Positions 1-64,000 of a stretch of 64,000 bases of DNA are shown here, one piece after another. This stretch comes from Aeromicrobium piscarium (GTDB lineage Bacteria > Actinomycetota > Actinomycetes > Propionibacteriales > Nocardioidaceae): positions 124,001 to 188,000 of the forward strand of contig NZ_VLNT01000001.1 in NCBI RefSeq assembly GCF_007421815.1, written 5' to 3'. The translations under genes were made by a program, and so were the position numbers. The notes beneath the pieces are model-generated. The model was not told the DNA's origin. It worked only from the letters and a program-made list of their open reading frames with translations, and did not search any database. The first letter of the stretch is position 1, and each line of letters starts with the position of its first letter.

Positions 1-3000
1 GCTGCGATGGGCGAGGCGGCATCCGCCACCGAGAAGGTCAAGGGGAGCGCCGAGGGCGCTGGCAAGGCGACGGACGAGGCAGGCAAGAAGGGCGCGCGTT
101 CGGCCCAGCAGATGCGCGAGCAGTGGTCGCAGGTCGGCAAGCCGATGCTGGCGGTGGGTGGCGCGATCACGGCCATTGGTGCCGCGGCGCTCAAGACCGG
201 CATCCAGTACAACACCCTCCAACAGCGGGTCCGCGCTGGCTTGACGACGATGCTCGGCTCCACGGCAGCGGTCAATGCTCAGATGGAGCAGTTCGACGCG
301 TTCGCCCGAAACTCGCCCTTCTCGCGCCAGACCTTCTTGACCGCGCAGCAGCAGATGCTCGCCTTCGGCATCGAGACCCAGAAGGTCATCCCCTATCTCG
401 AGGCGGTCCAGGACGCGGTGGCCGCTGCTGGCGGCGGCAACCAGGACATCGCCGAGCTGACTTACATCATGGCTCAGGTCGGCGCAGCCGGGAAGATTAC
501 GGCCACCGACCTGATGCAGTTCGGTCAGCGCGGCGTTGACGCGGCCACGCTGATCGGCTCCCAGATGGGCATGACCGGCCAGGAGATCCGCGACTCGATT
601 ACCGCCGGCACCCTAGACGCCAACGAGGCTCTGGACGCGCTGGCCGCCGGCATGACGGATCGTTTCGGCGGAGCTGCGGCGAACGTGAAGGACAGCTTCG
701 ACGGAGCTCTCGACCGGGTGAAAGCTGCCTGGCGTGACCTGTCGGCCGAGCTCGCCGAGCCGTTCGTGTCCGCTGAGGGCGGCGGTATCCTCGTCGACCT
801 GGCGAACGGGGTCGCCGATCTCATGCGTGGCTTCCAGGGGCTCCCCGAGCCAGTGAAGGCCAGTGCGGCAGCGCTCACGGGAATCACTGGCACCGCGCTG
901 CTCGCCGGCGGGGCGTTCCTCACGCTGGCGCCCAAGGTGATGGACACTCTCCGGTCGATCAACCGGATGGCCGAGGGTACGGACCTGCTTAGCAAGCGGA
1001 TGCTGCTGGTCCGGGGCAGTGCGGCAGCCGCGGGCATGGGCCTGATGGCCCTCTCGGGGCCGGCCGGAGAGGTCAACGAGACCCTCGGCGGCCTGACCTC
1101 GGCGGCCGGGATGGCCGCGATGGGCTTCGCCGTTGGTGGGCCGTGGGGTGCTGCGATCGGTGGCGCGATTGGCCTGGTGTCGTCGTTCGCGGGGGCCAAC
1201 GGCGCCGCCGTTGCTGAGGCCGAGGCACTCACGGCGACCCTGGACGAACAGACCGGCGCGCTGACGGATAACTCGCGGGAGATGGTCGCCAGCGCTCTGG
1301 CGGCCGCCGGGGTCTACGACATGGCCGGCGATGTGGGCATGTCGATCTCGGACATGACCGACGCGGCCACCGGCGGCGAGGCAGCTTTCAAGCGGTTCGC
1401 TGAAGCGCTGATGGCAGCCGAGGCCGCTGGCGATATCGACTTCTTCCAGATGACCGAGCTGCTCGATATCGTCGGCCGGCAGAACGATGCCGCCACGCAG
1501 GCCACCGAGCTCTGGAAGCAGACCGGCGAGGCCATGGATGGGGCCACCGAGTCGGCCGATCGTCTCGGCTCGGCGAGCGAGCGGGCAGCTGAGCGGTTTG
1601 GCATGTCTGGCGAGGAGTACGCAAAGCTCGCCGAGGAGGTCAACAGCACAGCGTCCTCGTTCTTCGGGCTCGGTGAGGCACTGAACGACAGTGAGGTGTC
1701 CCTCAGCAGCTGGATCAAGAGCATGGAGGACCAGACCAAGGCGCTGGTCGAATTTGAGTCCAATGCCATCGAGGCGGCTCGGCGCGGTCTCGATGAGGGC
1801 CTCATCAAGTCGCTGCGCGAGGCCGGCCCTGAGGGTGCTCTACGCCTCGGCCAGCTTGCCGATGCCAGCGAGGAGGAAATCGCGCGAGCGAACGCCGCTT
1901 TCATCGAGGGCACCGAGAAGGTCGGCGAATACGCCTCGTCGGTCCTGACCATCCCGGACCACATCTACACCGAGTTCGGGTTTCCGGGCGCCGACGAGGC
2001 GTTCGACCGTGCCGCGGAGTTGCTGCAGAAGTACGACCTCCTCGACGAGCGCGAGGTCCGCACGTTCATGGAGCAGGTCGGCTTCGAGACCGACGACATC
2101 GAGCGGATGCTCGACTATCTGTGGCAGCTCAACCAAACCGAGGCCGTTGCGACCGCGCGGATCGTCGGTGACAACGCTGGCGTGGACACCGTCAACGCTC
2201 TCCTCGATGGCCTGTCGTTCCTCGATGGGATGAACTCGACGCCAACCCTCGAGATCCGCGATGGCGCAACCCAGACCCTCGAGGAGGCGATCGAGTCCAC
2301 GCTGCTGTTGGACGGCACCGAGGTCGAGCCCACCGCGACGTTCAACCCGCGCCCCGTGACTGATCCGGCGCAGGCGGCGATCGACCGGCTGGCGTACCTG
2401 GGCGGCCTGCAGGCTCGCCCCTCGGTCTCCCTCTCCGCCCCTGGAGTTCTCGCCACCCTGTCGCAGATCACGAACATGATGCGGGGCCTGGCGATGATGG
2501 GGCCGGTCAGCCTGGCGCTCGACGTCGCTGCCCGCGTGTCAGCCGCAAACGCCAACGCCATCGGTGGCTTTTACGACGGCGGCGTCCGTGCGTTCGCGGG
2601 TGGCGGTATCGACGAGCGCGGACGTCATGTGCCCCGTCAGCCGCAGATGCGGTCCGGTAGCCAGGGCGCGGTCGTGTGGGGCGAGGCCGAGACGGGTTGG
2701 GAGGCCTACGTGTCCGGGAAGCCGGGCATGCAGAGCCGGAACCGGGCGGTGCTCGGGGAGGCCGCGGCGCGCCTTGGTGGCGACGTCACCTGGTACGCGA
2801 ATGGTGGTATCACCGATGCGGTGTCGCCGGCCGAGTTGACCCGCCTGCGTATCCGCGTCCGGGACCTGGAGCGCGACCTGCGTGCGACCGGTGATGACCG
2901 GCTGACGGGCCTGGACAGGACACTGGCGCAGCAGGAGCTGCGGGACGCGAAGGCGGAGCTGGCGGCGACTACCGCGGCGAACCGTGGCATCCGCGGCGGA

Positions 3001-3516
3001 CATACGGCCGATTCGTGGAATATGGCGCGGGATCGTGCGCGGGATTTCGCGTCTGATTTCGACAGTTCGTGGTCGTCTCCGGCATCTCTGGAGCGTGCCC
3101 TCGCGCAGAAGCTCCAAGAGTCCGCGCAGTTCACGCAGGTGCTCGCCGAGCTGAAGCGGAAGGGCGCGTCGCCGTGGCTGTTGGAGCAGTTGATCGCGTT
3201 CGGCCCGTCGAAGTCGAGCATCCGCACCGCGAAACAGCTCACGCAAGACACCGCCCGGCTCAAGCGCCTCAACGCCATGTCCAATCAACTGGGTCAGGTC
3301 GCCGACGTGTACGGGCAGATGACGTCCGACCCCAGGTTCTTGCAGGCGTCGACGGGTGGTCGGTGGGAGCCGCTGTGGGCGAACCAGCGTGGCGTGCTGG
3401 AGCAGACAGTGAACCTCAACGTGACCCGGCAGGCCGACCCGGATCGTGAGGCGCGTGAGCTGACCCGACTGATGGAGTACCACACCCGCACGGCGGCAAT
3501 GGGGGCTGGCATATGA
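1..3516 (+). CDS. phage tail tape measure protein (5' end outside window)
   Basis: Tail tape measure protein, which sets tail length and occupies the tail tube of a siphovirus. The frame is open to the first base of the window. An ATG at 7 exists, but the reading frame runs off the left edge, so the true start may lie upstream. At least 1169 residues are visible. The N-terminal ~230 residues look like the tape-measure N-terminal domain: an Ala/Gly-rich helix, then a segment around residues 75-215 with NSPFSRQTFLTAQQQMLAFG. The middle (about residues 285-410) has several Gly/Ala-rich hydrophobic stretches, and the rest is largely helical, as in this family. It overlaps the next gene by ATGA, in the usual order tape measure then distal tail protein. 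Confidence 0.9.
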   Translation, partial: AAMGEAASATEKVKGSAEGAGKATDEAGKKGARSAQQMREQWSQVGKPMLAVGGAITAIGAAALKTGIQYNTLQQRVRAGLTTMLGSTAAVNAQMEQFDAFARNSPFSRQTFLTAQQQMLAFGIETQKVIPYLEAVQDAVAAAGGGNQDIAELTYIMAQVGAAGKITATDLMQFGQRGVDAATLIGSQMGMTGQEIRDSITAGTLDANEALDALAAGMTDRFGGAAANVKDSFDGALDRVKAAWRDLSAELAEPFVSAEGGGILVDLANGVADLMRGFQGLPEPVKASAAALTGITGTALLAGGAFLTLAPKVMDTLRSINRMAEGTDLLSKRMLLVRGSAAAAGMGLMALSGPAGEVNETLGGLTSAAGMAAMGFAVGGPWGAAIGGAIGLVSSFAGANGAAVAEAEALTATLDEQTGALTDNSREMVASALAAAGVYDMAGDVGMSISDMTDAATGGEAAFKRFAEALMAAEAAGDIDFFQMTELLDIVGRQNDAATQATELWKQTGEAMDGATESADRLGSASERAAERFGMSGEEYAKLAEEVNSTASSFFGLGEALNDSEVSLSSWIKSMEDQTKALVEFESNAIEAARRGLDEGLIKSLREAGPEGALRLGQLADASEEEIARANAAFIEGTEKVGEYASSVLTIPDHIYTEFGFPGADEAFDRAAELLQKYDLLDEREVRTFMEQVGFETDDIERMLDYLWQLNQTEAVATARIVGDNAGVDTVNALLDGLSFLDGMNSTPTLEIRDGATQTLEEAIESTLLLDGTEVEPTATFNPRPVTDPAQAAIDRLAYLGGLQARPSVSLSAPGVLATLSQITNMMRGLAMMGPVSLALDVAARVSAANANAIGGFYDGGVRAFAGGGIDERGRHVPRQPQMRSGSQGAVVWGEAETGWEAYVSGKPGMQSRNRAVLGEAAARLGGDVTWYANGGITDAVSPAELTRLRIRVRDLERDLRATGDDRLTGLDRTLAQQELRDAKAELAATTAANRGIRGGHTADSWNMARDRARDFASDFDSSWSSPASLERALAQKLQESAQFTQVLAELKRKGASPWLLEQLIAFGPSKSSIRTAKQLTQDTARLKRLNAMSNQLGQVADVYGQMTSDPRFLQASTGGRWEPLWANQRGVLEQTVNLNVTRQADPDREARELTRLMEYHTRTAAMGAGI

Positions 3517-4373
3517 CCACGGTCGTCCTCGGCGATTCCGGCATCACTCTCGGCGCGACCGACGAGTACGGGGTTGAGTGGTCACTCCAAGAGGGCTCGG
3601 ATCTGTGGCAGCCGAAGCCGTCGCCACGTGATGTGTCCGGTGATCGGACCGTCGGTGACGGAGCCTGGTCCGCGACCGAGCACTACGGCCCCCGCGTCCA
3701 GCAGTTCGAGGTGCATGTCCATGCGCCGTCGCACGAGGAGCTGCACCGTGCTCACGACCGGTGGCGCGCGGCGCTGAGCCTGCGTGGCTTCCGCGTGATC
3801 GGCTTCGAGCCGGGGTTCTCGGCTGGCCGGTGGTCGATGATGCGGCTCGACGGTCAGGTGCCGTGGAAGGAAGCGACGCCCGGCCCGGGGCGTGCGGTCG
3901 CGGCGACAAGTGTGTCGCTGCGCGCCGATGACCCGCTGATCTACTCCGATGCGATCCGTCAGGTCATCACGGGCGCGCCGTCGACGACGGGCGGGCTGGT
4001 GTGGCCGGCGTCGTGGCCGGCGACGTGGGACGCGGTCGTCACGACCGGTGTCCTGCGGCTGACCAACGAGGGGTCCGAGCCGACCCCGATTCTGTGGCGC
4101 CTGGACGGCCCCGCCTCCGACCCGGTGGTCACCGACACGCGCACGGGCGGCCGGTGGCGGCTTGCGCTGTCGCTGGAGGCCGGCGAGTGGATCACCGTCG
4201 ACGCCGCTACCCGCCGGGTTCTCGCCTCAGGCAACGCGCAGGCGTCCCGGAGGCCGCAATGGTCCGGCACCTGGATGAGTCTGCCGCCCGGTGGCGGGGA
4301 GTACGCGTTCACGGCAGCGGGGACGGATGAGCGGACACGACTGATGGCGACGACGAGGGACGCGTGGATCTGA
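3513..4373 (+). CDS. phage distal tail protein (Dit-like)
   Basis: 286 residues. The position directly after the tape measure gene (ATGA overlap at 3513-3516) and the composition fit the siphoviral tail-component family that forms the hub joining the tail tube to the baseplate. The N-terminal ~150 residues carry the beta-rich ring-type domain, including a central VQQFEVHVHAPSHEELHRAH segment typical of actinophage versions. The C-terminal half is a beta-sandwich-like region containing TLRLTNEGS-type strands (VLRLTNEGSEPTPILW). Family assignment rests on pattern and synteny, not on a search. Confidence 0.75.
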   Translation: MTTVVLGDSGITLGATDEYGVEWSLQEGSDLWQPKPSPRDVSGDRTVGDGAWSATEHYGPRVQQFEVHVHAPSHEELHRAHDRWRAALSLRGFRVIGFEPGFSAGRWSMMRLDGQVPWKEATPGPGRAVAATSVSLRADDPLIYSDAIRQVITGAPSTTGGLVWPASWPATWDAVVTTGVLRLTNEGSEPTPILWRLDGPASDPVVTDTRTGGRWRLALSLEAGEWITVDAATRRVLASGNAQASRRPQWSGTWMSLPPGGGEYAFTAAGTDERTRLMATTRDAWI

Positions 4374-4389
4374 TGCGAGGAGACGACTG

Positions 4390-5334
4390 ATGACTGATGG
4401 TCCGGTGATGCGGCTCAACCAGATCGAGTACTCCGCGAGTGACGAGCGGCTGATGTTCTCCGCGCTGCTGGCGCCCGCGGGCTCCACTGGGTTCTCGGCC
4501 CGGTCGGGTAAGCGGCCCGGGGCGGGTCTGGGTGCGTCCGTGTCGGGCACGACGGTCACGGTGCAGCCGGGCGCGGGAGTCATCTACGATCCCGCGTACT
4601 CGGCGAGCGGACCGTACCTGTTCGCGTTGCCGGCGCTCAAGACGATCTCGCTCGGGGATCGGCCGGGTAGCGGTCAGCGGCGTATCGACCTGACTGTTGC
4701 GCGCGTCTATGACGAGCCGGGCACGAGCGGGCGCCGCGAGCTGGTGATCGAGCGCGTCGAGGGGCAGCCGTCGTCCACGCCGGTGCGTCCGGCGCTGCCG
4801 CCGCTGTCGCTGGAGATCGCGGCTGCTGAGGTCCCCGCTTCGGGGGCGGTGTCGCTGACCGTCTCGGGTGTCCGGACGGTTGCCGCTGGTGGGGTGCTGC
4901 CGGTCGCGACGACCGCGATGCGTGACGCTCTGCCGTCTCCGTACCCGGGGTTGACCGTGTATGTGGAGGCCGCCGATCAGCTGTGCTCGTGGTCTGGGAG
5001 TCGGTGGCGCACGTATGCGGCGGTCGAGTCCGGTGTCTTCACGGTCGCGGCGCAGTGGTGGAACGCGGTCGATCTCGGCTGGCAGACCGTCGGCGGACTG
5101 ACGACCCTGTCGGGTCGTATCCAGGCGCTCACCGGATCGATCAGCGCGGACCAGACGGCGACCCTGAATGGCATCCCGACGCCGACACGCGCGTGGGAAG
5201 GCCTGCTGCGCAATGGCAACGCCGGCGCGCTGTCCGCGTCGATGTCCACCTCGCGGGTGATCACCATTAACGGCAAGATCACCTCCTACAACTCGGCGTG
5301 GATCAATCTCGACGGGCTCACGTACCCGTCATGA
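4390..5334 (+). CDS. phage minor tail / baseplate protein
   Basis: 314 residues, ATG at 4390 behind a GAGGAG ribosome site. The N-terminal ~180 residues resemble a tail protein common in actinophages, which begins with a short segment around MRLNQIEYSASDERLMFSAL and continues with a beta-rich region that has a Gly-rich VSGTTVTVQPGAGVIYDPAY stretch. The C-terminal third is repetitive beta structure suitable for a fibre or fibre anchor. It ends in ATGA overlap with the next tail gene. The exact role (baseplate or fibre adaptor) is inferred from position only. Confidence 0.65.
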   Translation: MTDGPVMRLNQIEYSASDERLMFSALLAPAGSTGFSARSGKRPGAGLGASVSGTTVTVQPGAGVIYDPAYSASGPYLFALPALKTISLGDRPGSGQRRIDLTVARVYDEPGTSGRRELVIERVEGQPSSTPVRPALPPLSLEIAAAEVPASGAVSLTVSGVRTVAAGGVLPVATTAMRDALPSPYPGLTVYVEAADQLCSWSGSRWRTYAAVESGVFTVAAQWWNAVDLGWQTVGGLTTLSGRIQALTGSISADQTATLNGIPTPTRAWEGLLRNGNAGALSASMSTSRVITINGKITSYNSAWINLDGLTYPS

Positions 5335-6548
5335 GCCTGACCTGGTATCTGGCCGACCTGCAGTCCGACCAGGTCATCGACGTGCTGCCCCTGTCGGTCG
5401 GGTCGATGGAGCGCACGATCTCGGCTGCGACGTCGACCACCGCGTCGCTCGACATCAAGGACCCGACACTGCCGCCGAACTGGTCGAGTCTGGTCGATGG
5501 CCGACGCCAGTATCTGGTGCCCGTCGACACCGCCCCCGACGGCGTCGAGACACCACTACTGGGGTACTTGGTCGAGCGGGTGATCCCTGGCGAGCCGGAG
5601 GTGCCGTTCGCGCTCAAGAGCCTCGAATCGGCTCTGGAGCTGCTCATCTGCCGCGACCACGACTTCACCCAGGTCGACGCCTCGCAGATCCTGGCGACCC
5701 TCTGCTCCGACGTGCTCGCCAGCCGCGAGATAGGCGGGTGGAGGTTTGAGCTCGATGTCACCGACTGTGGCCTGCTGCTCGATCAGGACTACTACTGGAC
5801 CGAGGACCGCACCATCGCCTCCGCGGCCGACGACCTCACCAGCGCCGAGGGCGGCCCCGAGTACCTGGTCAGGGTGACGTGGGCCGACGACGATCACACC
5901 CGCTTTCGTAAGACGATCGAGATCGGTCCCCAGGTCGGCCACGACATGGCCACCACGGTCATCGAGAACGGCGACCTGTCCTCGCGCACCCGCCCCAGGG
6001 ACTGGTCCGAGTTCGGCACCCACGTGATCGCTACCGGTGACGGATCTGGCGACAGCCGGCCCATGTCGCAGCCGGTCGTCGACGACGAAGCCATGGATGC
6101 CGGCGTCCCCCGCCGCGACGTGCGGCACGCGGCGTCCAGTGTCGATGACGAGGCCGTCCTCGATGTGATCGCTGCCGGCGAAGCCGCCCGTCGCCGCTAC
6201 GGCACCCGGTCGTGGGAGCTGGAGATCGTCGCCGCGGCCGATCACGCCCCGCGGGTGGGCCGGGACTTCGACGCCGGAGACACCGTCTACATGGACCTGG
6301 GGCCGTGGTGGCGGTCGAACATCCGCCGCTTCCGGCAAGGCTTCGGGATCGGCCGTTTCGGTGCCGGTGCGTTCGGCGTCGGTGAGGGATCGGTGTCCGA
6401 TGAGGATTTCCTGATCGACCCGGCCGAGTGGCGCAACCCGGACGGGACGCCCGCGCCGGCGCGTCTCGCCGGATGGAGGGCCACCGTGCAGGGCCGGACC
6501 ATCACGCACGTCACCCCGGTTTTCTGGGACGAGGAAGGGGAACGCTGA
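5331..6548 (+). CDS. phage minor tail protein
   Basis: 405 residues when started at the ATG at 5331, which overlaps the upstream stop (ATGA). A start at 5298 is in frame but lies inside the upstream gene. The protein starts MSLTWYLADLQSDQVIDVLP. It looks like the minor tail protein that follows the distal tail genes in actinobacterial siphoviruses (tail-hub or Tal-like position). No peptidase or lysozyme motif is visible. The C-terminal ~60 residues contain an Arg/Gly/Phe-rich segment (RRFRQGFGIGRFGAGAFG). The stop overlaps the next start as TGATG. Confidence 0.65.
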   Translation: MSLTWYLADLQSDQVIDVLPLSVGSMERTISAATSTTASLDIKDPTLPPNWSSLVDGRRQYLVPVDTAPDGVETPLLGYLVERVIPGEPEVPFALKSLESALELLICRDHDFTQVDASQILATLCSDVLASREIGGWRFELDVTDCGLLLDQDYYWTEDRTIASAADDLTSAEGGPEYLVRVTWADDDHTRFRKTIEIGPQVGHDMATTVIENGDLSSRTRPRDWSEFGTHVIATGDGSGDSRPMSQPVVDDEAMDAGVPRRDVRHAASSVDDEAVLDVIAAGEAARRRYGTRSWELEIVAAADHAPRVGRDFDAGDTVYMDLGPWWRSNIRRFRQGFGIGRFGAGAFGVGEGSVSDEDFLIDPAEWRNPDGTPAPARLAGWRATVQGRTITHVTPVFWDEEGER

Positions 6549-7510
6549 TGCGGCCGATGGATTCTGAGGACCCGTGGAAGCGCATCAAGCCCATCCTCGA
6601 CAGGCTCCAGCGCGAGGTCGCCGAGCTGCGGTCCACCACCAGAGCACTCGGTGCGACCGCGATCAGCCGTGGTGACCTGACCGTCGACCAGGGCGGCAAC
6701 ATCATCATCGTCGACGGCGGCGGGCTCAGCATCGCCGATGGCGGCGGCATCCGCGTGACCGACAGCGGCGCCATCATCGTCTCCGGGCAAGGCAGCCTTG
6801 AAGCCCGCGATGGGTCCGCGATCCGCGCGCGCTACCCCAACGGTCAGGCCGCGATGGTCTTCGGGCGCCTGACACCTGAGGACCTCTACGACATGGGTCT
6901 GCTGCTGCGCTCCCCGGAGGGGGAGGCGAAAATGTGGTTCGCTCGAATGGCCGACGAAACCTTCGCGTTCACGTCGGTCGCCGAGCGGAATGTCATCGGC
7001 AATGACTCCTCGGCGCTGACCTCTCTGCGCGGCCAGGAAGTGCGGCTATCGACACCCCAGCTGTCCCTCTACGAGCTGCCCACCACCTCGTCGGCCGCGA
7101 ACCTGCACCTGGGGACGGTCGGCGGCAAATGGACCGTCGCCTACATCTCCTCCTCGCGCCGGTACAAGCGCGACATCGCGGACCTGGCGATCGACCCCGA
7201 CGCGGTGAAACGGTGGCGGCCGCGCACCTGGCGCGACAAGGCTGACGTCGACGCGGTCGGCGACAATGCGGCGCACCACATCGGCTACATCGCCGAGGAG
7301 ATCGCCGACGCCGGCACCCCCGAGCTCGTCGTCCATGACGCCGAGGGGCAGATCGATGGCCTGGCCTATGACCGGATGACCGTCGGCCTGCACGCCCTCG
7401 CGATGCAGCAGGAGCAGCGAATCGTCGACCTCGAGGCCGAGAACGCGGTCCTGCGGGACCGACTGGCAGCGATCGAGGCACGACTCGGCATGGACAGCGA
7501 GGAGGACTGA
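6548..7510 (+). CDS. tail fibre protein with S74-type C-terminal chaperone domain
   Basis: 320 residues, ATG at 6548 overlapping the previous stop. An N-terminal coiled coil (residues ~5-35) is followed by a short beta-helix-like repeat of NIIIVDGGGLSIADGGGI type, a mid-domain, and a C-terminal intramolecular chaperone of the endosialidase/peptidase S74 class. That domain begins at SSRRYKRDIADLAIDP (normally S-D-x-R-x-K), continues through HIGYIAEEIADAG, and ends in a coiled coil. Such domains fold the trimeric fibre and then cut themselves off at the Ser. The Ser is present, so self-cleavage is plausible but not proven. The protein is probably a receptor-binding fibre. Confidence 0.8.
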   Translation: MRPMDSEDPWKRIKPILDRLQREVAELRSTTRALGATAISRGDLTVDQGGNIIIVDGGGLSIADGGGIRVTDSGAIIVSGQGSLEARDGSAIRARYPNGQAAMVFGRLTPEDLYDMGLLLRSPEGEAKMWFARMADETFAFTSVAERNVIGNDSSALTSLRGQEVRLSTPQLSLYELPTTSSAANLHLGTVGGKWTVAYISSSRRYKRDIADLAIDPDAVKRWRPRTWRDKADVDAVGDNAAHHIGYIAEEIADAGTPELVVHDAEGQIDGLAYDRMTVGLHALAMQQEQRIVDLEAENAVLRDRLAAIEARLGMDSEED

Positions 7511-7511
7511 C

Positions 7512-9299
7512 GTGGCGATCGCCTGGCAGACCATCACCGACCAGTACGACATCCCAGTGAATTTCGGGGACGTCGACGCCTGGGGTGATGACGTGGCGTC
7601 CTCGATGCGTGCGCAGATGACCGAGGTCGGCGTCGAGGCCGACCAGCTGTACTACAGGACCCGCGGCGGGGACGTGCTCGGCCCGTTCCAGCTCCCCGCG
7701 GCACCCGGCGGCACCGATGCTGGGGTGGCCGCGTATGTCGCTGACGGGAGCTCGACGCCGGCCGCGCTGGCTGGCTGGGATGCGCGCCGGACCACGACCC
7801 GCAACGTGCTCGACTACGGCGCGCGCGGCGACGGGCTCGCCGATGACACGGCCGCGATCCAGGCGGCCCTCGACGCAGGCGGTGACGTGTACCTGCCGGC
7901 CGGGATATACCTGGTCAGCGACGAGCTGCGTGTCGGGTCCTACACGACGCTGCGGGGCTGCGGCATCGACGTGTCGGTGATCGTCGCGGCCGATTCGATG
8001 CCCCGACGGCTCAACGTGGTCACCAACGCCAAGAACACGAGGTCGGCTCGGCCCGACAGTGACGTGGATACGACGCTGCGGGTCGCGGACCTGACGATCC
8101 TCGGGAGCTATGACTCCCGTCCGACCGGTGGTGAATGGTCAGGGAATGCGTCCGGGGTCTACCTGGCCGGAGTCGCCGACACGGTCATCGAACGCGTGAA
8201 GGTCGTCCGCGCGCCGCTGCACGGGTTCGCCGTCGACGCGTCCTTCCTGCCCACGCCCGAGCAGGAGTCGCCGACTTTCTACGCGTCGTGCCCGTCGCGT
8301 GATGTGGTCATCCGTGACTGCATCGCCATCGACTCGGCCGTCGACGACGGTTTCACCACGCACTACTCCCACGACATCGTCATCGAGCGGTGCGTCGCCA
8401 CCCTCGCTAACGTCAACACCGCCTCGGGTGGGGTGCAGAACGGGTTTGAGGTCGACGACGGCTCCTGGCGGGTCACCGTCCGTGACTGCGTCGCCCGGGG
8501 CTGGCAGAACGGCTTCCAGGTCAAGGGACACACGACGTGCCCGCCGGCCTACGACATCACTATCGATGCGTGCAAGGCCATCGGGTGTGCGTGCGGGTTC
8601 GCCTGCGCAGCGTCGCACTGGTCTGCCCGGAACGTCACGATCCGGTCCTGTGAGGTCATCGGCCCGGCCGATGTCGGCACCGATGGCAACCGGGGCTGCT
8701 CGATGAAACTGTACGGCTACGAGGACGTGTTCGTCCGCGACTTCACCATCCGCGACGCCCCCTATGGCGGCATCATCATGTACACCAACGGCGTCATCGT
8801 GCTCGACGGGATCACCGCCTACAGCACGTTCACGACCACGACACCGCCAGAAGGCAGCTCGGACGGGCTCATCCGCGTCACCGGGCAAGCCACCTCGAAC
8901 GCGAACATCGTCATCCGCGACGTGCGCGCCTCCACCCCCATCGGCGCCGGACACCTGATCCGGGTCAACGCCGCCACCGACATGCTCGTCACCATCACCA
9001 ACGTGGTCGGCGCTGGCCCCGCCGCCAATGCCGCGGTCTCCCTGCCGTTCTACAACGCCGGCCACCGCGTCGACCGCATCCAGGTCAGCGGATTCGGCGG
9101 GCTGGTCGAGTTCCGCGGCGGGTCTGGAGCGACAGCCGGCATCACCGGTGCCCCGCAGGTCCTCACCGGCACCGGCGACCCCAATGGCAGATTCTTCGCC
9201 CCGCCCGGGTCGATGTTCCTGCGCACCGACGGCGCAGCGGGCACGACCCTGTATGTCAAGACGACGCCCGCCAGCTCGGCGTCCTGGACAGCGAAGTGA
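7512..9299 (+). CDS. tailspike, pectate-lyase-fold (right-handed beta-helix)
   Basis: 595 residues, GTG start at 7512 with a GAGGAGG ribosome site inside the end of the fibre gene. Residues ~1-95 are a virion-anchoring head. Residues ~100-150 carry the signature of the pectate lyase superfamily (NVLDYGARGDGLADDTAAIQ, then AGGDVYLPAGIYLVSDELRV). The following ~330 residues are beta-helix rungs with many V-I-R-D-C and I-x-I-x-x-C turns. It ends with a small C-terminal domain. Such spikes bind and often cleave host surface polysaccharide. The substrate cannot be read from the sequence, and catalytic residues were not identified. Confidence 0.85.
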   Translation: MAIAWQTITDQYDIPVNFGDVDAWGDDVASSMRAQMTEVGVEADQLYYRTRGGDVLGPFQLPAAPGGTDAGVAAYVADGSSTPAALAGWDARRTTTRNVLDYGARGDGLADDTAAIQAALDAGGDVYLPAGIYLVSDELRVGSYTTLRGCGIDVSVIVAADSMPRRLNVVTNAKNTRSARPDSDVDTTLRVADLTILGSYDSRPTGGEWSGNASGVYLAGVADTVIERVKVVRAPLHGFAVDASFLPTPEQESPTFYASCPSRDVVIRDCIAIDSAVDDGFTTHYSHDIVIERCVATLANVNTASGGVQNGFEVDDGSWRVTVRDCVARGWQNGFQVKGHTTCPPAYDITIDACKAIGCACGFACAASHWSARNVTIRSCEVIGPADVGTDGNRGCSMKLYGYEDVFVRDFTIRDAPYGGIIMYTNGVIVLDGITAYSTFTTTTPPEGSSDGLIRVTGQATSNANIVIRDVRASTPIGAGHLIRVNAATDMLVTITNVVGAGPAANAAVSLPFYNAGHRVDRIQVSGFGGLVEFRGGSGATAGITGAPQVLTGTGDPNGRFFAPPGSMFLRTDGAAGTTLYVKTTPASSASWTAK

Positions 9300-9306
9300 G
9301 GCGCGC

Positions 9307-9663
9307 ATGACCGAGCCGCCCTCTACCTCGGAGGTCTCCCGCCGCTTGGACCGCATCGAGCAGCTCCTCAAGGACTTGCCGAATCAGGCGATGGTCTCGG
9401 AGATGCTCCGGTCGCGGGACACGCTCCTGACGACCGTCACCGATGACCTACGCGACCTGACCAAAGCGCTGGCCGAGGAGCGTGTCGAACGAATGCAGGC
9501 CGACCGCGAGGAGCGCCAGTCCCGACACGAGGCCTTCGCCGCGCTGGAGCGCAAGGCGCAGGTGTCACGACAGATCGCCATCGGTGCCATCGGACTGGGT
9601 GTCACGATCCTGCTCGGAGTGCTGGGGCTCGTCGTCCCCGTGATCAGCGGTGGTGGCGCATGA
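9307..9663 (+). CDS. phage coiled-coil membrane protein (holin-region)
   Basis: 118 residues from the ATG at 9307. A long charged coiled coil (residues ~8-85, heptads such as [18 protein letters not shown]) is followed by one C-terminal membrane segment ([20 protein letters not shown]). The layout resembles hemolysin XhlA-type proteins that work with holins. It overlaps the collagen-like gene by ATGA and lies between the tailspike and the endolysin, so a part in lysis or in lysis timing is inferred. Confidence 0.6.
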
Positions 9664-10253
9664 GGCGCTGGCTCAAGCTGGCGGGGCTCGTGGCCGCCAT
9701 AGCGATCGGTGCTGTCGTCATCATCCTGCTCGGGCAGCTGATCGCCGCGCAGGAGCAGTCGCGTGCTGATCGTGCCGAGCTGTATGCGGAGCTGGCCGAG
9801 CAGCGTGAGGCGTCCGAGGCACTGGCCGAGCAGGTCCGTGGACTCGGCGAGGAGCCAGTGGTCGACGCAGCACGTCCCCGCTCGCCGGAGCTGCGGTATG
9901 CGCCGGTCCCTGGTCGCCCGGGGGCCGACGGTGAGCCCGGAGCGCAGGGTGAGCCCGGCCGCCCGGGGCGCGATGGCGAGGACGGCGAATCCATCATCGG
10001 CCCGCCCGGTGAGTCGATCGTCGGCCCTCCTGGCATCACTGGTCCCGCTGGACCACCCGGAGCGTCGGGCCCGGCCGGCCCTCCCGGAGAGCGTGGCACC
10101 ACTGGTGAGCGTGGCACCGATGGTCGCGGTATCGCGGCGATCGCCTGCACGTCGCTGACCCCGATCGAGCTGACGATCACGTACTCCGACGGCACCACGG
10201 CGACGGTCTCGTGCGGGCCGGTCGAGCCGGACCCCGAGCCGATCCCCGAGTAG
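9660..10253 (+). CDS. membrane-anchored collagen-like phage protein
   Basis: 197 residues. One N-terminal membrane segment (residues ~8-28) leads into a coiled coil (residues ~30-65). A collagen-like Gly-X-Y tract of about 65 residues follows (residues ~85-150, repeats such as [19 protein letters not shown]), and then a ~40-residue beta-like tail with two Cys. Collagen repeats are common in phage fibres, but an N-terminal membrane anchor next to lysis genes is unusual. It could be a lysis-stage membrane protein, a spanin-like rod, or a surface protein made by the lysogen. It is translationally coupled to the upstream coiled-coil protein. Confidence 0.7.
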
Positions 10254-10317
10254 CACCCACCCCCTTCTTTCCGCCCGGTATCACCACCGGGCTTCTCGTC
10301 ATGCCCGAGGAGGCACC

Positions 10318-11193
10318 GTGTCCTACACGACTTTCCAGACCGTCTGGGGTCCGCGCAGATGCTGCACGTGCCTGGCCCAGTGGCTCCCCGCGTTCGCCAA
10401 GCGTCTCGGGGTCAGCGTCTCGGCCCTGCGAATCACCCAGCTCACTGGCGGCGCGGCGGCATCGGCCGGCACGCACTCGCAGGGCGGCGCGGCTGATCTG
10501 CTGTCCACCAATCGCGAATGGGTGCGGGTGGCCCGCGAGATGGGCGCTGCCGCGTGGGTCCGCACGACCGCGCAGGGATTCGACACCGCCCACATCCACC
10601 TGGTGCTCAACGGCTGCCCCCACAACGCGCCCGCCCGCTACCAGGTCACCGCGCTCGCGGCCGGATTCAACGGCCTCGGCAGCGGTGGGCGCGGTGGCCG
10701 TGACGACGGCCCGGGCCCGCAGCGCCTCCGTACCTGGCAGCAGGGCATCGCCTGGGCAGGGAGTCCCGCGACACCAGCTATCCCGCCATCCACCACCCGA
10801 GATCGAGGAGATGACCTCATGCCTGCTGTCCTCTACTGCGCCACCGGATACAAGCCCATCGTCGCCGTCGGCGGCGCGTTCTGGGCGCTGGAGAACGACA
10901 ATCAGCGGTCCGCGACCGAGGGTCAGACGCCCACCGTGTGGCTGACCGCGAAGACGCTCGACGAGCTGATCAAGGACGCCCGCCGGTCCAAGACCAAGGA
11001 TTCCGCGCCAGTCGTGCTGCGCTGCCCGGCCTACCCGCACGGCGTGTACGTCGCCCACGGCGGCGCGGTCGTCCTGGCGAACCGCGACGAGCTGTCCAAC
11101 ATCCGCACCGTGCTGGGCTGCGGGGAGTTCCACATGTCCGACGCCGGCGCCCAGCGCGTCATCACCGATATCCGGAAGGGAACGAACCGATGA
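10318..11193 (+). CDS. phage endolysin, M15-type D-Ala-D-Ala carboxypeptidase domain
   Basis: 291 residues, GTG start at 10318 behind GAGGAGGC. Residues ~20-125 match the zinc peptidase M15/hedgehog-type fold: GTHSQGGAADL supplies the first His and the Asp, and AHIHLV supplies the last His. This is the layout of phage enzymes that cut peptidoglycan cross-bridges or stem peptides. The C-terminal ~125 residues (from about MPAVLYCATG) contain no motif I recognise and may be the cell-wall-binding part. It overlaps the holin candidate by ATGA, giving an endolysin-holin pair. Confidence 0.8.
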   Translation: MSYTTFQTVWGPRRCCTCLAQWLPAFAKRLGVSVSALRITQLTGGAAASAGTHSQGGAADLLSTNREWVRVAREMGAAAWVRTTAQGFDTAHIHLVLNGCPHNAPARYQVTALAAGFNGLGSGGRGGRDDGPGPQRLRTWQQGIAWAGSPATPAIPPSTTRDRGDDLMPAVLYCATGYKPIVAVGGAFWALENDNQRSATEGQTPTVWLTAKTLDELIKDARRSKTKDSAPVVLRCPAYPHGVYVAHGGAVVLANRDELSNIRTVLGCGEFHMSDAGAQRVITDIRKGTNR

Positions 11194-11414
11194 ACACCAT
11201 CACCGAGAACGCCAAGGCCATTGTCGCCCTGGTCGGCTCGATCGCCACCGCACTGCTCACGGTCTACGGCCCCGATACCGAGGTCGGCCACGTGCTGACC
11301 GTCATCGCCGTCATCGCCACGGCGGTCGGCACCTGGGCCGTTCCCAACCAGGCCGTCAGCGCCTCGGCCGGATATTTCGAGTCCGAGCCCGGCGAACACC
11401 GACGCGAGGACTGA
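11190..11414 (+). CDS. holin candidate
   Basis: 74 residues with two hydrophobic segments (AIVALVGSIATALLTVYG and VLTVIAVIATAVGTWAV), a short loop between them, and a charged C-terminus (ESEPGEHRRED). Size, two-membrane-segment layout, charged tail and ATGA overlap with the endolysin all fit a class II phage holin. The start at 11190 is fixed by that overlap. Confidence 0.7.
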   Translation: MNTITENAKAIVALVGSIATALLTVYGPDTEVGHVLTVIAVIATAVGTWAVPNQAVSASAGYFESEPGEHRRED

Positions 11415-11419
11415 CCGGC

Positions 11420-11548
11420 ATGCGCGACATCATCTCGATCCGCTCGGTCGTCGCTGTCACCCTCCTCGGATGGGCGACGGCGGCGACCGTGGCGGGGTCG
11501 GTGTACGGGGTCGGCCGGCTGGTCGACATGGTGAGAGGACGTATCTGA
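11420..11548 (+). CDS. 42-residue membrane protein of the lysis cassette
   Basis: Short ORF from ATG 11420 to TGA 11548: a basic N-terminus (MRDIISIRSV), one membrane segment (about VVAVTLLGWATAATVAGSVY) and a basic C-terminus (RLVDMVRGRI). It lies 5 nt behind the holin candidate, and its stop overlaps the start of the next gene as TGATG. That overlap and the single clean membrane segment argue that it is translated. It may be an antiholin or second holin component; there is no direct evidence for the role. Confidence 0.65.
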   Translation: MRDIISIRSVVAVTLLGWATAATVAGSVYGVGRLVDMVRGRI

Positions 11549-13968
11549 TGCCGTTTCCTTCATATGTGCCGACCGTGCAGGTGTCGGCTGGTGGTGCGCT
11601 GGTCCTGGAGTCGGCGGATCAGCTCGAGCTGGACGTGACTTTCCAGGCGTCGCGTGGTCTGACGTGGCAGGGTACGGGGATGCAGTTCCCGAATCTCGGT
11701 GCCTCGGCTGATCGGTCGACGGCTGGTGGCGAGGTGACGTGGACGCTGCCTGCGACGAACGTGGCGGGCTGGCTCGACCTCAAGAGCCGTTCCCCGATCG
11801 ACGTCGATGGCGGCGAGCGGCACACCCACTCATACACGGCCACGATCCGTATCCTGCGTGGCGGCAAGCAGGCTGGCGCGCCGGTGAAGATCGGCCCCTT
11901 CGTCCTCCCCGAGGGGTCGGGTCCTGTCGACCTTGACACGCTGATCCCTGCCGAGGGTGTGCAGGGTCAGCTCATCTCGATCCCGGATCAGTGGTCGGCG
12001 CTGGTGGCCGAGGCGCAGGCTGCGGCCGATGGTGCGGCTGACAGCGCTGCGGCAGCAGAGGCGGCGATGGTGGATTCTGATGAGTTCATCGCCGGAAGGA
12101 TCAATGATCCGGAGTCGGCGACGGGGGTGGCGCTTACTGCCCAGATAGGCGAGGTCGGATCGGAGGCGGCGGACGCCATCGGCGAGTACCAGTGGATCTA
12201 TCCGCAGGCCATCTACGTGACCACCCCGTCGCCCCGCACACTGGTCGGGTTCATCGGAGCGGATCGAGGTGACGGCCGAAGCGACGTGGGCGTTGTGGTC
12301 TTCGACCACCTGCTTCGACGAGCACAGCGCGTGGTCATCGGGGACGCCCCCACCGACGACCACAACGTGCCTGCGATCCAGCAGTTGCCCTCCGGCAAGT
12401 TGGTGCTCGCCCTCGCCAGCCGAGGCGAGACCAACTCCAACCAGATGCACGTCTGGGCCACCGACGAGTCCGGTGACCTCGCCACCCTCGGCCCCCGAGT
12501 CACCCACAACATCGGGGGGTCCGCCTCATACGCCCAACTCCACCCCGACCCGACCGACCCGACGCGACTGTTCATCATGGGACGCCGCTGGCAGAACGCC
12601 AGCCCCTACGACTGGTACATCGCGCGGCTGACCATCACGGACACCGGGGTCTCCTGGGGGACCATCTACTCGCTGCTGAACTCGACCGTGGGCCGCCAGC
12701 CCTACATCACGTCAGTCCACAGCGAGACCGACGGCGTGCGCCTCGCCCTGACCGACAACCCCAGCAACGGCCTCAACAACGTCCACTATGGGTCCATCGA
12801 CCTCGAAACCGGCGACGTCCACAGCCCCGGGAAGAGCATCAGCGCGAACGTTCGCACCGGAGCAGGACTTCCTCTGGCCTTCGAGGACTTCGATCTGGCT
12901 CACACGGCCGGAGAGGGCAAGGAGTTGCGGACCTTCGCCGTCCGCTCGGGTGGCCAGCCCGCCATCCTGTGCGCAGCCGGGAACACCGGCTCGACGTTCG
13001 CCAGCAGCGCCGTGTACCGGGAGGTCGTGCGCGCAGACTCGGACGACCCCGGCCTGCACATCACCGGCGGGACCGCGTCCGTGGCGACGCCCAACATCCC
13101 GGCGTTCGACGGGTCGCCGCTTGACCTGCGTATCTGGATCGACGTCAACACCCCTGCCGTGTCCAAGGGGTTCATCCGCAAGTACGTGACGGCGGGGAAT
13201 CAGGCCGCTTGGCAGTTCCGCACCATCGCCTCCGGGGCACTGAGGTTCATCTGGTACCCCACGGGCGCAACGACCCCCAACGTCACGGTCGATTCATCAG
13301 TCGTCCCCAACCCCGACGCCATCGGGTACCGGGTCGAGTGCGATCCCTCGACGGGATCGGGACACTTGGTCCGCTTCTACGAGACGCTGGACGGCGAGAC
13401 GTGGACGCAGGTAGGTGTCGACCGAACTGGTGCCGCGTCGTCCCTGTTCGCGGGAACCGCGCCCATCGAGATCGGCGGCGGAACCGACGCCGCCCAGGGG
13501 ATCGTGAGCAAGGTCGAGATTCGCGTCGGGGGCACCCTCGTCGCCTCTCCCGACTTCCGAGACGCGACACAGTGGCTCGACGGTGCGACGTCCGGATCGA
13601 CCGGCATCGACGCCCAGGGCAACGAGTGGACCATCGGCGGCGCGGCGTCCATCCATGGCACCGGGTGGCAAGTCGCCGACCTCGGCCCGAGCGGTGCGGC
13701 CCTGAACCCGTCGACGCCCACATACATCGGCGGTCTCGCCTATCCCGTGCCCTCCCGAGGGGCAGTCAAGTACCGCAGCCGCGAGGCCAGCGGAGTGTGG
13801 CAAGTTGAGAAGGTGGCTGCTGTCGCCGTGGCACTCCGGCCCCCAGGGTCGCGTCGGCTGGTCCGCCCCGTCCCCGTGGTCGGTGGCGGACCGTTCGACG
13901 TCATCGTGTCGGATGTCGACTCCTACGGTGGCTTCTCTACCTTCGACTCTCGTCTCGTTGGACTCTGA
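11548..13968 (+). CDS. second large tail/spike-like protein with BNR-like repeats
   Basis: 806 residues from the ATG at 11548 (TGATG overlap). Residues ~1-150 form a beta-rich head, followed by a short Ala-rich helix (AEAQAAADGAADSAAAAEAA, ~155-180). Residues ~205-470 look like a BNR/sialidase-type propeller (PSGKLVLALASRGETNSNQM, SASYAQLHPDPTDPTRLFIM). Residues ~520-700 resemble a concanavalin-like jelly roll (LRIWIDVNTPAVSKGFIRKY). The set suggests a glycan-binding or glycan-cleaving receptor protein. Its position after the lysis genes is unusual for a tail gene and fits a late-acquired receptor module. The domain names are by eye. Confidence 0.65.
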   Translation: MPFPSYVPTVQVSAGGALVLESADQLELDVTFQASRGLTWQGTGMQFPNLGASADRSTAGGEVTWTLPATNVAGWLDLKSRSPIDVDGGERHTHSYTATIRILRGGKQAGAPVKIGPFVLPEGSGPVDLDTLIPAEGVQGQLISIPDQWSALVAEAQAAADGAADSAAAAEAAMVDSDEFIAGRINDPESATGVALTAQIGEVGSEAADAIGEYQWIYPQAIYVTTPSPRTLVGFIGADRGDGRSDVGVVVFDHLLRRAQRVVIGDAPTDDHNVPAIQQLPSGKLVLALASRGETNSNQMHVWATDESGDLATLGPRVTHNIGGSASYAQLHPDPTDPTRLFIMGRRWQNASPYDWYIARLTITDTGVSWGTIYSLLNSTVGRQPYITSVHSETDGVRLALTDNPSNGLNNVHYGSIDLETGDVHSPGKSISANVRTGAGLPLAFEDFDLAHTAGEGKELRTFAVRSGGQPAILCAAGNTGSTFASSAVYREVVRADSDDPGLHITGGTASVATPNIPAFDGSPLDLRIWIDVNTPAVSKGFIRKYVTAGNQAAWQFRTIASGALRFIWYPTGATTPNVTVDSSVVPNPDAIGYRVECDPSTGSGHLVRFYETLDGETWTQVGVDRTGAASSLFAGTAPIEIGGGTDAAQGIVSKVEIRVGGTLVASPDFRDATQWLDGATSGSTGIDAQGNEWTIGGAASIHGTGWQVADLGPSGAALNPSTPTYIGGLAYPVPSRGAVKYRSREASGVWQVEKVAAVAVALRPPGSRRLVRPVPVVGGGPFDVIVSDVDSYGGFSTFDSRLVGL

Positions 13969-14004
13969 TCCCCAGTATTGGTCGACGCCTCCAGGCCGGA
14001 GTCG

Positions 14005-14010
14005 TATCCT
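14005..14010 (+). promoter_or_regulatory. -10 box TATCCT for the O-antigen-ligase-like gene
   Basis: TATCCT ends 6 nt before the GTG at 14017, so transcription is expected to begin at the start codon (leaderless). No good -35 is visible. It gives this gene its own promoter, separate from the late tail/lysis transcript. Confidence 0.5.
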
Positions 14011-14016
14011 GCCAGC

Positions 14017-15276
14017 GTGACAATGCCAGATCAGCTGCGAGCCAGACGGCCCCCATTGGCCGTGATCGGCGTGGCCCTCTTGCTCCTCATCGAGATGCCC
14101 CAGCGAGTCCCCGCAGGACCACTCAGCCTCTCGGGAGTCATCACTCTCGCTTCGGCTGGGCTCATAATCGCGCTCGCTGGCATCCCGATCCTCGCTCGCC
14201 GCCACGCCAGGGACGGCCAAGCTCGGGCAAGACTGGGCACCAGGGTCGAGCCCCTTGTCACAAGCCCAGACAGCCCAGCGTGGGTGCCTTGGACGCTGGT
14301 CGGCTTTGCGCTCTACGCGGTCGCCCGGTCGGTGTCAGGGGCTACCGTCGATGGTTACCAGAACGTCGCCGTCCTAGTCACCTTTGTCGCAGGGATAGCC
14401 GTCACCGCTGCGCAGTCGTCTCGATCCAGCGCCGACTTCATGCTGAAGTGGGCGCGGCGGGCGGCAGTGATCGCCAGCCTCGCCTTTCTCATCACATTGC
14501 AGTTCGGTGAACCGATTTATGGCGAGCGATCCTTCGCCCTCGTGGCACTGCTGTACTTGGCCGTTCTCATCCCACACCGCCCAGAGGGGTTCTTCGCCAG
14601 GCTGGCTCCGTACCTCGTCTTCTTGGCGCTCGTGGCCAGCCTCTCGCGAACTGCTGCCGCGATCGGCCTCGCCCTCATGACGTTTATCGCACTGCGGGCC
14701 GCCCGCGGTCGCCTCGTTCGCGGGATCGCTTTCACGGCCCTTGGGGCCGCCGCCGGACTGGTGCTCATCACTCAGTACGCCCCCTTCCGGGACCGCTTCC
14801 TGGGCGGTGACAATGCCGTCCAGTACGGAGGGCTCACCCTGAATACCTCAGGCCGCACCATCCTGTGGGAGATCACCATTGACGACGCCCGCCGGAACTT
14901 GTGGTTCGGGCTAGGGCCGGGCAGCTCCCAAGACCTCATCACGCCGCTTTTCCGAGCCATCTCTCACCCGCACAACGACTACCTTCGGCTGCTGCATGAC
15001 TTCGGACTGATCGGGCTCGCGCTCTTCGTCGCCGGCTACTTCACGCTCATGCTCCGGACTTTTCAGCTTGCCCGGGCGACAAACGAACCGATCCATTGGT
15101 CGGCGACGATGGGCCTGCTGGCAGTCGCCCTGGCCGCAGTCACCGATAACCCCCTGGTCTACCCTTTCGTCATGTACCCGCTCGCCGCGCTCGTGGGCCT
15201 GTCCCTGGCCCGGGCCTCCGGCACGGGGACTTCACTCGATGATGTCGCGAAACCAGCGGCGCGGGTCTCGCCTTAG
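14017..15276 (+). CDS. O-antigen ligase / polymerase-like membrane protein, prophage cargo
   Basis: 419 residues from the GTG at 14017, a start chosen because a -10 box lies 6 nt upstream. About ten to twelve membrane segments are visible. A large extracytoplasmic loop (residues ~250-325) contains NTSGRTILWEITIDDARRNL, GLGPGSSQDLI and SHPHNDYLRLLHDFGLIG; the last is the H-N-x-x-L signature of the Wzy_C / O-antigen ligase superfamily. These enzymes join or polymerise undecaprenyl-linked glycans outside the membrane. Lying between a phage tail gene and the phage boundary, it is probably a lysogenic-conversion gene that alters a surface glycan. Actinobacteria lack LPS, so the acceptor is unknown. 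Confidence 0.8.
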   Translation: MTMPDQLRARRPPLAVIGVALLLLIEMPQRVPAGPLSLSGVITLASAGLIIALAGIPILARRHARDGQARARLGTRVEPLVTSPDSPAWVPWTLVGFALYAVARSVSGATVDGYQNVAVLVTFVAGIAVTAAQSSRSSADFMLKWARRAAVIASLAFLITLQFGEPIYGERSFALVALLYLAVLIPHRPEGFFARLAPYLVFLALVASLSRTAAAIGLALMTFIALRAARGRLVRGIAFTALGAAAGLVLITQYAPFRDRFLGGDNAVQYGGLTLNTSGRTILWEITIDDARRNLWFGLGPGSSQDLITPLFRAISHPHNDYLRLLHDFGLIGLALFVAGYFTLMLRTFQLARATNEPIHWSATMGLLAVALAAVTDNPLVYPFVMYPLAALVGLSLARASGTGTSLDDVAKPAARVSP

Positions 15277-15465
15277 CTTCGCCAGCTCCCTGAGGGTCGC
15301 CTCGATGAGCACGGGTGCGATCAGTGCCCCGGCAACGACCGCCCCGCCCCACATCCACGCGCCCCAGAGCTTCTCCGGCTCGACCCAATACTGCATCCCG
15401 AAGCCGATGAAGAACGCAGCCACTGCGAGCAAGCCGCGTTCTTTCCCGGTCAGTTTGAAGCTCAC
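15232..15465 (-). CDS. small two-segment membrane protein, prophage cargo
   Basis: 77 residues, read from GTG 15465. Two membrane segments (LLAVAAFFIGFGMQYWV and WMWGGAVVAGALIAPVLI) and a basic C-terminus (RELAKLRRDPRRWFRDIIE). A -10 box lies 6 nt upstream, supporting expression from the lysogen. The 3' end overlaps the end of the O-antigen-ligase-like gene by 45 bp on the opposite strand. Function unknown; a superinfection-exclusion role is possible. Confidence 0.6.
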   Translation of the reverse strand: MSFKLTGKERGLLAVAAFFIGFGMQYWVEPEKLWGAWMWGGAVVAGALIAPVLIEATLRELAKLRRDPRRWFRDIIE

Positions 15466-15471
15466 GTCTCG

Positions 15472-15477
15472 ATGCTA
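15472..15477 (-). promoter_or_regulatory. -10 box TAGCAT for the small membrane protein
   Basis: Read on the minus strand, TAGCAT lies 6 nt before the GTG at 15465: a leaderless arrangement. Confidence 0.5.
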
Positions 15478-15517
15478 GTGCGCCACCCCACCCAATCGAC
15501 CACCTAATCGACCCCGT

Positions 15518-15549
15518 CCCCTGGGGGCCGATTCAGGTACCCCCAGGGG
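15518..15549. repeat. perfect 10-bp inverted repeat
   Basis: CCCCTGGGGG at 15518-15527 and its exact complement CCCCCAGGGG at 15540-15549, with a 12-nt spacer. No T-run follows on either strand. It sits between the minus-strand promoter at 15472 and the candidate small RNA, so an operator or insulating terminator is possible. Confidence 0.55.
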
Positions 15550-15642
15550 CGGCGAATCATCAGAAGACCCGGTCGTCGTCGGCCGGTTCTCTCCACGGTA
15601 GGTCGATCATGTGACCTGCGTCTCGCAGAACGGACGAACCAC

Positions 15643-15672
15643 TCGACATGACCATGCGGATGGCTCTACCGT
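15643..15672 (+). promoter_or_regulatory. promoter of the candidate small RNA
   Basis: -35 TCGACA (15643-15648) and -10 TACCGT (15667-15672) with an 18-nt spacer. It is one of the few spots in the cargo region with a recognisable -35 box. No convincing ORF follows; a stem-loop and a terminator follow instead. Confidence 0.45.
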
Positions 15673-15678
15673 CCTAGC

Positions 15679-15795
15679 GCGGCCCCGCGCTCCCATCACC
15701 CCCGATGCTCGCGGGGCCGTGCCAGGCGGCCCATACACCCAGCGACCACGCCCCCGTCAGCCTCCACTCGGAGGTTGGCGGGGGCGCTTTCGTGC
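15679..15795 (+). ncRNA. candidate prophage small RNA (~115 nt)
   Basis: Predicted transcript beginning ~7 nt after the -10 box at 15667. The 5' part forms a hairpin (GGCCCCGCG at 15681-15689 with CGCGGGGCC at 15710-15718). A ~30-nt single-stranded linker follows, and then the strong terminator at 15749-15786. There is no convincing ORF. A promoter, a stem and a terminator with no gene between is the usual layout of a trans-acting or antisense small RNA. No target was found by eye. Confidence 0.45.
15749..15786 (+). terminator. strong intrinsic-type terminator
   Basis: 17-bp stem (CGCCCCCGTCAGCCTCC with GGAGGTTGGCGGGGGCG) with two G-U pairs and the loop ACTC, followed by CTTTCGTGCGTT. It closes the candidate small RNA. 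Confidence 0.75.
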
Positions 15796-15889
15796 GTTAT
15801 CGGCACATGAGGATGAATCAGTCGTGGCGGAACTTCCCGGGTGAAAAACATGTCTCCGGAGGCGCTAGCCGTGACCGGTGGAGACCCGT

Positions 15890-15895
15890 TACGTT
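15890..15895 (+). promoter_or_regulatory. -10 box TACGTT for the 52-residue gene
   Basis: TACGTT ends 7 nt before the ATG at 15903: a leaderless arrangement. Confidence 0.45.
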
Positions 15896-15902
15896 CACCG
15901 GC

Positions 15903-16061
15903 ATGGAGATCGAAGAACTCGAACTGATAGTGGCATCACTCGATCCCGGCATGGCACCGGCGGCATCCCTAGACAGCCCGGCCATGACCACCGCAGAGCA
16001 GAGGGCGCGGCACCGTGCGGCAGCTGAGGCGCTAGAGAGGACGCGAACAGATGTTCGATAG
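15903..16061 (+). CDS. 52-residue acidic prophage protein
   Basis: From ATG 15903 to TAG 16061. It starts MEIEELELIVASLDPGMAP, is acidic in the first half and basic in the last 15 residues (AAAEALERTRTDVR), and is probably helical. The start has a leaderless -10 box and no ribosome site. Function unknown; small proteins of this kind in the attachment-proximal cargo of actinophages are often expressed during lysogeny. Confidence 0.45.
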   Translation: MEIEELELIVASLDPGMAPAASLDSPAMTTAEQRARHRAAAEALERTRTDVR

Positions 16062-16064
16062 GGT
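16059..16064 (+). promoter_or_regulatory. -10 box TAGGGT for the 59-residue gene
   Basis: TAGGGT ends 6 nt before the ATG at 16071. It overlaps the stop codon of the preceding small gene. Confidence 0.45.
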
Positions 16065-16070
16065 GAATTT

Positions 16071-16250
16071 ATGCCCGTCACCCTCGTCGCCATCACCCAG
16101 CAGACTCCCGAGCCCCACGCCCCCAGCCACGCGGGACTGGAGACGGGCGAGATCACGGCCGAGGGCGAGGACTACCAGGCAGCAGTGGACAGCCTCGACG
16201 CACAGGTTCCCGAGGGCTGGCGCATGATCTCGATACGGCGCGTGGACTGA
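16071..16250 (+). CDS. 59-residue prophage protein
   Basis: From ATG 16071 to TGA 16250. The N-terminus MPVTLVAITQQTPEPHAPSH is followed by an acidic stretch and the closing motif VPEGWRMISIRRVD. This resembles small actinophage proteins with an ExxxGWRxxSIR ending. It overlaps the next gene start (TGATG at 16248-16252), which supports translation. Function unknown. Confidence 0.5.
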   Translation: MPVTLVAITQQTPEPHAPSHAGLETGEITAEGEDYQAAVDSLDAQVPEGWRMISIRRVD

Positions 16251-16543
16251 TGCCCGGCCCCTACCCCGAGCTCGGCCCACCCGACACCTCCCAGTACCAG
16301 AAGGTGCTCAACGAGTCCTGGCCGCTGGTCGACGCCGACGGCAAGAAGCACGCCATCGGCATCCCCACCCGTCGCGACACCATCCCCGTCCGGGTCCGCG
16401 TCATCTTCGAGCGCGACGGAGAGACCTGGCTCGACGGCGAGGCCGACCGCTGGCACGGGCAGCACGTCCACGTCGCCGTCAGCGACCCTCGGCTACAGAT
16501 CTCCGGCGTGTGGGTGGACGCGAGCGACGTCAGGCGACGGTGA
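16250..16543 (+). CDS. 97-residue prophage hypothetical protein
   Basis: Overlaps the previous stop. MPGPYPELGPPDTSQYQKVL begins a Pro-rich N-terminus, followed by a beta-rich segment with IPVRVRVIFERDGETWLDGE and WHGQHVHVAV, ending in basic residues. The two His around GQHVHV are notable, but no family is recognised. With the preceding gene it forms a two-gene unit expressed from the promoter at 16059. Confidence 0.55.
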   Translation: MPGPYPELGPPDTSQYQKVLNESWPLVDADGKKHAIGIPTRRDTIPVRVRVIFERDGETWLDGEADRWHGQHVHVAVSDPRLQISGVWVDASDVRRR

Positions 16544-16581
16544 GCTTCAAGCGAAGGTCAAATCGGGTCAAAGCTTGAAGT

Positions 16582-16812
16582 TCACGCCGAGCGACGGCGC
16601 AGACGTCCATCCCGCAGCCGGCGCAGGCGACGGACCAGCATCGGGAACTCGCGCTCGGCCTCGGGGTCGTCGAGGGCGCGGTTGAGGAACTGGTGGTACC
16701 GCACCGGGGAGATCTCGAGCTGCTCACGGATCGCGGCCTCACGAGCACCCAGTGGAGTCGCGGGGTGGACACGGGACTCGTGGGTGAGGACGGCGCGGGT
16801 GAGGTCGTGCAT
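16582..16812 (-). CDS. DUF3263-type protein
   Basis: 76 residues from ATG 16812 (an upstream in-frame ATG at 16854 is less likely). The centre, GAREAAIREQLEISPVRYHQ, then FLNRALDDPEAEREFPMLVR and RRLRRLRDGR, is the pattern of the actinobacterial DUF3263 family, short helix-turn-helix-like proteins common in phages and chromosomes. A CACACT element 6 nt upstream may be its -10 box. It is the last gene on the phage side and reads inward; a regulatory role is inferred from the fold only. Confidence 0.7.
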   Translation of the reverse strand: MHDLTRAVLTHESRVHPATPLGAREAAIREQLEISPVRYHQFLNRALDDPEAEREFPMLVRRLRRLRDGRLRRRSA

Positions 16813-16848
16813 GGGTCTAGTGTGGGGGAGGGTGTGACAGTTCGATGT

Positions 16849-16858
16849 GTACATGTAC
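16849..16858. promoter_or_regulatory. 10-bp palindrome GTACATGTAC upstream of the DUF3263 gene
   Basis: A perfect palindrome about 37 bp upstream of the DUF3263 start. Its position near the expected -35 region makes an operator plausible; nothing else supports it. Confidence 0.3.
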
Positions 16859-16961
16859 CCGATTCTTGGCTTCAGTGCATACCGTCAGAGGCCAGTAGCG
16901 GCGTACAGCGCCCTGCGATTCCAGGCTCGCCCCGTGATTTGAGGCGTGGATACACGCTTTC

Positions 16962-17190
16962 GATTCCCGTCACCGGCTCTCCCGGCGAAGCCGGCTCTTC
17001 CCGGTGGCGGAAATCGAGTCGGGCCCCTCGTCCGCGCGCAGCGCGCTGGATAGGGATCCCGTCACCGGCTCCACCCGCGCAGCGGGCTGCTCCCCCGGTG
17101 GCGGGAATCGAGTTGGGCCCCTCGTCCGCGCGAAGCGCGCTGGGCACGGATCCCGTCACCGGCTCTCCCCGGACCTCCTTCTCGCGTGAA
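16962..17190. repeat. structured ~93-bp tandem repeat at the prophage/host junction
   Basis: Units at 16962-17054 and 17055-17148 plus a partial third from 17149. Each unit begins GAT(T)CCCGTCACCGGCTC and folds into a long stem (GATTCCCGTCACCGG with CCGGTGGCGGAAATC) enclosing a 5-bp hairpin, then a second hairpin CGCGC/GCGCG. The inner hairpin is CCGGC-GAA-GCCGG in unit 1 and CCCGC-GCA-GCGGG in unit 2, a compensatory base-pair change. The opening segment resembles the T-arm and acceptor 3' strand of a tRNA, so a copy could contain the attachment site. No convincing gene lies between 16813 and 17264. Confidence 0.7.
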
Positions 17191-17264
17191 ACGTATCCCC
17201 TCTTTCCCCTGCCTCCCTCGAACCGTGATGGCACAGTGGTGCGCAACCGAGGAAAGGGGGCGTC

Positions 17265-18143
17265 ATGGGGTGCGACGCGGTCACTGTGCTGGTGTCCTCC
17301 TTCGATGCGGGCCGCCGCGATTGGCGAATGGGCACCGGACCGCAGCAGATCCTCGCGACCGGTCTGCTGGAGGTGCTCGCCGCCGATGGTGTCGATACTC
17401 GGAGTATCCAGATCGAGGCCCGCGATGCCCTGCCCAGCGAGCTGAGTCGCGGTTTCGCCGTTCAGCGCGAGATCGCCGATGCGACCGCTGATGCGCTATC
17501 CGAGGGTCGTCTTCCGATCCTGTTGTCCGGAGACTGCAATTCCTCGCTCGGCATTGTTACGGGCGCGCAGCGGAACGGGGCATCGCCGGCCTTCGTCTGG
17601 TGCGATGCGCACGCCGACTTCCACACGCCGGAGACGGACCGCTTCGGCTCCCTGGACTGTCAGGGCCTCGCGATGCTCACCGGGCGTGCCTGGGAAGGGC
17701 TGGTCCGGGAGACCGGTCTTCGGCCGCTTCCGGACTCGCACGTGGCGCTGGTTGGAGCGCGTGCCGTCGACCCCGAGGAGGAGGCCGCATTAGCGGCCTC
17801 GGGAATGGCTCGTCTCGCGGTGGCCGAGGTCGCGAACGAGCGGAAGCGGGACAACATCCTCGGTGGACTCGTGGCATCGGGCGTCACCAGCGTCCACCTG
17901 CATGTCGACGCCGATGTGCTCGATTCCGGGATCGCCCCGGCGAATGACTACGCGGTGCCCGGTGGACTCCAGGTCGAGGAACTGCTCGGGCTGTTCGTCG
18001 AGACGATCTCGCGGCTGCCTCTCGGTTCGCTCAGCATCGCGTCCTATGACCCACGCCTCGATGCTGATCGCACCTTGACTCGTGCCCTCGTCGACGTGAT
18101 TCGTCGCGTCGTGCGGCTAGGCGATGACGCTGGAGCGTCGTGA
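17265..18143 (+). CDS. arginase/agmatinase-family protein (ureohydrolase fold)
   Basis: 292 residues, ATG at 17265 behind GGAAAGGGGG. The ureohydrolase metal motifs appear in order: LLSGDCNSSLG (residues ~83-93), WCDAHADFHTPE (~112-123) and LHVDADVLDSG (~209-219). Canonical enzymes have GGDHS at the first motif; here the metal-binding His is replaced by Cys (GDCNS). The other Asp/His ligands are kept. The protein may therefore use a different metal or substrate, or may be a non-arginase member. It stands alone, next to the prophage boundary; the neighbours do not indicate the substrate. Confidence 0.8.
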   Translation: MGCDAVTVLVSSFDAGRRDWRMGTGPQQILATGLLEVLAADGVDTRSIQIEARDALPSELSRGFAVQREIADATADALSEGRLPILLSGDCNSSLGIVTGAQRNGASPAFVWCDAHADFHTPETDRFGSLDCQGLAMLTGRAWEGLVRETGLRPLPDSHVALVGARAVDPEEEAALAASGMARLAVAEVANERKRDNILGGLVASGVTSVHLHVDADVLDSGIAPANDYAVPGGLQVEELLGLFVETISRLPLGSLSIASYDPRLDADRTLTRALVDVIRRVVRLGDDAGAS

Positions 18144-18150
18144 TCTCTCC

Positions 18151-18156
18151 TACACT
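18151..18156 (+). promoter_or_regulatory. -10 box TACACT for the anchored exported protein
   Basis: TACACT lies just behind the end of the ureohydrolase gene. Transcription would start near 18163, leaving a short leader with the ribosome site GGGGG at 18174-18178. Confidence 0.4.
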
Positions 18157-18183
18157 CGTGAGAGGCGTGCAACGGGGGTCCGG

Positions 18184-19422
18184 ATGGTGAAGCGGCGATG
18201 GCTGTTGGGGATCGCGGTGGCTGTCATCGCGGTTCTCGTGGCGGGATTGACCTGGTGGTGGGTCGAGCGAACTGGTGACGATGACGAGCCCGAGTTCGTC
18301 GCGACGCTGACATCGGTGAGTCCGCACGAGGTCCCCGGTTATGCCCACCCCGAATGGTGGAGCGACGGGACGACCCCCGTGCGACTGTCCTGGGATGGCG
18401 AGACTCTGGCGGTGGACTCGCCGCGACCGAACATCGAACGTGTGCGTGGTACCCGTCTCGACACGGCTCTGGCCGCTCCCGCGACCGCCGATCCGGCCGC
18501 GGTCGCCTCGCTGCCGGGCGGCGAGGGGGCCCCGTGGATCGCCGTTGCCTTCGAGTCCAAGAGCGTCGATCAGGACGACAAGGAGACGACCGAGAGCCCG
18601 CTGACCTGGACGGGGTCCGATCTCACCTCCGGTGAGCGGCTCGATGGCGGGGCCGCGGCGACGCTGCCGGTGAGCCTGCGCAGCAATGAGATCAGCCCGG
18701 CCGAGGGACCGAGCGCGATCATGACCGCCGACGCCGCCGTGGCGCGCCTCGGCGATACCGACACGGCCCTCGTCACCACCTCCCAGCTGGGCACCATCAC
18801 ACTCCACCGCTGCGCGCTGTCGGCCTGCGAATGGGAGGAAGCGGCAGGGCCCGAGGGCGAGACCCCCTTCTCGATCGCCTCGACCGGCGAAGGGTTCGTC
18901 ACCACCACCGGCGATCGCGACGACGGGCACACGATCTGGTACGCCGAGGATGACGGGTTGCAGTGGCAGGCGATCGGCGAGATCCCCGCAGGAGAGACTG
19001 TCAGCGAGCTCCGCGATGGTGAGGACGGCGTCGTCCTGCTCACCCAGAGCGGTGGCGAGGATGAGGCGATCTACGGCATCCGCACCATCGGCGCCGACGG
19101 TGTCAAGCAGGTCGTCGAGCCGACGCCCTTCTCGGGATCGGGACAGGTGATGGATGTCGCCCGGAACGGTGACGACTGGTTCCTCGCCGGATTCCGTGCG
19201 AGCGATGCGCGGGTGGACCTCGGTCCCCAGTCCACCGCCGCCGAGCTGTGGACACTGGGCGACGAGGAGTGGGAGCCGCTCGGTGATCCGTTGCTCGAGT
19301 ACCAGCCGCTCCAGTGGATCCGGGTCCTGTTCACGAGCCTTGACGGCGAGCTCGCCGCCGCCAGCGATGCTCCAGGCCCCGATATCACCATGACCTGGAC
19401 CTTCGGCCCCGCCGAGGACTGA
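18184..19422 (+). CDS. membrane-anchored exported protein, beta-propeller-like
   Basis: 412 residues from ATG 18184; an in-frame ATG at 18124 lies inside the previous gene. MVKRRWLLGIAVAVIAVLVA gives a positively charged start and a membrane segment (residues ~6-26); the rest is outside. The exported part is acidic with repeated short beta segments (DTALVTTSQLGTITLHRC, TGEGFVTTTGDRDDGHTIWY, ELRDGEDGVVLLTQSG), suggesting a propeller. Two Cys (HRCALSACEWEE) could form a disulfide. No family recognised. Confidence 0.65.
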   Translation: MVKRRWLLGIAVAVIAVLVAGLTWWWVERTGDDDEPEFVATLTSVSPHEVPGYAHPEWWSDGTTPVRLSWDGETLAVDSPRPNIERVRGTRLDTALAAPATADPAAVASLPGGEGAPWIAVAFESKSVDQDDKETTESPLTWTGSDLTSGERLDGGAAATLPVSLRSNEISPAEGPSAIMTADAAVARLGDTDTALVTTSQLGTITLHRCALSACEWEEAAGPEGETPFSIASTGEGFVTTTGDRDDGHTIWYAEDDGLQWQAIGEIPAGETVSELRDGEDGVVLLTQSGGEDEAIYGIRTIGADGVKQVVEPTPFSGSGQVMDVARNGDDWFLAGFRASDARVDLGPQSTAAELWTLGDEEWEPLGDPLLEYQPLQWIRVLFTSLDGELAAASDAPGPDITMTWTFGPAED

Positions 19423-19454
19423 ACCGCGAGGAAACCGTCGGAGGCGGGTGAGGG

Positions 19455-20411
19455 TCAACTGCGCAGCACTTTGGCCGGGACGAACCAGATGTAGAAGATC
19501 ATCGCGAACAGCTCGATGATCGACTGCATGACGACGACGATCGCCGCGGTCTCCCAGCCCACGGGCAAAGCCAGGGCGAACGGCAGCACGAGGAAGGAAT
19601 TGCGGGTAGCGAGTGTGAACACGAGGGTTCGCCCCTCGTTCACCGGGAGCCGGGCGACGCGGGCGGTGACGACCGCGACCAGGAGCGCCACGATCAGATA
19701 GCCCACGGCGACGGCCAGCACGATCGGGAAGACCCCGACGGCTCCGAGCGCCGACTCGGCGTGTGCCATCGCCACCAGCGTGATCACCACCGTGAGCAGC
19801 GGCACGGGCCACCAGCCGCATCGATCCCGCACCCTACGACCCCGAGACGTCGACTCGAGCGGCCGGGCGATCGCGAGAGCCAGGAGGAGAGGAAGACCGA
19901 TGACGAGCAGCGCCGGCCAGAGATCGCTCAGGGTGAACACGGCGGTGGTGTCGCCACCGGTGAAGGCGGCGAGGTAGAGCGGCAGCAACAGGAGCTGCGC
20001 GATCAGCAGTACCGGGGACGACGCGGTCGCGCGTGAGGCATCACCCCCGCCGAGCTGTGTGAAGCTGATGAACCAGTCGGTGCACGGCGCGAGCAGCACG
20101 AGGAGCAGGCCGAGTCGGAGCGCGGGGTCATCGGGTGTCAGCGAGACGAGACCCCCCACGATCGGCGGCATCACGACGAAGTTGGCGATCAGCGACGTCA
20201 CCAGGAAGCGTCGGTCGCGGAAGGCCGACGCCAGCGCGGTCGCTGGGATCTGCGTGAAGGTGGCGAAGAGCAGGAGCGCGATCACCGGCCAGACGAGGGG
20301 TTCTGCGCGCTCGCCGGCCCCGGGCGCGACCGAGCCCACAGCGAGTCCGGCCCCCGCGCCGGCCAGGTAGCACCAGACCTGGTGGCGTTCCAGGCTCTCT
20401 CGCGCGATCAC
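19455..20411 (-). CDS. arsenite / organic anion permease of the ACR3-bile acid symporter type
   Basis: 318 residues from GTG 20411 (chosen because a -10 box lies 6 nt upstream). About ten membrane segments. Features of the ACR3 group: VMPPIVGGLVSLTPDDPALR in segment 3, LLLVLLAPCTDWFISFTQLG with the conserved Cys of ACR3 arsenite pumps in segment 4, and TLATRNSFLVLPFALALP near the end. It exports arsenite in ACR3 proteins, but no arsR or arsC is adjacent, so another anion is possible. It is divergent from the NarL-type regulator, 105 bp apart. Confidence 0.7.
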   Translation of the reverse strand: MIARESLERHQVWCYLAGAGAGLAVGSVAPGAGERAEPLVWPVIALLLFATFTQIPATALASAFRDRRFLVTSLIANFVVMPPIVGGLVSLTPDDPALRLGLLLVLLAPCTDWFISFTQLGGGDASRATASSPVLLIAQLLLLPLYLAAFTGGDTTAVFTLSDLWPALLVIGLPLLLALAIARPLESTSRGRRVRDRCGWWPVPLLTVVITLVAMAHAESALGAVGVFPIVLAVAVGYLIVALLVAVVTARVARLPVNEGRTLVFTLATRNSFLVLPFALALPVGWETAAIVVVMQSIIELFAMIFYIWFVPAKVLRS

Positions 20412-20417
20412 CCCTCG

Positions 20418-20423
20418 ACCGTA
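20418..20423 (-). promoter_or_regulatory. -10 box TACGGT for the ACR3-type permease
   Basis: On the minus strand TACGGT ends 6 nt before the GTG at 20411: leaderless. Confidence 0.5.
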
Positions 20424-20504
20424 GACGGGTCGGCCCCGGGGCGACTCGCCTCCCCGTGATCGCTGCGCCGAGCCCGGAGCAACAGGCGGAGACGGAGCGT
20501 TGGC

Positions 20505-20510
20505 TACAGT
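20505..20510 (+). promoter_or_regulatory. -10 box TACAGT for the NarL-type regulator
   Basis: TACAGT ends 6 nt before the GTG at 20517: leaderless. Confidence 0.5.
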
Positions 20511-20516
20511 CGAAGC

Positions 20517-21167
20517 GTGAGTCCCGTGAAGGTCGCCGTGACCAATGACTACGCGCTCGTGGTGATCGGACTCACCGAGATGCTCCGCCCGTTCGCCGAC
20601 CGCGTCATCGTGGTCGAGCAGGAGAGCGCGCTGCCCGTGACCAGCGATGTCGACGTCGTCCTGTACGACACCTTCAGCCAGGTCCAGGGCAATGAATTGG
20701 ATATCGACGGGATTCTCGGGGAGTCCCGGGCCCGGGTCGTCGTCTTCAGCTGGTTCACCGATCCCGAGCTGGTGAAGTGGAGCCTGGCCGCAGGGGCCCA
20801 CGGCTACGTCGCGAAGTCGGCATCGGCCGCGGAGCTGGTGGAAGCGATCGAGCGAGTCCACCGGGGTGAGCTGGTGACCCCCGGCTCGTCCATCCGCGAC
20901 CCCGGTGACATCGAGCAGGGCCGCTGGCCGGGTGACGACCAGGGCATCACCGCGCGGGAGGCGGAGGTGCTCGCCCTCATCTGCCAGGGATTGACCAATG
21001 AGCAGATCGCCCAGCGGGCGTTCATCGGCATCAACACGGTCAAGACCTATATCCGCAGCCTATACGCGCGTATCGGGGTGACCACCCGTACGCAGGCGGT
21101 GCTCTGGGGCGTCGATCACGGGTTCCGGCCGCAACCCGTGCGGCGGGTCGATCCGACGGGGCTCTGA
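20517..21167 (+). CDS. NarL/LuxR-type response regulator (orphan)
   Basis: 216 residues. A receiver domain (residues ~1-120) keeps the phospho-acceptor Asp in VDVVLYDTFSQ and the Lys in YVAKSAS, but the N-terminal acidic pair is reduced to VTND. The C-terminal LuxR helix-turn-helix (residues ~142-205) contains ITAREAEVLALICQGLTNEQ and GINTVKTYIRSLYARIG. No sensor kinase is adjacent. Its 3' end overlaps the convergent glycosyltransferase gene by 108 bp. Confidence 0.85.
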   Translation: MSPVKVAVTNDYALVVIGLTEMLRPFADRVIVVEQESALPVTSDVDVVLYDTFSQVQGNELDIDGILGESRARVVVFSWFTDPELVKWSLAAGAHGYVAKSASAAELVEAIERVHRGELVTPGSSIRDPGDIEQGRWPGDDQGITAREAEVLALICQGLTNEQIAQRAFIGINTVKTYIRSLYARIGVTTRTQAVLWGVDHGFRPQPVRRVDPTGL

Positions 21168-21857
21168 CGCGACCCCGAGGTGTCGCAGGAAGCCGGCGAA
21201 GCCGCCGGGTGTGCGACCGTCAAGGCGTCCCGAGGTCAGCACATCGGGCACCGGCGCCACCCGCGCCCCGACCTCGCGCAGCCGTCCGACCAGGTCCACA
21301 TCCTCGTGTTCCTCCAGGTCGGCGAAGCCGCCGACGCGCCAATAGGCGGCCAGTGAGACCCCGAGGTTGGCGCCATGGATGTGGTGTGACGTCCCGCCCT
21401 CGGCGTAGCGCCGGGCCCATCGCCGATACACCGCGATGCTCACATCGGCCGGATCGAGACGGGCCCGGCCGAGGACGAGGTCGGCCCCGGCGGCAGCCTG
21501 CCGAGACTGGGCGAGGAGCCAACCGATGGGGACTCGGCTGTCGGCATCGGTGCAGGCGATCCACACCCGTGTGACGGCTGTGGTCCGGACGATGTGGTCG
21601 ACGCCGGCGGCGCGGGCCGCGCCCACGCTCCTCCTGCTGATGTGGACGGTCTCGGCGTGATGGGCTGCGGCAATCTCCTCGGATCGGTCGGTGCAGTCGT
21701 CCAGGACCACCACGAGGCGCGCGGTCACGCCGACACGCTTCGTCAGGTGTCTCGCGGCGGCCTGGACCGATCCCAGACAGCGCGCCAGCAGGCGCTCCTC
21801 GTTGTGGACCGGGACCACGACGACGATCTCCTGGGGCGGCCCGAAATCCTCATTCAT
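21060..21857 (-). CDS. glycosyltransferase family 2
   Basis: 265 residues. A GT-A fold is visible: IVVVVPVHNEERLLARCLGS at the start, VVLDDCTDRSEEIA, and the DxD-like TDADSRVP (residues ~105-112), with EEHEDVDLVGRLREVG as the likely acceptor region. There are no membrane segments, so it acts in the cytosol on a nucleotide sugar. It is the last gene of a four-gene operon in which neighbours overlap by 4-8 nt; the overlap with the PIG-L/methyltransferase gene is 21850-21857. Its last 108 bp overlap the regulator on the other strand. Confidence 0.8.
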   Translation of the reverse strand: MNEDFGPPQEIVVVVPVHNEERLLARCLGSVQAAARHLTKRVGVTARLVVVLDDCTDRSEEIAAAHHAETVHISRRSVGAARAAGVDHIVRTTAVTRVWIACTDADSRVPIGWLLAQSRQAAAGADLVLGRARLDPADVSIAVYRRWARRYAEGGTSHHIHGANLGVSLAAYWRVGGFADLEEHEDVDLVGRLREVGARVAPVPDVLTSGRLDGRTPGGFAGFLRHLGVASEPRRIDPPHGLRPEPVIDAPEHRLRTGGHPDTRV

Positions 21858-23187
21858 CGGGTGCGATCCAGTCCCGTGCCATCACGAGGATCTCGACATC
21901 GTCGTCGAGGTAGCGGGCCTGCACCGAGGGCAGCTCGCCGCTCTTCTCCGCACTCGTATGGACCTGGGGACCGTCGAGGGGCCAGCCGCGCACCTCTCCT
22001 CGCCAATGGCACAGGACGACCGTCCCACCGGGTAGGAGGGAGCGGCCGATCGCCGTCCACAGCCGCTCGAGCGCGACAGGCGACAGGAAGTAGCCGACCT
22101 CGGAGACGACGATGAGATCGAACCGGCCCTCGGGCCACGCGTCGGGCACCCGCAGGTGCTCCACATCCACGGAGGAGGGGACCCGCTCCCGCGCCAGTGA
22201 CACGGCGTGCTCGCTCGCGTCGACGGCGAGCACCCGATCGGCGCGCCGGCTGAGCAGCGCACTCAGCGAGCCCCTGGAGCACCCGACCTCCAATGCCCGC
22301 TCGTAGTGGTCACGCGGCAGGCAGGCGAGCAGGAGATCGCTCTTGCGTCGCTCGTACCAGCGTTCGTCCACTCCCCACGGATCGTCGTCCTCGGCATGTA
22401 GCCGGTCGAGCGCATCGTCGACAGGGGCGTCGATGATGAAGTGCTCGTCGGTGCCCCCGAAGTGCTCGAGGAAGTCAGCGCTCAGCAGGACCGCGTCCCC
22501 GGGCTCGGAGGACAGCGGGGCCACTTGTGACCGGTGGGCGGCGATGGCGGCGGCCTTCTGCTCGCGGATCGCCCCGTTGACACTCCACCGCCGCGTGGAC
22601 GAGTAGGGCAGCTCGTCGATATCGGCCCAGTGCCAGAACCAGATGGGGTACTCGCCGAGCATCGCGCCGGTGCGAACGGCAGCGGCAGAGGCGGCGCGAC
22701 CGGCCGCCTCGTGATCGGGGTGCCCGTCGTGACGCCAGGGCGCGAGCAGCAGGGTGTGTCGGCCGTCGCCGATGATGTCGACGATGGTCGTGACGAGAGC
22801 CTCATGCTGCCCCGTCAGGTCGCCATCGCCGAAGTCCCCCGGGTGCAACCGGATCGAGGGCGAGAGGATGCGCGCGGCCAATGCCGCTTCCTGCGCCCTC
22901 ATGCCGGCACGTTGTTCCGGTGTCGTGGTGGACGACTGCGGGTGGCTGTTCTCGCCGCGCGTGAGGGTGACGATGTCGACTTCCCAGGCCCGCCGTGCGA
23001 GGTCGGCGGTGATCAGTCCCGCGCCCAGCGTCTCGTCGTCGGGATGGGCCGCCACGACGACCAGCCGGTCGAATCGCTCGAAGCCCGGCTCGGAGGACAG
23101 CGCTGGTATGGCCGTCTGGTTCAGCCGCCGGGTCCAGGACCTCGCCGGCGTGCCGGTCTGGTCGTGGGTGAACGGGGGCGAGCTCAT
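21850..23187 (-). CDS. PIG-L/LmbE deacetylase fused to NodS-like methyltransferase
   Basis: 445 residues. N-terminal half (~1-245): LmbE/PIG-L zinc deacetylase with VVAAHPDDETLGAG and, later, APWRHDGHPDHEAAGRAA, which supply the His/Asp metal ligands. C-terminal half (~285-440): class I SAM methyltransferase of NodS type with LEVGCSRGSLSALLSRRADR (motif I) and FDLIVVSEVGYFLSP. A deacetylase acting on an N-acetyl sugar followed by an N-methyltransferase suggests successive deacetylation and methylation of the same amino sugar. It overlaps both neighbours in the operon (ATGA with the acyl-CoA dehydrogenase). Confidence 0.85.
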   Translation of the reverse strand: MSSPPFTHDQTGTPARSWTRRLNQTAIPALSSEPGFERFDRLVVVAAHPDDETLGAGLITADLARRAWEVDIVTLTRGENSHPQSSTTTPEQRAGMRAQEAALAARILSPSIRLHPGDFGDGDLTGQHEALVTTIVDIIGDGRHTLLLAPWRHDGHPDHEAAGRAASAAAVRTGAMLGEYPIWFWHWADIDELPYSSTRRWSVNGAIREQKAAAIAAHRSQVAPLSSEPGDAVLLSADFLEHFGGTDEHFIIDAPVDDALDRLHAEDDDPWGVDERWYERRKSDLLLACLPRDHYERALEVGCSRGSLSALLSRRADRVLAVDASEHAVSLARERVPSSVDVEHLRVPDAWPEGRFDLIVVSEVGYFLSPVALERLWTAIGRSLLPGGTVVLCHWRGEVRGWPLDGPQVHTSAEKSGELPSVQARYLDDDVEILVMARDWIAPDE

Positions 23188-24227
23188 CGGCCTCTCGCAT
23201 CGCGGAGCAGGTGTCCCAGGGCGGCCGCGTCGCGTTCGGCGTGGTGCTGGCGGAGGTAGAGCTGAAGATCGCGGACCCGGTTCACGAGCCGCTCGTCGGT
23301 GGTGAGGGGCCCCGGACCCAGCGCATGCCCGGCCGTCGTCAGGACCGTCTCCGCAGCTGCCGCGGTGGCCTGCCGCACTCGGGCGGCGAGCAACCGGCTG
23401 GTCTCGGTATCGTCCGGGCGTGCGTCGATCGTCGCGGCGGCACTCGCCATCGCGCGCTGTGCGGGCCAGAGGGCAGCGTCGATGGCACCGACGAGCGACC
23501 AGCCCAGTGTGTCCGCGTCACGGTGCGCCATCACCGCGAGCACCTGATCGGCGACGGCGGTCGCGGCGCCGAGCCAGATCGCGGCGACTCCGATCCCGCC
23601 CCATGCGAACCCCGGCCGTCGTAGGTACCACTCCGGATCGCCCACGGGCTTCACCGTCACCCCGTCGCATCGGACGGTGCTCGTGACGATCGGTTCGAGT
23701 CCGAGCGGAGACCAGGCCGATGAGTCGATCTCGACACCGGTCGACGCGAGGTCGACGGCGAAGAGCGCACGGCGGGAGTCGTCGACCCAGGCCGTGACGA
23801 GGGCGTGGTCGACATCGCCCGCGAGCGAGCACCACGGCTTGCTGCCGGTGAGAGTCCACTGCTCGCCGGGCTCGGCGGCGAGACGCATGCCGGGGCCCTC
23901 GGCGGCCCACACCGCCCAGCTGCCGGGTTCGGCAGCGATGCCCGCCTCGGACAGGATCGCGAGCGCGTCGAGGTGAGGTTCGACGGCCCGAGCGAGGACG
24001 AGATCGGCGCGGCCCAGCTGGGCCAGGAACTCCCAGCGAAGGATGGCCTGGCCGGCACCGGGCAGGGCCACCCGATCGGTGAGAGTGGCGATCCAGGCGA
24101 GGGCCGAGCCTGGCTCACGATCAGTCGGTGGTCCGCCGCCTGTCTCGAGCCAGCCGGCGACATCCTCGCGTCGAGGGTCGGTCTCGTCGAGGACGACGGG
24201 CTCGATAGCTGTCGAAGGGGTGCTCAT
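23184..24227 (-). CDS. acyl-CoA dehydrogenase-like protein
   Basis: 347 residues from ATG 24227, which overlaps the upstream stop (ATGA). The middle beta-domain region has WTLTGSKPWCSLAGDVDHAL, matching the FAD-binding segment of acyl-CoA dehydrogenases, and the C-terminal half is helical (ADQVLAVMAHRDADTLGWSL). It is shorter than typical ~380-residue members, and the catalytic Glu could not be placed with confidence. In this operon it may desaturate an acyl chain carried by the product, or act on an unusual acyl or amino substrate. Confidence 0.75.
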   Translation of the reverse strand: MSTPSTAIEPVVLDETDPRREDVAGWLETGGGPPTDREPGSALAWIATLTDRVALPGAGQAILRWEFLAQLGRADLVLARAVEPHLDALAILSEAGIAAEPGSWAVWAAEGPGMRLAAEPGEQWTLTGSKPWCSLAGDVDHALVTAWVDDSRRALFAVDLASTGVEIDSSAWSPLGLEPIVTSTVRCDGVTVKPVGDPEWYLRRPGFAWGGIGVAAIWLGAATAVADQVLAVMAHRDADTLGWSLVGAIDAALWPAQRAMASAAATIDARPDDTETSRLLAARVRQATAAAAETVLTTAGHALGPGPLTTDERLVNRVRDLQLYLRQHHAERDAAALGHLLRDARGR

Positions 24228-24709
24228 CGTGTACCGAGGTGACGGTCGCTCCACCGTGCGCGCTGGGGGAGCATGGCTGCCAGGCGGGGGACGATCTGCG
24301 CGGGCTCATCGAGAAGCCCGACACCCGCGGCGGCCTCGTCGATCTCGGCGAGGGCGAGAGAGTCCGCCACCTCACGCAGAGCGAGGATCGCGCAGGGACG
24401 CGAGAACGCGCCGAGCAGCAGAGCGATCAGTCGCGGGTCGGGATCGCCGTGCTCGTCGGAGGGTGCGCCGAGGAGCACCAGCGCATCGACCTCCTCGGCG
24501 GTGGTCTCGCCGAGGGGGGACTGCCCGATCCCGATGGCCTCGACTTCGCTCTCGGGGGCGATCACCCGCGGCTGGAACTCGGCGTGGGCGAGCTCGGCCA
24601 CAACCGAGCCGAGTTGCCAGGAGTCCGTCTCCGGGTCGATCACGATGCCCACGACCGCAGTGGTACCCCGATCGAGGGAAGATGGAACGGAGGCCGTCGT
24701 CGATGACAT
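24224..24709 (-). CDS. unknown protein, first gene of the deacetylase/glycosyltransferase operon
   Basis: 161 residues from ATG 24709; a GTG at 24718 is also in frame. An alpha/beta pattern is visible: TTAVVGIVIDPETDSWQLGS, PRVIAPESEVEAIGIGQS, EEVDALVLLGAPSDEHGDPD and RPCAILALREVADSLALAEI. The strand-turn layout recalls DJ-1/PfpI or flavodoxin-like folds, but the nucleophile Cys of DJ-1 is not in its usual place. It overlaps the acyl-CoA dehydrogenase by ATGA. I do not assign a function. Confidence 0.6.
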   Translation of the reverse strand: MSSTTASVPSSLDRGTTAVVGIVIDPETDSWQLGSVVAELAHAEFQPRVIAPESEVEAIGIGQSPLGETTAEEVDALVLLGAPSDEHGDPDPRLIALLLGAFSRPCAILALREVADSLALAEIDEAAAGVGLLDEPAQIVPRLAAMLPQRARWSDRHLGTR

Positions 24710-24955
24710 GAGTTCCACGATGCTGCACGGCCGGTCTCGCCCGCTTCACCCCAATAGGTGAAATCCCGTGTGCAGTGGTGCGGCCCCGCCGCCATCCCGA
24801 CAGCGCATGTCGGGGATGGAGTGCGGGACCGGCTTCTCATCGATCGTAGACCTGTTCGCGCCAGAGCGCACCTCCTCGTGACGACGGACCTCGACTCGCC
24901 CGCCGGACCCCGTCGCGGGCGTAGCCTGACAACGACCCACCATCGAGGAGCCTCC

Positions 24956-25804
24956 ATGTCCGCAGCGCACATCGCCGTCACCGGCTCGACAGGGGCAGTG
25001 GGAGGCCTGGTCGCCCGCGCCCTGAGCGAGGCGGGCGAGCCGACTCGTCTGCTCGTCCGGGATCCAGCACGGGCGCCGCGCCTCGAACGCAGCGATGTCC
25101 GCGAGGCGTCCTATGGCGATCGAGACGCGGTGGGTCGCGCGCTCGACGGGGTCTCCACCGTCTTCATGGTGTCCGCGGCGGAGAGCGCCGAGCGTCTGGA
25201 GGAGCACCGCACCTTCATCGACGCCGCTGCCGCCGCCGGTGTCGAGCATGTCGTCTACACCTCCTTCCAGGGGGCGGCCCCCGATGCCACGTTCACGCTC
25301 GCCCGCGACCACTGGGCCACCGAGCGGCATCTCGAGGACTCCGGGATGGCGTGGACCTTCCTGCGCGACAGCTTCTATCTCGATCTGATCCCGCTATTCG
25401 CCGGAGACGACGGCGTGATCCGTGGACCGGCCGGCGAGGGCCGTGTGGCCGCGGTGGCCCGCCACGATGTCGCCGCCGTCGGGACGCGCGTGCTCCTCGA
25501 CGGCACCTCCCACCGGGATATGAGCTACACGCTGACCGGACCCGAGGCGCTGACCCTCGCCGAGATCGCCGCGACCGTCACGCGGGTGACCGGCCGGGAG
25601 GTGAGCTTCCACGACGAGACGATCGAGGAGGCCTACGCCTCGCGCTCGGTCTGGCCGGCGCCGCAGTGGCAGTACGACGCCTGGGTCAGCACCTACACGG
25701 CGATCGCCCGCGGCGAGGTCGCCGAGGTGAGCGGAGATGTCGAACGTGTCACCGGTCGCGCACCGTTGAGCCTCGAACGGGTGCTGCGTTCGGCCGAGCG
25801 CTGA
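24956..25804 (+). CDS. NmrA-like NAD(P)-binding oxidoreductase
   Basis: 282 residues, ATG 24956 behind CGAGGAGCC. Rossmann start AVTGSTGAVGGLVARALSEA (residues ~6-25), RLLVRDPARAPRLER, then STVFMVSAAESAERLEEHRT and VEHVVYTSFQGAAPDATFTL. This is the pattern of NmrA/quinone oxidoreductase 2-type atypical SDRs that reduce quinones or sense NADP. Divergent from the four-gene operon, with 246 bp between the start codons. The substrate is unknown. Confidence 0.8.
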   Translation: MSAAHIAVTGSTGAVGGLVARALSEAGEPTRLLVRDPARAPRLERSDVREASYGDRDAVGRALDGVSTVFMVSAAESAERLEEHRTFIDAAAAAGVEHVVYTSFQGAAPDATFTLARDHWATERHLEDSGMAWTFLRDSFYLDLIPLFAGDDGVIRGPAGEGRVAAVARHDVAAVGTRVLLDGTSHRDMSYTLTGPEALTLAEIAATVTRVTGREVSFHDETIEEAYASRSVWPAPQWQYDAWVSTYTAIARGEVAEVSGDVERVTGRAPLSLERVLRSAER

Positions 25805-25900
25805 GGGCGTCTACGGGTCGCCCTCCCTGATCGCTCATCCGCGCGGCGGCGTGGGAGGATCGAAGAAGCCCCTATCGACCTGGACTTCGAGGAGAGAACC

Positions 25901-27004
25901 GTGAGCAACAGCCAGACCGTCAAGGGTGTCGTCGCCCTGAAGAAGTCCGAGCCCGTCAGCGTGGTCGACATCGTCATCCCGGCGCCCGGGCCCGGTGAGG
26001 CGGTCGTCCAGGTGCAGTCCTGCGGTGTCTGCCATACCGACCTGCACTACCGCGAGGGCGGCATCAACGACGAGTTCCCCTTCCTGCTGGGACATGAGGC
26101 CGCCGGTGTCGTGGAGTCGGTGGGCGAGGGCGTCACCGAGGTCGCGCCGGGTGACTTCGTCGTGCTGAACTGGCGCGCCGTCTGCGGCGACTGCCGCGCC
26201 TGCGACCGGGGCGAGCCCTGGTACTGCTTCGCGACCCACAACGCCACGCAGAAGATGACGCTGACCGACGGCACCGAGCTGAGCCCGGCACTCGGGATCG
26301 GCGCCTTCGCCGAGAAGACCCTCGTCGCGGCCGGCCAGTGCACCAAGGTCGATCCCGAGGCGCGCGCGGCGGCTGTCGGCCTGCTCGGCTGCGGCGTGAT
26401 GGCCGGGGTCGGTGCGGCCATCAACACTGGCGCCGTTACGCGTGGCAAGAGCGTCGCCGTCATCGGCTGCGGTGGTGTGGGGGCGGCGTCGATCGTCGGC
26501 TCGGCCCTCGCCGGAGCGTCGCCGATCATCGCCGTGGACATCGACGACCGCAAGCTCGAGACCGCTCGCGAGCTCGGAGCGACTCACACGGTCAACAGCA
26601 GCCAGGTCGATCCGGTCGAGGCGATCCGCGAGATCGTCGGCCATGACGGCTCGGAAGGTGCCGACGTCGTGATCGAGGCCGTCGGCCGTCCTGAGACCTG
26701 GAAGCAGGCCTTCTACGCCCGCGACCTCGCCGGTGTGCTCGTCCTGGTCGGCGTTCCCACCCCGGACATGACGGTGCCCGACATCCCGCTGATCGACGTC
26801 TTCGGCAGGGGCGGCGCGCTCAAGTCCAGCTGGTATGGCGACTGCCTGCCCAAGCGGGACTTCCCGATGCTCGTCGACCTCTACCGGCAGGGCCGTTTCG
26901 ACCTCGACGCCTTCGTGACCGAGGAGATCGGCATCGGCGATATCGAGGCCGCCTTCGAGAAGATGCACCACGGCGACGTCCTGCGTTCGGTCGTGGTCCT
27001 GTGA
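25901..27004 (+). CDS. mscR: S-(hydroxymethyl)mycothiol dehydrogenase
   Basis: 367 residues, GTG start at 25901 with GAGGAGAG upstream. Zinc alcohol dehydrogenase fold: catalytic zinc ligands in [11 protein letters not shown] and GHEAAGVVE; structural zinc Cys in [18 protein letters not shown] site in [16 protein letters not shown]. High similarity to the mycothiol-dependent formaldehyde dehydrogenase group, including the [17 protein letters not shown] stretch. It oxidises the formaldehyde-mycothiol adduct to S-formylmycothiol with NAD. The next gene overlaps and encodes an MBL hydrolase, the usual partner. mshA is also in the window, so mycothiol is made. Confidence 0.92.
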
Positions 27005-27609
27005 CCGCGCGTGTCGAGAAGGTGGTGACCTCGGGGCAGTTCAGCCTCGACGGCGGCAGCTGGGATGTCGACAACAATGTGTGGATCGTCGGTGACGACT
27101 CCGAGGTCATCGTCATCGACGCCCCCCACGATGCCGCCGCGATCGCGGCGACCGTAGGGGAGCGGCAAGTCCTCGCCATCGTGCTCACGCATGGGCACAA
27201 CGACCACATCAATGCGGCGGTCGAGCTGCGTGACCTGACCGGTGCTCCGATCTGGTTCCCCTCGGCGGACACGATGCTCTGGGAGGCCGAGAACACCGAG
27301 GCGTCACCGGATCACGACCTGACCGACGGCACCCGCTTCACGGTGGCCGGCAGTGAGCTCGTCGCCATCGCGACTCCCGGGCATTCGCCGGGCAGCACCT
27401 GCCTCTACTCGGCGGATCTCGGCGTGGTCTTCAGCGGGGACACCCTGTTCAACGGCGGTCCCGGCGCCACGGGTCGTTCCTACTCGGACTACGACACGAT
27501 CGTGGCCTCGATCAAGGAGCGCCTGTTCGCGCTGCCCGAGGACACCATCGTCCACACCGGACACGGTGACGACACTCGGATCGGCGACGAGAAGTCCGCC
27601 CTGGAATGA
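27001..27609 (+). CDS. MBL-fold hydrolase, partner of mycothiol formaldehyde detoxification
   Basis: 202 residues, GTG at 27001 overlapping the mscR stop (GTGA). The metallo-beta-lactamase/glyoxalase II motif is intact: [11 protein letters not shown], then [25 protein letters not shown] and [11 protein letters not shown]. The same pair is adjacent in mycobacteria. It probably hydrolyses S-formylmycothiol (or a related mycothiol thioester) to formate and mycothiol; that reaction is inferred from context. Confidence 0.85.
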
Positions 27610-27620
27610 CCTCCCCCGGC

Positions 27621-27709
27621 GGGCGGTGAGTAGGCGTCCGTTCCCGACCAGCGAGCGGTGGGTGAGCGTCCGATGACCTCGGTGAAGGGACTCCTACCCA
27701 CCGCTCGCT
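27621..27709. repeat. palindromic intergenic repeat, family 1 (variant)
   Basis: GGCGGGCGGTGAGTAGGCGT at 27618-27637, then arms AGCGAGCGGTGGGT (27650-27663) and ACCCACCGCTCGCT (27696-27709), 14 bp and perfect. The head is almost the same as at 59900, where the following bases are GTCAACC instead. It lies between the MBL gene and the TauE promoter and may also terminate the mscR operon. Confidence 0.6.
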
Positions 27710-27729
27710 GCGGAGTGACAGGTGGCGCG

Positions 27730-27735
27730 TAGGGT
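27730..27735 (+). promoter_or_regulatory. -10 box TAGGGT for the TauE/SafE permease
   Basis: TAGGGT ends 6 nt before the GTG at 27742: leaderless. Confidence 0.5.
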
Positions 27736-27741
27736 CATCGG

Positions 27742-28485
27742 GTGTCGGTCGGCCTGATAGCGGTACTCGTGGCGGTATTCGCCGGGGCTATCGCCCAGCG
27801 AATCGCCGGTCTCGGCTTCGCCCTTCTCGTCGCGCCGTTCCTGGTGATGCTGTTGGGGGCGCACGAGGGTGTGATCGTGGTGCTCGTCTGCGGCCTCGTC
27901 TCGTCCACGATCATCATGGCCCGGGTCTGGGCCGAGGTCGAATGGTCCTCCCTGTGGTGGCTCGCCGTGCCGGCCGCCGTGGCCACGATCCCGGCCGCCT
28001 TCGTGGCGCGCTGGCTGCCGCCCGCGCCGCTGTCGATCGTCGTGAGCCTGCTGGTCCTGGTGGCGCTCCTCGTCTCGCTGCTGCTCCAGCGGACGACGCT
28101 GGCGATCCGCGGACGACTCCCGATGGGCCTGGCCGGCGTCATGTCGGGGGCGACGAACGCACTCGCCGGGGTGGGCGGTCCGGCCGTGAGCGCATATGCG
28201 GTGATGTCGCGGTGGCCACAGCGTGCGTTCGCCGCCACCCTCCAGCCGTACTTCGTGCTCACCAATATCGTCGCGCTGACCGTCAAGTTCGCCGTGGATC
28301 CGGCACAAAGTCCCTCCTTCGGGGTGACGATCTGGCTGGCGATCGTGGCTCTCATCGTCGCGGGTGTCGTGGTGGGCGATCGGTGCCAGCGCTACGTGCG
28401 CGACCACCACGCGCGCATGGCGCTGATCGTCATGTCATTCATCGGAGCTGTGGCCGCGCTCGCCAAGGGGCTCGTTGACCTGTAG
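27742..28485 (+). CDS. TauE/SafE-family sulfite/anion exporter
   Basis: 247 residues with about seven to eight membrane segments; the start is supported by a leaderless -10 box. It begins MSVGLIAVLVAVFAGAIAQR, with GLGFALLVAPFLVML following and GVMSGATNALAGVGGPAVSA in the middle (the second-half repeat of TauE proteins). TauE/SafE proteins move sulfite or organosulfonates. The substrate here is not shown by the neighbours. Confidence 0.75.
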   Translation: MSVGLIAVLVAVFAGAIAQRIAGLGFALLVAPFLVMLLGAHEGVIVVLVCGLVSSTIIMARVWAEVEWSSLWWLAVPAAVATIPAAFVARWLPPAPLSIVVSLLVLVALLVSLLLQRTTLAIRGRLPMGLAGVMSGATNALAGVGGPAVSAYAVMSRWPQRAFAATLQPYFVLTNIVALTVKFAVDPAQSPSFGVTIWLAIVALIVAGVVVGDRCQRYVRDHHARMALIVMSFIGAVAALAKGLVDL

Positions 28486-28497
28486 GGCGGCCGCGAC

Positions 28498-29064
28498 TCA
28501 CGGCCCGGTCGCCGCATCGGCGAGGCAGTGATCGAGAGTGTCGGCGCTCAGGTCCGGGGTCTGATCGGCCCGTCTCAGGAAATGCTCCGACAACGCCTCC
28601 GGGCCGATCCCGAGGTAGCTCGCGTACCGGTGGATCAGCACCCGGCCCTGAAGGACGCTCATCGTGTCGAACTCCGCGATCCGCCGGCTCGCCTCGCGCC
28701 CCGGGGCGTCCTCACCGATGGAGGGGTCCGGCGACAGATCGAACATGGGCCCCTTCACGACGCGTTGCTCGCCAGTACGGCTGACCGTGCGCAAGCCCAT
28801 GTAGGTCGGTCTCTGCCGCGCCTGCACCGTGACGACATCGTGGATGAAGGTGAGATGCTCTCCTTCGAGCAGACGGGCCCAGAGGGCGAAGATCCGCGGA
28901 TGATCGACATGCTTGGCGTGGGCGATCGCGAGCTCGCGCGTCAACTCCGCCTCGGGGGTCTCGTAGCCGTGGAGCGCCCAGATCTCGTCGGACCAGCGCC
29001 AGATATTCGCCGCCGGGACCCACAGGACCTCATGGGCACGCACGGTGAGGTCGGGGACCGTCAC
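28498..29064 (-). CDS. PAS-domain protein
   Basis: 188 residues, GTG start at 29064 with AGGAGTGATCC upstream. Residues ~20-110 fit a PAS_3-type fold (NIWRWSDEIWALHGYETPEA, TFIHDVVTVQARQRPTYMGL). The C-terminal ~60 residues are helical (VLQGRVLIHRYASYLGIGPE, ALSEHFLRRADQTP) and look like a degenerate ANTAR-type RNA-binding module, though the match is weak. It could be a PAS-ANTAR regulator or a PAS protein with an output helix pair. No partner is adjacent. Confidence 0.65.
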   Translation of the reverse strand: MTVPDLTVRAHEVLWVPAANIWRWSDEIWALHGYETPEAELTRELAIAHAKHVDHPRIFALWARLLEGEHLTFIHDVVTVQARQRPTYMGLRTVSRTGEQRVVKGPMFDLSPDPSIGEDAPGREASRRIAEFDTMSVLQGRVLIHRYASYLGIGPEALSEHFLRRADQTPDLSADTLDHCLADAATGP

Positions 29065-29199
29065 GGATCACTCCTCGCGCAAGCTGATGTGCGCAGAGGA
29101 ACTGGCTGACTCACCGCACGGACGCAGACAGTGAAGCACCCACAGGGAGCATGACGCCAGTCAGCACCGGTTCGGCAGGCGAGCGGTGGGAGGTGCCAG

Positions 29200-29205
29200 T
29201 AGCTT
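29200..29205 (+). promoter_or_regulatory. -10 box TAGCTT before the Cys-rich ORF
   Basis: TAGCTT ends 6 nt before the ATG at 29212, the spacing of the leaderless genes in this window. Confidence 0.35.
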
Positions 29206-29211
29206 TTCGCC

Positions 29212-29403
29212 ATGCCCTCGGCTGCTCCGCGACGATCGATGCTGCCGTGCGTGTGCGGAGCGATGGGCCGTATCCACGGTGCTCAGCCCGGGCGCGTGGT
29301 CACCACCTCGTGGGATGCCGACCGGTTCTTCGAATGCTCTTGTGGCGGACTGCGGCGCCTCGAGCCCGGCATCGGCCGGCGGCCTTCTGACCTCTCCATC
29401 CCG
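29212..29403 (+). pseudogene. possible Cys-rich (zinc-ribbon-like) gene cut by a palindromic repeat
   Basis: From ATG 29212 the frame encodes SMLPCVCGAMGRIHGAQPGR, then FFECSCGGLRRLEPGIG: two CxCG knuckles 31 residues apart (Cys to Cys), as in small zinc ribbons. High-GC third positions and the leaderless -10 box support a gene. At 29404 the frame enters a family-1 palindrome and then continues antisense to the SDR gene without an early stop, so the original end seems to have been lost. It may be a remnant or a gene with a foreign C-terminus. Confidence 0.3.
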
Positions 29404-29491
29404 CTGGCGGTAGGTGGTCAACGTTGTCGGCGTCGGGCGGGGTTGATGCAGTACCGCCACCACGAGGGAAGCGTTGATGGCCTACCGCCAG
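29404..29491. repeat. palindromic intergenic repeat, family 1
   Basis: Left arm CTGGCGGTAGGTGGTCAACG from 29404; right arm GCGTTGATGGCCTACCGCCAG ending at 29491. An extra half-site (GGTTGATGCAGTACCGCC, 29441-29458) lies in the middle. It sits between the Cys-rich ORF and the end of the SDR gene. Confidence 0.7.
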
Positions 29492-29493
29492 GC

Positions 29494-30468
29494 TCAGCTG
29501 TCGAGCCCCGCGGCGGAGCGACAGTAGCGCCAGACCCGGTCCGTCAGGTCCCAGGAGGTGTGGTGCCAGGGCAGGAAATCGGTCGGGCGAGGACGGCGAT
29601 CCTGCCAGAAGTCGCCGGTCGCCCAGGCCGCCTCGGGCGCGGCGACGAGCCAGACGGCCGTGTCGGCGCCCTGCTCGGCGGTTCGGAGAATCGGTTTGAC
29701 GACCGCGGCGAACCCCGGCAGCGAGTCGGTGATGCCCGGAGTATCGGCCCAGCCCGGATGCATGGCATGGACGACGATGCCGTCGGCGCCCATCAGCTCG
29801 GCCTCGCGCTGCGCCGCGACGACCTGCAAGCGCTTGGTGCGGGCGTAGGCGCGGGTGCCGTTGTACTCCCCACGCCGGTACTCGGGATCGGCGACGAGCT
29901 CCTCGGTCAGCGGAGCGGAGTACATGCCTCCCGAGGACATCCAGACGATCCGGGCGTCGCCGTCCTCGTGGAGCCTGGGTTGCAGGAGGTCGTCCATCAA
30001 CACCGGTCCGAGCACATGGGTGGCCAGCGCCAGTTCGTGACCCTGAGCGCTCTCGGAGCGCTCCGGGGGCATGACGCCGGCGCTGTGCACCACGGCGTGG
30101 ATCGACTCCTCGACGGTCAAGCACCACGATCGGACGGCGTCGAGATCGCTCATGTCGCATTCGTCGATCACCAGATCGGCGTTCGGCAGGCTCCGGTGAA
30201 TCGCCCGCGCGGCCTCCTCCAACCGTGATGCGGTCCGTCCGATGAGCCGCACGCGGGCTCCGAGCTGGGCCACACCGGCGGCGGTGGCGCGCCCGAGCCC
30301 GGAGCTCGCGCCGGTGACGATCACCGTGCGGCCCGCCAGCGACCCGGGAGCGGGGGAGGGCGGGAGCCATGGCTGTCGGGCGTACCAGCCGATCGAGGAG
30401 TATCCGAGCACCAGGGACTTGTCCAACAGGGTCTCGGCGGCACGCACCAACGGCGAGGGGACGGGCAT
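29494..30468 (-). CDS. short-chain dehydrogenase/reductase (DHRS12-like)
   Basis: 324 residues from ATG 30468; a leaderless -10 box supports the start. A ~45-residue N-terminal lead is followed by the SDR core: TVIVTGASSGLGRATAAGVA (cofactor loop), DECDMSDLDAV, VVHSAGVMPPERS and YARTKRLQVVAAQ with the catalytic Tyr and Lys (Y-x-x-x-K). The extended N-terminus and the C-terminal WHHTSWDLTDRVWRYCR pattern resemble the eukaryotic-like DHRS12 group often annotated in mycobacteria. Substrate unknown. Confidence 0.8.
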   Translation of the reverse strand: MPVPSPLVRAAETLLDKSLVLGYSSIGWYARQPWLPPSPAPGSLAGRTVIVTGASSGLGRATAAGVAQLGARVRLIGRTASRLEEAARAIHRSLPNADLVIDECDMSDLDAVRSWCLTVEESIHAVVHSAGVMPPERSESAQGHELALATHVLGPVLMDDLLQPRLHEDGDARIVWMSSGGMYSAPLTEELVADPEYRRGEYNGTRAYARTKRLQVVAAQREAELMGADGIVVHAMHPGWADTPGITDSLPGFAAVVKPILRTAEQGADTAVWLVAAPEAAWATGDFWQDRRPRPTDFLPWHHTSWDLTDRVWRYCRSAAGLDS

Positions 30469-30474
30469 GCGATC

Positions 30475-30480
30475 AGCCTA
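30475..30480 (-). promoter_or_regulatory. -10 box TAGGCT for the DHRS12-like SDR
   Basis: On the minus strand TAGGCT ends 6 nt before the ATG at 30468. Confidence 0.5.
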
Positions 30481-30548
30481 GGAATGTTCGCCGTCTCGCG
30501 CAGACCGTCGGCGGGGGGCGGTTGCTGGCCCACCCTCACCTGGGGGCG

Positions 30549-30601
30549 GGCGGTAGACGGTCAACCCCATCGGAGTCCGGTGAGGTTGACCGTCTACCGC
30601 C
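30549..30601. repeat. palindromic intergenic repeat, family 1 (best example)
   Basis: Perfect 18-bp arms: GGCGGTAGACGGTCAACC (30549-30566) and GGTTGACCGTCTACCGCC (30584-30601), with a 17-nt spacer. Located between the divergent SDR and SGNH genes. Confidence 0.8.
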
Positions 30602-30641
30602 GGGTCGAGATGACGGCTGCCGCGCGTGGAAGACTGGCCCG

Positions 30642-31778
30642 GTGACCGACTGGATCGATGCCGTCCTCGACACGAGTCTCGTACGAGGAGCCGCGGAGCT
30701 GGAGCAGACCGACCGGGGCCTGCTGATCCACCGCCTTCCCGCGCATGCGCGGGCCCTCGCCGACCCTCAGCTCGCGATGGTCGAGGAACAGCCCGCCGGT
30801 GTCCGCGTGGCCTTCCGCACCCGGGCCGATCGGGTCGTCATGACCGCGCACCGCACCACGGTCGAGTTCGCCGGGGTCCCACCGCGCCCCGACTCCGCCT
30901 ACGATGTCGTCGTCGACGGAGAGCTGATCGAGCGGATCGCCTCGACGGGCGGCGACCGCCGGGTCCTCGATCCCTCGATCGGGGGCGTCGAGACCCACGA
31001 CGGGCCTGCCACGGTCCTCGACATCAAGCTGTCGTCCGGGGAGCACGACGTGGAGATCTGGCTGCCGCACTATGAGCGGCTCGAACTGATCGGGCTGCGC
31101 GCGGACGCCCCCGTGCAGCCGCTGCCGCCCCGGACCACGTGGCTGCACTACGGCAGCTCGGTGAGCCAGGGATCCAATGCGATCCATCCGACGGACAGCT
31201 GGCCGGTCGTGTCGGCGCGCGCAGCCGGCGTCGACCTTGTCAATCTCGGGTTCGGCGGCAGCGCGCTGCTGGACCCCTTCGTGGCACGGGTCATGCGTGA
31301 CACCCCGGCCGACGTCGTCAGCGTCGAGCTCGGCATCAACATCGTCAACGCGGACCTCATGCGCCGGCGCGCGTTCGGCCCGGCCGTCGACGGGTTCCTC
31401 GACACGATTCGCGACGGGCACCCCGACGCCCCGCTGCTGGTGGTCTCCTCGGTCTACTGCCCGATCCACGAGAAGACTCCCGGGCCGGGGGCCTTCGATC
31501 CGGAGGAGTTCGCCGTGGGACGGCTGGCGTTCCAAGCCACGGGAGATCCCGAGGAGGTCGCCGCCGGCCGCTTGACGCTGGAGGTCGTCCGTGAGGACCT
31601 GCGGCGGATCGTCGATCGACGGCGGGCCGATGACCCGCATATCGCGTATCTCGACGGCCTGGAGCTGTTCGGCCCGGTGGACCATGAGCGCGAGCCGTTG
31701 CCGGACCGCCTGCATCCGACCGCGGCGGCACACCGGCTGATCGGTGCCCGATTCGCCGATCACGGCCTCAGCCGCTGA
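30642..31778 (+). CDS. SGNH/GDSL-type hydrolase with N-terminal beta-sandwich
   Basis: 378 residues from GTG 30642 (an AAGACT element 6 nt upstream may be its -10 box). An N-terminal ~150-residue beta domain is followed by the SGNH core: WLHYGSSVSQGSNAIHPTDS carries the nucleophile Ser (GSS in place of GDS), VDLVNLGFGGSALLDPF the Gly, VSVELGINIVNADL the Asn region, and LPDRLHPTAAAHRLIG the catalytic Asp and His. This is the layout of CE2-like/GxSxxG-type esterases acting on acetylated or acylated sugars. No signal peptide is visible, so a cytosolic role is likely. Confidence 0.8.
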   Translation: MTDWIDAVLDTSLVRGAAELEQTDRGLLIHRLPAHARALADPQLAMVEEQPAGVRVAFRTRADRVVMTAHRTTVEFAGVPPRPDSAYDVVVDGELIERIASTGGDRRVLDPSIGGVETHDGPATVLDIKLSSGEHDVEIWLPHYERLELIGLRADAPVQPLPPRTTWLHYGSSVSQGSNAIHPTDSWPVVSARAAGVDLVNLGFGGSALLDPFVARVMRDTPADVVSVELGINIVNADLMRRRAFGPAVDGFLDTIRDGHPDAPLLVVSSVYCPIHEKTPGPGAFDPEEFAVGRLAFQATGDPEEVAAGRLTLEVVREDLRRIVDRRRADDPHIAYLDGLELFGPVDHEREPLPDRLHPTAAAHRLIGARFADHGLSR

Positions 31779-31790
31779 TCCGCGATGCGT

Positions 31791-31796
31791 TAGGTT
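31791..31796 (+). promoter_or_regulatory. -10 box TAGGTT for dcd
   Basis: TAGGTT ends 6 nt before the GTG at 31803. Confidence 0.5.
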
Positions 31797-31802
31797 GAGC
31801 AC

Positions 31803-32381
31803 GTGCTGCTCTCCGACCGCGACATCATGGCCCAGATCGATGGCGGACGTGTCGCCCTCGACCCGTTCGAGCCGACGATGATCCAGCCGTCGAGCATCGA
31901 CGTGCGTCTGGACCGGCTGTTCCGGGTCTTCGACAACCACAAGTACCCGCACATCGATCCGGCCGCCGACCAGTCCGATCTCACTCGCCCCGTCGAGGTG
32001 GAGGGTGAGGATGCCTTCGTGCTGCACCCGGGCGAGTTCGTCCTCGGCTCGACCTATGAATACGTCACGCTGCCCGATGACATCGCGGCCCGGCTGGAGG
32101 GCAAGAGCTCGCTCGGGCGCCTCGGCCTGCTGACCCACAGCACCGCCGGCTTCATCGACCCGGGCTTCGGCGGCCACATCACGCTGGAGCTGGCGAATGT
32201 CGCCACACTCCCGATCAAGCTCTATCCGGGCATGAAGATCGGGCAGCTGTGCTTCTTCCAGCTCTCGTCCGCCGCCGAGCATCCCTACGGCTCGGAGAAG
32301 TACGGCTCGCGCTACCAGGGCCAGCGTGGCCCGACCCCGTCGCGCTCGCACGCGAACTTCTACCGCACCGAGATCGGCTGA
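31803..32381 (+). CDS. dcd: dCTP deaminase (probably dUMP-forming)
   Basis: 192 residues, the usual length. Conserved blocks: [38 protein letters not shown] and [20 protein letters not shown]. Dcd converts dCTP to dUTP, and actinobacterial members such as the Mycobacterium enzyme also hydrolyse dUTP to dUMP, supplying thymidylate synthesis. It acts in the cytosol as a homotrimer. Alone in its transcription unit, followed by psuG. Confidence 0.95.
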
Positions 32382-32413
32382 CCCGGGCGTCCGCGCTCTC
32401 CGGGGCTGGTCGA

Positions 32414-32419
32414 TAGCCT
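32414..32419 (+). promoter_or_regulatory. -10 box TAGCCT for psuG-psuK
   Basis: TAGCCT ends 6 nt before the GTG at 32426. Confidence 0.5.
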
Positions 32420-32425
32420 CGTCGG

Positions 32426-33328
32426 GTGAAGGTCGATCTGTCTCCCGATGTCGCCGATGCCCTCGTCCACGGCCACCCGGTGGTGGCCCTGGAGTCCACC
32501 ATCATCTCCCACGGCCTGCCGCGGCCGGACAATCTCGTGGCAGCGCGGGAGTTCGAGCAGATGCTGCGCGAGGTGGGTGTCACACCCGCCACGGTCGCGG
32601 TGCTCGACGGCCGGCTCAAGGCAGGCCTGACCGAGGACGAGCTCGAGCGCGTCGCGAATGAGGACATCGTCAAGCTCTCCGTGCGCGATCTCCCGATCGC
32701 CGTCGGCACGGGCGCGAGCGGCGCCACCACGGTCGCGGCGACCTCGTTCATCGCGGACCGCGCCGGCATCCGGGTCTTCGCCACGGGCGGTCTCGGCGGC
32801 GTTCATCGAGGCGCCAGCCAGAACTTCGACGAATCGGCTGATCTCACCGTACTGTCGCGGGTGCCGATCACGGTGGTGTCGGCGGGGGTCAAGTCGATCC
32901 TCGACATCGGCGCGACGCTCGAACGCCTGGAGACCCTGTCGATACCGGTGCTCGGCTATCGGACCAGCGAGTTCCCGAGCTTCTGGCTCGCGGGCTCGGG
33001 TCATGAGCTGGACTGGAGCGTCCCCGATGCCGACGCGGTGGCCGCGGTGATGACCGCGCGCGACGAGCTCGGTGAGGCTGCCGGGATCCTCGTCGCCAAC
33101 CCGCTGCCGCTCGACCAGCAGCTCGACCCGAGGCTGCACGACGACGCGCTCGCGGAGGCGCTGAGCCGAGCCGCGGATGAGGGACTGAGCGGGAAGGACG
33201 TCACGCCCTTCCTGCTGCAGACGATCGTCGACATCACCGGCGGCGAGAGTCTGCGGGTCAATCTCGACATCGCCCGCAACAACATCCGGGTGGCGGCGGA
33301 GATCGCCACCGCCTGGGCGAGCCGATGA
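32426..33328 (+). CDS. psuG: pseudouridine-5'-phosphate glycosidase
   Basis: 300 residues. PsuG signature regions: VVALESTIISHGLPRPDNLV near the start, IAVGTGASGATTVAATSFIA, then GIRVFATGGLGGVHRGASQN and DISADLTVL-type (FDESADLTVLSRVPITVVSA). It splits pseudouridine 5'-phosphate into ribose 5-phosphate and uracil, recycling pseudouridine from RNA turnover. The stop overlaps the kinase start (ATGA), so the two are made together. Confidence 0.93.
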   Translation: MKVDLSPDVADALVHGHPVVALESTIISHGLPRPDNLVAAREFEQMLREVGVTPATVAVLDGRLKAGLTEDELERVANEDIVKLSVRDLPIAVGTGASGATTVAATSFIADRAGIRVFATGGLGGVHRGASQNFDESADLTVLSRVPITVVSAGVKSILDIGATLERLETLSIPVLGYRTSEFPSFWLAGSGHELDWSVPDADAVAAVMTARDELGEAAGILVANPLPLDQQLDPRLHDDALAEALSRAADEGLSGKDVTPFLLQTIVDITGGESLRVNLDIARNNIRVAAEIATAWASR

Positions 33329-34194
33329 TCCTCGTCGTCGGCGATGTCGTGGACGACATCGGGGTGCGTCCGCTCGAACCCGTGACCCCGCGCAGCGACA
33401 CCAATGCCGAGATCCGGATGACGGCAGGCGGCTCGGCAGCCAACACCGCCGCGTGGCTCGGCCACCTCGGGACGCCCACGCGTTTCGTCGGCAAGGTCGG
33501 CGCGGACGGCCTCGAACGGCATGGTGACGCGCTGCGGAACGTGGGGGTGGACGCACGGCTCGTCGCCGACCCGCTTCTGCCGACGGCCACGATCGTGCTG
33601 ACCCTCGACGCGGAGGGCGATCGCACGATGTACGTCGACCGCGCCGCCAACACGACCCTGTCGGTCGACGACATCGACGAGGCGGTGTGGGACGGCGTCG
33701 ACTGGCTGCATCTGACCGGCTACACGTTCTTCGATCCGGAGACCCGGCCGGTTGCCACGGAGCTCGTCCGCATGGCCCGTGAGCGGGGCGTCGGGGTGAG
33801 CGTCGATCCGAGCTCGACGGGCTTCCTGCGGCAGTGCGGGGTGGAGGACTTCCTCGGCTGGACGGCGGGAGTCGACCTCGTACTGCCGAATATCGACGAG
33901 GCACGGTTGCTCGCCGGGGCGACCGGGCCCGTGGTCGACTTCGACGCGCTGGCGACCGCCTACCGGCATGTGGTGGTGACGCTGGGGGTGATGGGGGCGG
34001 CCTATGTCGACGCCCAGGACCGCACCCAGGTGACCGCCCCTCGCGTGCAGGTGCTGGACACGACGGGTGCGGGAGACGCCTTCACCGCGGGCTTCCTCGC
34101 CGAATGGGTGCGGACCCGCGATCCGCGGGCGTCGCTCACCGCCGGCACCGCGACCGCCGAGCGCTGCATCACGATGCGTGGCGCCCGCCCCTAG
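33325..34194 (+). CDS. psuK: PfkB-family kinase, pseudouridine kinase
   Basis: 289 residues, ATG overlapping the psuG stop. PfkB features: the Gly-rich AGGSAANTAAWLGHLGTPTR near residue 33 and the C-terminal anion-hole signature DTTGAGDAFTAGFLAEW with the catalytic Asp. Overlap with psuG identifies the substrate as pseudouridine, phosphorylated at the 5' position before cleavage; the identity is inferred from this coupling. Confidence 0.88.
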   Translation: MILVVGDVVDDIGVRPLEPVTPRSDTNAEIRMTAGGSAANTAAWLGHLGTPTRFVGKVGADGLERHGDALRNVGVDARLVADPLLPTATIVLTLDAEGDRTMYVDRAANTTLSVDDIDEAVWDGVDWLHLTGYTFFDPETRPVATELVRMARERGVGVSVDPSSTGFLRQCGVEDFLGWTAGVDLVLPNIDEARLLAGATGPVVDFDALATAYRHVVVTLGVMGAAYVDAQDRTQVTAPRVQVLDTTGAGDAFTAGFLAEWVRTRDPRASLTAGTATAERCITMRGARP

Positions 34195-34214
34195 CGTCCC
34201 AACGGGTCGCCTCA

Positions 34215-34266
34215 CGGAGGATGTGATTTCGCGGTCGTCATAGCAACCACGGAATTACATCTTCCG
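34215..34266. repeat. palindromic intergenic repeat, family 2
   Basis: Left CGGAGGATGTGATTTCGCGG (34215-34234) and right ACCACGGAATTACATCTTCC (34246-34265). The differences between arms are all G-U compatible, so an RNA hairpin is retained. It lies between convergent psuK and the methyltransferase gene and may serve as a terminator. Confidence 0.7.
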
Positions 34267-34306
34267 TCACCGCCCGGGGCCCGAACGCCGAGCCCCGAGG
34301 CGCGGG

Positions 34307-35071
34307 TCATCCGCCGCGCTCGACGACGACGAAGACCCGTCGGAAGGGCAGGACCGTCCCATACGGCCGCGGCGGGTACGCCTCGCGGAGCGCGGCGCGA
34401 TATTCCCGCCCGAAACGCGCGCGCAGCTCCTGTGGCAGCGCTTGGAGCACCGGACGGGCGCCGGTGCTCCAAGCGCACTCGAAGACCGGGTCCGGGCCGG
34501 TGAGCACGTGTAGATAGGTCGTCTCCCAGGCATCGACCCGGTGACCCTGCCCGGTCAGGTCGTCGAGATACACGTCCGGGCCCGCGGCGTCCGGCCGTTC
34601 GATCCCGGTGGTGTGCGCGGCATAGGGTTCCCGGCCGGCTAGCTCGTGCAGGATCGCATGACTCGGGGCGTCGAAATTGCCCGGTACCTGGAAGGCGAAC
34701 CGGCCACCGTCTCGCAGCCGCCCGATCAGCTCGGGCAGCAGCGAACGATGTCCGGGCACCCACTGGAGCGCCGCGTTGCTGACGATGACGTCGACGGGCC
34801 GCTCGGGACGCCAGGTGGCGATATCGGCCTGGAGGTAGGTCGTGGACGGGTCATCGTGACGGGCCCGCTCGATCATCTGCGGCGAGGAGTCGATGCCGGT
34901 CACCTCAGCCTCGGGCCAGCGTCCGCGCAGGATCGGGGTGAGGTTGCCGGCGCCGCAGCCCAGATCGACCACGGTGGAGGCTGGGCCGGGGACACGGGCG
35001 ATGAGATCGGCGAACGGACGGCTCCGCTCGTCGGCGAAGCCCAGATACTGCGGCGGGTCCCAGTCGCTCAC
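34307..35071 (-). CDS. tam: trans-aconitate 2-methyltransferase-like protein
   Basis: 254 residues from GTG 35071; a -10 box 6 nt upstream and the family length decide against the longer start at 35116. It begins VSDWDPPQYLGFADERSRPF. Methyltransferase motif I is VVDLGCGAGNLTPIL, followed by GIDSSPQMIERA, the Tam-type NAALQWVPGHRSLLPELIGR and the late DVYLDDLTGQGHRVDAWETT. Tam uses SAM to methylate trans-aconitate, limiting its inhibition of aconitase. Confidence 0.85.
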   Translation of the reverse strand: MSDWDPPQYLGFADERSRPFADLIARVPGPASTVVDLGCGAGNLTPILRGRWPEAEVTGIDSSPQMIERARHDDPSTTYLQADIATWRPERPVDVIVSNAALQWVPGHRSLLPELIGRLRDGGRFAFQVPGNFDAPSHAILHELAGREPYAAHTTGIERPDAAGPDVYLDDLTGQGHRVDAWETTYLHVLTGPDPVFECAWSTGARPVLQALPQELRARFGREYRAALREAYPPRPYGTVLPFRRVFVVVERGG

Positions 35072-35077
35072 GGAGCC

Positions 35078-35083
35078 ACCGTA
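35078..35083 (-). promoter_or_regulatory. -10 box TACGGT for tam
   Basis: On the minus strand TACGGT ends 6 nt before the GTG at 35071. Confidence 0.5.
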
Positions 35084-35169
35084 CGTCGGATCGACGCGTG
35101 CTGGTGGCCCTGTCATGCTGAAAGTACCCGACGATGAGGCCCCGCGACGGGCCGATGAGGAGCGTGACG

Positions 35170-35487
35170 ATGAGCGAGTCCCATGACACCCGTACGCGGT
35201 ACGAGGAGTTCAAGGTCTCCGGAGACGGCTTGGTCGCCAAGGTGCGCGAGCTGATCCGCGAGGGCAATGTCCGGCGTGTCTTCATCAAGAACGAGAAGGG
35301 CGATGTCCTGTTGGAGATCCCGCTGACCGCCGGCGTGGCGGTGACCGCGCTCGCGGCGATGGTCTCGCCGGTGCTGGTGGCGGTCGGCGCGATCGCCGCG
35401 CTGCTCACCCAGGCGACGGTGGGCGTCGAGCGCCGCGTGTCGGCCGATGACGAGCCCGGCGACGATCACGTGGTCGTCGAGGACTGA
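35170..35487 (+). CDS. DUF4342-type small membrane protein
   Basis: 105 residues from ATG 35170 behind GAGGAGCG (longer in-frame starts exist at 35134 and 35155). TRTRYEEFKVSGDGLVAKVR, then ELIREGNVRRVFIKNEKGDV and LLEIPLTAGVAVTALAAMVS: the DUF4342 pattern of an N-terminal ubiquitin-associated-like helical part and one C-terminal hydrophobic segment (residues ~55-80). Role unknown. Confidence 0.75.
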   Translation: MSESHDTRTRYEEFKVSGDGLVAKVRELIREGNVRRVFIKNEKGDVLLEIPLTAGVAVTALAAMVSPVLVAVGAIAALLTQATVGVERRVSADDEPGDDHVVVED

Positions 35488-35498
35488 CACCTCGCGGT

Positions 35499-35613
35499 GG
35501 CGGTAGGCCATCAACCTCATCCCGCGAGCAGCGGTAGCTGGTCAACGTTATCGAGCCGCGATGAGGTTGACGGTCTACCTCCAGCGCACGCGAAGGGTTG
35601 ACGGTCTACCTCC
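35499..35613. repeat. palindromic intergenic repeat, family 1 (four half-sites)
   Basis: Half-sites GGCGGTAGGCCATCAACC (35499-35516), GCGGTAGCTGGTCAAC (35531-35546), GAGGTTGACGGTCTACCTCC (35563-35582) and GGGTTGACGGTCTACCTCC (35595-35613). Two point right and two left, giving nested palindromes. Confidence 0.7.
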
Positions 35614-35629
35614 ACCCGAGGCTCGCGCT

Positions 35630-35671
35630 ATGAGGACGGCCCCACACCAATCGGTGTGGGGCCGTCCTCAT
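35630..35671. terminator. bidirectional terminator between convergent genes
   Basis: Stem of 19 bp (from ATGAGGACGGCCCCACACC, 35630-35648) with the loop AATC and the complementary arm to 35671. It lies between the DUF4342 gene and the Fe-S oxidoreductase gene, so it can serve both. Confidence 0.85.
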
Positions 35672-35684
35672 GTGGCAGAACCGG

Positions 35685-38600
35685 TCAGGACTTGTCGTCG
35701 TCCTCGTCGGCCGCCGCCTGGGTGGCGCTGTCGCTCAGCTCGCTCCCGGAGGGATTCTCCTCGCTCAGCTCGGCGACATCCTCGGCGACCGGATCGGGCT
35801 CGGCGCCCTCCTCGACCGGGGTGATCGCACCCCGCTCCTCCTCGCGGGCGGAGTCGTCGTCGGCCGTGGGGGAGTCGTCGAAGATCTCCTCGGCCGGCGA
35901 CTCGTCAGGATCGTTCTCCTTGGTCGCCGGGATCTCGGGACGATCGTCCTTCGAGGGGACCGACTCCTCCTCGGGGTCGGTGGCGTCACCGGCCTCCGGC
36001 TCGGGATCGGGCGTGGGTTCTTCGTCGGCGGCGGTGGACTCGGCGGTCGTCAGAGTGTCGGACACGTTCTCAGTGTCCTCCGCCTCCGTCGACTCCGCAG
36101 GCTCCTCGGTCTCCGAGGCCTCCTGCTCGTCGGCGGGCGCGGGCGTCGCCTCCGCCTCGGTGGGCTCCGCGGCAGCAGTCTCGGAATCGTCGGCAGACTG
36201 CGCGGCCTCCGGCTCCTCCGACTCGGCCTCGGGCTCCTCCTCGGAGGGAGGCTCCACGGCGCCGTGGCCCTTGCCTTCGTCGTCGACGGCGATATTGCTC
36301 TCCGCCGCGACCGCGACGTCCTCCTCGCGTCCGGCCGAGACCGGCTCGTCGAGATCGGCATTCGCCTCCGGCTCCGCCTCACCGGTCTCGGTCGCCTCAG
36401 CGGCCGCACCGACATCGGCGGTATCGGTGAGGGTCTCCGGGTCGGCCTCGGCCGCGGCATCGGGCTCGGCCTCGGTGGCCTTGTCCTCGTCCCCGCCGCC
36501 GGTGGCAGCGGCAGCGGTGGCGGCCTCCGCCTCGCTCACGATGGCCTCGGACTCCTCAGCGCTCGGCTCGCGCTTGACCGAGGCGAGCAGCATCTGCGCG
36601 ACGTCGAGCACCTCGACCTCGACGCGAGCCTCGCCATCGGCCTGCTTGGCGGTCAGGCCATCGGAGAGCATGACGCGGCAGAAGGGGCAGCCCACGGCGA
36701 TCTGGTCGGCGCCGGTGGCGATGGCCTCCTCGGTGCGGTTGATGTTGATGCGCGAGCCGATGGTCTCCTCCATCCACATGCGCGCACCGCCGGCGCCGCA
36801 GCAGAAGGACTTCTCACTGTGTCGCGGCATCTCGGCGTAGGTCGAGCCGGGGATCGCGCCGAGCAGCTCGCGCGGCGGCTCGTACACCTGATTGTGACGG
36901 CCCAGGAAGCACGGATCGTGGTAGGTGATCGTCTTCTCGGCCTCACCGGCGCCCGGGGCGACCGGCTGGAGCTTGCCCTCGCGCACGAGGCGGTTGAGCA
37001 GCTGCGTGTGGTGCACGACCTCGAGCTCGACGCCGAACTCCTTGTACTCGTTCTTCAGCGTGTTGAAGCAGTGGGCGCAGGTGGAGACGACCTTCTTGAC
37101 CTTGGTCTCCTTGAAGACCTCGACATTCTCCATCGCCAGCTGCATGAAGACGATCTCGTTGCCGGCGCGGCGAGCGGAGTCGCCCGTGCAGGTCTCGCCA
37201 TCGCCGAGCACCGCGAAGTCGACACCAGCGATGTTCAACAGCTCGGCCACCGCCTGGGTGGTCTTCTTGGCGCGATCCTCGAAGGCGCCGGCGCATCCGA
37301 CCCAGAACAGCCACTCGACCTCGTCGAGGCTCTCGATGTCCTCGCCGACCTGCTTGACCTCGAAGTCGAGGTCCTTGGCCCAGTCCATCCGGTTCTTGGG
37401 GTTCATGCCCCACGGATTGCCCTTGCGCTCCAGGCCCTTGAAGATGTTGTTCAGCTCCGTCGGGAAGTTCGACTCCACGAGCACCTGGTAGCGGCGCATG
37501 TTGTCGATGTGGTCGACGTGCTCGATGTCGACGGGGCACTGCTGGACGCAGGCGCCGCAGTTGGTGCAGGACCACAGGACATCAGGGTCGATGACGCCGA
37601 AGAGGTCCTCGTCGCCGATCAGCGGACGCTCCAGCTCGCGCTTCTCGTCCTCGGTGAGGGTGTCGGCGTCCTTCTCCAGCAGCGGCACCTTGGCGTAGGC
37701 GTGCTCGCGCAGGCCCATCATGAGCAGCTTGGGCGACAGCGGCTTCTCGGTGTTCCAGGCGGGGCACTGGCTCTGGCAGCGGCCGCACTCGGTACAGGTG
37801 GTGAAGTCGAGGATGCCCTTCCAGGAGAAGTCCTCGACCTTGCCGACGCCGAGCTTCTCGAAGTCCTCCTCCTCGAGATCCTCCATCTTCTCCATGTCGA
37901 GGCGCTCGCCGTTGAGGTAGAGCGGGACGAGCCCGCCGAGCGCGGTGCCGCCGTCGACCTCGCGCTTGAAGTAGATGTTGAACCAGGCGCTGAATCGGTG
38001 CCACGCGACACCCATCGAGATGTTGCGGGAGATGACCGCCAGCCACACCATCGCCATGAGCACCTTGGAGAGCGCGAGCAGCACGATCAGGGTCTCGGTG
38101 CCGCTGCCCGACAGGCCTCCGAAGAGGGTCTCACCGATCCAGCCGGTCAGCGGGAAGTGCGCGAAGTTGGCGTGGTCGGAGCCTTCGGTCTGCAGCAGCC
38201 GGTACTCGGCGGCGCGGATGAAGACACCCGCCAGGCCCTCGCCGAGGATGATGAGCTCGACGAAATAGGCCTGCCAGAAGGTGGAGCCGAAGAAGCGGCT
38301 CTTGCGGTCGAGCTTGCGGGGGTGGTTCTTCTGGCGGATGTAGATGAGCGCCGCGATACCGATGACGGTCAGCCAGGCGAGGAGGTCGGTCAGCCAGATG
38401 AAGGGGTACCAGGTGCCGATGATCGGCAGCAGGAAGTGGGGGTCCCAGACCTGGAAGTAGCCGCTGAGCACGGCGGTGCTGAGGTAGATGAACCCGGCGA
38501 ACACGAACCAGTGCATGACGCCGACGAAGGTCCACTGCAGCATACGCGTGTGGAGCACCGTCTCCTTGAGCATGGTGCCGATGCGCTTGGCGGGCTGATC

Positions 38601-38732
38601 GCTGCGGCCGACGGCCGGCTGCCCGGCGCGGATGATCCGCAGCATCTTGCGGATGCCCACCACGGCCAGGTAGACGGCGACCGCGGTGACGGCGAGCGAG
38701 ATGATGCCCGCTACGAGGGAGATCGTGCTCAT
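35685..38732 (-). CDS. membrane Fe-S oxidoreductase, DUF3390/GlpC-HdrD type
   Basis: 1015 residues, ATG at 38732. Five membrane segments (residues ~5-235, e.g. MHWFVFAGFIYLSTAVLSGY) form a NarI-like part. Two 4Fe-4S motifs follow: CTECGRCQSQCPAWN (~310-325) and CTNCGACVQQCPVDI (~390-405). Two CCG-type cysteine domains follow, with CAHCFNTLKNEY and FCCGAGGARMWMEE. The last ~280 residues are an acidic, Ala/Glu/Ser-rich low-complexity tail. Homologues in mycobacteria (Rv0338c type) are essential membrane oxidoreductases of unclear substrate. The start codon overlaps the stop of a short upstream ORF (ATGA), and a 19-bp terminator ends the gene. Confidence 0.9.
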   Translation of the reverse strand: MSTISLVAGIISLAVTAVAVYLAVVGIRKMLRIIRAGQPAVGRSDQPAKRIGTMLKETVLHTRMLQWTFVGVMHWFVFAGFIYLSTAVLSGYFQVWDPHFLLPIIGTWYPFIWLTDLLAWLTVIGIAALIYIRQKNHPRKLDRKSRFFGSTFWQAYFVELIILGEGLAGVFIRAAEYRLLQTEGSDHANFAHFPLTGWIGETLFGGLSGSGTETLIVLLALSKVLMAMVWLAVISRNISMGVAWHRFSAWFNIYFKREVDGGTALGGLVPLYLNGERLDMEKMEDLEEEDFEKLGVGKVEDFSWKGILDFTTCTECGRCQSQCPAWNTEKPLSPKLLMMGLREHAYAKVPLLEKDADTLTEDEKRELERPLIGDEDLFGVIDPDVLWSCTNCGACVQQCPVDIEHVDHIDNMRRYQVLVESNFPTELNNIFKGLERKGNPWGMNPKNRMDWAKDLDFEVKQVGEDIESLDEVEWLFWVGCAGAFEDRAKKTTQAVAELLNIAGVDFAVLGDGETCTGDSARRAGNEIVFMQLAMENVEVFKETKVKKVVSTCAHCFNTLKNEYKEFGVELEVVHHTQLLNRLVREGKLQPVAPGAGEAEKTITYHDPCFLGRHNQVYEPPRELLGAIPGSTYAEMPRHSEKSFCCGAGGARMWMEETIGSRININRTEEAIATGADQIAVGCPFCRVMLSDGLTAKQADGEARVEVEVLDVAQMLLASVKREPSAEESEAIVSEAEAATAAAATGGGDEDKATEAEPDAAAEADPETLTDTADVGAAAEATETGEAEPEANADLDEPVSAGREEDVAVAAESNIAVDDEGKGHGAVEPPSEEEPEAESEEPEAAQSADDSETAAAEPTEAEATPAPADEQEASETEEPAESTEAEDTENVSDTLTTAESTAADEEPTPDPEPEAGDATDPEEESVPSKDDRPEIPATKENDPDESPAEEIFDDSPTADDDSAREEERGAITPVEEGAEPDPVAEDVAELSEENPSGSELSDSATQAAADEDDDKS

Positions 38733-38815
38733 GCCGCCACCGCCTCAAGGAAACCGCACGATAGGCGGTGCCGGCATGAGGTGGAGCCCATTGTTCGCTC
38801 GCTGCGCTCGCTCAT
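38729..38815 (-). CDS. 28-residue upstream ORF, proximal copy
   Basis: ATG 38815 to TGA 38729. Sequence: MSERSERTMGSTSCRHRLSC, then GFLEAVAA. The stop overlaps the Fe-S oxidoreductase start as ATGA. It is identical to the middle copy. It carries two Cys and three His/Arg clusters. Probably a leader ORF that delivers ribosomes to the large gene; no function as a peptide is implied. Confidence 0.45.
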   Translation of the reverse strand: MSERSERTMGSTSCRHRLSCGFLEAVAA

Positions 38816-38898
38816 GCCGCCACCGCCTCAAGGAAACCGCACGATAGGCGGTGCCGGCATGAGGTGGAGCCCATTGTTCGCTCGCTGCGCTCGCTCAT
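38812..38898 (-). CDS. 28-residue upstream ORF, middle copy
   Basis: ATG 38898 to TGA 38812, identical in sequence to the proximal copy and overlapping it by ATGA. The pair arises from an exact 83-bp tandem duplication. Confidence 0.45.
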   Translation of the reverse strand: MSERSERTMGSTSCRHRLSCGFLEAVAA

Positions 38899-38981
38899 GC
38901 CGCCACCGCCTCATCGATGAAGCGACAGGCCGGTGCCGGCGTGAGGAGATGCGGGTCGCTCACTCGCTGGCGCTCGTTCAT
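38895..38981 (-). CDS. 28-residue upstream ORF, distal copy with ribosome site
   Basis: ATG 38981 to TGA 38895: MNERQRVSDPHLLTPAPACR, then FIDEAVAA. Same length as the other two but diverged, sharing the start MxERxxR and the end EAVAA. A strong GGAGG (38988-38992) lies 6 nt before the ATG, and a TACGGT -10 box at 39000-39005. The next ORF overlaps its stop by ATGA. Confidence 0.5.
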   Translation of the reverse strand: MNERQRVSDPHLLTPAPACRFIDEAVAA

Positions 38982-38999
38982 GAAGATCCTCCGGTTCGG

Positions 39000-39005
39000 A
39001 CCGTA
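39000..39005 (-). promoter_or_regulatory. -10 box TACGGT for the upstream ORFs and Fe-S oxidoreductase
   Basis: On the minus strand TACGGT would start transcription near 38993, leaving just enough leader for the GGAGG ribosome site. Confidence 0.45.
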
Positions 39006-39161
39006 CAGATGGTGCCGACACTAGCGCCGCCTGAGCGACCTGCCTCACTAAGGCAAGCCAAACACCACGATGCGATGGTCGACGTGAGTCGATGTTACCC
39101 GAGGGTAATCAGGTGAGCCCAGAGCGGGCGACGATCGGCTGGAAGCTCCTGTCGTGCATGT

Positions 39162-40352
39162 TCATCTCGGCTGGCCGGCTGTCATGGGAGCGGCTTCCTC
39201 GCGCGGAACGAGAGCCACAGCCACCGCCGCGAACACTGCCACACCGCCGAAGGCCCACCCGTAGCCCGCATGCGTGACCACTACCCCGAGCAGCGGTGGC
39301 ACGGCGGCCGCCGTGAGGTACTGACCGGTGTTCTGCAGGCCGAAGGCGCGCCCGGACCAGAACGCCCCAGCTCGTTCGGCGACGGCGGTGAAGGCCAGTC
39401 CGTTGTCGGAGACCGTGACCACCGTCGCGACCACCGCGACGACGATGCCGACGGGTGAGGACTGCGCCACGCCGAGCACGACCATGACCAGAGTGGCCGC
39501 GACCGCGATCCAGCGCAGCGGACGCAGTCGTGATCCGAGCCGGTCGGACCACCAGCCCGCGACGATCCGTCCCGCAGCCGAAAGGGCATGGGTCGCTCCG
39601 ACGAGGATCGAGGCGGCCGCTACCGACCAGTCGTGGACGTCGACCAGCCACAGCAGGAGGAAGGTCCACACCGCGTACTGGGGGATCACCAGGAGTGCCG
39701 AGGCGAGGTGGATCCGCAGGAGCACGGCATCCTGCCGGTACGGGTTGGCGGCCCGTGCCTCGGCTCCGGGCGTCGGGCGTGGGGGTCGCGGCGGATCCAC
39801 GATGAGCAGTGCGGCGAGCGTGGCGAGGAGCGACACCGCCGCCACCACGACGCAGGCGGCACGCAGGCCGGCCCCGGCGACGGTGTTGGGAATGATGAGC
39901 GCGGCAGAACCGACGCCGAGGGGGAGAGCGGTCTGCCGGATGCCCATCGCCAACCCTCGCCGCTGGGCCGGGAACCAGCCGACGACGAGCCGGCCGCTCG
40001 CGGCATTGGTGCTCGCGACCCCGACACCGCAGAGGAAGAACCAGAGGGAGAGGGCGCCCAGCGACGATGTCGTCGTCGTTCCGATGGCACCCAACGTCAC
40101 GAGGCTCAGACCGGCCAGCATGGCGCGGCGTTCGCCATACCGGTCCACCACGAGCCCCCAGGCGACGAGCGTCAGCATCGTGCCCACGGCGGGGGCCGAG
40201 GCGAGCGCACCGGCGCTCACCAGGCTGACGCCCTGAGAGAGGTGGAGGTACGGAATGAGGAACGGCGGCGTGCTGATGACGAGCGTGCCTGCCCACTGTC
40301 CGGCCATCCCGACCATGAGCATCAGCCAGGGGTTGACGGGGCGACGGGTCAC
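39162..40352 (-). CDS. MFS transporter
   Basis: 396 residues, GTG start at 40352. Twelve hydrophobic segments. The MFS loop 2-3 signature appears as GLVVDRYGERRAMLAGLSLV (residues ~66-85) and its repeat in the second half as GWWSDRLGSRLRPLRWIAVA. It resembles the CynX/NimT or oxalate/formate antiporter-like group; the substrate is unknown. The 180 bp downstream (38982-39161) hold only the Fe-S gene promoter. Confidence 0.8.
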   Translation of the reverse strand: MTRRPVNPWLMLMVGMAGQWAGTLVISTPPFLIPYLHLSQGVSLVSAGALASAPAVGTMLTLVAWGLVVDRYGERRAMLAGLSLVTLGAIGTTTTSSLGALSLWFFLCGVGVASTNAASGRLVVGWFPAQRRGLAMGIRQTALPLGVGSAALIIPNTVAGAGLRAACVVVAAVSLLATLAALLIVDPPRPPRPTPGAEARAANPYRQDAVLLRIHLASALLVIPQYAVWTFLLLWLVDVHDWSVAAASILVGATHALSAAGRIVAGWWSDRLGSRLRPLRWIAVAATLVMVVLGVAQSSPVGIVVAVVATVVTVSDNGLAFTAVAERAGAFWSGRAFGLQNTGQYLTAAAVPPLLGVVVTHAGYGWAFGGVAVFAAVAVALVPREEAAPMTAGQPR

Positions 40353-40404
40353 CCCCTCATCGTCGCAGGCGGCTCAGAGACGGCCGCTCGGACCTGCGGA
40401 GGAC

Positions 40405-40487
40405 GCGATAAGCCATCAACCTTTCGGCCTCGGTACAGGTGCGTCATCGACGTTATCGGGCGCCGATGGGGTTGATGACCTACCGCC
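40405..40487. repeat. palindromic intergenic repeat, family 1 (degenerate)
   Basis: Left GCGATAAGCCATCAACC (40405-40421) and right GGGGTTGATGACCTACCGCC (40468-40487). The right arm is the better preserved. It lies between the NUDIX and MFS genes, both read leftwards. Confidence 0.55.
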
Positions 40488-40528
40488 GCTGGGCGGGTGA
40501 CGTCGTCGACGCGGGCGGTACGCCAGCG

Positions 40529-41074
40529 TTACACGGGCACGCCGAGGTGGGCGAGCGCCTGCTTCAACAGGTGCCCGCGGCCGCCCTCGAGCTGATCGAG
40601 CACGGCGGGGCTCGCGGCGTCCTCGGGGGTCAGCCAGGACAGCTCGAGCGCGTCCTGCCGCGGGGCGCATTCACCCGTGACGGGGACGACATAGGCCAGG
40701 GCGACCGCGTGCTGGCGGGGGTCGTACATCGGGGTCACGCCGGGAACGGGCAGGTACTCGGCGACCGTGAACGGCGTGACGGTGGCTGGGAGGCGCGGGA
40801 AGGCGGTGGGCCCGAGATCCTTCTCCAGATTGCGCATGAGAGCGCCGCGGACGGACTCACCGTGGAGCACGCGCCCCGAGACCAGGGTGTGGACGATATC
40901 GCCGGTCTGCGGCGAACCCCGCAACAGGAGTCCGATGTGCTCGACCTGCCCGAGCGCGTCCACGCGCACGGGCACGGCCTCGACGTACAGGATCGGGACG
41001 CGCGACCGCGTCTCGTCGAGCTGGAACTCCGACAGCCAGCCGGGATTCGGGTCAGGGGTACGCACCGAAGACAT
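40529..41074 (-). CDS. NUDIX hydrolase family protein (DUF4916)
   Basis: 181 residues. LLLRGSPQTGDIVHTLVSGR and VLHGESVRGALMRNLEKDLG form a degenerate Nudix box (G-E present, the final E-E-x-G replaced by EKDLG). The ends match the actinobacterial DUF4916 group: NPGWLSEFQLDETRSRVPIL at the start and ALELSWLTPEDAASPAVLDQ near the end. A CACAAT element 6 nt before the ATG may be a -10 box. A hydrolytic substrate cannot be given. Confidence 0.75.
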   Translation of the reverse strand: MSSVRTPDPNPGWLSEFQLDETRSRVPILYVEAVPVRVDALGQVEHIGLLLRGSPQTGDIVHTLVSGRVLHGESVRGALMRNLEKDLGPTAFPRLPATVTPFTVAEYLPVPGVTPMYDPRQHAVALAYVVPVTGECAPRQDALELSWLTPEDAASPAVLDQLEGGRGHLLKQALAHLGVPV

Positions 41075-41133
41075 GTCCCCATTGTGGTGGACGGGTCCAC
41101 CGATGGAACGGTGACGCGGCGGTGATTCGGACC

Positions 41134-41796
41134 TCAGGAGCTCGTGGTGGCGATGATCGTGGGGGTGAAGACGGCGACGGCGAGGGCCGTCTGCGTCTCC
41201 GTGATCGCGTCCTTGACGCCTGCGCTGGCCCAGTCCCCGGCGCTGACGGCTTCGGCGGCGGCCTTCGCGGGCTTGCGCTCCTCGCGGCTGGTCACCAGCT
41301 TGAGCTGGTCGCTCGCCTGGAGCAGGCCGATGAGCGGACCGGAGGTGGCGTCGACGGGCAGCCCCTGTAGGAGGGTGCCCCGCACGCGGGCGATGAGGTC
41401 CTCGCGGCGGACGATGTCGACCACGTCGTAGCGTCGCAGCTTGAAGCCGAGAATGCTCTCCTGCCGGTCACGGACCTGTCCGGCGCCGACGAGGCGGCGA
41501 TAGGCGTTCTGGACGCCGTTCTTTCCGAGCCGGCTCACGGCGTCGCTCGCTTTGCGGGTCTTGCCGTCGCGCATGCGAGCGAGCGCATCCTCCACCTCCG
41601 GCTCGGGATAGGGGGAGCCGTCGAGCACACGGACGCGCACCTTCTTGGCCGTTCCCTCGACGGCCAGTCGCCGCGCCGCGACCAGTTCGAGGAGGTGGGC
41701 CCCGCCGATGATCGCGTCGTTGTCGACACTGCTCAGCGTCAGCTTGTGGGTCGTCGGATCGGTGGCCACCAGCACGAGATCGGTCGCGATGCTCAT
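41134..41796 (-). CDS. GPP34 (GOLPH3/VPS74-like) family protein
   Basis: 220 residues with a leaderless -10 box. ATDLVLVATDPTTHKLTLSS, then GGAHLLELVAARRLAVEGTA and ASDAVSRLGKNGVQNAYRRL, follow the GPP34 pattern of helical, phosphoinositide-binding-fold proteins. Eukaryotic members bind PI4P and Golgi glycosyltransferases; the role of the abundant actinobacterial members is unknown. Divergent from the ankyrin gene, 55 bp between start codons. Confidence 0.85.
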   Translation of the reverse strand: MSIATDLVLVATDPTTHKLTLSSVDNDAIIGGAHLLELVAARRLAVEGTAKKVRVRVLDGSPYPEPEVEDALARMRDGKTRKASDAVSRLGKNGVQNAYRRLVGAGQVRDRQESILGFKLRRYDVVDIVRREDLIARVRGTLLQGLPVDATSGPLIGLLQASDQLKLVTSREERKPAKAAAEAVSAGDWASAGVKDAITETQTALAVAVFTPTIIATTSS

Positions 41797-41802
41797 GGTC
41801 CG

Positions 41803-41808
41803 AGCCTA
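41803..41808 (-). promoter_or_regulatory. -10 box TAGGCT for the GPP34 gene
   Basis: On the minus strand TAGGCT ends 6 nt before the ATG at 41796. Confidence 0.5.
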
Positions 41809-41839
41809 GAACGGAGCGCCGTGGCACGCTGAGGGTCGT

Positions 41840-41845
41840 TATCCT
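41840..41845 (+). promoter_or_regulatory. -10 box TATCCT for the ankyrin gene
   Basis: TATCCT ends 6 nt before the ATG at 41852. Confidence 0.5.
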
Positions 41846-41851
41846 GGCGCG

Positions 41852-42229
41852 ATGGCCACCGAACCCGATCCGAAGCTCGTCGAACTCGCGCACCAGCTGT
41901 TCGATGATGCGCGTGCCGGACACGACGAGCGGCTGGGCGCCTATGTCGATACGGGAGCCCCGGTCGATCTGACCGATGCGAGCGGCAACACGCTGTTGAT
42001 GCTCGCGGCCTACCACGGCCATCCGGCTGCGGTGGCGGCGCTCGCCGAACGCGGGGCTGATGTGAACCGGCTCAACGATCGTGGACAGAGTCCGCTCGCC
42101 GGGGCGATCTTCAAGGGTGAGGACGAGGTCGTGCGGGTGCTGCGAGAGCACGGCGCCGACCTCGACGCCGGGACCCCCTCCGCGCGGGCTACGGCCGAGA
42201 TGTTCGGCCGCCCCGATCTGCTGGAGTGA
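41852..42229 (+). CDS. ankyrin-repeat protein
   Basis: 125 residues with about three ankyrin repeats: DTGAPVDLTDASGNTLLMLA, AYHGHPAAVAALAERGADVN and RLNDRGQSPLAGAIFKGEDE, then VVRVLREHGADLDAG. Bacterial proteins of this size act as protein-binding scaffolds, and in actinobacteria they are sometimes found with catalase; no such partner is here. Cytosolic. Confidence 0.85.
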   Translation: MATEPDPKLVELAHQLFDDARAGHDERLGAYVDTGAPVDLTDASGNTLLMLAAYHGHPAAVAALAERGADVNRLNDRGQSPLAGAIFKGEDEVVRVLREHGADLDAGTPSARATAEMFGRPDLLE

Positions 42230-42244
42230 CACAGCGCCCCTGAA

Positions 42245-42868
42245 TCACGCGACAGGCTTCGACGCGAGGAGCTGAGGCACGCGGGATGTCTCGGCGATGT
42301 GATCTCCGAGCGGTCTGCCCACGCGCAGCGCGATGTCGAGTAGCCGAGCGTGGTCCTGAGCTAGGTCGCGTCCGTGGATCGGCTCGTGATGGGCGATTCG
42401 ATTGCGCAGTCGCCGCATCTCATTCAGTTCCGCGTGCAGCCTCCGGCGACGGACCGGTCCGTCGAAGGCATGGCGGAGAGCGGGTTGCCACAGGCGACGG
42501 TTGTACTCATCGGCGAGAAGGGACCACCAGAAGCCGAAGGGCAACTCTGCCACGACCTTCCCGTGAGACGCGGTGGTCCCGCCCGCTCGGCTCCGGGCGA
42601 TGGCGACCACCGCACGGGACCGTTTCGTGAGACGTGACCGATCGCTCGTCAGCCAGTCGTCCCCCACCCGCTCCTTTGCCGCCCCGTCGAGCGCATTGCG
42701 GAGTCCGACCTCGAGGTAGTGGAGCGATTCGAAGAAGGCTGAGCTGATGGAGGTGTTCCAGTCGTAGAGGGTCAGGGCCTTCGGCCAGTCGCCGGCTGAG
42801 ACGGCGAGGTAAGGATGCATCCGAGCAGGTGAGAGCAGGGCGTGGATCGTCCATGGATCGCGGATCAC
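42245..42868 (-). CDS. Abi-like protein with HEPN motif
   Basis: 207 residues, GTG at 42868 with a GGAG site. It follows the Abi_2/AbiD-F pattern: YDWNTSISSAFFESLHYLEV, then GLRNALD near the middle, and the C-terminal MRRLRNRIAHHEPIHGRDLA. The R-x4-H (RNRIAH) is the HEPN ribonuclease signature. In known systems such proteins cause abortive infection or act as RNA-cutting toxins. There is no antitoxin beside it, so it may be a solitary defence gene. Confidence 0.7.
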   Translation of the reverse strand: MIRDPWTIHALLSPARMHPYLAVSAGDWPKALTLYDWNTSISSAFFESLHYLEVGLRNALDGAAKERVGDDWLTSDRSRLTKRSRAVVAIARSRAGGTTASHGKVVAELPFGFWWSLLADEYNRRLWQPALRHAFDGPVRRRRLHAELNEMRRLRNRIAHHEPIHGRDLAQDHARLLDIALRVGRPLGDHIAETSRVPQLLASKPVA

Positions 42869-43028
42869 GGTGATCTCCTCCGTTGGTCCTGTCTGCTCGG
42901 GAGCGTAGACTTCGACTCAGACAGAGAGCCCCGGGACGAACGGCGTAGCGGCGTCAGCCAGCGAACCCCCCCGGGGCCTCGTCGTTCTCACGGAGGGATG
43001 GTGCTCCCGCCTCGCTGAGCTTCCGGTG

Positions 43029-43034
43029 TACGGT
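43029..43034 (+). promoter_or_regulatory. -10 box TACGGT for the thiamin-precursor transporter operon
   Basis: Transcription is expected near 43041, just before the riboswitch. Between 42869 and 43028 there is only a GC-rich imperfect palindrome (around GCCCCGGG / CCCCGGGGC) and no gene. Confidence 0.45.
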
Positions 43035-43042
43035 GGGTGGCA

Positions 43043-43134
43043 CAACGACAGGGGAGCGCCAAGCAGAGGGCGCTGAGAGTGCGGAGAAGCCGCAGACCCT
43101 TGAACCTGCTCCGGTTAGCACCGGCGAAGGGAGT
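43043..43134 (+). promoter_or_regulatory. TPP riboswitch
   Basis: Conserved THI-box parts in order: CAGGGGAGCGCC (43049-43060), GCGCTGAGAGTGCGG, then AGACCCTTGAACCTGCTCCG, GTTAGCACCGGCGAAGGGAG. The last element is also the ribosome site of ykoE (GAAGGGAG), so TPP binding should hide it. Thus control is most likely at translation: high TPP switches the transporter off. Confidence 0.92.
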
Positions 43135-43138
43135 CACG

Positions 43139-43750
43139 ATGAGTTCTGCAACCCGTTCATCGATCGATCTGCGGTACCGCACCATCGATCTCGTCACCAT
43201 CGCCACCTTGGGCGTCGCCTTCGGCGTCGTCTTCTGGGCCTGGGGCAAGCTCTACGAGCCGATCAGCAATGTCGCGCTGTTCGCCTTCCCGCCCTCCTCG
43301 GCATTCCTCGGCGGCGTGTGGCTGCTCGCGGGCGTGGTCGGCGGCCTGATCATCCGTAAGCCCGGGGCCGCCTTCGCCACCGAGTTCATCGCGGCCGCCG
43401 TGTCCGCGATCATCGTCGGCGGCACGCAGTGGGGGTTCAGCGTCTTCGCCTCCGGTCTCTTCCAGGGGCTCGGCGCCGAGCTGGTCTTCCTGCTGTTCTT
43501 CTACCGGCGGTTCGGCATCGGGGTCGCCGCCCTCGCCGGCGCGATGGCCGCGGCCTTCGAAGCGGTCTACGAGTGGTTCTCGTACTACGCCGACTGGGAT
43601 TTCGGCTACAAGCTCGCGCACCTGGGCTTCTTCGTCGCCTCGGGCGTCCTGGTGGCCGGCGTGGGCGGCTGGGCGTTGACGCGAGCGTTCGCCAAGGCGG
43701 GTGTGCTCGACTCCTTCGCCGCGGGACGCGAGAACACCGTCGAGGTCTAG
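43139..43750 (+). CDS. ykoE: ECF transporter S component YkoE (HMP/thiamin)
   Basis: 203 residues from ATG 43139, fixed by the riboswitch's ribosome site. About six membrane segments. It starts with IDLRYRTIDLVTIATLGVAF, followed by GVVFWAWGKLYEPISNVALF and FPPSSAFLGGVWLLAGVVGG, characteristic of YkoE. It binds the thiamin precursor hydroxymethylpyrimidine or thiamin at the membrane and works with YkoD and YkoC. The preceding TPP riboswitch supports the substrate. Confidence 0.92.
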   Translation: MSSATRSSIDLRYRTIDLVTIATLGVAFGVVFWAWGKLYEPISNVALFAFPPSSAFLGGVWLLAGVVGGLIIRKPGAAFATEFIAAAVSAIIVGGTQWGFSVFASGLFQGLGAELVFLLFFYRRFGIGVAALAGAMAAAFEAVYEWFSYYADWDFGYKLAHLGFFVASGVLVAGVGGWALTRAFAKAGVLDSFAAGRENTVEV

Positions 43751-45124
43751 GTGAGCCGCGGAGCCGCGCGCTTCCGCGGATTCTCCTGGCGCCCGGTCGG
43801 GCGCAAGCGGGCGACGATCGCCGGAGTGGAGCTGAGCATCCGCGCGGGGGAGCGTGTGCTCGTGGTCGGGCCGAGCGGCAGCGGCAAGTCGACCCTGCTG
43901 CACGCGCTGGCCGGTGCCCTCGGCACGACGATCTCCGGAGAGGCGACGGGCGAGGTCGAGGTCGACGGACGGCTCGGGCTCGTCCTGCAGAATCCGGCGG
44001 ATGCGATCGTGGCCGAGCGGATCGGCCGCGATGTCGCGTTCGGGCCGGAGAACCTGGGGCTGCCTCGCGACGAGATCTGGCGTCGGGTCGATGTCGCGCT
44101 CGAGGCGGTGGGGCTGGAATACGACCGGGACCGGTTCGCCTCGGCGTTGTCCGGGGGCGAGCAGCAGCGGCTCGTGCTCGCCGGGGTGCTCGCCACCGAG
44201 CCGGACCTCGTCCTGCTCGACGAACCGACGTCGATGCTCGACTCTGCAACGGCGAGTCAGGTACGCGATGCGGTCATCGGCGCCCTCGGCGACCGGACTC
44301 TGCTCGTGGTGGAGCATCGTTTCGAGCCGTGGCTGGATCACGTGGATCGCGTGGTCGCTCTCGCGCCTGGTGGGACGGTCGCGTTCGACGGCACGGTGGA
44401 GGGGTTCCTCGCATCGAGCGGTCAGCCGGGGCTCTGGATGCCGGGTGCACCGCCGCCCCAGCCCTTCGACGTCCCGCTCGACCTGGTGAAACCGGTCGCC
44501 GATCCCGATCCTGTGGTGGCCCGTGACCTGACGGTCGAGTTGGTGACCCGGACGATCCGCGGATCGCGACGTTCGACCGCGTTGAGCGGCTTCGACGCGC
44601 GAGTCGATCCCGGCCGGGTCCTCGCGGTGACCGGTCCGAGCGGATCTGGCAAGTCGACCGCGCTCGTGGCGATGACGGGTCTGGTGCGTCCGCGGTCGGG
44701 AACGATCGCACCGGACCTCGGCCGCCTCCGCTCGCCTGATCTGGCCCGGCGGATGGGCTGGGTGCCGCAGAATCCGGAACTCGGGTTCTTGACGACCTCG
44801 GTGCGTGAGGAGATCTCGAGGACGGCGACGGCCCTGGGAGCATCGGTCGACGTCGACGCGCTGCTCGAGCTGGTGGGATTGGCGCGTCTCGGGCCCTCGC
44901 ATCCCTATCGATTGTCCGGTGGTGAGCAGCGACGCCTGGCGATGATCAGCGCGCTCGCACACCGGCCCGGGCTCGTGGCGCTCGACGAGCCGACGGTCGG
45001 GCAGGATCGCGACACCTGGGCGATGGTGACCGGCTGGTACACGGCCGCCGCCCGCGCCGGCGCCGCGGTCGCGCTCGCCACCCACGATCCAGATGCTCCC
45101 CGCGACATGGAGGTGGTCCTGTGA
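43751..45124 (+). CDS. ykoD: ECF transporter duplicated ATPase YkoD
   Basis: 457 residues, GTG directly after the ykoE stop. Two fused ABC ATPase domains: Walker A VVGPSGSGKSTLLHALAG (residues ~35-52) and VTGPSGSGKSTALVAMTG (~293-310); signature motifs LSGGEQQRLVLAG and LSGGEQRRLAMIS; Walker B LVLLDEPTSML and LVALDEPTVGQ. It powers uptake through YkoC/YkoE. The stop overlaps a bridging ORF (GTGA) instead of ykoC itself. Confidence 0.93.
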   Translation: MSRGAARFRGFSWRPVGRKRATIAGVELSIRAGERVLVVGPSGSGKSTLLHALAGALGTTISGEATGEVEVDGRLGLVLQNPADAIVAERIGRDVAFGPENLGLPRDEIWRRVDVALEAVGLEYDRDRFASALSGGEQQRLVLAGVLATEPDLVLLDEPTSMLDSATASQVRDAVIGALGDRTLLVVEHRFEPWLDHVDRVVALAPGGTVAFDGTVEGFLASSGQPGLWMPGAPPPQPFDVPLDLVKPVADPDPVVARDLTVELVTRTIRGSRRSTALSGFDARVDPGRVLAVTGPSGSGKSTALVAMTGLVRPRSGTIAPDLGRLRSPDLARRMGWVPQNPELGFLTTSVREEISRTATALGASVDVDALLELVGLARLGPSHPYRLSGGEQRRLAMISALAHRPGLVALDEPTVGQDRDTWAMVTGWYTAAARAGAAVALATHDPDAPRDMEVVL

Positions 45125-45294
45125 TCGTCCTCGCCGATGCCCGCCCCGAGACGCGGGATGTGACTCCGTGGTCGTCCTGGCGACCGTCGAGTCACATCCT
45201 CCGTCGGCTCGCTGCGGACGATTGGATTCCGTGGTCGCTATCGCTGCCACGGAGTCACATCTTCGGTCCGCTGACGCGGGGGTGGGGGTCATGA
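45121..45294 (+). CDS. 57-residue ORF bridging ykoD and ykoC, made of repeat DNA
   Basis: GTG 45121 (overlapping the ykoD stop as GTGA) to TGA 45294 (overlapping the ykoC start as ATGA). The product contains the same motif twice, DVTPWSSWRPSSHILR and DWIPWSLSLPRSHIFG, because it reads through two family-2 palindromes. It probably has no function as a protein; it lets ribosomes pass from ykoD to ykoC. Confidence 0.4.
   Translation: MIVLADARPETRDVTPWSSWRPSSHILRRLAADDWIPWSLSLPRSHIFGPLTRGWGS
45156..45264. repeat. two palindromic repeats of family 2 inside the ykoEDC operon
   Basis: First copy about 45156-45206: left GGATGTGACTCCGTGGTCG, right CGACCGTCGAGTCACATCC. Second copy about 45212-45264: left GATTGGATTCCGTGGTCGC, right GCCACGGAGTCACATCTTC. 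Both belong to the family of the copy at 34215. Confidence 0.8.
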
Positions 45295-45992
45295 GGGCGT
45301 GGGTGACGCGGGTGAACCCGCTGGTGCTGCTGGCGGTCGGCGCCTGCTCGCTGATCGGCTCGTTCGCGATCCGCTCGCTGCCGACCGCGCTGACCGCGGT
45401 CGGGGCCTACGCGGTGGCGGCGCTCCTGTTGTTGCCGACGTGGCGATATCCGCTGCTCTGTCTAGCGTTCTCGGGTTTCGCGGCGGCGACGATCGTCTAC
45501 TCGACCTGGCGCCTCGGAGGCCAGGACACCGAGACCGCCGTGGTCGCGGGCCTGCGTATCCTCGTGCTCGCCTGGCCCGGCTCGGTGGTGGTCGGCTTCC
45601 TCGATCCGGGCCGTCTCGGTGACTACGCTGCTCAGACCCTGCGGCTGCCCGCCCGACCAGTGGCGGCGTTCTCAGCGGCGCTCCAGCGCTTCGCCGGATT
45701 CGCGCAGACCTGGACCGATCTCGAGCGCACCCGCCGCGCTCGCGGCGTCGCCCCAGGGCGGAATCCGGTCGCGATGACGAGATACAGCGGCTCGATGGGC
45801 TTCGCGCTGTTGGTGCAGGCGCTGCGGGGCGCATCGTCATCGTCGATCGCGATGGACGCCCGCGGCTTCGCCTCGGCGAGAACCCGCACCTGGGCCGAGC
45901 CCGCCACCTGGACCAGGCTCGACCTCGCCGGCCTCACCCTCGCAGCAGTCCTCGGCGCCCTCCCCATCGTGCTCTACGCGTTGGGTTCGTAG
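45291..45992 (+). CDS. ykoC: ECF transporter T component YkoC
   Basis: 233 residues from ATG 45291. Five to six membrane segments (VNPLVLLAVGACSLIGSFAI, LTAVGAYAVAALLLLP, ILVLAWPGSVVVGFLD). The T-component coupling helices have the conserved Ala-Arg-Gly pattern: RRARGVAPG (residues ~149-157) and AMDARGFAS (~184-192), which dock on the ATPases. It completes the thiamin-precursor transporter. Confidence 0.9.
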   Translation: MRAWVTRVNPLVLLAVGACSLIGSFAIRSLPTALTAVGAYAVAALLLLPTWRYPLLCLAFSGFAAATIVYSTWRLGGQDTETAVVAGLRILVLAWPGSVVVGFLDPGRLGDYAAQTLRLPARPVAAFSAALQRFAGFAQTWTDLERTRRARGVAPGRNPVAMTRYSGSMGFALLVQALRGASSSSIAMDARGFASARTRTWAEPATWTRLDLAGLTLAAVLGALPIVLYALGS

Positions 45993-46076
45993 ACACCCCG
46001 GCATCGGGTAGACGCCGAGAACGCACCCGCCGGATGAGACCTGTTCGGCGGACGACGATGGTGGGAGACTAGGAAC

Positions 46077-46382
46077 ATGAGTGCGGCCGCCCCTCTCGAC
46101 CTCGCGGCGATCAGGCGCGCCTGTGAGCGCCACGGGGTGCGACGACTTCGACTGTTCGGGTCGGCACTCTCGGATCGTTTCGACCCAGCGCGCAGCGACA
46201 TCGACTTCCTGGTGGATTTCTTCCCCGGCCGGGGCGATGCGTTCGGCGACTACTTCGGACTACGGGAGGAGTTGGTCGATATCACCGGCCGTGAGGTTGA
46301 TCTGGTGGTTGCTCGCTCCGTACGGAATCCGTACTTCAAGGCCTCCGTCTTGGAGACCGCGAAGGACGTCTATGCGGCGTGA
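46077..46382 (+). CDS. mntA: MntA-type nucleotidyltransferase antitoxin
   Basis: 101 residues. Minimal nucleotidyltransferase: RLRLFGSALSDRFDPARSDI then DFLVDFFPG gives GSALSDRFDPARSDIDFLV, with the G-S and D-x-D catalytic residues, and VDLVVARSVRNPYFK after. In known systems MntA adds AMP to a Tyr of HepT and so silences it. It overlaps hepT by 11 nt. A GAGACT element 6 nt before the ATG may be the -10 box. Confidence 0.88.
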   Translation: MSAAAPLDLAAIRRACERHGVRRLRLFGSALSDRFDPARSDIDFLVDFFPGRGDAFGDYFGLREELVDITGREVDLVVARSVRNPYFKASVLETAKDVYAA

Positions 46383-46728
46383 GTCGCCGGCCCACGTCTG
46401 GGATGCCGTCGAATCCGCCACTGCGGTCCGTACGTTCGTCGCGGGTAGGACGGAGTCTGAGTTCCTGAGCGATCTGTTGCTGCGTTCCGCCGTGGAACGG
46501 CAGCTCGAGATCCTCGGCGAGGCGTTGAATCGGCTCCGTCAGATCGATCCGGAGACGGCGACGCGGATACCCGACCTCAGACGGATCATCGGGATGCGCA
46601 ACGTGATCGCCCACGAGTACGGGACCGTCGACTATGAGATCGTGTGGTCCGCGGTCACCACGCGTGTTCCCGAGCTGATCGGATTCCTGCAGTCTCTGTT
46701 GGAGGAAGCGCCAACCACACTGGAATGA
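46372..46728 (+). CDS. hepT: HepT-type HEPN ribonuclease toxin
   Basis: 118 residues from ATG 46372 overlapping mntA. Helical HEPN domain (DUF86) ending in GMRNVIAHEYGTVDYEIVWS, which carries R-x4-H-x-Y (RNVIAHEY). The Arg and His form the RNase site, and the Tyr is the residue AMPylated by MntA in the characterised Shewanella system. Upstream VERQLEILGEALNRLRQID is the usual DUF86 helix. Likely a stabilisation or anti-phage module. Confidence 0.9.
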   Translation: MRRESPAHVWDAVESATAVRTFVAGRTESEFLSDLLLRSAVERQLEILGEALNRLRQIDPETATRIPDLRRIIGMRNVIAHEYGTVDYEIVWSAVTTRVPELIGFLQSLLEEAPTTLE

Positions 46729-46737
46729 TCGCGGTGA

Positions 46738-46795
46738 CTTTTGCCGGGTTGTGGCCCCGACACGCCGAGTCCCGGGGGTCATAACCCGGCAAAAG
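46738..46795. terminator. 21-bp inverted repeat between convergent hepT and typA
   Basis: CTTTTGCCGGGTTGTGGCCC (46738-46757) and GGGTCATAACCCGGCAAAAG (46776-46795), differing at two G-U compatible positions. It lies between hepT and typA and can act as a terminator in both directions. The size and wobble pattern resemble the mobile palindromes elsewhere in the window. Confidence 0.7.
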
Positions 46796-46816
46796 GTGGC
46801 CCCGGAGGGGCGGACC

Positions 46817-48682
46817 CTAGCCCCGCTTGCGGGAGGCGCGGGCGCGGTCGCCAGCGTTGAGGATGACCTTGCGGATCCGCACATTGGTGGGCGTGATCTC
46901 GACGCACTCGTCCTCGCGGCAGAACTCCAGGCTCTGCTCCAGCGACAGCTTCTTCGGCGGGATGAGCTTCTCGAAGTTGTCCGAGGTCGCCGAGCGGATA
47001 TTGGTCTGCTTCTTCTCCTTGGTGATGTTGACGTCCATATCGTCATCACGGGAGTTCTCGCCCACGATCATGCCCTCGTAGACCTCGGTACCCGGCTCCA
47101 CGAACAGCGTCCCGCGCTCCTGCAGCGAGGTCATCGCGTACGACGAGGCCGCGCCCGCGCGGTCGGCCACCAGCGAGCCGGACGGACGCGTGGAGATCTC
47201 GCCGAACCACGGCTCATAGCCCTCGAACACATGGTTCGCGATGCCGGTGCCGCGGGTATCGGTCAGGAACTCGGTACGGAAGCCGATGAGGCCGCGCGAG
47301 GGCACCAGGAACTCCATGCGCACCCAGCCGGTGCCGTGGTTGACCATCTGCTCCATCCGGCCCTTGCGCACCGCGAGCAGCTGCGTGACGGTGCCGAGAT
47401 AGTCCTCGGGGATGTCGATGGTGAGCCGCTCGACCGGTTCGTGCAGCTTGCCGTCGACCTCGCGGGTGACCACCTGCGGCTTGCCGACGGTCAGCTCGAA
47501 GCCCTCGCGGCGCATCTGCTCGACGAGGATCGCGAGCGCCAGCTCACCACGACCCTGCACCTCCCACGCGTCCGGACGGTCGGTGGGCAGCACGCGGATC
47601 GAGACATTGCCGATGAGCTCGGCGTCGAGGCGGTCCTTGACGAGTCGCGCGGTGACCTTGGTGCCCTTCTCGCGTCCGGACAGCGGCGACGTGTTGGTGC
47701 CGATCGTCATCGAGATCGCCGGCTCGTCGACCGAGATGAGCGGCAGCGCCACCGGGTTCTCCGGATCGGCCAGCGTCTCACCGATCATGATCTCGGGGAT
47801 GCCCGCGATCGCGACGATATCGCCGGGGCCGGCCTTCTCACCGGGCTTGCGCTCCAGCGCCTCGGTCACCAGCAGCTCGGTGATCTTGACCCGGCTGACG
47901 CTGCCGTCGCGCTTCATCCACGCGACCTGCTGGCCCTTGTTCAGCTCGCCGTTCTTGACGCGCACGAGCGCGAGGCGGCCGAGGAAGGGCGAGGAGTCGA
48001 GGTTGGTGACGTGGGCCTGGAGCGGCGCGCCCTCGTCGTACTCAGGTGCCGGGACGTAGTCCATGATCGTCTGGAACAGCGGGATCAGGTTGTCGTTCTC
48101 GGGCAGTCCGCCGTCGGCCGGCTGCTCGGTCGAGGCGCGACCGGCCTTCGCCGAGGCGTAGACGACCGGGAAGTCGAGGGCGTCGTCGGCCGCGTCCTCG
48201 GGCAGCAGGTCCATGAACAGCTCATAGGCCTCGTCGACGACCTCGCTGATGCGGGCATCGGGACGGTCGACCTTGTTGACCACGAGGATCACCGGCATCT
48301 TGGCCGTCAGCGCCTTGCGCAGCACAAAGCGCGTCTGCGGCAGCGGGCCCTCCGAGGCATCGACCAGCAGCACGACCGCGTCGACCATCGACAGACCGCG
48401 CTCCACCTCGCCGCCGAAGTCGGCGTGGCCGGGGGTGTCGATGATGTTGATCGTGACGCCGCCCTCGGCACCGGGTCCCTCGTAGCGGACGGCGGTGTTC
48501 TTCGCGAGAATCGTGATGCCCTTCTCGCGTTCGAGGTCGCCGGAGTCCATGACCCGTTCGGTCACTTCCTGGTGTTCGGCGTAGGCGCCCTGCTGCTGCA
48601 GCATCGCGTCGACGAGGGTGGTCTTGCCGTGGTCGACGTGGGCGACGATGGCGACATTGCGGAGGTCAGAGCGTGTGGGCAC
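46817..48682 (-). CDS. typA: ribosome-associated GTPase TypA/BipA
   Basis: 621 residues, GTG at 48682 with a leaderless -10 box. Translational GTPase motifs: [17 protein letters not shown] (G1), EREKGITI (G2), [12 protein letters not shown] (G3) and [13 protein letters not shown] (G4). The C-terminal TypA-specific domain ends [20 protein letters not shown] and a basic RARASRKRG tail. It binds 70S ribosomes and supports growth at low temperature or stress. The single-gene unit is convergent with mntA-hepT. Confidence 0.95.
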
Positions 48683-48688
48683 TCAGAA

Positions 48689-48694
48689 ATCTTA
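48689..48694 (-). promoter_or_regulatory. -10 box TAAGAT for typA
   Basis: On the minus strand TAAGAT ends 6 nt before the GTG at 48682. Confidence 0.55.
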
Positions 48695-48760
48695 TGTCGG
48701 GCTGTCGAATTCTCCGACGTCGCACCGTCACAGTGGTGACCGATGAGGAAAGGAACGACC

Positions 48761-49120
48761 ATGACCACGCACTACATGATCCTCTTGCCGGGCGGTGAGG
48801 ACGCCTGGAAGCAGATGACCGCCGAGCAGCGCGAGGTGGCATATCAGCGGCACCGCGACTTCGCCGAGCAGCTCACGGCCCGAGGGCACGAGATCACCGG
48901 AGGGGCCGAGCTGGAGCACTCCGAGCATGCCCGAGTCGTCCGGGCCGAAGGTGACGGCCATGTCGTCACCCAGGGCCCGTATACCGAGACGACCGAGCAA
49001 CTGAGCGGGTTCTACCTGGTGGCCACCGATGATCTCGACGACCTCCTCGACGTGTGCCGGTTGATGGCCTACGACGGCGGTGTCGCGGAGGTCAGACGCC
49101 TCCTCGACGAGGAGTCCTGA
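48761..49120 (+). CDS. YCII-domain (DGPF-type) protein paired with an ECF42 sigma factor
   Basis: 119 residues from ATG 48761 behind GAGGAAAGGAACG. MTTHYMILLPGGEDAWKQMT is followed by VTQGPYTETTEQLSGFYLVA and TDDLDDLLDVCRLMAYDGGV. The family hallmark DGPF/Y is QGPY here. YCII proteins are the standard neighbours of ECF42 sigma factors and may signal to them or act as small enzymes; the function is unproven. Confidence 0.85.
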   Translation: MTTHYMILLPGGEDAWKQMTAEQREVAYQRHRDFAEQLTARGHEITGGAELEHSEHARVVRAEGDGHVVTQGPYTETTEQLSGFYLVATDDLDDLLDVCRLMAYDGGVAEVRRLLDEES

Positions 49121-49136
49121 GCAGGCGGCCGAGCTG

Positions 49137-50366
49137 ATGGACGAGCAGGCGGTCGAGCGCGCCTGGCGCGAGCACTGGTCCAGGCTGTTGGCGCTCCTCA
49201 CCGCCCGGTTCGAGCGGGTCGATCTCGCCGAGGACGCCCTTGCCGAGGCCTTCGCCGCCGCGGCGCGTACGTGGCCGGCGGACGGGACGCCCTCGTCTCC
49301 GGCCGCGTGGCTGCATCGTGTGGCGCAGCGGGAGGCGATCGACCGGCTGCGGAGCGAGGTGGCCGGCCATCGGGCGCTGGCGCGCGCCGCCGACCTGCTG
49401 ACCGAGCGGTGCTCCGATGAGCTTCCGGAGGCCGTCGATGATGAGATGCTGCGGCTGATCTTCCTCGCCTGTCACCCGCAGGTGCCGCACCATGCCCAGG
49501 CCGCTCTCGCCCTGCGATGGGTGCTCGGGCTGCGCACCGAGCGGATCGCCGGACTCTTCGCGATCTCCACCCCGACGATGGCGGCCCGCCTCACCCGGGC
49601 GCGACAGCGTGCGGTCGCTGCTCCGGATGGTCTCTCCCTGCCGTGGGGCGCCGCACTCGATGAGCGTCTCGCGGGTGTCCTGCGGACGATCCACCTGTTC
49701 TTCACCAGCGGTTACGCCCCCGATGAGGGCGAGGAGGTGGTGCGGCCGTCGATCTGTGCCGAGGCCGTGCGTCTCGTGGCGGTGCTCGACGACCTGCTGC
49801 CCGGGCGCACGGACATCCGAGCGTTGCGGTCGCTCCTGGAACTCCAGCATGCGCGCCGGGAGGCACGGGTCGATGCCGCCGGCGACCTCGTCCTCCTCGC
49901 CGACCAGGACCGTGAGCGGTGGAAGCATGCGGAGATCGATACCGCGATGACCCGGCTGCTGACCTTGGGACCCGACACAGGTCTCGCCGAGGAGCTGCGT
50001 CTCCAGGCCTTGATCGCGGGCGTCCACGCCGTCGCCCCCAGCGAGCAGCAGACCGATAGACGGTTGCTGCTGGTCTTCTACGACCGGTTGTGCGCGCTGA
50101 GCGGCGACGATCCGGTGGTTCGTCTCAATCGCGCGGTGGTCCACGCGCGCGTGCACGGGGCGCGTCGAGCGCTCGCCGAGCTGGGTGAGGTCGAGCCGCG
50201 CGACCACCGGATGCTCGGGGCTCTCGCGGAGCTCAGGGTCGATGCGGGCGAGACCGATCGTGCTCGCGAGCTGTTCGGACGGGCTGCCGCGACGTGCGGG
50301 TGCGCTCCGCTGCGTCGCCACTATCGCCGCAGAGCCACGGAGCAACCGCGCGTCGCGGACCGATGA
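49137..50366 (+). CDS. ECF42-type RNA polymerase sigma factor with C-terminal extension
   Basis: 409 residues from ATG 49137; earlier starts exist inside the YCII gene. Region 2 (~8-75): RVDLAEDALAEAFAAAARTW and PAAWLHRVAQREAIDRLRSE. Region 4 (~125-175): ALALRWVLGLRTERIAGLFA, then ISTPTMAARLTRARQR. A ~220-residue TPR-like extension follows (DDPVVRLNRAVVHARVHGAR), as in ECF42 factors, which replace an anti-sigma factor by this domain. Coupled to the YCII gene. Confidence 0.88.
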   Translation: MDEQAVERAWREHWSRLLALLTARFERVDLAEDALAEAFAAAARTWPADGTPSSPAAWLHRVAQREAIDRLRSEVAGHRALARAADLLTERCSDELPEAVDDEMLRLIFLACHPQVPHHAQAALALRWVLGLRTERIAGLFAISTPTMAARLTRARQRAVAAPDGLSLPWGAALDERLAGVLRTIHLFFTSGYAPDEGEEVVRPSICAEAVRLVAVLDDLLPGRTDIRALRSLLELQHARREARVDAAGDLVLLADQDRERWKHAEIDTAMTRLLTLGPDTGLAEELRLQALIAGVHAVAPSEQQTDRRLLLVFYDRLCALSGDDPVVRLNRAVVHARVHGARRALAELGEVEPRDHRMLGALAELRVDAGETDRARELFGRAAATCGCAPLRRHYRRRATEQPRVADR

Positions 50367-50411
50367 TGATGCGTGACGGTTGCCATGGCTGTCCCAACGC
50401 ATCATCATCGG
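50360..50411. repeat. perfect 15-bp inverted repeat upstream of the MarR gene
   Basis: CCGATGATGATGCGT (50360-50374) and ACGCATCATCATCGG (50397-50411), spacer 22 nt. The left arm overlaps the sigma-factor stop codon. It lies about 60 bp upstream of the MarR promoter, so it may be a terminator, or an operator for the regulator. Confidence 0.7.
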
Positions 50412-50472
50412 TTACCACCGGGATGCTCACGCAGTGGCAAAGATCACGCTACCGAGACAGTTGCATGAGCGT

Positions 50473-50478
50473 TACTAT
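50473..50478 (+). promoter_or_regulatory. -10 box TACTAT for the MarR/MFS operon
   Basis: TACTAT ends 6 nt before the GTG at 50485. Confidence 0.55.
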
Positions 50479-50484
50479 CTGGGA

Positions 50485-50943
50485 GTGACTGCACTGGATG
50501 CCCGCGCCGCGGCGTTCTCGGATCTCGAGGCCTTCCTGAGCCGGGTGTTCATCAATGCGGAGTCGGACGCCTATGAGGTCTTCCTCGCCATGGACCTGTC
50601 CTTCTCGCAGGCCCGGACCCTGTTCACCCTGGCCCAGACCGACGATCCCCTCCCGATCGGCGAGATCGCACAGCTGGTCTCCCTGTCGGTCGCCTCGGCG
50701 GGCCGCAATGTCGACCAGCTTGTCAAGCTCGGACTCGTCGAGCGCGACGAATCCGAGCACGATCGCCGCGTCAAGCTCGTCACGCTGACGACCAAGGGCC
50801 GGGATCTGGCGCGCGCGCATCTGGACGCCAAACGCGGCTCGGTGCGAGCGATGCTCGACCGGCTCGAGCCCGGTCAGTGCGAACGGCTGTCCGCCGCTCT
50901 CGCTCCTCTTCTCGAACTCACGAAAGACGATCTGCATGACTAA
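50485..50943 (+). CDS. MarR-family transcriptional regulator
   Basis: 152 residues from GTG 50485, fixed by the -10 box. Winged helix: PIGEIAQLVSLSVASAGRNV (recognition helix region), then LVKLGLVERDESEHDRRVKL with the wing Asp-Arg pair of MarR proteins. It probably represses itself and the exporter that overlaps it by 8 nt, and responds to a small aromatic or drug ligand. Confidence 0.88.
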   Translation: MTALDARAAAFSDLEAFLSRVFINAESDAYEVFLAMDLSFSQARTLFTLAQTDDPLPIGEIAQLVSLSVASAGRNVDQLVKLGLVERDESEHDRRVKLVTLTTKGRDLARAHLDAKRGSVRAMLDRLEPGQCERLSAALAPLLELTKDDLHD

Positions 50944-52483
50944 CCCACAGTCAGCACCGGAGTATCCCGACAAGATCGACGCCGCCGTCCTCAAGGTGGC
51001 CGGCGTCGTGGTGCTCGGTGCCATCATGTCCATCCTGGACATCACCGTCGTCAACGTCGCGCTGCCGACCTTCCAGACCGACTTCGGCGATGTCGACCAG
51101 CCGCTGGCCTATTCCACCGTCGCGTGGACGGTGACGGCCTACACGCTGGCCCTCGCGACCGTCATCCCGCTCACCGGATGGGCGGCCGACCGGTTCGGCA
51201 CCAAGCGCCTCTATATGACGGCCATCGCCCTCTTCACGATCGGATCGGTGCTCTGCGCGATGGCGTGGAGCATCGAGGCGCTCATCGCCTTCCGCGTCGT
51301 CCAGGGGCTCGGCGGCGGCATGCTCATGCCCCTCGGCATGACGATCATGACGCGCGCCGCCGGCCCGCAGCGGATGGGCCGCCTGATGGCCATCCTCGGC
51401 GTGCCGATGCTCCTCGGCCCGATCCTGGGCCCGATCCTCGGCGGCTGGCTCATCGACGCCGCGAGCTGGCACTGGGTCTTCCTCATCAACCTGCCCATCG
51501 GCCTGATCGCCATGGTCTACGCCTGGCGCGTGCTCGACGCCGACCGCCCTGAGCCGAGCGAGTCCTTCGATGTCGTCGGCATGCTCATGATGAGCCCCGG
51601 TCTCGCACTGTTCCTGTTCGGCATCTCCTCGATCCCCGAGGAGGGGACGATCGCCGCCCCCAAGGTGTGGATCACCATGCTCATCGGCGCGGCCCTGGTG
51701 ATCGGCTTCGTGTTCTACTCCTTCAAACCCCAGCACCCGCTGTTGGACCTGCGACTGTTCGGCAATCGCAACTTGACGGTCAGCATCATCACGATGTTCC
51801 TCTTCGGCGCTGCGTTCTTCGGAGGCCTGCTGCTCGTTCCCACCTACTTCCAGCAGGTGCGCGGCGAGAGCGTGCTGATGGCCGGTCTGCTGGTGGCGCC
51901 GCAGGGTATCGGCGCGATGCTGACGATGCCCGTCGCCGGCGCGCTCGCCGACCGCTTCCCGGTCGGCCGCATCGTGCCGGTCGGCCTGCTGCTGATCCTG
52001 ATCGGCATGTTCGGCTTGACGCAGATCGAGGCGGACACCTCGTATGCCTTCCTCATCGGGACGCTGTTCGTGATGGGCCTGGGTATGGGCGCCACGATGA
52101 TGCCGATCATGACCAGCGCGCTGCGGACCCTCACGCACCACGAGGTGGCCCGCGGCTCCACGCTGCTCAACATCACCCAGCAGATCGCGAGTTCGGTCGG
52201 CGTGGCGGTCATGTCGGTGCTGCTGACCAATGGCCTCAAGAGCAGCGATCTGGCCGGCCCGGCGATCGCCTCGCAGGCCGATCCCTCGCTCGTCGACCGC
52301 ATCGGTGGACCCGCGGCGGTCGCCAAGGGCCTATCCGATGCCGCCGAGGCCTTCGCCCACACCTACTGGGTGGCCCTCGCCATGGTGGCCGTGACGGTCG
52401 TCTCGGCGCTCTTCCTGCCCAGAAAGCGGGAGGCCAGCCGACTGCTCGATGACGAAGGGCAGCCGCCGGTCGTGATCCACTGA
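50936..52483 (+). CDS. DHA2-type (EmrB/QacA) MFS multidrug exporter
   Basis: 515 residues, fourteen membrane segments. Signature motifs: LDITVVNVALPTFQTDFGD (motif D1), WAADRFGTKRLYMTAIALFT (motif A) and VQGLGGGMLMPLGMTIM; motif C is GVPMLLGPILGPILGGWLID. It uses the proton gradient to export hydrophobic compounds. Its start overlaps the MarR gene, which indicates local control. Confidence 0.9.
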   Translation: MTNPQSAPEYPDKIDAAVLKVAGVVVLGAIMSILDITVVNVALPTFQTDFGDVDQPLAYSTVAWTVTAYTLALATVIPLTGWAADRFGTKRLYMTAIALFTIGSVLCAMAWSIEALIAFRVVQGLGGGMLMPLGMTIMTRAAGPQRMGRLMAILGVPMLLGPILGPILGGWLIDAASWHWVFLINLPIGLIAMVYAWRVLDADRPEPSESFDVVGMLMMSPGLALFLFGISSIPEEGTIAAPKVWITMLIGAALVIGFVFYSFKPQHPLLDLRLFGNRNLTVSIITMFLFGAAFFGGLLLVPTYFQQVRGESVLMAGLLVAPQGIGAMLTMPVAGALADRFPVGRIVPVGLLLILIGMFGLTQIEADTSYAFLIGTLFVMGLGMGATMMPIMTSALRTLTHHEVARGSTLLNITQQIASSVGVAVMSVLLTNGLKSSDLAGPAIASQADPSLVDRIGGPAAVAKGLSDAAEAFAHTYWVALAMVAVTVVSALFLPRKREASRLLDDEGQPPVVIH

Positions 52484-52493
52484 CCTCGGCCCA

Positions 52494-52543
52494 GATGACG
52501 AACGCCCCGGCAGAGCATGAGCTCCGCCGGGGCGTTCGTCATC
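52494..52543. terminator. bidirectional terminator between exporter and BCCT genes
   Basis: Perfect 18-bp stem (GATGACGAACGCCCCGGC with GCCGGGGCGTTCGTCATC), 14-nt loop. Confidence 0.85.
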
Positions 52544-52552
52544 GACGCGAGA

Positions 52553-54271
52553 TCAGCCCTTGGGCTGGCTCCCGTCGTCCTCATGCGACTCGAAGTCGTA
52601 GTCGTCGAGGGCGGTGGTGACGCGCTCGTCGACCTGATCGCCGAAGTGATCGTCGAAGTTCTCCGAGAGTTCGTCGACGACCTGCTCGGTGAGTGCGGGA
52701 GCCATCTGCTCGGAGAGCTCCAGCTGGAGCTCGCGCTGGCGCGCCCGGAGGCCGAGCCGGCGGATCTCGCGGTGCTCGGCCTTCAGCGCCCGGTAGGTCG
52801 CGACGCACATCGCGATCATGACGAGGCTGAAGGGCACAGCCGTGAGGATCGCGCCGGTCTGTAGAGCCGTCAGTCCGCCGGCGAGCAGCAGGCCGATGGC
52901 CACGCCGCCCTCGAGGAAGGACCACATCACGCGGCTCCACGTGGGCGGCTCGGGATGTCCGCCGTGGCTGAGCATGTCGACCACGAGCGAGCCGGAGTCC
53001 GAGGACGTCACGAAGAAGATGACGATCATGATGATCGCGACCCCGGACAGCACTGTGCCCAGCGGCAGGGCGTTCAACATGTCGAACAGCGAGTTCTCGG
53101 CGGTGACCGTGCCGTCGGCGTTGGTGAGCCCGCCCTCGGTGGCCTCCTTGTAGATGGCCGTGCCGCCCATCACGGTGAACCAGGCCATCGTCACCAACAC
53201 CGGCACGAGCATGACGCCCGCGACGAACTCGCGGACGGTGCGCCCGCGGGAGATGCGCGCGATGAACAGGCCGACGAAGGGGGACCAGGAGATCCACCAG
53301 CCCCAGTAGAAGGTGGTCCAGGCCGACTGCCACTCGATGCCGGCGGCACCGGTCAGTGCGCCGGTGTCGAAGCTCAGCGGGATGAGGTTGAACAGGTAGT
53401 TGCCGATGTTCTGCACGAAGTCGCGCAGCAGGAAGAGGGTCGGACCCAGAATCAGGACGGTGAGCATGAAGGCGCCCGCCAGTCCCAGGTTGATATTCGA
53501 CAGCCACTTGATGCCGCGGCCGACGCCGCTGACCACCGAGAGCGTGGCCATCGCGGTGATGCCGATGATGAGCGCGACGCGATGCCAGTCGAGGACCTCC
53601 TCGAAGAGGCCGAGGTGCACGAGACCGGCGGAGATCTGCTCCACGCCCAGGCCGAGCGAGGTGGCGACACCCGCGACGGTGCCGACGATCGCGAAGGCAT
53701 CGATGGCATCGCCGATCCAGCCCTTGACCCGGTCGCCGAGCAGGGGCTCGAGGGCCCATCGCAGTGACACAGGGCGTCCCTTGCGGTGGATAGCGTAGGC
53801 CATGGCGAGGCCGACGACGACGTAGATGCCCCACGCGTGGAAGCCCCAGTGCAGGAAGACCTGCGACATCGCTCCGTCGACATTGCCGTCCGTGCCCGGC
53901 TTGGGGTCGGAGACGAAGGTCAGCGGCTCCGAGGCGCCCGAGAACACCAGGCCAATGCCCATGCCGGCGGCGAAGAGCATCGAGAACCAGGCGAAGATGC
54001 CGAACTCGGGCTCGTCGTCGTCCTTGCCGAGGGTGATGTCACCGAAGCGTCCGGCACCCATCCAGACGGCGAAGATGACGAAGCCGGCGACGATCAGCAC
54101 GTAGTACCAGCTCAGTCCGCTGACGACATTCGACTGCAGCGTGCCCAGGACATCGCCGACGGTGTTCGGGAAGATAATGCTCAGCGCGACGACGAGGCCG
54201 AGGAACCCCAGCGCCGGGTAGAACACGCCGCGACGCAGGGTCGCGACATCGTCTTGTGTGGCTGTGGCCAC
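52553..54271 (-). CDS. BCCT-family betaine/choline/carnitine transporter
   Basis: 572 residues from GTG 54271, chosen because AAGGAG lies 5 nt upstream; a GTG at 54277 is also possible. Twelve membrane segments with the glycine-betaine box: WGWWISWSPFVGLFIARISR (residues ~320-340). ARGWFSMLFAAGMGIGLVF-like FAWFSMLFAAGMGIGLVFSG is the sodium/substrate helix. The acidic C-terminal tail (~70 residues with DELSENFDDHFGDQVDE) resembles osmosensing tails. Sodium-coupled uptake of betaine-type osmolytes. Confidence 0.9.
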   Translation of the reverse strand: MATATQDDVATLRRGVFYPALGFLGLVVALSIIFPNTVGDVLGTLQSNVVSGLSWYYVLIVAGFVIFAVWMGAGRFGDITLGKDDDEPEFGIFAWFSMLFAAGMGIGLVFSGASEPLTFVSDPKPGTDGNVDGAMSQVFLHWGFHAWGIYVVVGLAMAYAIHRKGRPVSLRWALEPLLGDRVKGWIGDAIDAFAIVGTVAGVATSLGLGVEQISAGLVHLGLFEEVLDWHRVALIIGITAMATLSVVSGVGRGIKWLSNINLGLAGAFMLTVLILGPTLFLLRDFVQNIGNYLFNLIPLSFDTGALTGAAGIEWQSAWTTFYWGWWISWSPFVGLFIARISRGRTVREFVAGVMLVPVLVTMAWFTVMGGTAIYKEATEGGLTNADGTVTAENSLFDMLNALPLGTVLSGVAIIMIVIFFVTSSDSGSLVVDMLSHGGHPEPPTWSRVMWSFLEGGVAIGLLLAGGLTALQTGAILTAVPFSLVMIAMCVATYRALKAEHREIRRLGLRARQRELQLELSEQMAPALTEQVVDELSENFDDHFGDQVDERVTTALDDYDFESHEDDGSQPKG

Positions 54272-54349
54272 GGTCACTCCTTGGAATTGAGGTAAAAACC
54301 GTGCCCCACTGTGGCATCGAGACGTGTGTGCCGCAAATCGGCCCGCCGC

Positions 54350-55114
54350 TCAGCGCGGCGTCAGCGGCCCCTTCGCGACCTTGTGCGCAGCAGCCTGAGC
54401 GACGGGTTTGACCACGATCAGATCGACGTTGACGTGGGCCGGTCGCGTGGCGATCCAGGCGATCGCGTCGGCGATGTCGGAGGCGAGCAGGGGCTGGTCG
54501 ACTCCCGCGTAGACCTGATCGGCGCGGTCCTGGTCGCCGCGGAACCGCGTGAGGGAGAACTCCTCGGTGTGGACCATGCCCGGAGCCACCTCGCTGACCC
54601 GGATCGGTTCGCCGTTGAGCTCCAGACGCAGGGTCTCGGTCATGACGGTGAGCGCGTGCTTGGCGGCCGTGTAGCCGCCTCCACCCTCATAGGCGCGATG
54701 GCCCGCGGTCGAACTGATGTTGACGATGGTGCCGGTGCCGCTCGGGGCAGATCGGAGGGCGCCGATGAGAGCGCGCGTGACGTTGAGTGTGCCGATGACG
54801 TTGATGTCGTACATTCGCCGCCAGTCCGCGGGGTCGCCCTCGACCACCGCTTCCAGGCCGATCGCCCCGCCGGCGTTGTTGACGAGCACGTCCAGGTGGG
54901 GGCCGACGGCCTCGGCCAGTTCGGCCACCGCGCCAGTGTCGGTGACATCGCAGGTGAGCGCCGTCCCGCCGATCTCGGCGGCGAGCGTCTCGATGCGTTC
55001 GGTCCGGCGGGCGGCGCAGACGACGTGGAAGCCTTCGGCGGCGAGGGCGCGAGCAGTGGCGGCACCGATACCGCTGCTGGCGCCGGTGACGACGGCGACG
55101 CGTGGAGAGGTCAT
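54350..55114 (-). CDS. short-chain dehydrogenase (YdfG/serine dehydrogenase-like)
   Basis: 254 residues. Classical SDR: VAVVTGASSGIGAATARALA, LTCDVTDTGAVAELAEAVG, DVLVNNAGGAIGLEAVVEGD and the active-site stretch NISSTAGHRAYEGGGGYTAA-K (Ser, Tyr, Lys). The C-terminal DIADAIAWIATRPAHVNVDL matches the group of NADP 3-hydroxy acid dehydrogenases. Probably not part of an operon with the LysR gene 17 bp away. Confidence 0.88.
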   Translation of the reverse strand: MTSPRVAVVTGASSGIGAATARALAAEGFHVVCAARRTERIETLAAEIGGTALTCDVTDTGAVAELAEAVGPHLDVLVNNAGGAIGLEAVVEGDPADWRRMYDINVIGTLNVTRALIGALRSAPSGTGTIVNISSTAGHRAYEGGGGYTAAKHALTVMTETLRLELNGEPIRVSEVAPGMVHTEEFSLTRFRGDQDRADQVYAGVDQPLLASDIADAIAWIATRPAHVNVDLIVVKPVAQAAAHKVAKGPLTPR

Positions 55115-55130
55115 GGGGTCTATCGTCGCA

Positions 55131-56009
55131 TCAGGTCTTCCCGGTGGCGATCAGCAACAGCACCTCGGCGGTCACGGACAGCCGGCGGTCCCATGACCAC
55201 AGCACGGTCAGCGGGCGGCGCAGATCCAGGTCCGTCTCGACCTCGACGAGCTCTCCGCGGTCGAGGTGCCCCCGCACGGCGCGCGCTGAGACCACGGCAG
55301 GGCCGATGCCGGCCTGCGCCGCACCGATGAGACTGGCCGTGGAGCCTGCTTCGAGTGCGACGACCGGCATTCGGGCGAGCGCGGCGTCGAAGGTGCGGCG
55401 GGTGCCGCTGCCGGGTTCACGCAGCACCAGGGGCTCGGCGGCGAGCTCCGCGTCGGTGACGGGGGAGTCGCGCGTGGCCCACTGGTGACCGGGAGCGACC
55501 ACGACCGCGAGAGTGTCGGTGCCCACGCGCCGGGTCGCGAGGTCCTCGGGCAGGTCGGTGGTCTCGATGAAGCCGACATCGGCGGTGCCGGAGCGGAGTC
55601 TTTCGATGACCTCAGCGCTGTTGACGACGGCCAGCTGGGGCGAGGCGTCGGGGCGTTGACCGCGCAGGGCACCCAGCCAGGCGGGCATGAGGAAGCCGGC
55701 GATCGTCAGGCTCGCCGCGATGCGCACGTCCCGGTCGTGGTCGCGCCGCAGAGCCTGCAGGCCTGCGTTCATCGCGGTCACCTGGTCCATGACGGACGCG
55801 GCCCAGCCGGCCACGGCTCTGCCGTCGGAGGTGAGATGCGAACCGCGGGCGGATCGCTCCACGAGCGTGAGCCCCCACCGCGCCTCCATCGAGCGCAGCC
55901 GCGCGCTTGCGGCCGGCTGCGTAATGGCGAGCCTCTCGGCCGCGCGACCGATGCTGCCCAGCTCGTCGACGGCGAGGAGTACCTCGACGGCCTCGAGATC
56001 GGGAGTCAT
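55131..56009 (-). CDS. LysR-family regulator, divergent from yeiH
   Basis: 292 residues from ATG 56009 (a leaderless -10 box 6 nt upstream rules out the GTG at 56015). The N-terminal winged helix has LDEL-type VEVLLAVDELGSIGRAAERL and AITQPAASARLRSMEARWGL; the C-terminal sensor contains GTADVGFIETTDLPEDLATR. It likely regulates the divergent yeiH-type gene 130 bp away, as YeiE/CysB-type regulators do elsewhere; the effector is unknown. Confidence 0.88.
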   Translation of the reverse strand: MTPDLEAVEVLLAVDELGSIGRAAERLAITQPAASARLRSMEARWGLTLVERSARGSHLTSDGRAVAGWAASVMDQVTAMNAGLQALRRDHDRDVRIAASLTIAGFLMPAWLGALRGQRPDASPQLAVVNSAEVIERLRSGTADVGFIETTDLPEDLATRRVGTDTLAVVVAPGHQWATRDSPVTDAELAAEPLVLREPGSGTRRTFDAALARMPVVALEAGSTASLIGAAQAGIGPAVVSARAVRGHLDRGELVEVETDLDLRRPLTVLWSWDRRLSVTAEVLLLIATGKT

Positions 56010-56015
56010 AGACAC

Positions 56016-56021
56016 AGTTTA
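56016..56021 (-). promoter_or_regulatory. -10 box TAAACT for the LysR gene
   Basis: On the minus strand TAAACT ends 6 nt before the ATG at 56009. Confidence 0.55.
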
Positions 56022-56138
56022 TGAGGTGAGGCCGATCTGAGGCCTACTGCCCGCGGCCCGGTGCGCCGAGGCTGGTTCCATGCCCGAAGGAAGTGAGCGA
56101 ACGGTTCAGATGTCGTGCCGACGGCCGCAGGTGCCGGC

Positions 56139-57068
56139 ATGACCGTCGCCGCCCGCTCAACCCTGCCGCTCGTCGCAGCCGGACTGGCCGCGCTCCTCCT
56201 CGACGGCGGTCCGGTGAGCCCCCTGATGCTCGCTCTGATCGCCGGGGTGCTCTGCGCCCAACTCCCGTGGTCCACCGCGGCGGTGGAGGTGCTCGGCAAG
56301 ACCGCTCTACGTCTGGGCGTCGTCCTCCTCGGATTGCGACTCAGCGTGGCGGCCGTCGCCCAGATCGGCGTCGCGGGCGTCGCCATCGTCGTCGCAACGA
56401 TCGTGGTCACCTATACGGCGACCCAGCTGGCCGGACGGTGGCTCGGCGTCGACGACGACTTGCGGACGTTGATCGCGGTGGGTTTCTCGATCTGCGGCGC
56501 GGCCGCGATCGCTGGCGTTCAGGACCTCGTACGTGCCCGCCGTGAGGCCGTGGCCCAGGCGGTGGCGATGGTGACGATCTTCGGCAGCGCGATGATCCTG
56601 CTCGTGCCGGCGATCTCGGGACTGCTGGGCTTGAGCGACCGGCAGGCGGCCGTGTGGGCCGGGGCGAGCATCCACGAGGTCGCGCAGGTGGTCGCCGCCG
56701 CCTCCGCGGCCGCGCCACTGGCCGTGGGCATCGCGGTGTCGGTCAAGCTGCTGCGGGTGTGCGCGCTCGCGCCGATGTCCCTCGTCGTCACGCAGGCCGC
56801 CGGTGGCGTGCGGGGGGTTCCGTGGTTCGTCATCGGTTTCGTTGTGGCTGTCCTGGTCCGGTCGACCGGCTGGATGCCGCAGGGACTGCTGGACGTCGCG
56901 GATCTCGCGACGACGGCGTTGCTGGCCGCAGGGATGTTCGCGCTCGGGCTCGGTGTACGGCTGAGCACGGTGACACGCGGCACCGGGCGGCTCGCTGTGC
57001 TCTCGGCCGTGAGCACGGGTGTCGCGGCGGGAGTCTCGTTGCTCCTCGTCACTTGGCTCGTGCGGTGA
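56139..57068 (+). CDS. YeiH-family putative sulfur-anion exporter
   Basis: 309 residues from ATG 56139 (GTG at 56115 also in frame). About ten membrane segments. YeiH features: KTALRLGVVLLGLRLSVAAV, LIAVGFSICGAAAIAGVQDL, VWAGASIHEVAQVVAAASAA and VSVKLLRVCALAPMSLVV. The family (UPF0324/Cons_hypoth698) is linked to sulfate, sulfite or taurine-derived anion export, mostly from genome context. Confidence 0.85.
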   Translation: MTVAARSTLPLVAAGLAALLLDGGPVSPLMLALIAGVLCAQLPWSTAAVEVLGKTALRLGVVLLGLRLSVAAVAQIGVAGVAIVVATIVVTYTATQLAGRWLGVDDDLRTLIAVGFSICGAAAIAGVQDLVRARREAVAQAVAMVTIFGSAMILLVPAISGLLGLSDRQAAVWAGASIHEVAQVVAAASAAAPLAVGIAVSVKLLRVCALAPMSLVVTQAAGGVRGVPWFVIGFVVAVLVRSTGWMPQGLLDVADLATTALLAAGMFALGLGVRLSTVTRGTGRLAVLSAVSTGVAAGVSLLLVTWLVR

Positions 57069-57118
57069 GGGGGCACCGCTCGGAGTGCCCTTCAGGGGCG
57101 ATGCGCGAGAATGCCTAG

Positions 57119-58369
57119 GTGGACATCAGCCGAATCGCCATGCTGTCGGCGCACACGTCGCCGCTCGAGCAGCCCGGCACCGGCGACGCGGGAGGGATGA
57201 ATGTCTACGTCCTGGAGCTCTCACGCCGGCTGGCGCAGCGCGGCGTCGCCGTGGACGTGTTCACCCGCGCCACGTCGCGACATCTCCCTCCGGTCCTCGA
57301 CGCCGAGCCGGGCATCCGCGTGCATCACGTCGCGGCCGGGCCCTTCGACGGGCTGACCAAGAACGATCTTCCCGCTCAGCTGTGCTCCTTCGTCCGCGAT
57401 GTGATGCGCGTCGATGTCGAGAACGGGCCGGGGTACTTCGATCTCATCCACTCCCACTACTGGCTGTCCGGACAGGTCGGCACAGTGCTGCGCGAGCGCT
57501 GGGGCGTCCCCCTGGTGCACTCGATGCACACGATGGCCAAGGTCAAGAACGCCGCACTCGCCGAGGGCGACTCTCCCGAGCCGATGGGCCGGGTGTGGGG
57601 TGAAGAGGAGATCGTCCGGCACGCGGACTGGCTCGTCGCCAATACCGATGAGGAACGACGCGAGCTGCTGGAGCTGTACGGAGCGGACCCGAGCCGCGTC
57701 GATGTCGTCCACCCCGGTGTCGACCTCGACGTCTTCAGCGCCCGCGACCGGGCAGCCGCCCGGAGCCGACTGGGGGTGGGTCGCGAGACCCCGCTCATCG
57801 TCTTCGCCGGCCGCATCCAGCCGCTCAAGGCCCCTGATCTGGTCCTCAAGGCGGCCGCGCTCCTACGGCAGCGTCACGACATCCCGGCCGAGGTGGCCGT
57901 CATCGGCGGGGCCTCGGGCAGCGGTCTGGAGCGTCCCACCGAACTGCAGGACTTGGCGCGGGAGCTCGGGATCGCCGAGGGAGTCCGCTTCGTGCCGACC
58001 GTGGACCAGGCGAGGCTCGCGGATTGGTACGCCGCGGCGTCCGTCGTATGCGTGCCGTCGTACAACGAGTCCTTCGGGCTGGTCGCGATCGAGGCGCAGG
58101 CATGCGGCACGCCGGTGGTCGCGGCCCGGGTCGGCGGCCTCACCACGGCCGTCGCCGACGGCGTGACCGGCACGCTCGTCGACGATCACGACCCGTCGCA
58201 GTACGCCGCGGCTCTCGCTCCCTATCTGACCGACACCGGCCTGCGGACCACGACCGGTGCCAAGGCCGTCGCCCATGCCGAGCTGTTCAGCTGGGAGGCC
58301 ACCGCCGATCGCATGATCGCGTGTTACGAGGCGGCGGCGCGGTGGCGTCACGCGAAGGAGGCACGATGA
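57119..58369 (+). CDS. mshA: D-inositol-3-phosphate glycosyltransferase (mycothiol synthesis)
   Basis: 416 residues, GTG at 57119 (GAGAAT 6 nt upstream may be the -10 box). GT4/GT-B enzyme. It begins RIAMLSAHTSPLEQPGTGDA with GGMNVYVLELSRRLAQRGV, the MshA signature; HYWLSGQVG and VHSMHTMAKVKN follow; the C-terminal sugar-nucleotide site has FAGRIQPLKAPDLVLKA and PSYNESFGLVAIEAQACGTP. It joins N-acetylglucosamine to inositol phosphate, the first step to mycothiol. Overlaps ybjN (ATGA). Confidence 0.95.
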   Translation: MDISRIAMLSAHTSPLEQPGTGDAGGMNVYVLELSRRLAQRGVAVDVFTRATSRHLPPVLDAEPGIRVHHVAAGPFDGLTKNDLPAQLCSFVRDVMRVDVENGPGYFDLIHSHYWLSGQVGTVLRERWGVPLVHSMHTMAKVKNAALAEGDSPEPMGRVWGEEEIVRHADWLVANTDEERRELLELYGADPSRVDVVHPGVDLDVFSARDRAAARSRLGVGRETPLIVFAGRIQPLKAPDLVLKAAALLRQRHDIPAEVAVIGGASGSGLERPTELQDLARELGIAEGVRFVPTVDQARLADWYAAASVVCVPSYNESFGLVAIEAQACGTPVVAARVGGLTTAVADGVTGTLVDDHDPSQYAAALAPYLTDTGLRTTTGAKAVAHAELFSWEATADRMIACYEAAARWRHAKEAR

Positions 58370-58863
58370 CCGCGTCCGTACACGAGACCATCGCCACGAC
58401 GCTGGACGACGCCGGCCTGACCTGGGTGCGGCACGGCGAGGACGTCTTCGAGGTGGATCTTCCGGGGGAGCGCAAGCTCACCACGACCTGCCGGCTCGAG
58501 GTCGGCCGGCACGCGCTGAGTGTCCACGCCTTCGTGGCCCGGCACCCCGATGAGAACCACGAGGGGGTCTACCGATGGCTGCTCGAACGCAATCTCAAGC
58601 TCTTCGGGGTGGCCTTCGCCGTCGACGCGGCGGGCGACATCTATCTCGACGGCAGGATGCCGCTGCACGCCGTCACGGCCGAGGAGCTGGACCGGCTGCT
58701 CGGCTCGGTGCTCACCTACTCCGACGAGTCCTTCAACACCATCCTCGAGCTCGGCTTCGCCAGCTCCATCCGCAAGGAGTGGGCCTGGCGCGAGTCGCGG
58801 GGCGAGTCGACCCGCAATCTGGAGGCCTTCCGTCATCTGCGTCCTGCCGGCGGTGACGAGTGA
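58366..58863 (+). CDS. YbjN-domain protein
   Basis: 165 residues from ATG 58366 overlapping the mshA stop, behind GAAGGAGG. LTWVRHGEDVFEVDLPGERK, then GRHALSVHAFVARHPDENHE and NLKLFGVAFAVDAAGDIYLD, are the YbjN (T3SS-chaperone-like) pattern. The same mshA-ybjN pair occurs in mycobacteria (Rv0486-Rv0487). Role unknown. Confidence 0.88.
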   Translation: MTASVHETIATTLDDAGLTWVRHGEDVFEVDLPGERKLTTTCRLEVGRHALSVHAFVARHPDENHEGVYRWLLERNLKLFGVAFAVDAAGDIYLDGRMPLHAVTAEELDRLLGSVLTYSDESFNTILELGFASSIRKEWAWRESRGESTRNLEAFRHLRPAGGDE

Positions 58864-58894
58864 ACGCGCTGATCTCAGTCCAGGGGGTGGCACG

Positions 58895-59470
58895 GTGAAG
58901 GCGACGGTCTTCGTCGACGTGACCGATGCGTGGTCGTACATCGGTGCGGTGCGCTTCGAGCGGGCGGCGGCCATGTACACGATCCTGACCGGCGAGCCCA
59001 TCGACATCGGCTATCGCGCGTGCTCCGTTCCCGGCGCGCCACCGGCCGTCGAGGTCGCGCCCGCGGCGCGGATCAGCGGCATCGAGTTCAATCTCGACGA
59101 GATCGTCCCGGCCGACTCGACGGACGCCTGGCGGCTGCTGACCTGGGCCGTCGAGTCCGGCGACGACGTCCAGCGCGAGCTATTGCATCAGCTGTGGCGC
59201 GCGCACTTCCTCGAGGGAGCCGACATCGCCGATCACTTCGTGCTCGCCAGCCGCGCCGCCCTCTACGGACTGGATCTCGAGGCCGCCGACGGCCTGCTGG
59301 CGAGCACCGAGTATGCCGAGGATGTCGCGAAACAGCGGGCCACCGCCGAGCATCTGGGTGTCGAGGTGACCCCGTTCATCGTCGTCGACGCCTCACGGAC
59401 CATCAGCGGCGTGCACTCGCAGGACGACTACCTGCAGGCGCTGCACCGCATCGCTCGCGACGAGGACTGA
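58895..59470 (+). CDS. DsbA/HCCA-isomerase-like thioredoxin-fold protein
   Basis: 191 residues from GTG 58895 with GGGGG upstream. Thioredoxin-fold start FVDVTDAWSYIGAVRFERAA lacks the CxxC of DsbA and keeps the short pattern of FrnE or 2-hydroxychromene carboxylate isomerases. The late cis-Pro loop is present: GVEVTPFIVVDASRTISGVH, with HSQDDYLQALHRI. It may bind a thiol such as mycothiol; its position beside mshA suggests this, without proof. Confidence 0.75.
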   Translation: MKATVFVDVTDAWSYIGAVRFERAAAMYTILTGEPIDIGYRACSVPGAPPAVEVAPAARISGIEFNLDEIVPADSTDAWRLLTWAVESGDDVQRELLHQLWRAHFLEGADIADHFVLASRAALYGLDLEAADGLLASTEYAEDVAKQRATAEHLGVEVTPFIVVDASRTISGVHSQDDYLQALHRIARDED

Positions 59471-59477
59471 CGGGTCC

Positions 59478-59828
59478 TCAGCGACGCAGCGGTCGCAGCG
59501 AGGTGGGTGCGGGGAACGGCAGCGGGTAGTAGATCTGCGGCGCGCCGACGGCGCCGCCGTCGTCCTGTTTGACCGTGATGACGTCGGCGGTCACCTCGGC
59601 GACCCGCACGCGCAGCCACCTGTCGTCCTCGACCTCGAGCTCGTACAGCTCGGCCAGGTAGCCGATCCCGAGCTCATCGAGCGCGGCCTCCGCGGTCTCC
59701 CAGTCGACGATCCCGGTGCGCTCGCGACCGAGCAGGTCCACGGCTACGAACCCCTCGCCATCCATCCGGATCCATCCGAGACGCTCGCCGTCACGTCCGC
59801 GATGATGCTCGATCCACGAGGAGTCCAT
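59478..59828 (-). CDS. conserved actinobacterial hypothetical protein
   Basis: 116 residues from ATG 59828 with a -10 box 6 nt upstream. GRDGERLGWIRMDGEGFVAV, DLLGRERTGIVDWETAEAAL, then DELGIGYLAELYELEVEDDR. A beta-rich N-terminal part is followed by one helix and a second beta part. Not a known enzyme family to me. It ends 8 bp from the convergent DsbA-like gene. Confidence 0.7.
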   Translation of the reverse strand: MDSSWIEHHRGRDGERLGWIRMDGEGFVAVDLLGRERTGIVDWETAEAALDELGIGYLAELYELEVEDDRWLRVRVAEVTADVITVKQDDGGAVGAPQIYYPLPFPAPTSLRPLRR

Positions 59829-59834
59829 GGGCCC

Positions 59835-59840
59835 AGCCTA
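59835..59840 (-). promoter_or_regulatory. -10 box TAGGCT for the conserved hypothetical gene
   Basis: On the minus strand TAGGCT ends 6 nt before the ATG at 59828. Confidence 0.5.
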
Positions 59841-59903
59841 GGACCACGCAAGGATGTGCTTCGGCGGCCACCGGGGCGATCACGCGAGCACCTCCTCCGG
59901 CGG

Positions 59904-60117
59904 GCGGTGAGTGGTCAACCACCGCGTCGGTCGCCGGAGGAGCCGCCGCCCTCGTCAGGTGGTTGATGAGTCACCACGATGTGGGGAGACGCGATCGCGG
60001 TGCGTGATGAACCAGCAGAGGTGCCCACGTCGTTGACTGGCCACCGCGATGCGTCAGGCCCGAATGCTGGTGAGCTGTCAACCATCGAGACCCCAGGTAG
60101 GAGGTTGACAGCTCACC
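59904..60117. repeat. palindromic intergenic repeats, family 1 (cluster)
   Basis: Half-sites: GGTGAGTGGTCAACCACC (59905-59922), GGTGGTTGATGAGTCACC (59958-59975), and a perfect 15-bp pair GGTGAGCTGTCAACC (60069-60083) with GGTTGACAGCTCACC (60103-60117). This fills most of the 59841-60191 gap; no gene is visible there. Confidence 0.7.
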
Positions 60118-60191
60118 GCCCGGCTGAGGTGCCCGGCGGTCAGCGGGGCTGGTCCGTGGGAGACCTCAGGATGGGGAGCGGGGCCGACCAC

Positions 60192-60197
60192 TAGGCT
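60192..60197 (+). promoter_or_regulatory. -10 box TAGGCT for gpmA
   Basis: TAGGCT ends 6 nt before the ATG at 60204. Confidence 0.55.
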
Positions 60198-60203
60198 GGG
60201 GTC

Positions 60204-60947
60204 ATGAGCACCCTCGTCCTGCTGCGTCACGGCCAGAGCGTCTGGAACGCCACGAATCAGTTCACCGGATGGGTCGACGTCGACCTCACCGAGCAGGGAG
60301 TCGCGGAAGCCGAGCGCGCTCCTGCGCTGCTCGCCGAGGCGGGCATCCTCCCCGATGTCCTGCACACCTCGCTGCTGCGGCGGGCGATCCGCACCGCCCA
60401 GATCACCCTCGACGGCATCGACCGGCACTGGATCCCGGTCAAGCGTTCCTGGCGCCTCAACGAGCGTCACTACGGAGCGCTGCAGGGCAAGGACAAGAAG
60501 GCCACGCTCGAGGAGTTCGGCGAGGAGCAGTTCATGCTGTGGCGCCGGTCCTACGCGACTCCTCCGCCGCCGCTCGACGACGACTCGGAGTACAGCCAGG
60601 TGGGCGATGCGCGCTACGCGGAGCTCCCGTCGGAGCTGTTGCCGCGTACCGAGGCGCTCGCGCAGGTCATCGACCGGATGCTGCCGTACTGGTACGACCA
60701 GATCGTCCCCGATCTGCGCGACGGCAAGGTCGTGCTGGTGACCGCGCACGGCAACTCGTTGCGCGGTCTGGTCAAGCACCTGGACGGCCTGAGCGAGGAG
60801 GCGGTCGTGGGACTCAACATCCCCACCGGCATCCCGCTCGTCTACGACCTCGACGACGACCTGCGTCCCACCCAGCCCGGTGGACGCTATCTGGACCCGG
60901 ACGCCGCGGCCGATGCGATCGCCGCGGTCGCCAACCAGGGCCGCTGA
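60204..60947 (+). CDS. gpmA: 2,3-bisphosphoglycerate-dependent phosphoglycerate mutase
   Basis: 247 residues. [20 protein letters not shown] has the phosphoHis in [23 protein letters not shown] and [20 protein letters not shown] hold the second His and the substrate loop. Interconverts 3- and 2-phosphoglycerate in glycolysis. The gene order near mshA and senX3 matches mycobacteria (Rv0486-Rv0491). Confidence 0.96.
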
Positions 60948-60969
60948 TCCGTCCCGTCTCCGCTCCGGT

Positions 60970-60991
60970 GGGCGGTGAGGACTCACCGCCC
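60970..60991. terminator. short palindrome between convergent gpmA and regX3
   Basis: GGGCGGTGAG and CTCACCGCCC with 2 nt between. A minimal form of the family-1 palindrome that can serve as a terminator for both genes. Confidence 0.6.
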
Positions 60992-61002
60992 GGCGTCGGT
61001 GT

Positions 61003-61686
61003 TCAGCTGCCGTACTTGTAGCCGAGCCCGCGGACGGTCGTGAGGAGGACCGGCCGGGCAGGATCGTCCTCGATCTTGGCGCGCAGACGCTTGACGTGGA
61101 CGTCGAGGGTCTTGGTATCACCGACATAGTCGGCTCCCCACACCCGGTCGATGAGCTGGCCGCGGGTCAGCACCCTGCCCGGGTTGCGCAGGAAGTACTC
61201 CAGCAGCTCGAACTCCTTCAGCGGGAAGCGCACCTCCTCGCCACCCACCGTGACGGTGTGCCGGTCGACGTCCATGCGCACGGCACCCACCTGGAGCGCC
61301 GACTCTTCGGCGGCCTCTGGCGCCGGGATACCGCGCCGCAGCACCGCCCTGATGCGCGCGAGGAGCTCGCGCGGCGAGTAGGGCTTGGTGACATAGTCGT
61401 CGGCCCCGAGCTCGAGGCCGACGACCTTGTCGACCTCGGTGTCCTTCGCGCTCACCATGATGATCGGGACGGCCGAGGTCTGCCGGATGTGCCGGCAGAC
61501 CTCCGTGCCCGGCATGCCGGGCAGCATGAGGTCGAGCAGGACGATATCGGCGCCGCCGCGATCGAAGAGGTCGACGGCATCCGGGCCGGTCTCGGCCACC
61601 GCCACGTCGAAACCCTCCTTGCGCAGCACATAGGAGAGGGCCTCGCTGTAGGAGGCCTCATCCTCGACGATCAGGACCTTGGTCAC
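61003..61686 (-). CDS. regX3: phosphate-response regulator RegX3
   Basis: 227 residues, OmpR type. Receiver: VLIVEDEASYSEALSYVLRK, phospho-Asp in DIVLLDLMLPGMPG, Lys in YVTKPYSPRELLARI. The winged helix ends with TKTLDVHVKRLRAKIEDDPA and RPVLLTTVRGLGYKYGS. RegX3 controls phosphate-scavenging genes. It overlaps senX3 by ATGA and is convergent with gpmA, whereas in mycobacteria gpm1 and senX3-regX3 run in one direction. Confidence 0.95.
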   Translation of the reverse strand: MTKVLIVEDEASYSEALSYVLRKEGFDVAVAETGPDAVDLFDRGGADIVLLDLMLPGMPGTEVCRHIRQTSAVPIIMVSAKDTEVDKVVGLELGADDYVTKPYSPRELLARIRAVLRRGIPAPEAAEESALQVGAVRMDVDRHTVTVGGEEVRFPLKEFELLEYFLRNPGRVLTRGQLIDRVWGADYVGDTKTLDVHVKRLRAKIEDDPARPVLLTTVRGLGYKYGS

Positions 61687-62816
61687 ATGTGCTCCTCTTC
61701 GAGTCCCGGTGCCGGCAGCACCAGGGTGAACGACGAGCCGACCCCCGGCTCGCTCCAGACTTCCACGGTGCCGCCGTTGCTGGCGGCGACATGCTTGACG
61801 ATCGACAGCCCGAGTCCGGTGCCCCCGGTCGCGCGGGCCCGCGCCGGATCGACCCGGTAGAACCGCTCGAAGATCCGCTCGAGCTCCTCGTCGGGGATGC
61901 CGATGCCGGTATCCGACACGGTGATCCGCACGTCCTCCCCGGCGCGCTCTGCGCTGATCGCGACTCGTCCACCGCGATCGCTGTAGGTGACCGCATTCTC
62001 CACGAGATTGCTGACCGCCGAATGCAGCTGCGCGCGGTCCCCGTAGACCGCGAGCTCGGTAAGCGAGTTCACTGTGATCTCGATCTCGCGGCCATCGGCG
62101 GCCGTGGTCGAGTGCTCGACCGCCTCGGCGATGAGCTCGTCGACCTTGACGACCGCCGTGTCGTCACTCGCGGTGTCGTTCTGGAGCCGGGAGAGGTCGA
62201 TGATCTGCTGGACCAGACGCGTGAGGCGGTCGCTCTCGGCCCGCATGCGCGCCGAGAACCGCACGACCGTCTCGGGATCGTCGGCCGCCTCGCCGACCGC
62301 CTCGGCGAGCAGGTTGATCGCCCCGATCGGCGTCTTGAGCTCATGACTCACATTGGCGACGAAGTCGCGGCGGATGGTCTCGACCTGCCGCTCACGGGTG
62401 CGGTCCTGGATGAGGACGAGACGTAGTGAACTCGTCAGCGGCGCGACGCGTGCATGGACATTGAGCGGTGCGCGGCGCCGCCGACGGATCATGAGATCGG
62501 CCTCCCGGACCTGCCCGTCGCGTTGCACGTCGCGAGCGAGCGCGGCCAGTTCGGGCGGGCGCAGCTCGTCGCCGGCGACCACGCCCAGCGCGATCGCCGG
62601 TGCCGACGCCTGGACGACGGTGTCCGAGCTGTCCAGGAGCACCGCCGAGGAGGACAGCACGGCGAGCACGTCCTCGACCCCCCGCGGGACGAGCGGCTCA
62701 TCGGAAGGAGGCAGCGTCTGCTGCCGTGACTCGCTGAATCGCCAGACCCACGCCAGCGCGGCTCCGAGGACGACTCCGAGCATCCCGACGATGACGTAGC
62801 TGGCGCTGGCTTCCAC
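61683..62816 (-). CDS. senX3: phosphate-response sensor kinase SenX3
   Basis: 377 residues from GTG 62816 (a -10 box 7 nt upstream favours this over the GTG at 62843). One membrane segment (residues ~7-25, VIVGMLGVVLGAALAWVW), a PAS-like domain (~50-150), H-box VANVSHELKTPIGAINLLAE, N-box NLVENAVTYSDRG, G1 DTGIGIPDEELE and G2 GGTGLGLSIVKHV. It phosphorylates RegX3 when phosphate is low, through contacts with the phosphate transporter/PhoU. Confidence 0.94.
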   Translation of the reverse strand: MEASASYVIVGMLGVVLGAALAWVWRFSESRQQTLPPSDEPLVPRGVEDVLAVLSSSAVLLDSSDTVVQASAPAIALGVVAGDELRPPELAALARDVQRDGQVREADLMIRRRRRAPLNVHARVAPLTSSLRLVLIQDRTRERQVETIRRDFVANVSHELKTPIGAINLLAEAVGEAADDPETVVRFSARMRAESDRLTRLVQQIIDLSRLQNDTASDDTAVVKVDELIAEAVEHSTTAADGREIEITVNSLTELAVYGDRAQLHSAVSNLVENAVTYSDRGGRVAISAERAGEDVRITVSDTGIGIPDEELERIFERFYRVDPARARATGGTGLGLSIVKHVAASNGGTVEVWSEPGVGSSFTLVLPAPGLEEEHM

Positions 62817-62823
62817 ACCGATG

Positions 62824-62829
62824 ATCGTA
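62824..62829 (-). promoter_or_regulatory. -10 box TACGAT for senX3
   Basis: On the minus strand TACGAT ends 7 nt before the GTG at 62816. Confidence 0.5.
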
Positions 62830-62837
62830 GGCCTGCC

Positions 62838-62932
62838 GTTCACCTGGTGTCCCCACGCCGGCCGTGGAGGCGGCAGGGTTTCGGCTGTCGTTCATGCGGC
62901 GTTCACCACGCGTCGCCGAGTGTTCACCCGCG
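62838..62932 (+). promoter_or_regulatory. PHO-box-like repeats between senX3 and phoU
   Basis: GTTCATGCGGC (62890-62900) and GTTCACCACGC (62901-62911) are direct repeats with an 11-nt period; GTTCACCCGCG follows at 62922-62932 and GTTCACCTGGT at 62838-62848. GTTCACC repeats at 11-nt spacing are the binding pattern of PhoP/RegX3-type regulators. The main cluster ends 6 nt before the phoU -10 box, a position for an activator. Confidence 0.7.
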
Positions 62933-62937
62933 CGGCA

Positions 62938-62943
62938 TACGGT
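62938..62943 (+). promoter_or_regulatory. -10 box TACGGT for phoU
   Basis: TACGGT ends 7 nt before the ATG at 62951. Confidence 0.55.
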
Positions 62944-62950
62944 CGGCTCC

Positions 62951-63601
62951 ATGCGTGACCAGTACTACGAGCAGCTCGACCGGATCGTCGAGGACCTCGT
63001 CTCCCTCACCACCACCGTGCGTCGAGCCGTCGCCGAGTCGACGACGGCCCTCCTCGATGCCGATACGACCATCGCCGAGCGGGTCATCGACAGCGGCCGC
63101 GATGTCGACGAGCTCATCGACGAGGTCGAGGAACGCGCCTTCGTGGTGCTCGCCACGCAGCAGCCGGTGGCCTCGGACCTGCGGCAGGTCGTCGCTGCTC
63201 TGCGGATGCTGGCGGACCTGCAGCGGATGAACGCCCTGGCGGTGCACGTCAGCAAGGTCGCGCGACGGCGAATGCCGGAGTCGGCCGTTCCTCTCGCCGT
63301 GCAGCCCACGATCCGATCGATGGCCTCGGTGGCCGACTCGATGATCGACCAGGCCTCGCGGATCGTCGCGAACCGCGATGTCACCGCCGCGGCTCGGCTG
63401 GAGCTCGAGGACGACACGATGGACCGGTTGCGCACCGAGCTGTTCCGCATCGTGCTCGACGACTCCTGGGACCACGGCCTCGAGCCGGCGATCGATCTGG
63501 CGCTGCTGGGCCGCTACTACGAGCGGCTGGGGGACCACGCCGTCAACATGGCCCGGCGCGTGGTCTTCCTGGTCACCGGCGAGCTGCCGGTCTCCGGCTG
63601 A
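62951..63601 (+). CDS. phoU: phosphate signalling protein PhoU
   Basis: 216 residues, two PhoU helical domains: VLATQQPVASDLRQVVAALR with MLADLQRMNALAVHVSKVAR (domain 1) and LALLGRYYERLGDHAVNMAR (domain 2, with the E-R-x-G-D-H motif). PhoU links the PstSCAB transporter to SenX3 and keeps it in phosphatase mode at high phosphate. Divergent from senX3 and expected to be controlled by RegX3. Confidence 0.93.
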   Translation: MRDQYYEQLDRIVEDLVSLTTTVRRAVAESTTALLDADTTIAERVIDSGRDVDELIDEVEERAFVVLATQQPVASDLRQVVAALRMLADLQRMNALAVHVSKVARRRMPESAVPLAVQPTIRSMASVADSMIDQASRIVANRDVTAAARLELEDDTMDRLRTELFRIVLDDSWDHGLEPAIDLALLGRYYERLGDHAVNMARRVVFLVTGELPVSG

Positions 63602-63627
63602 GCCCCTCCCGCTCCACCGACAAGAAC

Positions 63628-63649
63628 GGGCCGCCCCGAGGGGCGGCCC
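63628..63649. terminator. bidirectional terminator after phoU
   Basis: GGGCCGCCCC and GGGGCGGCCC with a 2-nt spacer (nine pairs with a 4-nt CGAG loop), followed by ATTCTGT. Confidence 0.8.
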
Positions 63650-63672
63650 ATTCTGTCAGGTATCGGAGGAGC

Positions 63673-64000
63673 TCATTCCGTGGATTCGAGGTCCGCGGCC
63701 TCGAGCTCGGCGAGCTGTTCGGGGCTCGGGGTCTGCGATTCCGTCGCGACCGAGGAGTACATCTCGCTTCGAGCGACGACCGGGACATTGAGCGAGACCT
63801 GCTGCCCGGATGAGAGATTGAGGGTCACCAGGGCGTAGCGACCCTCGACGACCTCGTCGTCCTCGACGATGATCTCGCCGTCGGCGCCCACCGGGGCCAG
63901 GAGCTCGGCGGTGAGCTCGATGCCATTGGGCAGGTCGACGAGCGTGGGAGTGCCTGACGGGGAGGCAGTGACATCGGTGCCGCTGGAGGTGACCTCCACC
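63673..64000 (-). CDS. C-terminal part of an exported or SAF-like protein (5' end outside window)
   Basis: About 108 residues to the right edge; the start is outside. VDLPNGIELTAELLAPVGAD, GEIIVEDDEVVEGRYALVTL and NLSSGQQVSLNVPVVARSEM are beta-rich and acidic, with a low-complexity C-terminus (QTPSPEQLAELEAADLESTE). SAF-domain or pilus-assembly-like proteins look similar, but too little is visible to name it. Confidence 0.5.
   Translation of the reverse strand, partial: VEVTSSGTDVTASPSGTPTLVDLPNGIELTAELLAPVGADGEIIVEDDEVVEGRYALVTLNLSSGQQVSLNVPVVARSEMYSSVATESQTPSPEQLAELEAADLESTE

Follow-up and report, generated by a model that had tools for sequence, protein, structure and literature searches.

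A dispersed family of open-frame repeats inserted at start codons in Aeromicrobium

Three units before the etfD-like gene

The window, that is the whole 64,000-nucleotide stretch of the Aeromicrobium piscarium genome analysed here, carries on its minus strand (35685-38732) a gene for an etfD-like membrane Fe-S oxidoreductase of 1015 residues with the Pfam CCG and Fer4 domains, whose product matches PDB 9ojn (E 1e-206). Three 83-bp units of the same strand sit at its start and take up the 250 bp before it: unit 1 (38899-38981; ORF 38895-38981, MNERQRVSDPHLLTPAPACRFIDEAVAA), a diverged copy; unit 2 (38816-38898; ORF 38812-38898, MSERSERTMGSTSCRHRLSCGFLEAVAA), which matches the covariance model introduced below at E 6.4e-22; and unit 3 (38733-38815; ORF 38729-38815), equal to unit 2 in sequence. 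Each of the three ORFs consists of 28 codons and a TGA that overlaps the next ATG as ATGA, with the TGA of the unit 3 ORF overlapping the etfD-like ATG at 38730-38732. An earlier, sequence-only reading had described such an 83-bp unit in two identical copies and one diverged copy, running through ATGA overlaps into the large gene, and the coordinates, an 83-bp period at 38727-38982 (TRF) and the alignment, in which unit 1 is identical to units 2 and 3 at 65 of 87 positions, agree with it. It had also placed a strong GGAGG before the first ORF alone, near a TACGGT, and one or two cysteines in each leader peptide. Likewise, we locate a GGAGG Shine-Dalgarno at 38988-38992 (minus strand), preceding unit 1 only, and the TACGGT, a candidate -10 box that the three nearest relatives share, at 39000-39005 (minus strand), and count 1, 2 and 2 Cys in the three peptides.

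In A. camelliae and A. phragmitis, relatives without the element, GGAGG stands directly before the etfD-like ATG, and in the window this native Shine-Dalgarno is displaced by 249 bp by the units. Upstream of the gene there are also candidate operators, namely a palindrome, TTACCCTCGGGTAA, and a CTTGCCTTAGTGAGGCA box (window 39095-39108 and 39041-39057), and sequences resembling them are found again upstream of its orthologues in other Aeromicrobium. Elsewhere in the window (16965-17165) lies a 94-bp tandem repeat of 2.2 copies that by eye is not related to the start-codon family.

A family dispersed at start codons

The head motif of the units has two matches in the window against none in 100 shuffles, and the head ATGAGCGAGCGNAGCGAGCG has 80 matches in the genome at up to two mismatches, as against seven for the reversed control. 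A covariance model, R1, built from an alignment of 45 units, finds about 72-75 units in the A. piscarium genome, in 48 arrays of one to three units each. The start-codon repeat family is dispersed and not special to the etfD-like gene; since the 48 arrays stand before unrelated genes, the chain of small ORFs marks a mobile repeat and not a sensor of the Fe-S gene. The window itself holds a second, decayed element of 59 bp (56080-56138, plus strand; ORF MPEGSERTVQMSCRRPQVPA with its stop; R1 E 2.6e-4), which is ATGA-coupled to the gene at 56139-57068 (PF03601). From the arrays, chains of ORFs with ATGA or GTGA overlaps run into the ORF that follows on that strand, which mostly has 100-500 codons (just 56 and 88 in two cases), and the units are oriented like this adjoining downstream gene. 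At 37 of the 48 arrays the first ATGA also closes an open frame of 100 codons or more that lies upstream, some of these frames in a GC-rich genome not being genes. At L003, L015, L016 and other loci of the same genome, genes start with the element head in frame (MSERSER...), as if their N-termini had been donated by it.

The nearest relatives of the etfD-like gene likewise place the genome in Aeromicrobium. R1 hits are present in 21 of 24 other Aeromicrobium genomes, with 1 to 71 in each; Aeromicrobium sp. PE09-221 has 68 and two other species have seven each. A class-wide search matched 15 of 122 genera, Aeromicrobium included, and the distant loci that we read hold mostly ATGA-coupled units of 74, 77 or 80 bp. 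The Rfam search returned only chance microRNA models, and the units had no match in plasmid and phage collections. Our literature search found no account of MIRU-like repeats in actinobacteria or of interspersed repeats in Aeromicrobium.

To look for empty sites, the joined flanks of 24 arrays were searched against three relatives. At nine loci, etfD among them, the sequence of one or more relatives runs uninterrupted over the exact junction; some other loci in this comparison differ in unit number between relatives. As orthologous sites are exactly empty in relatives, the element inserts at the start codon. The empty etfD site of A. camelliae and A. phragmitis reads GGAGGATCCC followed by ATGAGCACG, and PE09-221 has at this site a single 59-bp relic where the window has three units. 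The sequence-only reading had called for a comparison of copy number among relatives, and at etfD this gives 3, 1 (decayed), 0 and 0; between species the counts are likewise 3/1/0/0 at C44_86282 and 3/0 at C3_35833. Unit 1 and the PE09-221 relic have ATGAAyGAGCGCCAGCGAGTGAGCGACC in common; as the relic thus carries the head of unit 1, this unit is probably the oldest insertion, and units 2 and 3 probably came afterwards. ATGA is found at both ends of the element, consistent with a 4-bp target duplication. No terminal inverted repeats were seen, and the autonomous partner was sought as a Y1 (RAYT) transposase (PF01797), which is absent from all 11 Aeromicrobium genomes searched while control genomes respond. 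At two of the same start-codon junctions in PE09-221 (L239 and L243) we observed a palindromic repeat of another kind, about 98 bp long, which, with both strands counted, has 26 BLAST matches in the genome of the window and 22 in PE09-221, and none in the six other Aeromicrobium genomes searched.

Frame, peptide and hairpins

The 72 units hold no in-frame stop, as against 20, 43, 33, 82 and 43 stops in the five alternative frames. The units of this genome are mostly of 80-83 bp, with lengths of 71, 74, 80, 83 and 84 bp and one unit of 41 bp. A length of 2 modulo 3 is found in 69 of 72 units of this genome, 54 of 54 in PE09-221, 78 of 83 in other Aeromicrobium and 37 of 38 in other families; these counts share ancestry and so are not independent trials, yet they draw on several classes of length and on indels that compensate one another in pairs. 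Only one array, L019 (C12:126587-126844), breaks the rule per unit: three 84-bp units are fused in frame into a 94-codon ORF, and the array is still coupled through a short remnant. Among the relatives, units of 79 and 82 bp and a 37-bp relic in PE09-221 also break it, so that coupling is not absolutely required. The body of the peptide is neutral, with an in-frame pN/pS of 1.07-1.14, and the frame in which the middle of the unit is read differs between the 83-bp and 80-bp classes. Thus, the stop-free frame, the length rule and the neutral body together indicate that what is kept is an open frame and its register and not the peptide.

These results bear on the proposal of the sequence-only reading that the units form a regulatory leader of the Fe-S gene, in which the length of a re-initiation chain would tune translation or act as a sensor, of cysteine supply for example. 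Mycobacteria have cysteine-responsive upstream ORFs, as that reading had stated, and of its chain much stands, including the ATGA-coupled ORFs leading into the gene, the native GGAGG now placed before the first ORF and the gain or loss of whole units. Specificity for the Fe-S gene has to be given up, however, since dozens of unrelated genes have such units in front and two near relatives of the etfD-like gene are without any unit, and the supposed role of cysteine is not supported either, as 24 of the 72 units have no Cys, central Cys is confined to one frame class, and the body is neutral with its centre read in two frames across subfamilies. We therefore regard a dedicated leader as improbable, with copy number possibly regulating etfD nonetheless. 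A cysteine-dependent attenuator in the upstream ORFs was also considered as a candidate and set aside, because it calls for conserved Cys codons and these were not encountered.

The 3' part of the unit is a dyad, CTCATGCCG.CACCGCCT / AGGCGGTG.CGGCATGAG, with the next start codon inside. On the minus strand of the window, that of unit 2 (CTCATGCCGGCACCGCCT / AGGCGGTGGCGGCATGAG; 38811-38863) encloses the start codon of unit 3, and that of unit 3 (38728-38780) the start codon of the etfD-like gene. Across the family the dyad has 17 pairs, with 88% of cells paired and both-side changes in seven pairs; in the named structure 42 cells show such changes against 15.9 in shuffles, and the covariation score is 0.214, compared with 0.123 in shuffles (0 of 500) and no higher than 0.072 for the slid structure. 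In folding energy, single units are at best mildly better than shuffles (z -0.2 to -2.6), so that the hairpin is supported more strongly by covariation. A smaller hairpin, helix 1, lies in the head: in unit 2 it is GC-GA-GC-[GCA]-GC-GA-GC at unit positions 5-19 (38880-38894, minus strand), and in unit 3 the covariation analysis places the same sequence at 38797-38811 (minus strand). The form NN-GA-GC-GNA-GC-GA-N'N' is kept with compensating outer pairs, 97.8% of cells being paired and two pairs having changed on both sides.

The head is also where a second alternative finds its case, namely a family of functional micropeptides (MSERSER...) encoded by the units, with the DNA conserved on account of the peptide. 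The frame is never interrupted, and the head (SERSER) has a pN/pS of 0.36-0.38 in frame compared with 1.5-2.1 in the other frames, which could reflect a conserved peptide but is confounded with the head hairpin. Variation in the head falls mainly at the loop base of this covarying hairpin, a fourfold position (21) is 88% A, and the body is neutral and read in two frames across subfamilies, all of which makes a peptide function very unlikely.

A probable ribosome hand-on and the relation to MIRUs

We consider it likely, at a probability of about 85%, that the unit is a non-autonomous mobile repeat of start codons that hands the ribosome on to the gene through its own ORF, in the manner of MIRUs (mycobacterial interspersed repetitive units). 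The element inserts exactly at a start codon, within (A/G)TGA and often where an upstream stop already overlaps, leaving ATGA on both sides, so that a small ORF runs from the left ATG to the TGA of the right ATGA. Ribosomes from the native Shine-Dalgarno or the upstream gene would then translate the unit, melt the dyad, terminate at ATGA and re-initiate there on the next ORF. With the next start codon lying inside the hairpin, initiation at that codon should require a ribosome that has come through the unit, and the dyad may block independent initiation there. Selection acts on the open frame and the length of 2 modulo 3 and not on the peptide sequence, whole units are gained or lost in tandem after insertion, and the element would presumably be mobilised in trans by an enzyme. 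Such a hand-on through the unit would account for the exact position, the orientation, the frame, the length rule and the neutral body alike, and the best reading is that of a selfish repeat which translational coupling makes tolerable. A REP/REPIN-like palindrome moved by a RAYT (Y1) transposase, and found near starts because insertions inside genes are lost, would likewise be a dispersed short palindromic repeat, at times in tandem and with a covarying hairpin, but we give it the least credence of all, as here the Y1 transposase is absent from the 11 Aeromicrobium genomes searched, insertion is strictly at the ATGA of start codons and in a single orientation, and the frame is open and constrained in length.

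Coupling by termination and re-initiation, in which the stop of a short ORF or of a gene overlaps or abuts the start that follows, is reported for the iraD leader (PMC5574718) and for gene pairs (PMC6728339). Those are gene-specific leaders or pairs, in contrast to the mobile family at about 48 loci seen here.

The closer parallel is with the MIRUs, reportedly described by Supply and colleagues in 1997. Our query for this comparison was a presumed MIRU sequence, which 152 of 326 Mycobacterium genomes contain, often as tandem copies, with the PE family (PF00934) serving as the marker of the genus in the genome sample. The mycobacterial loci that we read hold 50- and 53-bp units with coupled ORFs; given this and the tandem occurrence, the presumed sequence was used for the comparison, and from it, the 53-bp length and the coupled ORFs we take these units to be MIRUs. 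R1 itself has no match at E<=1e-4 among the sampled Mycobacterium genomes. MIRUs insert at start codons, their ORF being coupled with a -4 spacing that probably limits harm (PMC12548453); they are described as lacking dyad symmetry and carrying small ORFs that overlap adjoining ORFs of the same direction (PMC4473831), and in the senX3-regX3 region are 53 and 77 bp long (PMC4213456). Like them, the Aeromicrobium units are short dispersed repeats at start codons or operon junctions, with a small overlapping ORF, the orientation of the gene and tandem copy variation. They differ in being mostly of 80-83 bp and in their strong, covarying dyad around the start that follows, and thus depart from the absence of dyad symmetry. 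A further likeness may be the 15-nt motif NN-GA-GC-GNA-GC-GA-N'N', at equal ORF phase in both; its outer two pairs are CA/TG in the mycobacterial units versus GC/GC or CC/GG here, complementary in either case. However, the 11-nt core by itself turns up often by chance (31-35 control hits per strand), so that common descent of the two is possible and not established. More tentatively, and at rather less than even odds, MIRUs and the Aeromicrobium elements may be branches of one start-codon superfamily spread through the Actinomycetes, joined by the head hairpin, the length of 2 modulo 3 and an enzyme recognising ATGA, with the terminal dyad of Aeromicrobium making each insertion a switch.

With these findings, start-codon repeats, a type described from mycobacteria, are extended to a further order and, in a weaker form, to several other actinobacterial families. 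They also counsel caution in actinobacterial annotation, in that small ORFs or N-termini starting MSERSER may be mobile-element sequence. The covarying hairpin around the next start, a new feature relative to MIRUs, makes the coupling model directly testable, and dozens of natural pairs of empty and filled sites are at hand for measuring the effect of an inserted translated leader on expression. If the superfamily and switch were borne out, translation of the host gene could begin only with ribosomes coming from the translated element.
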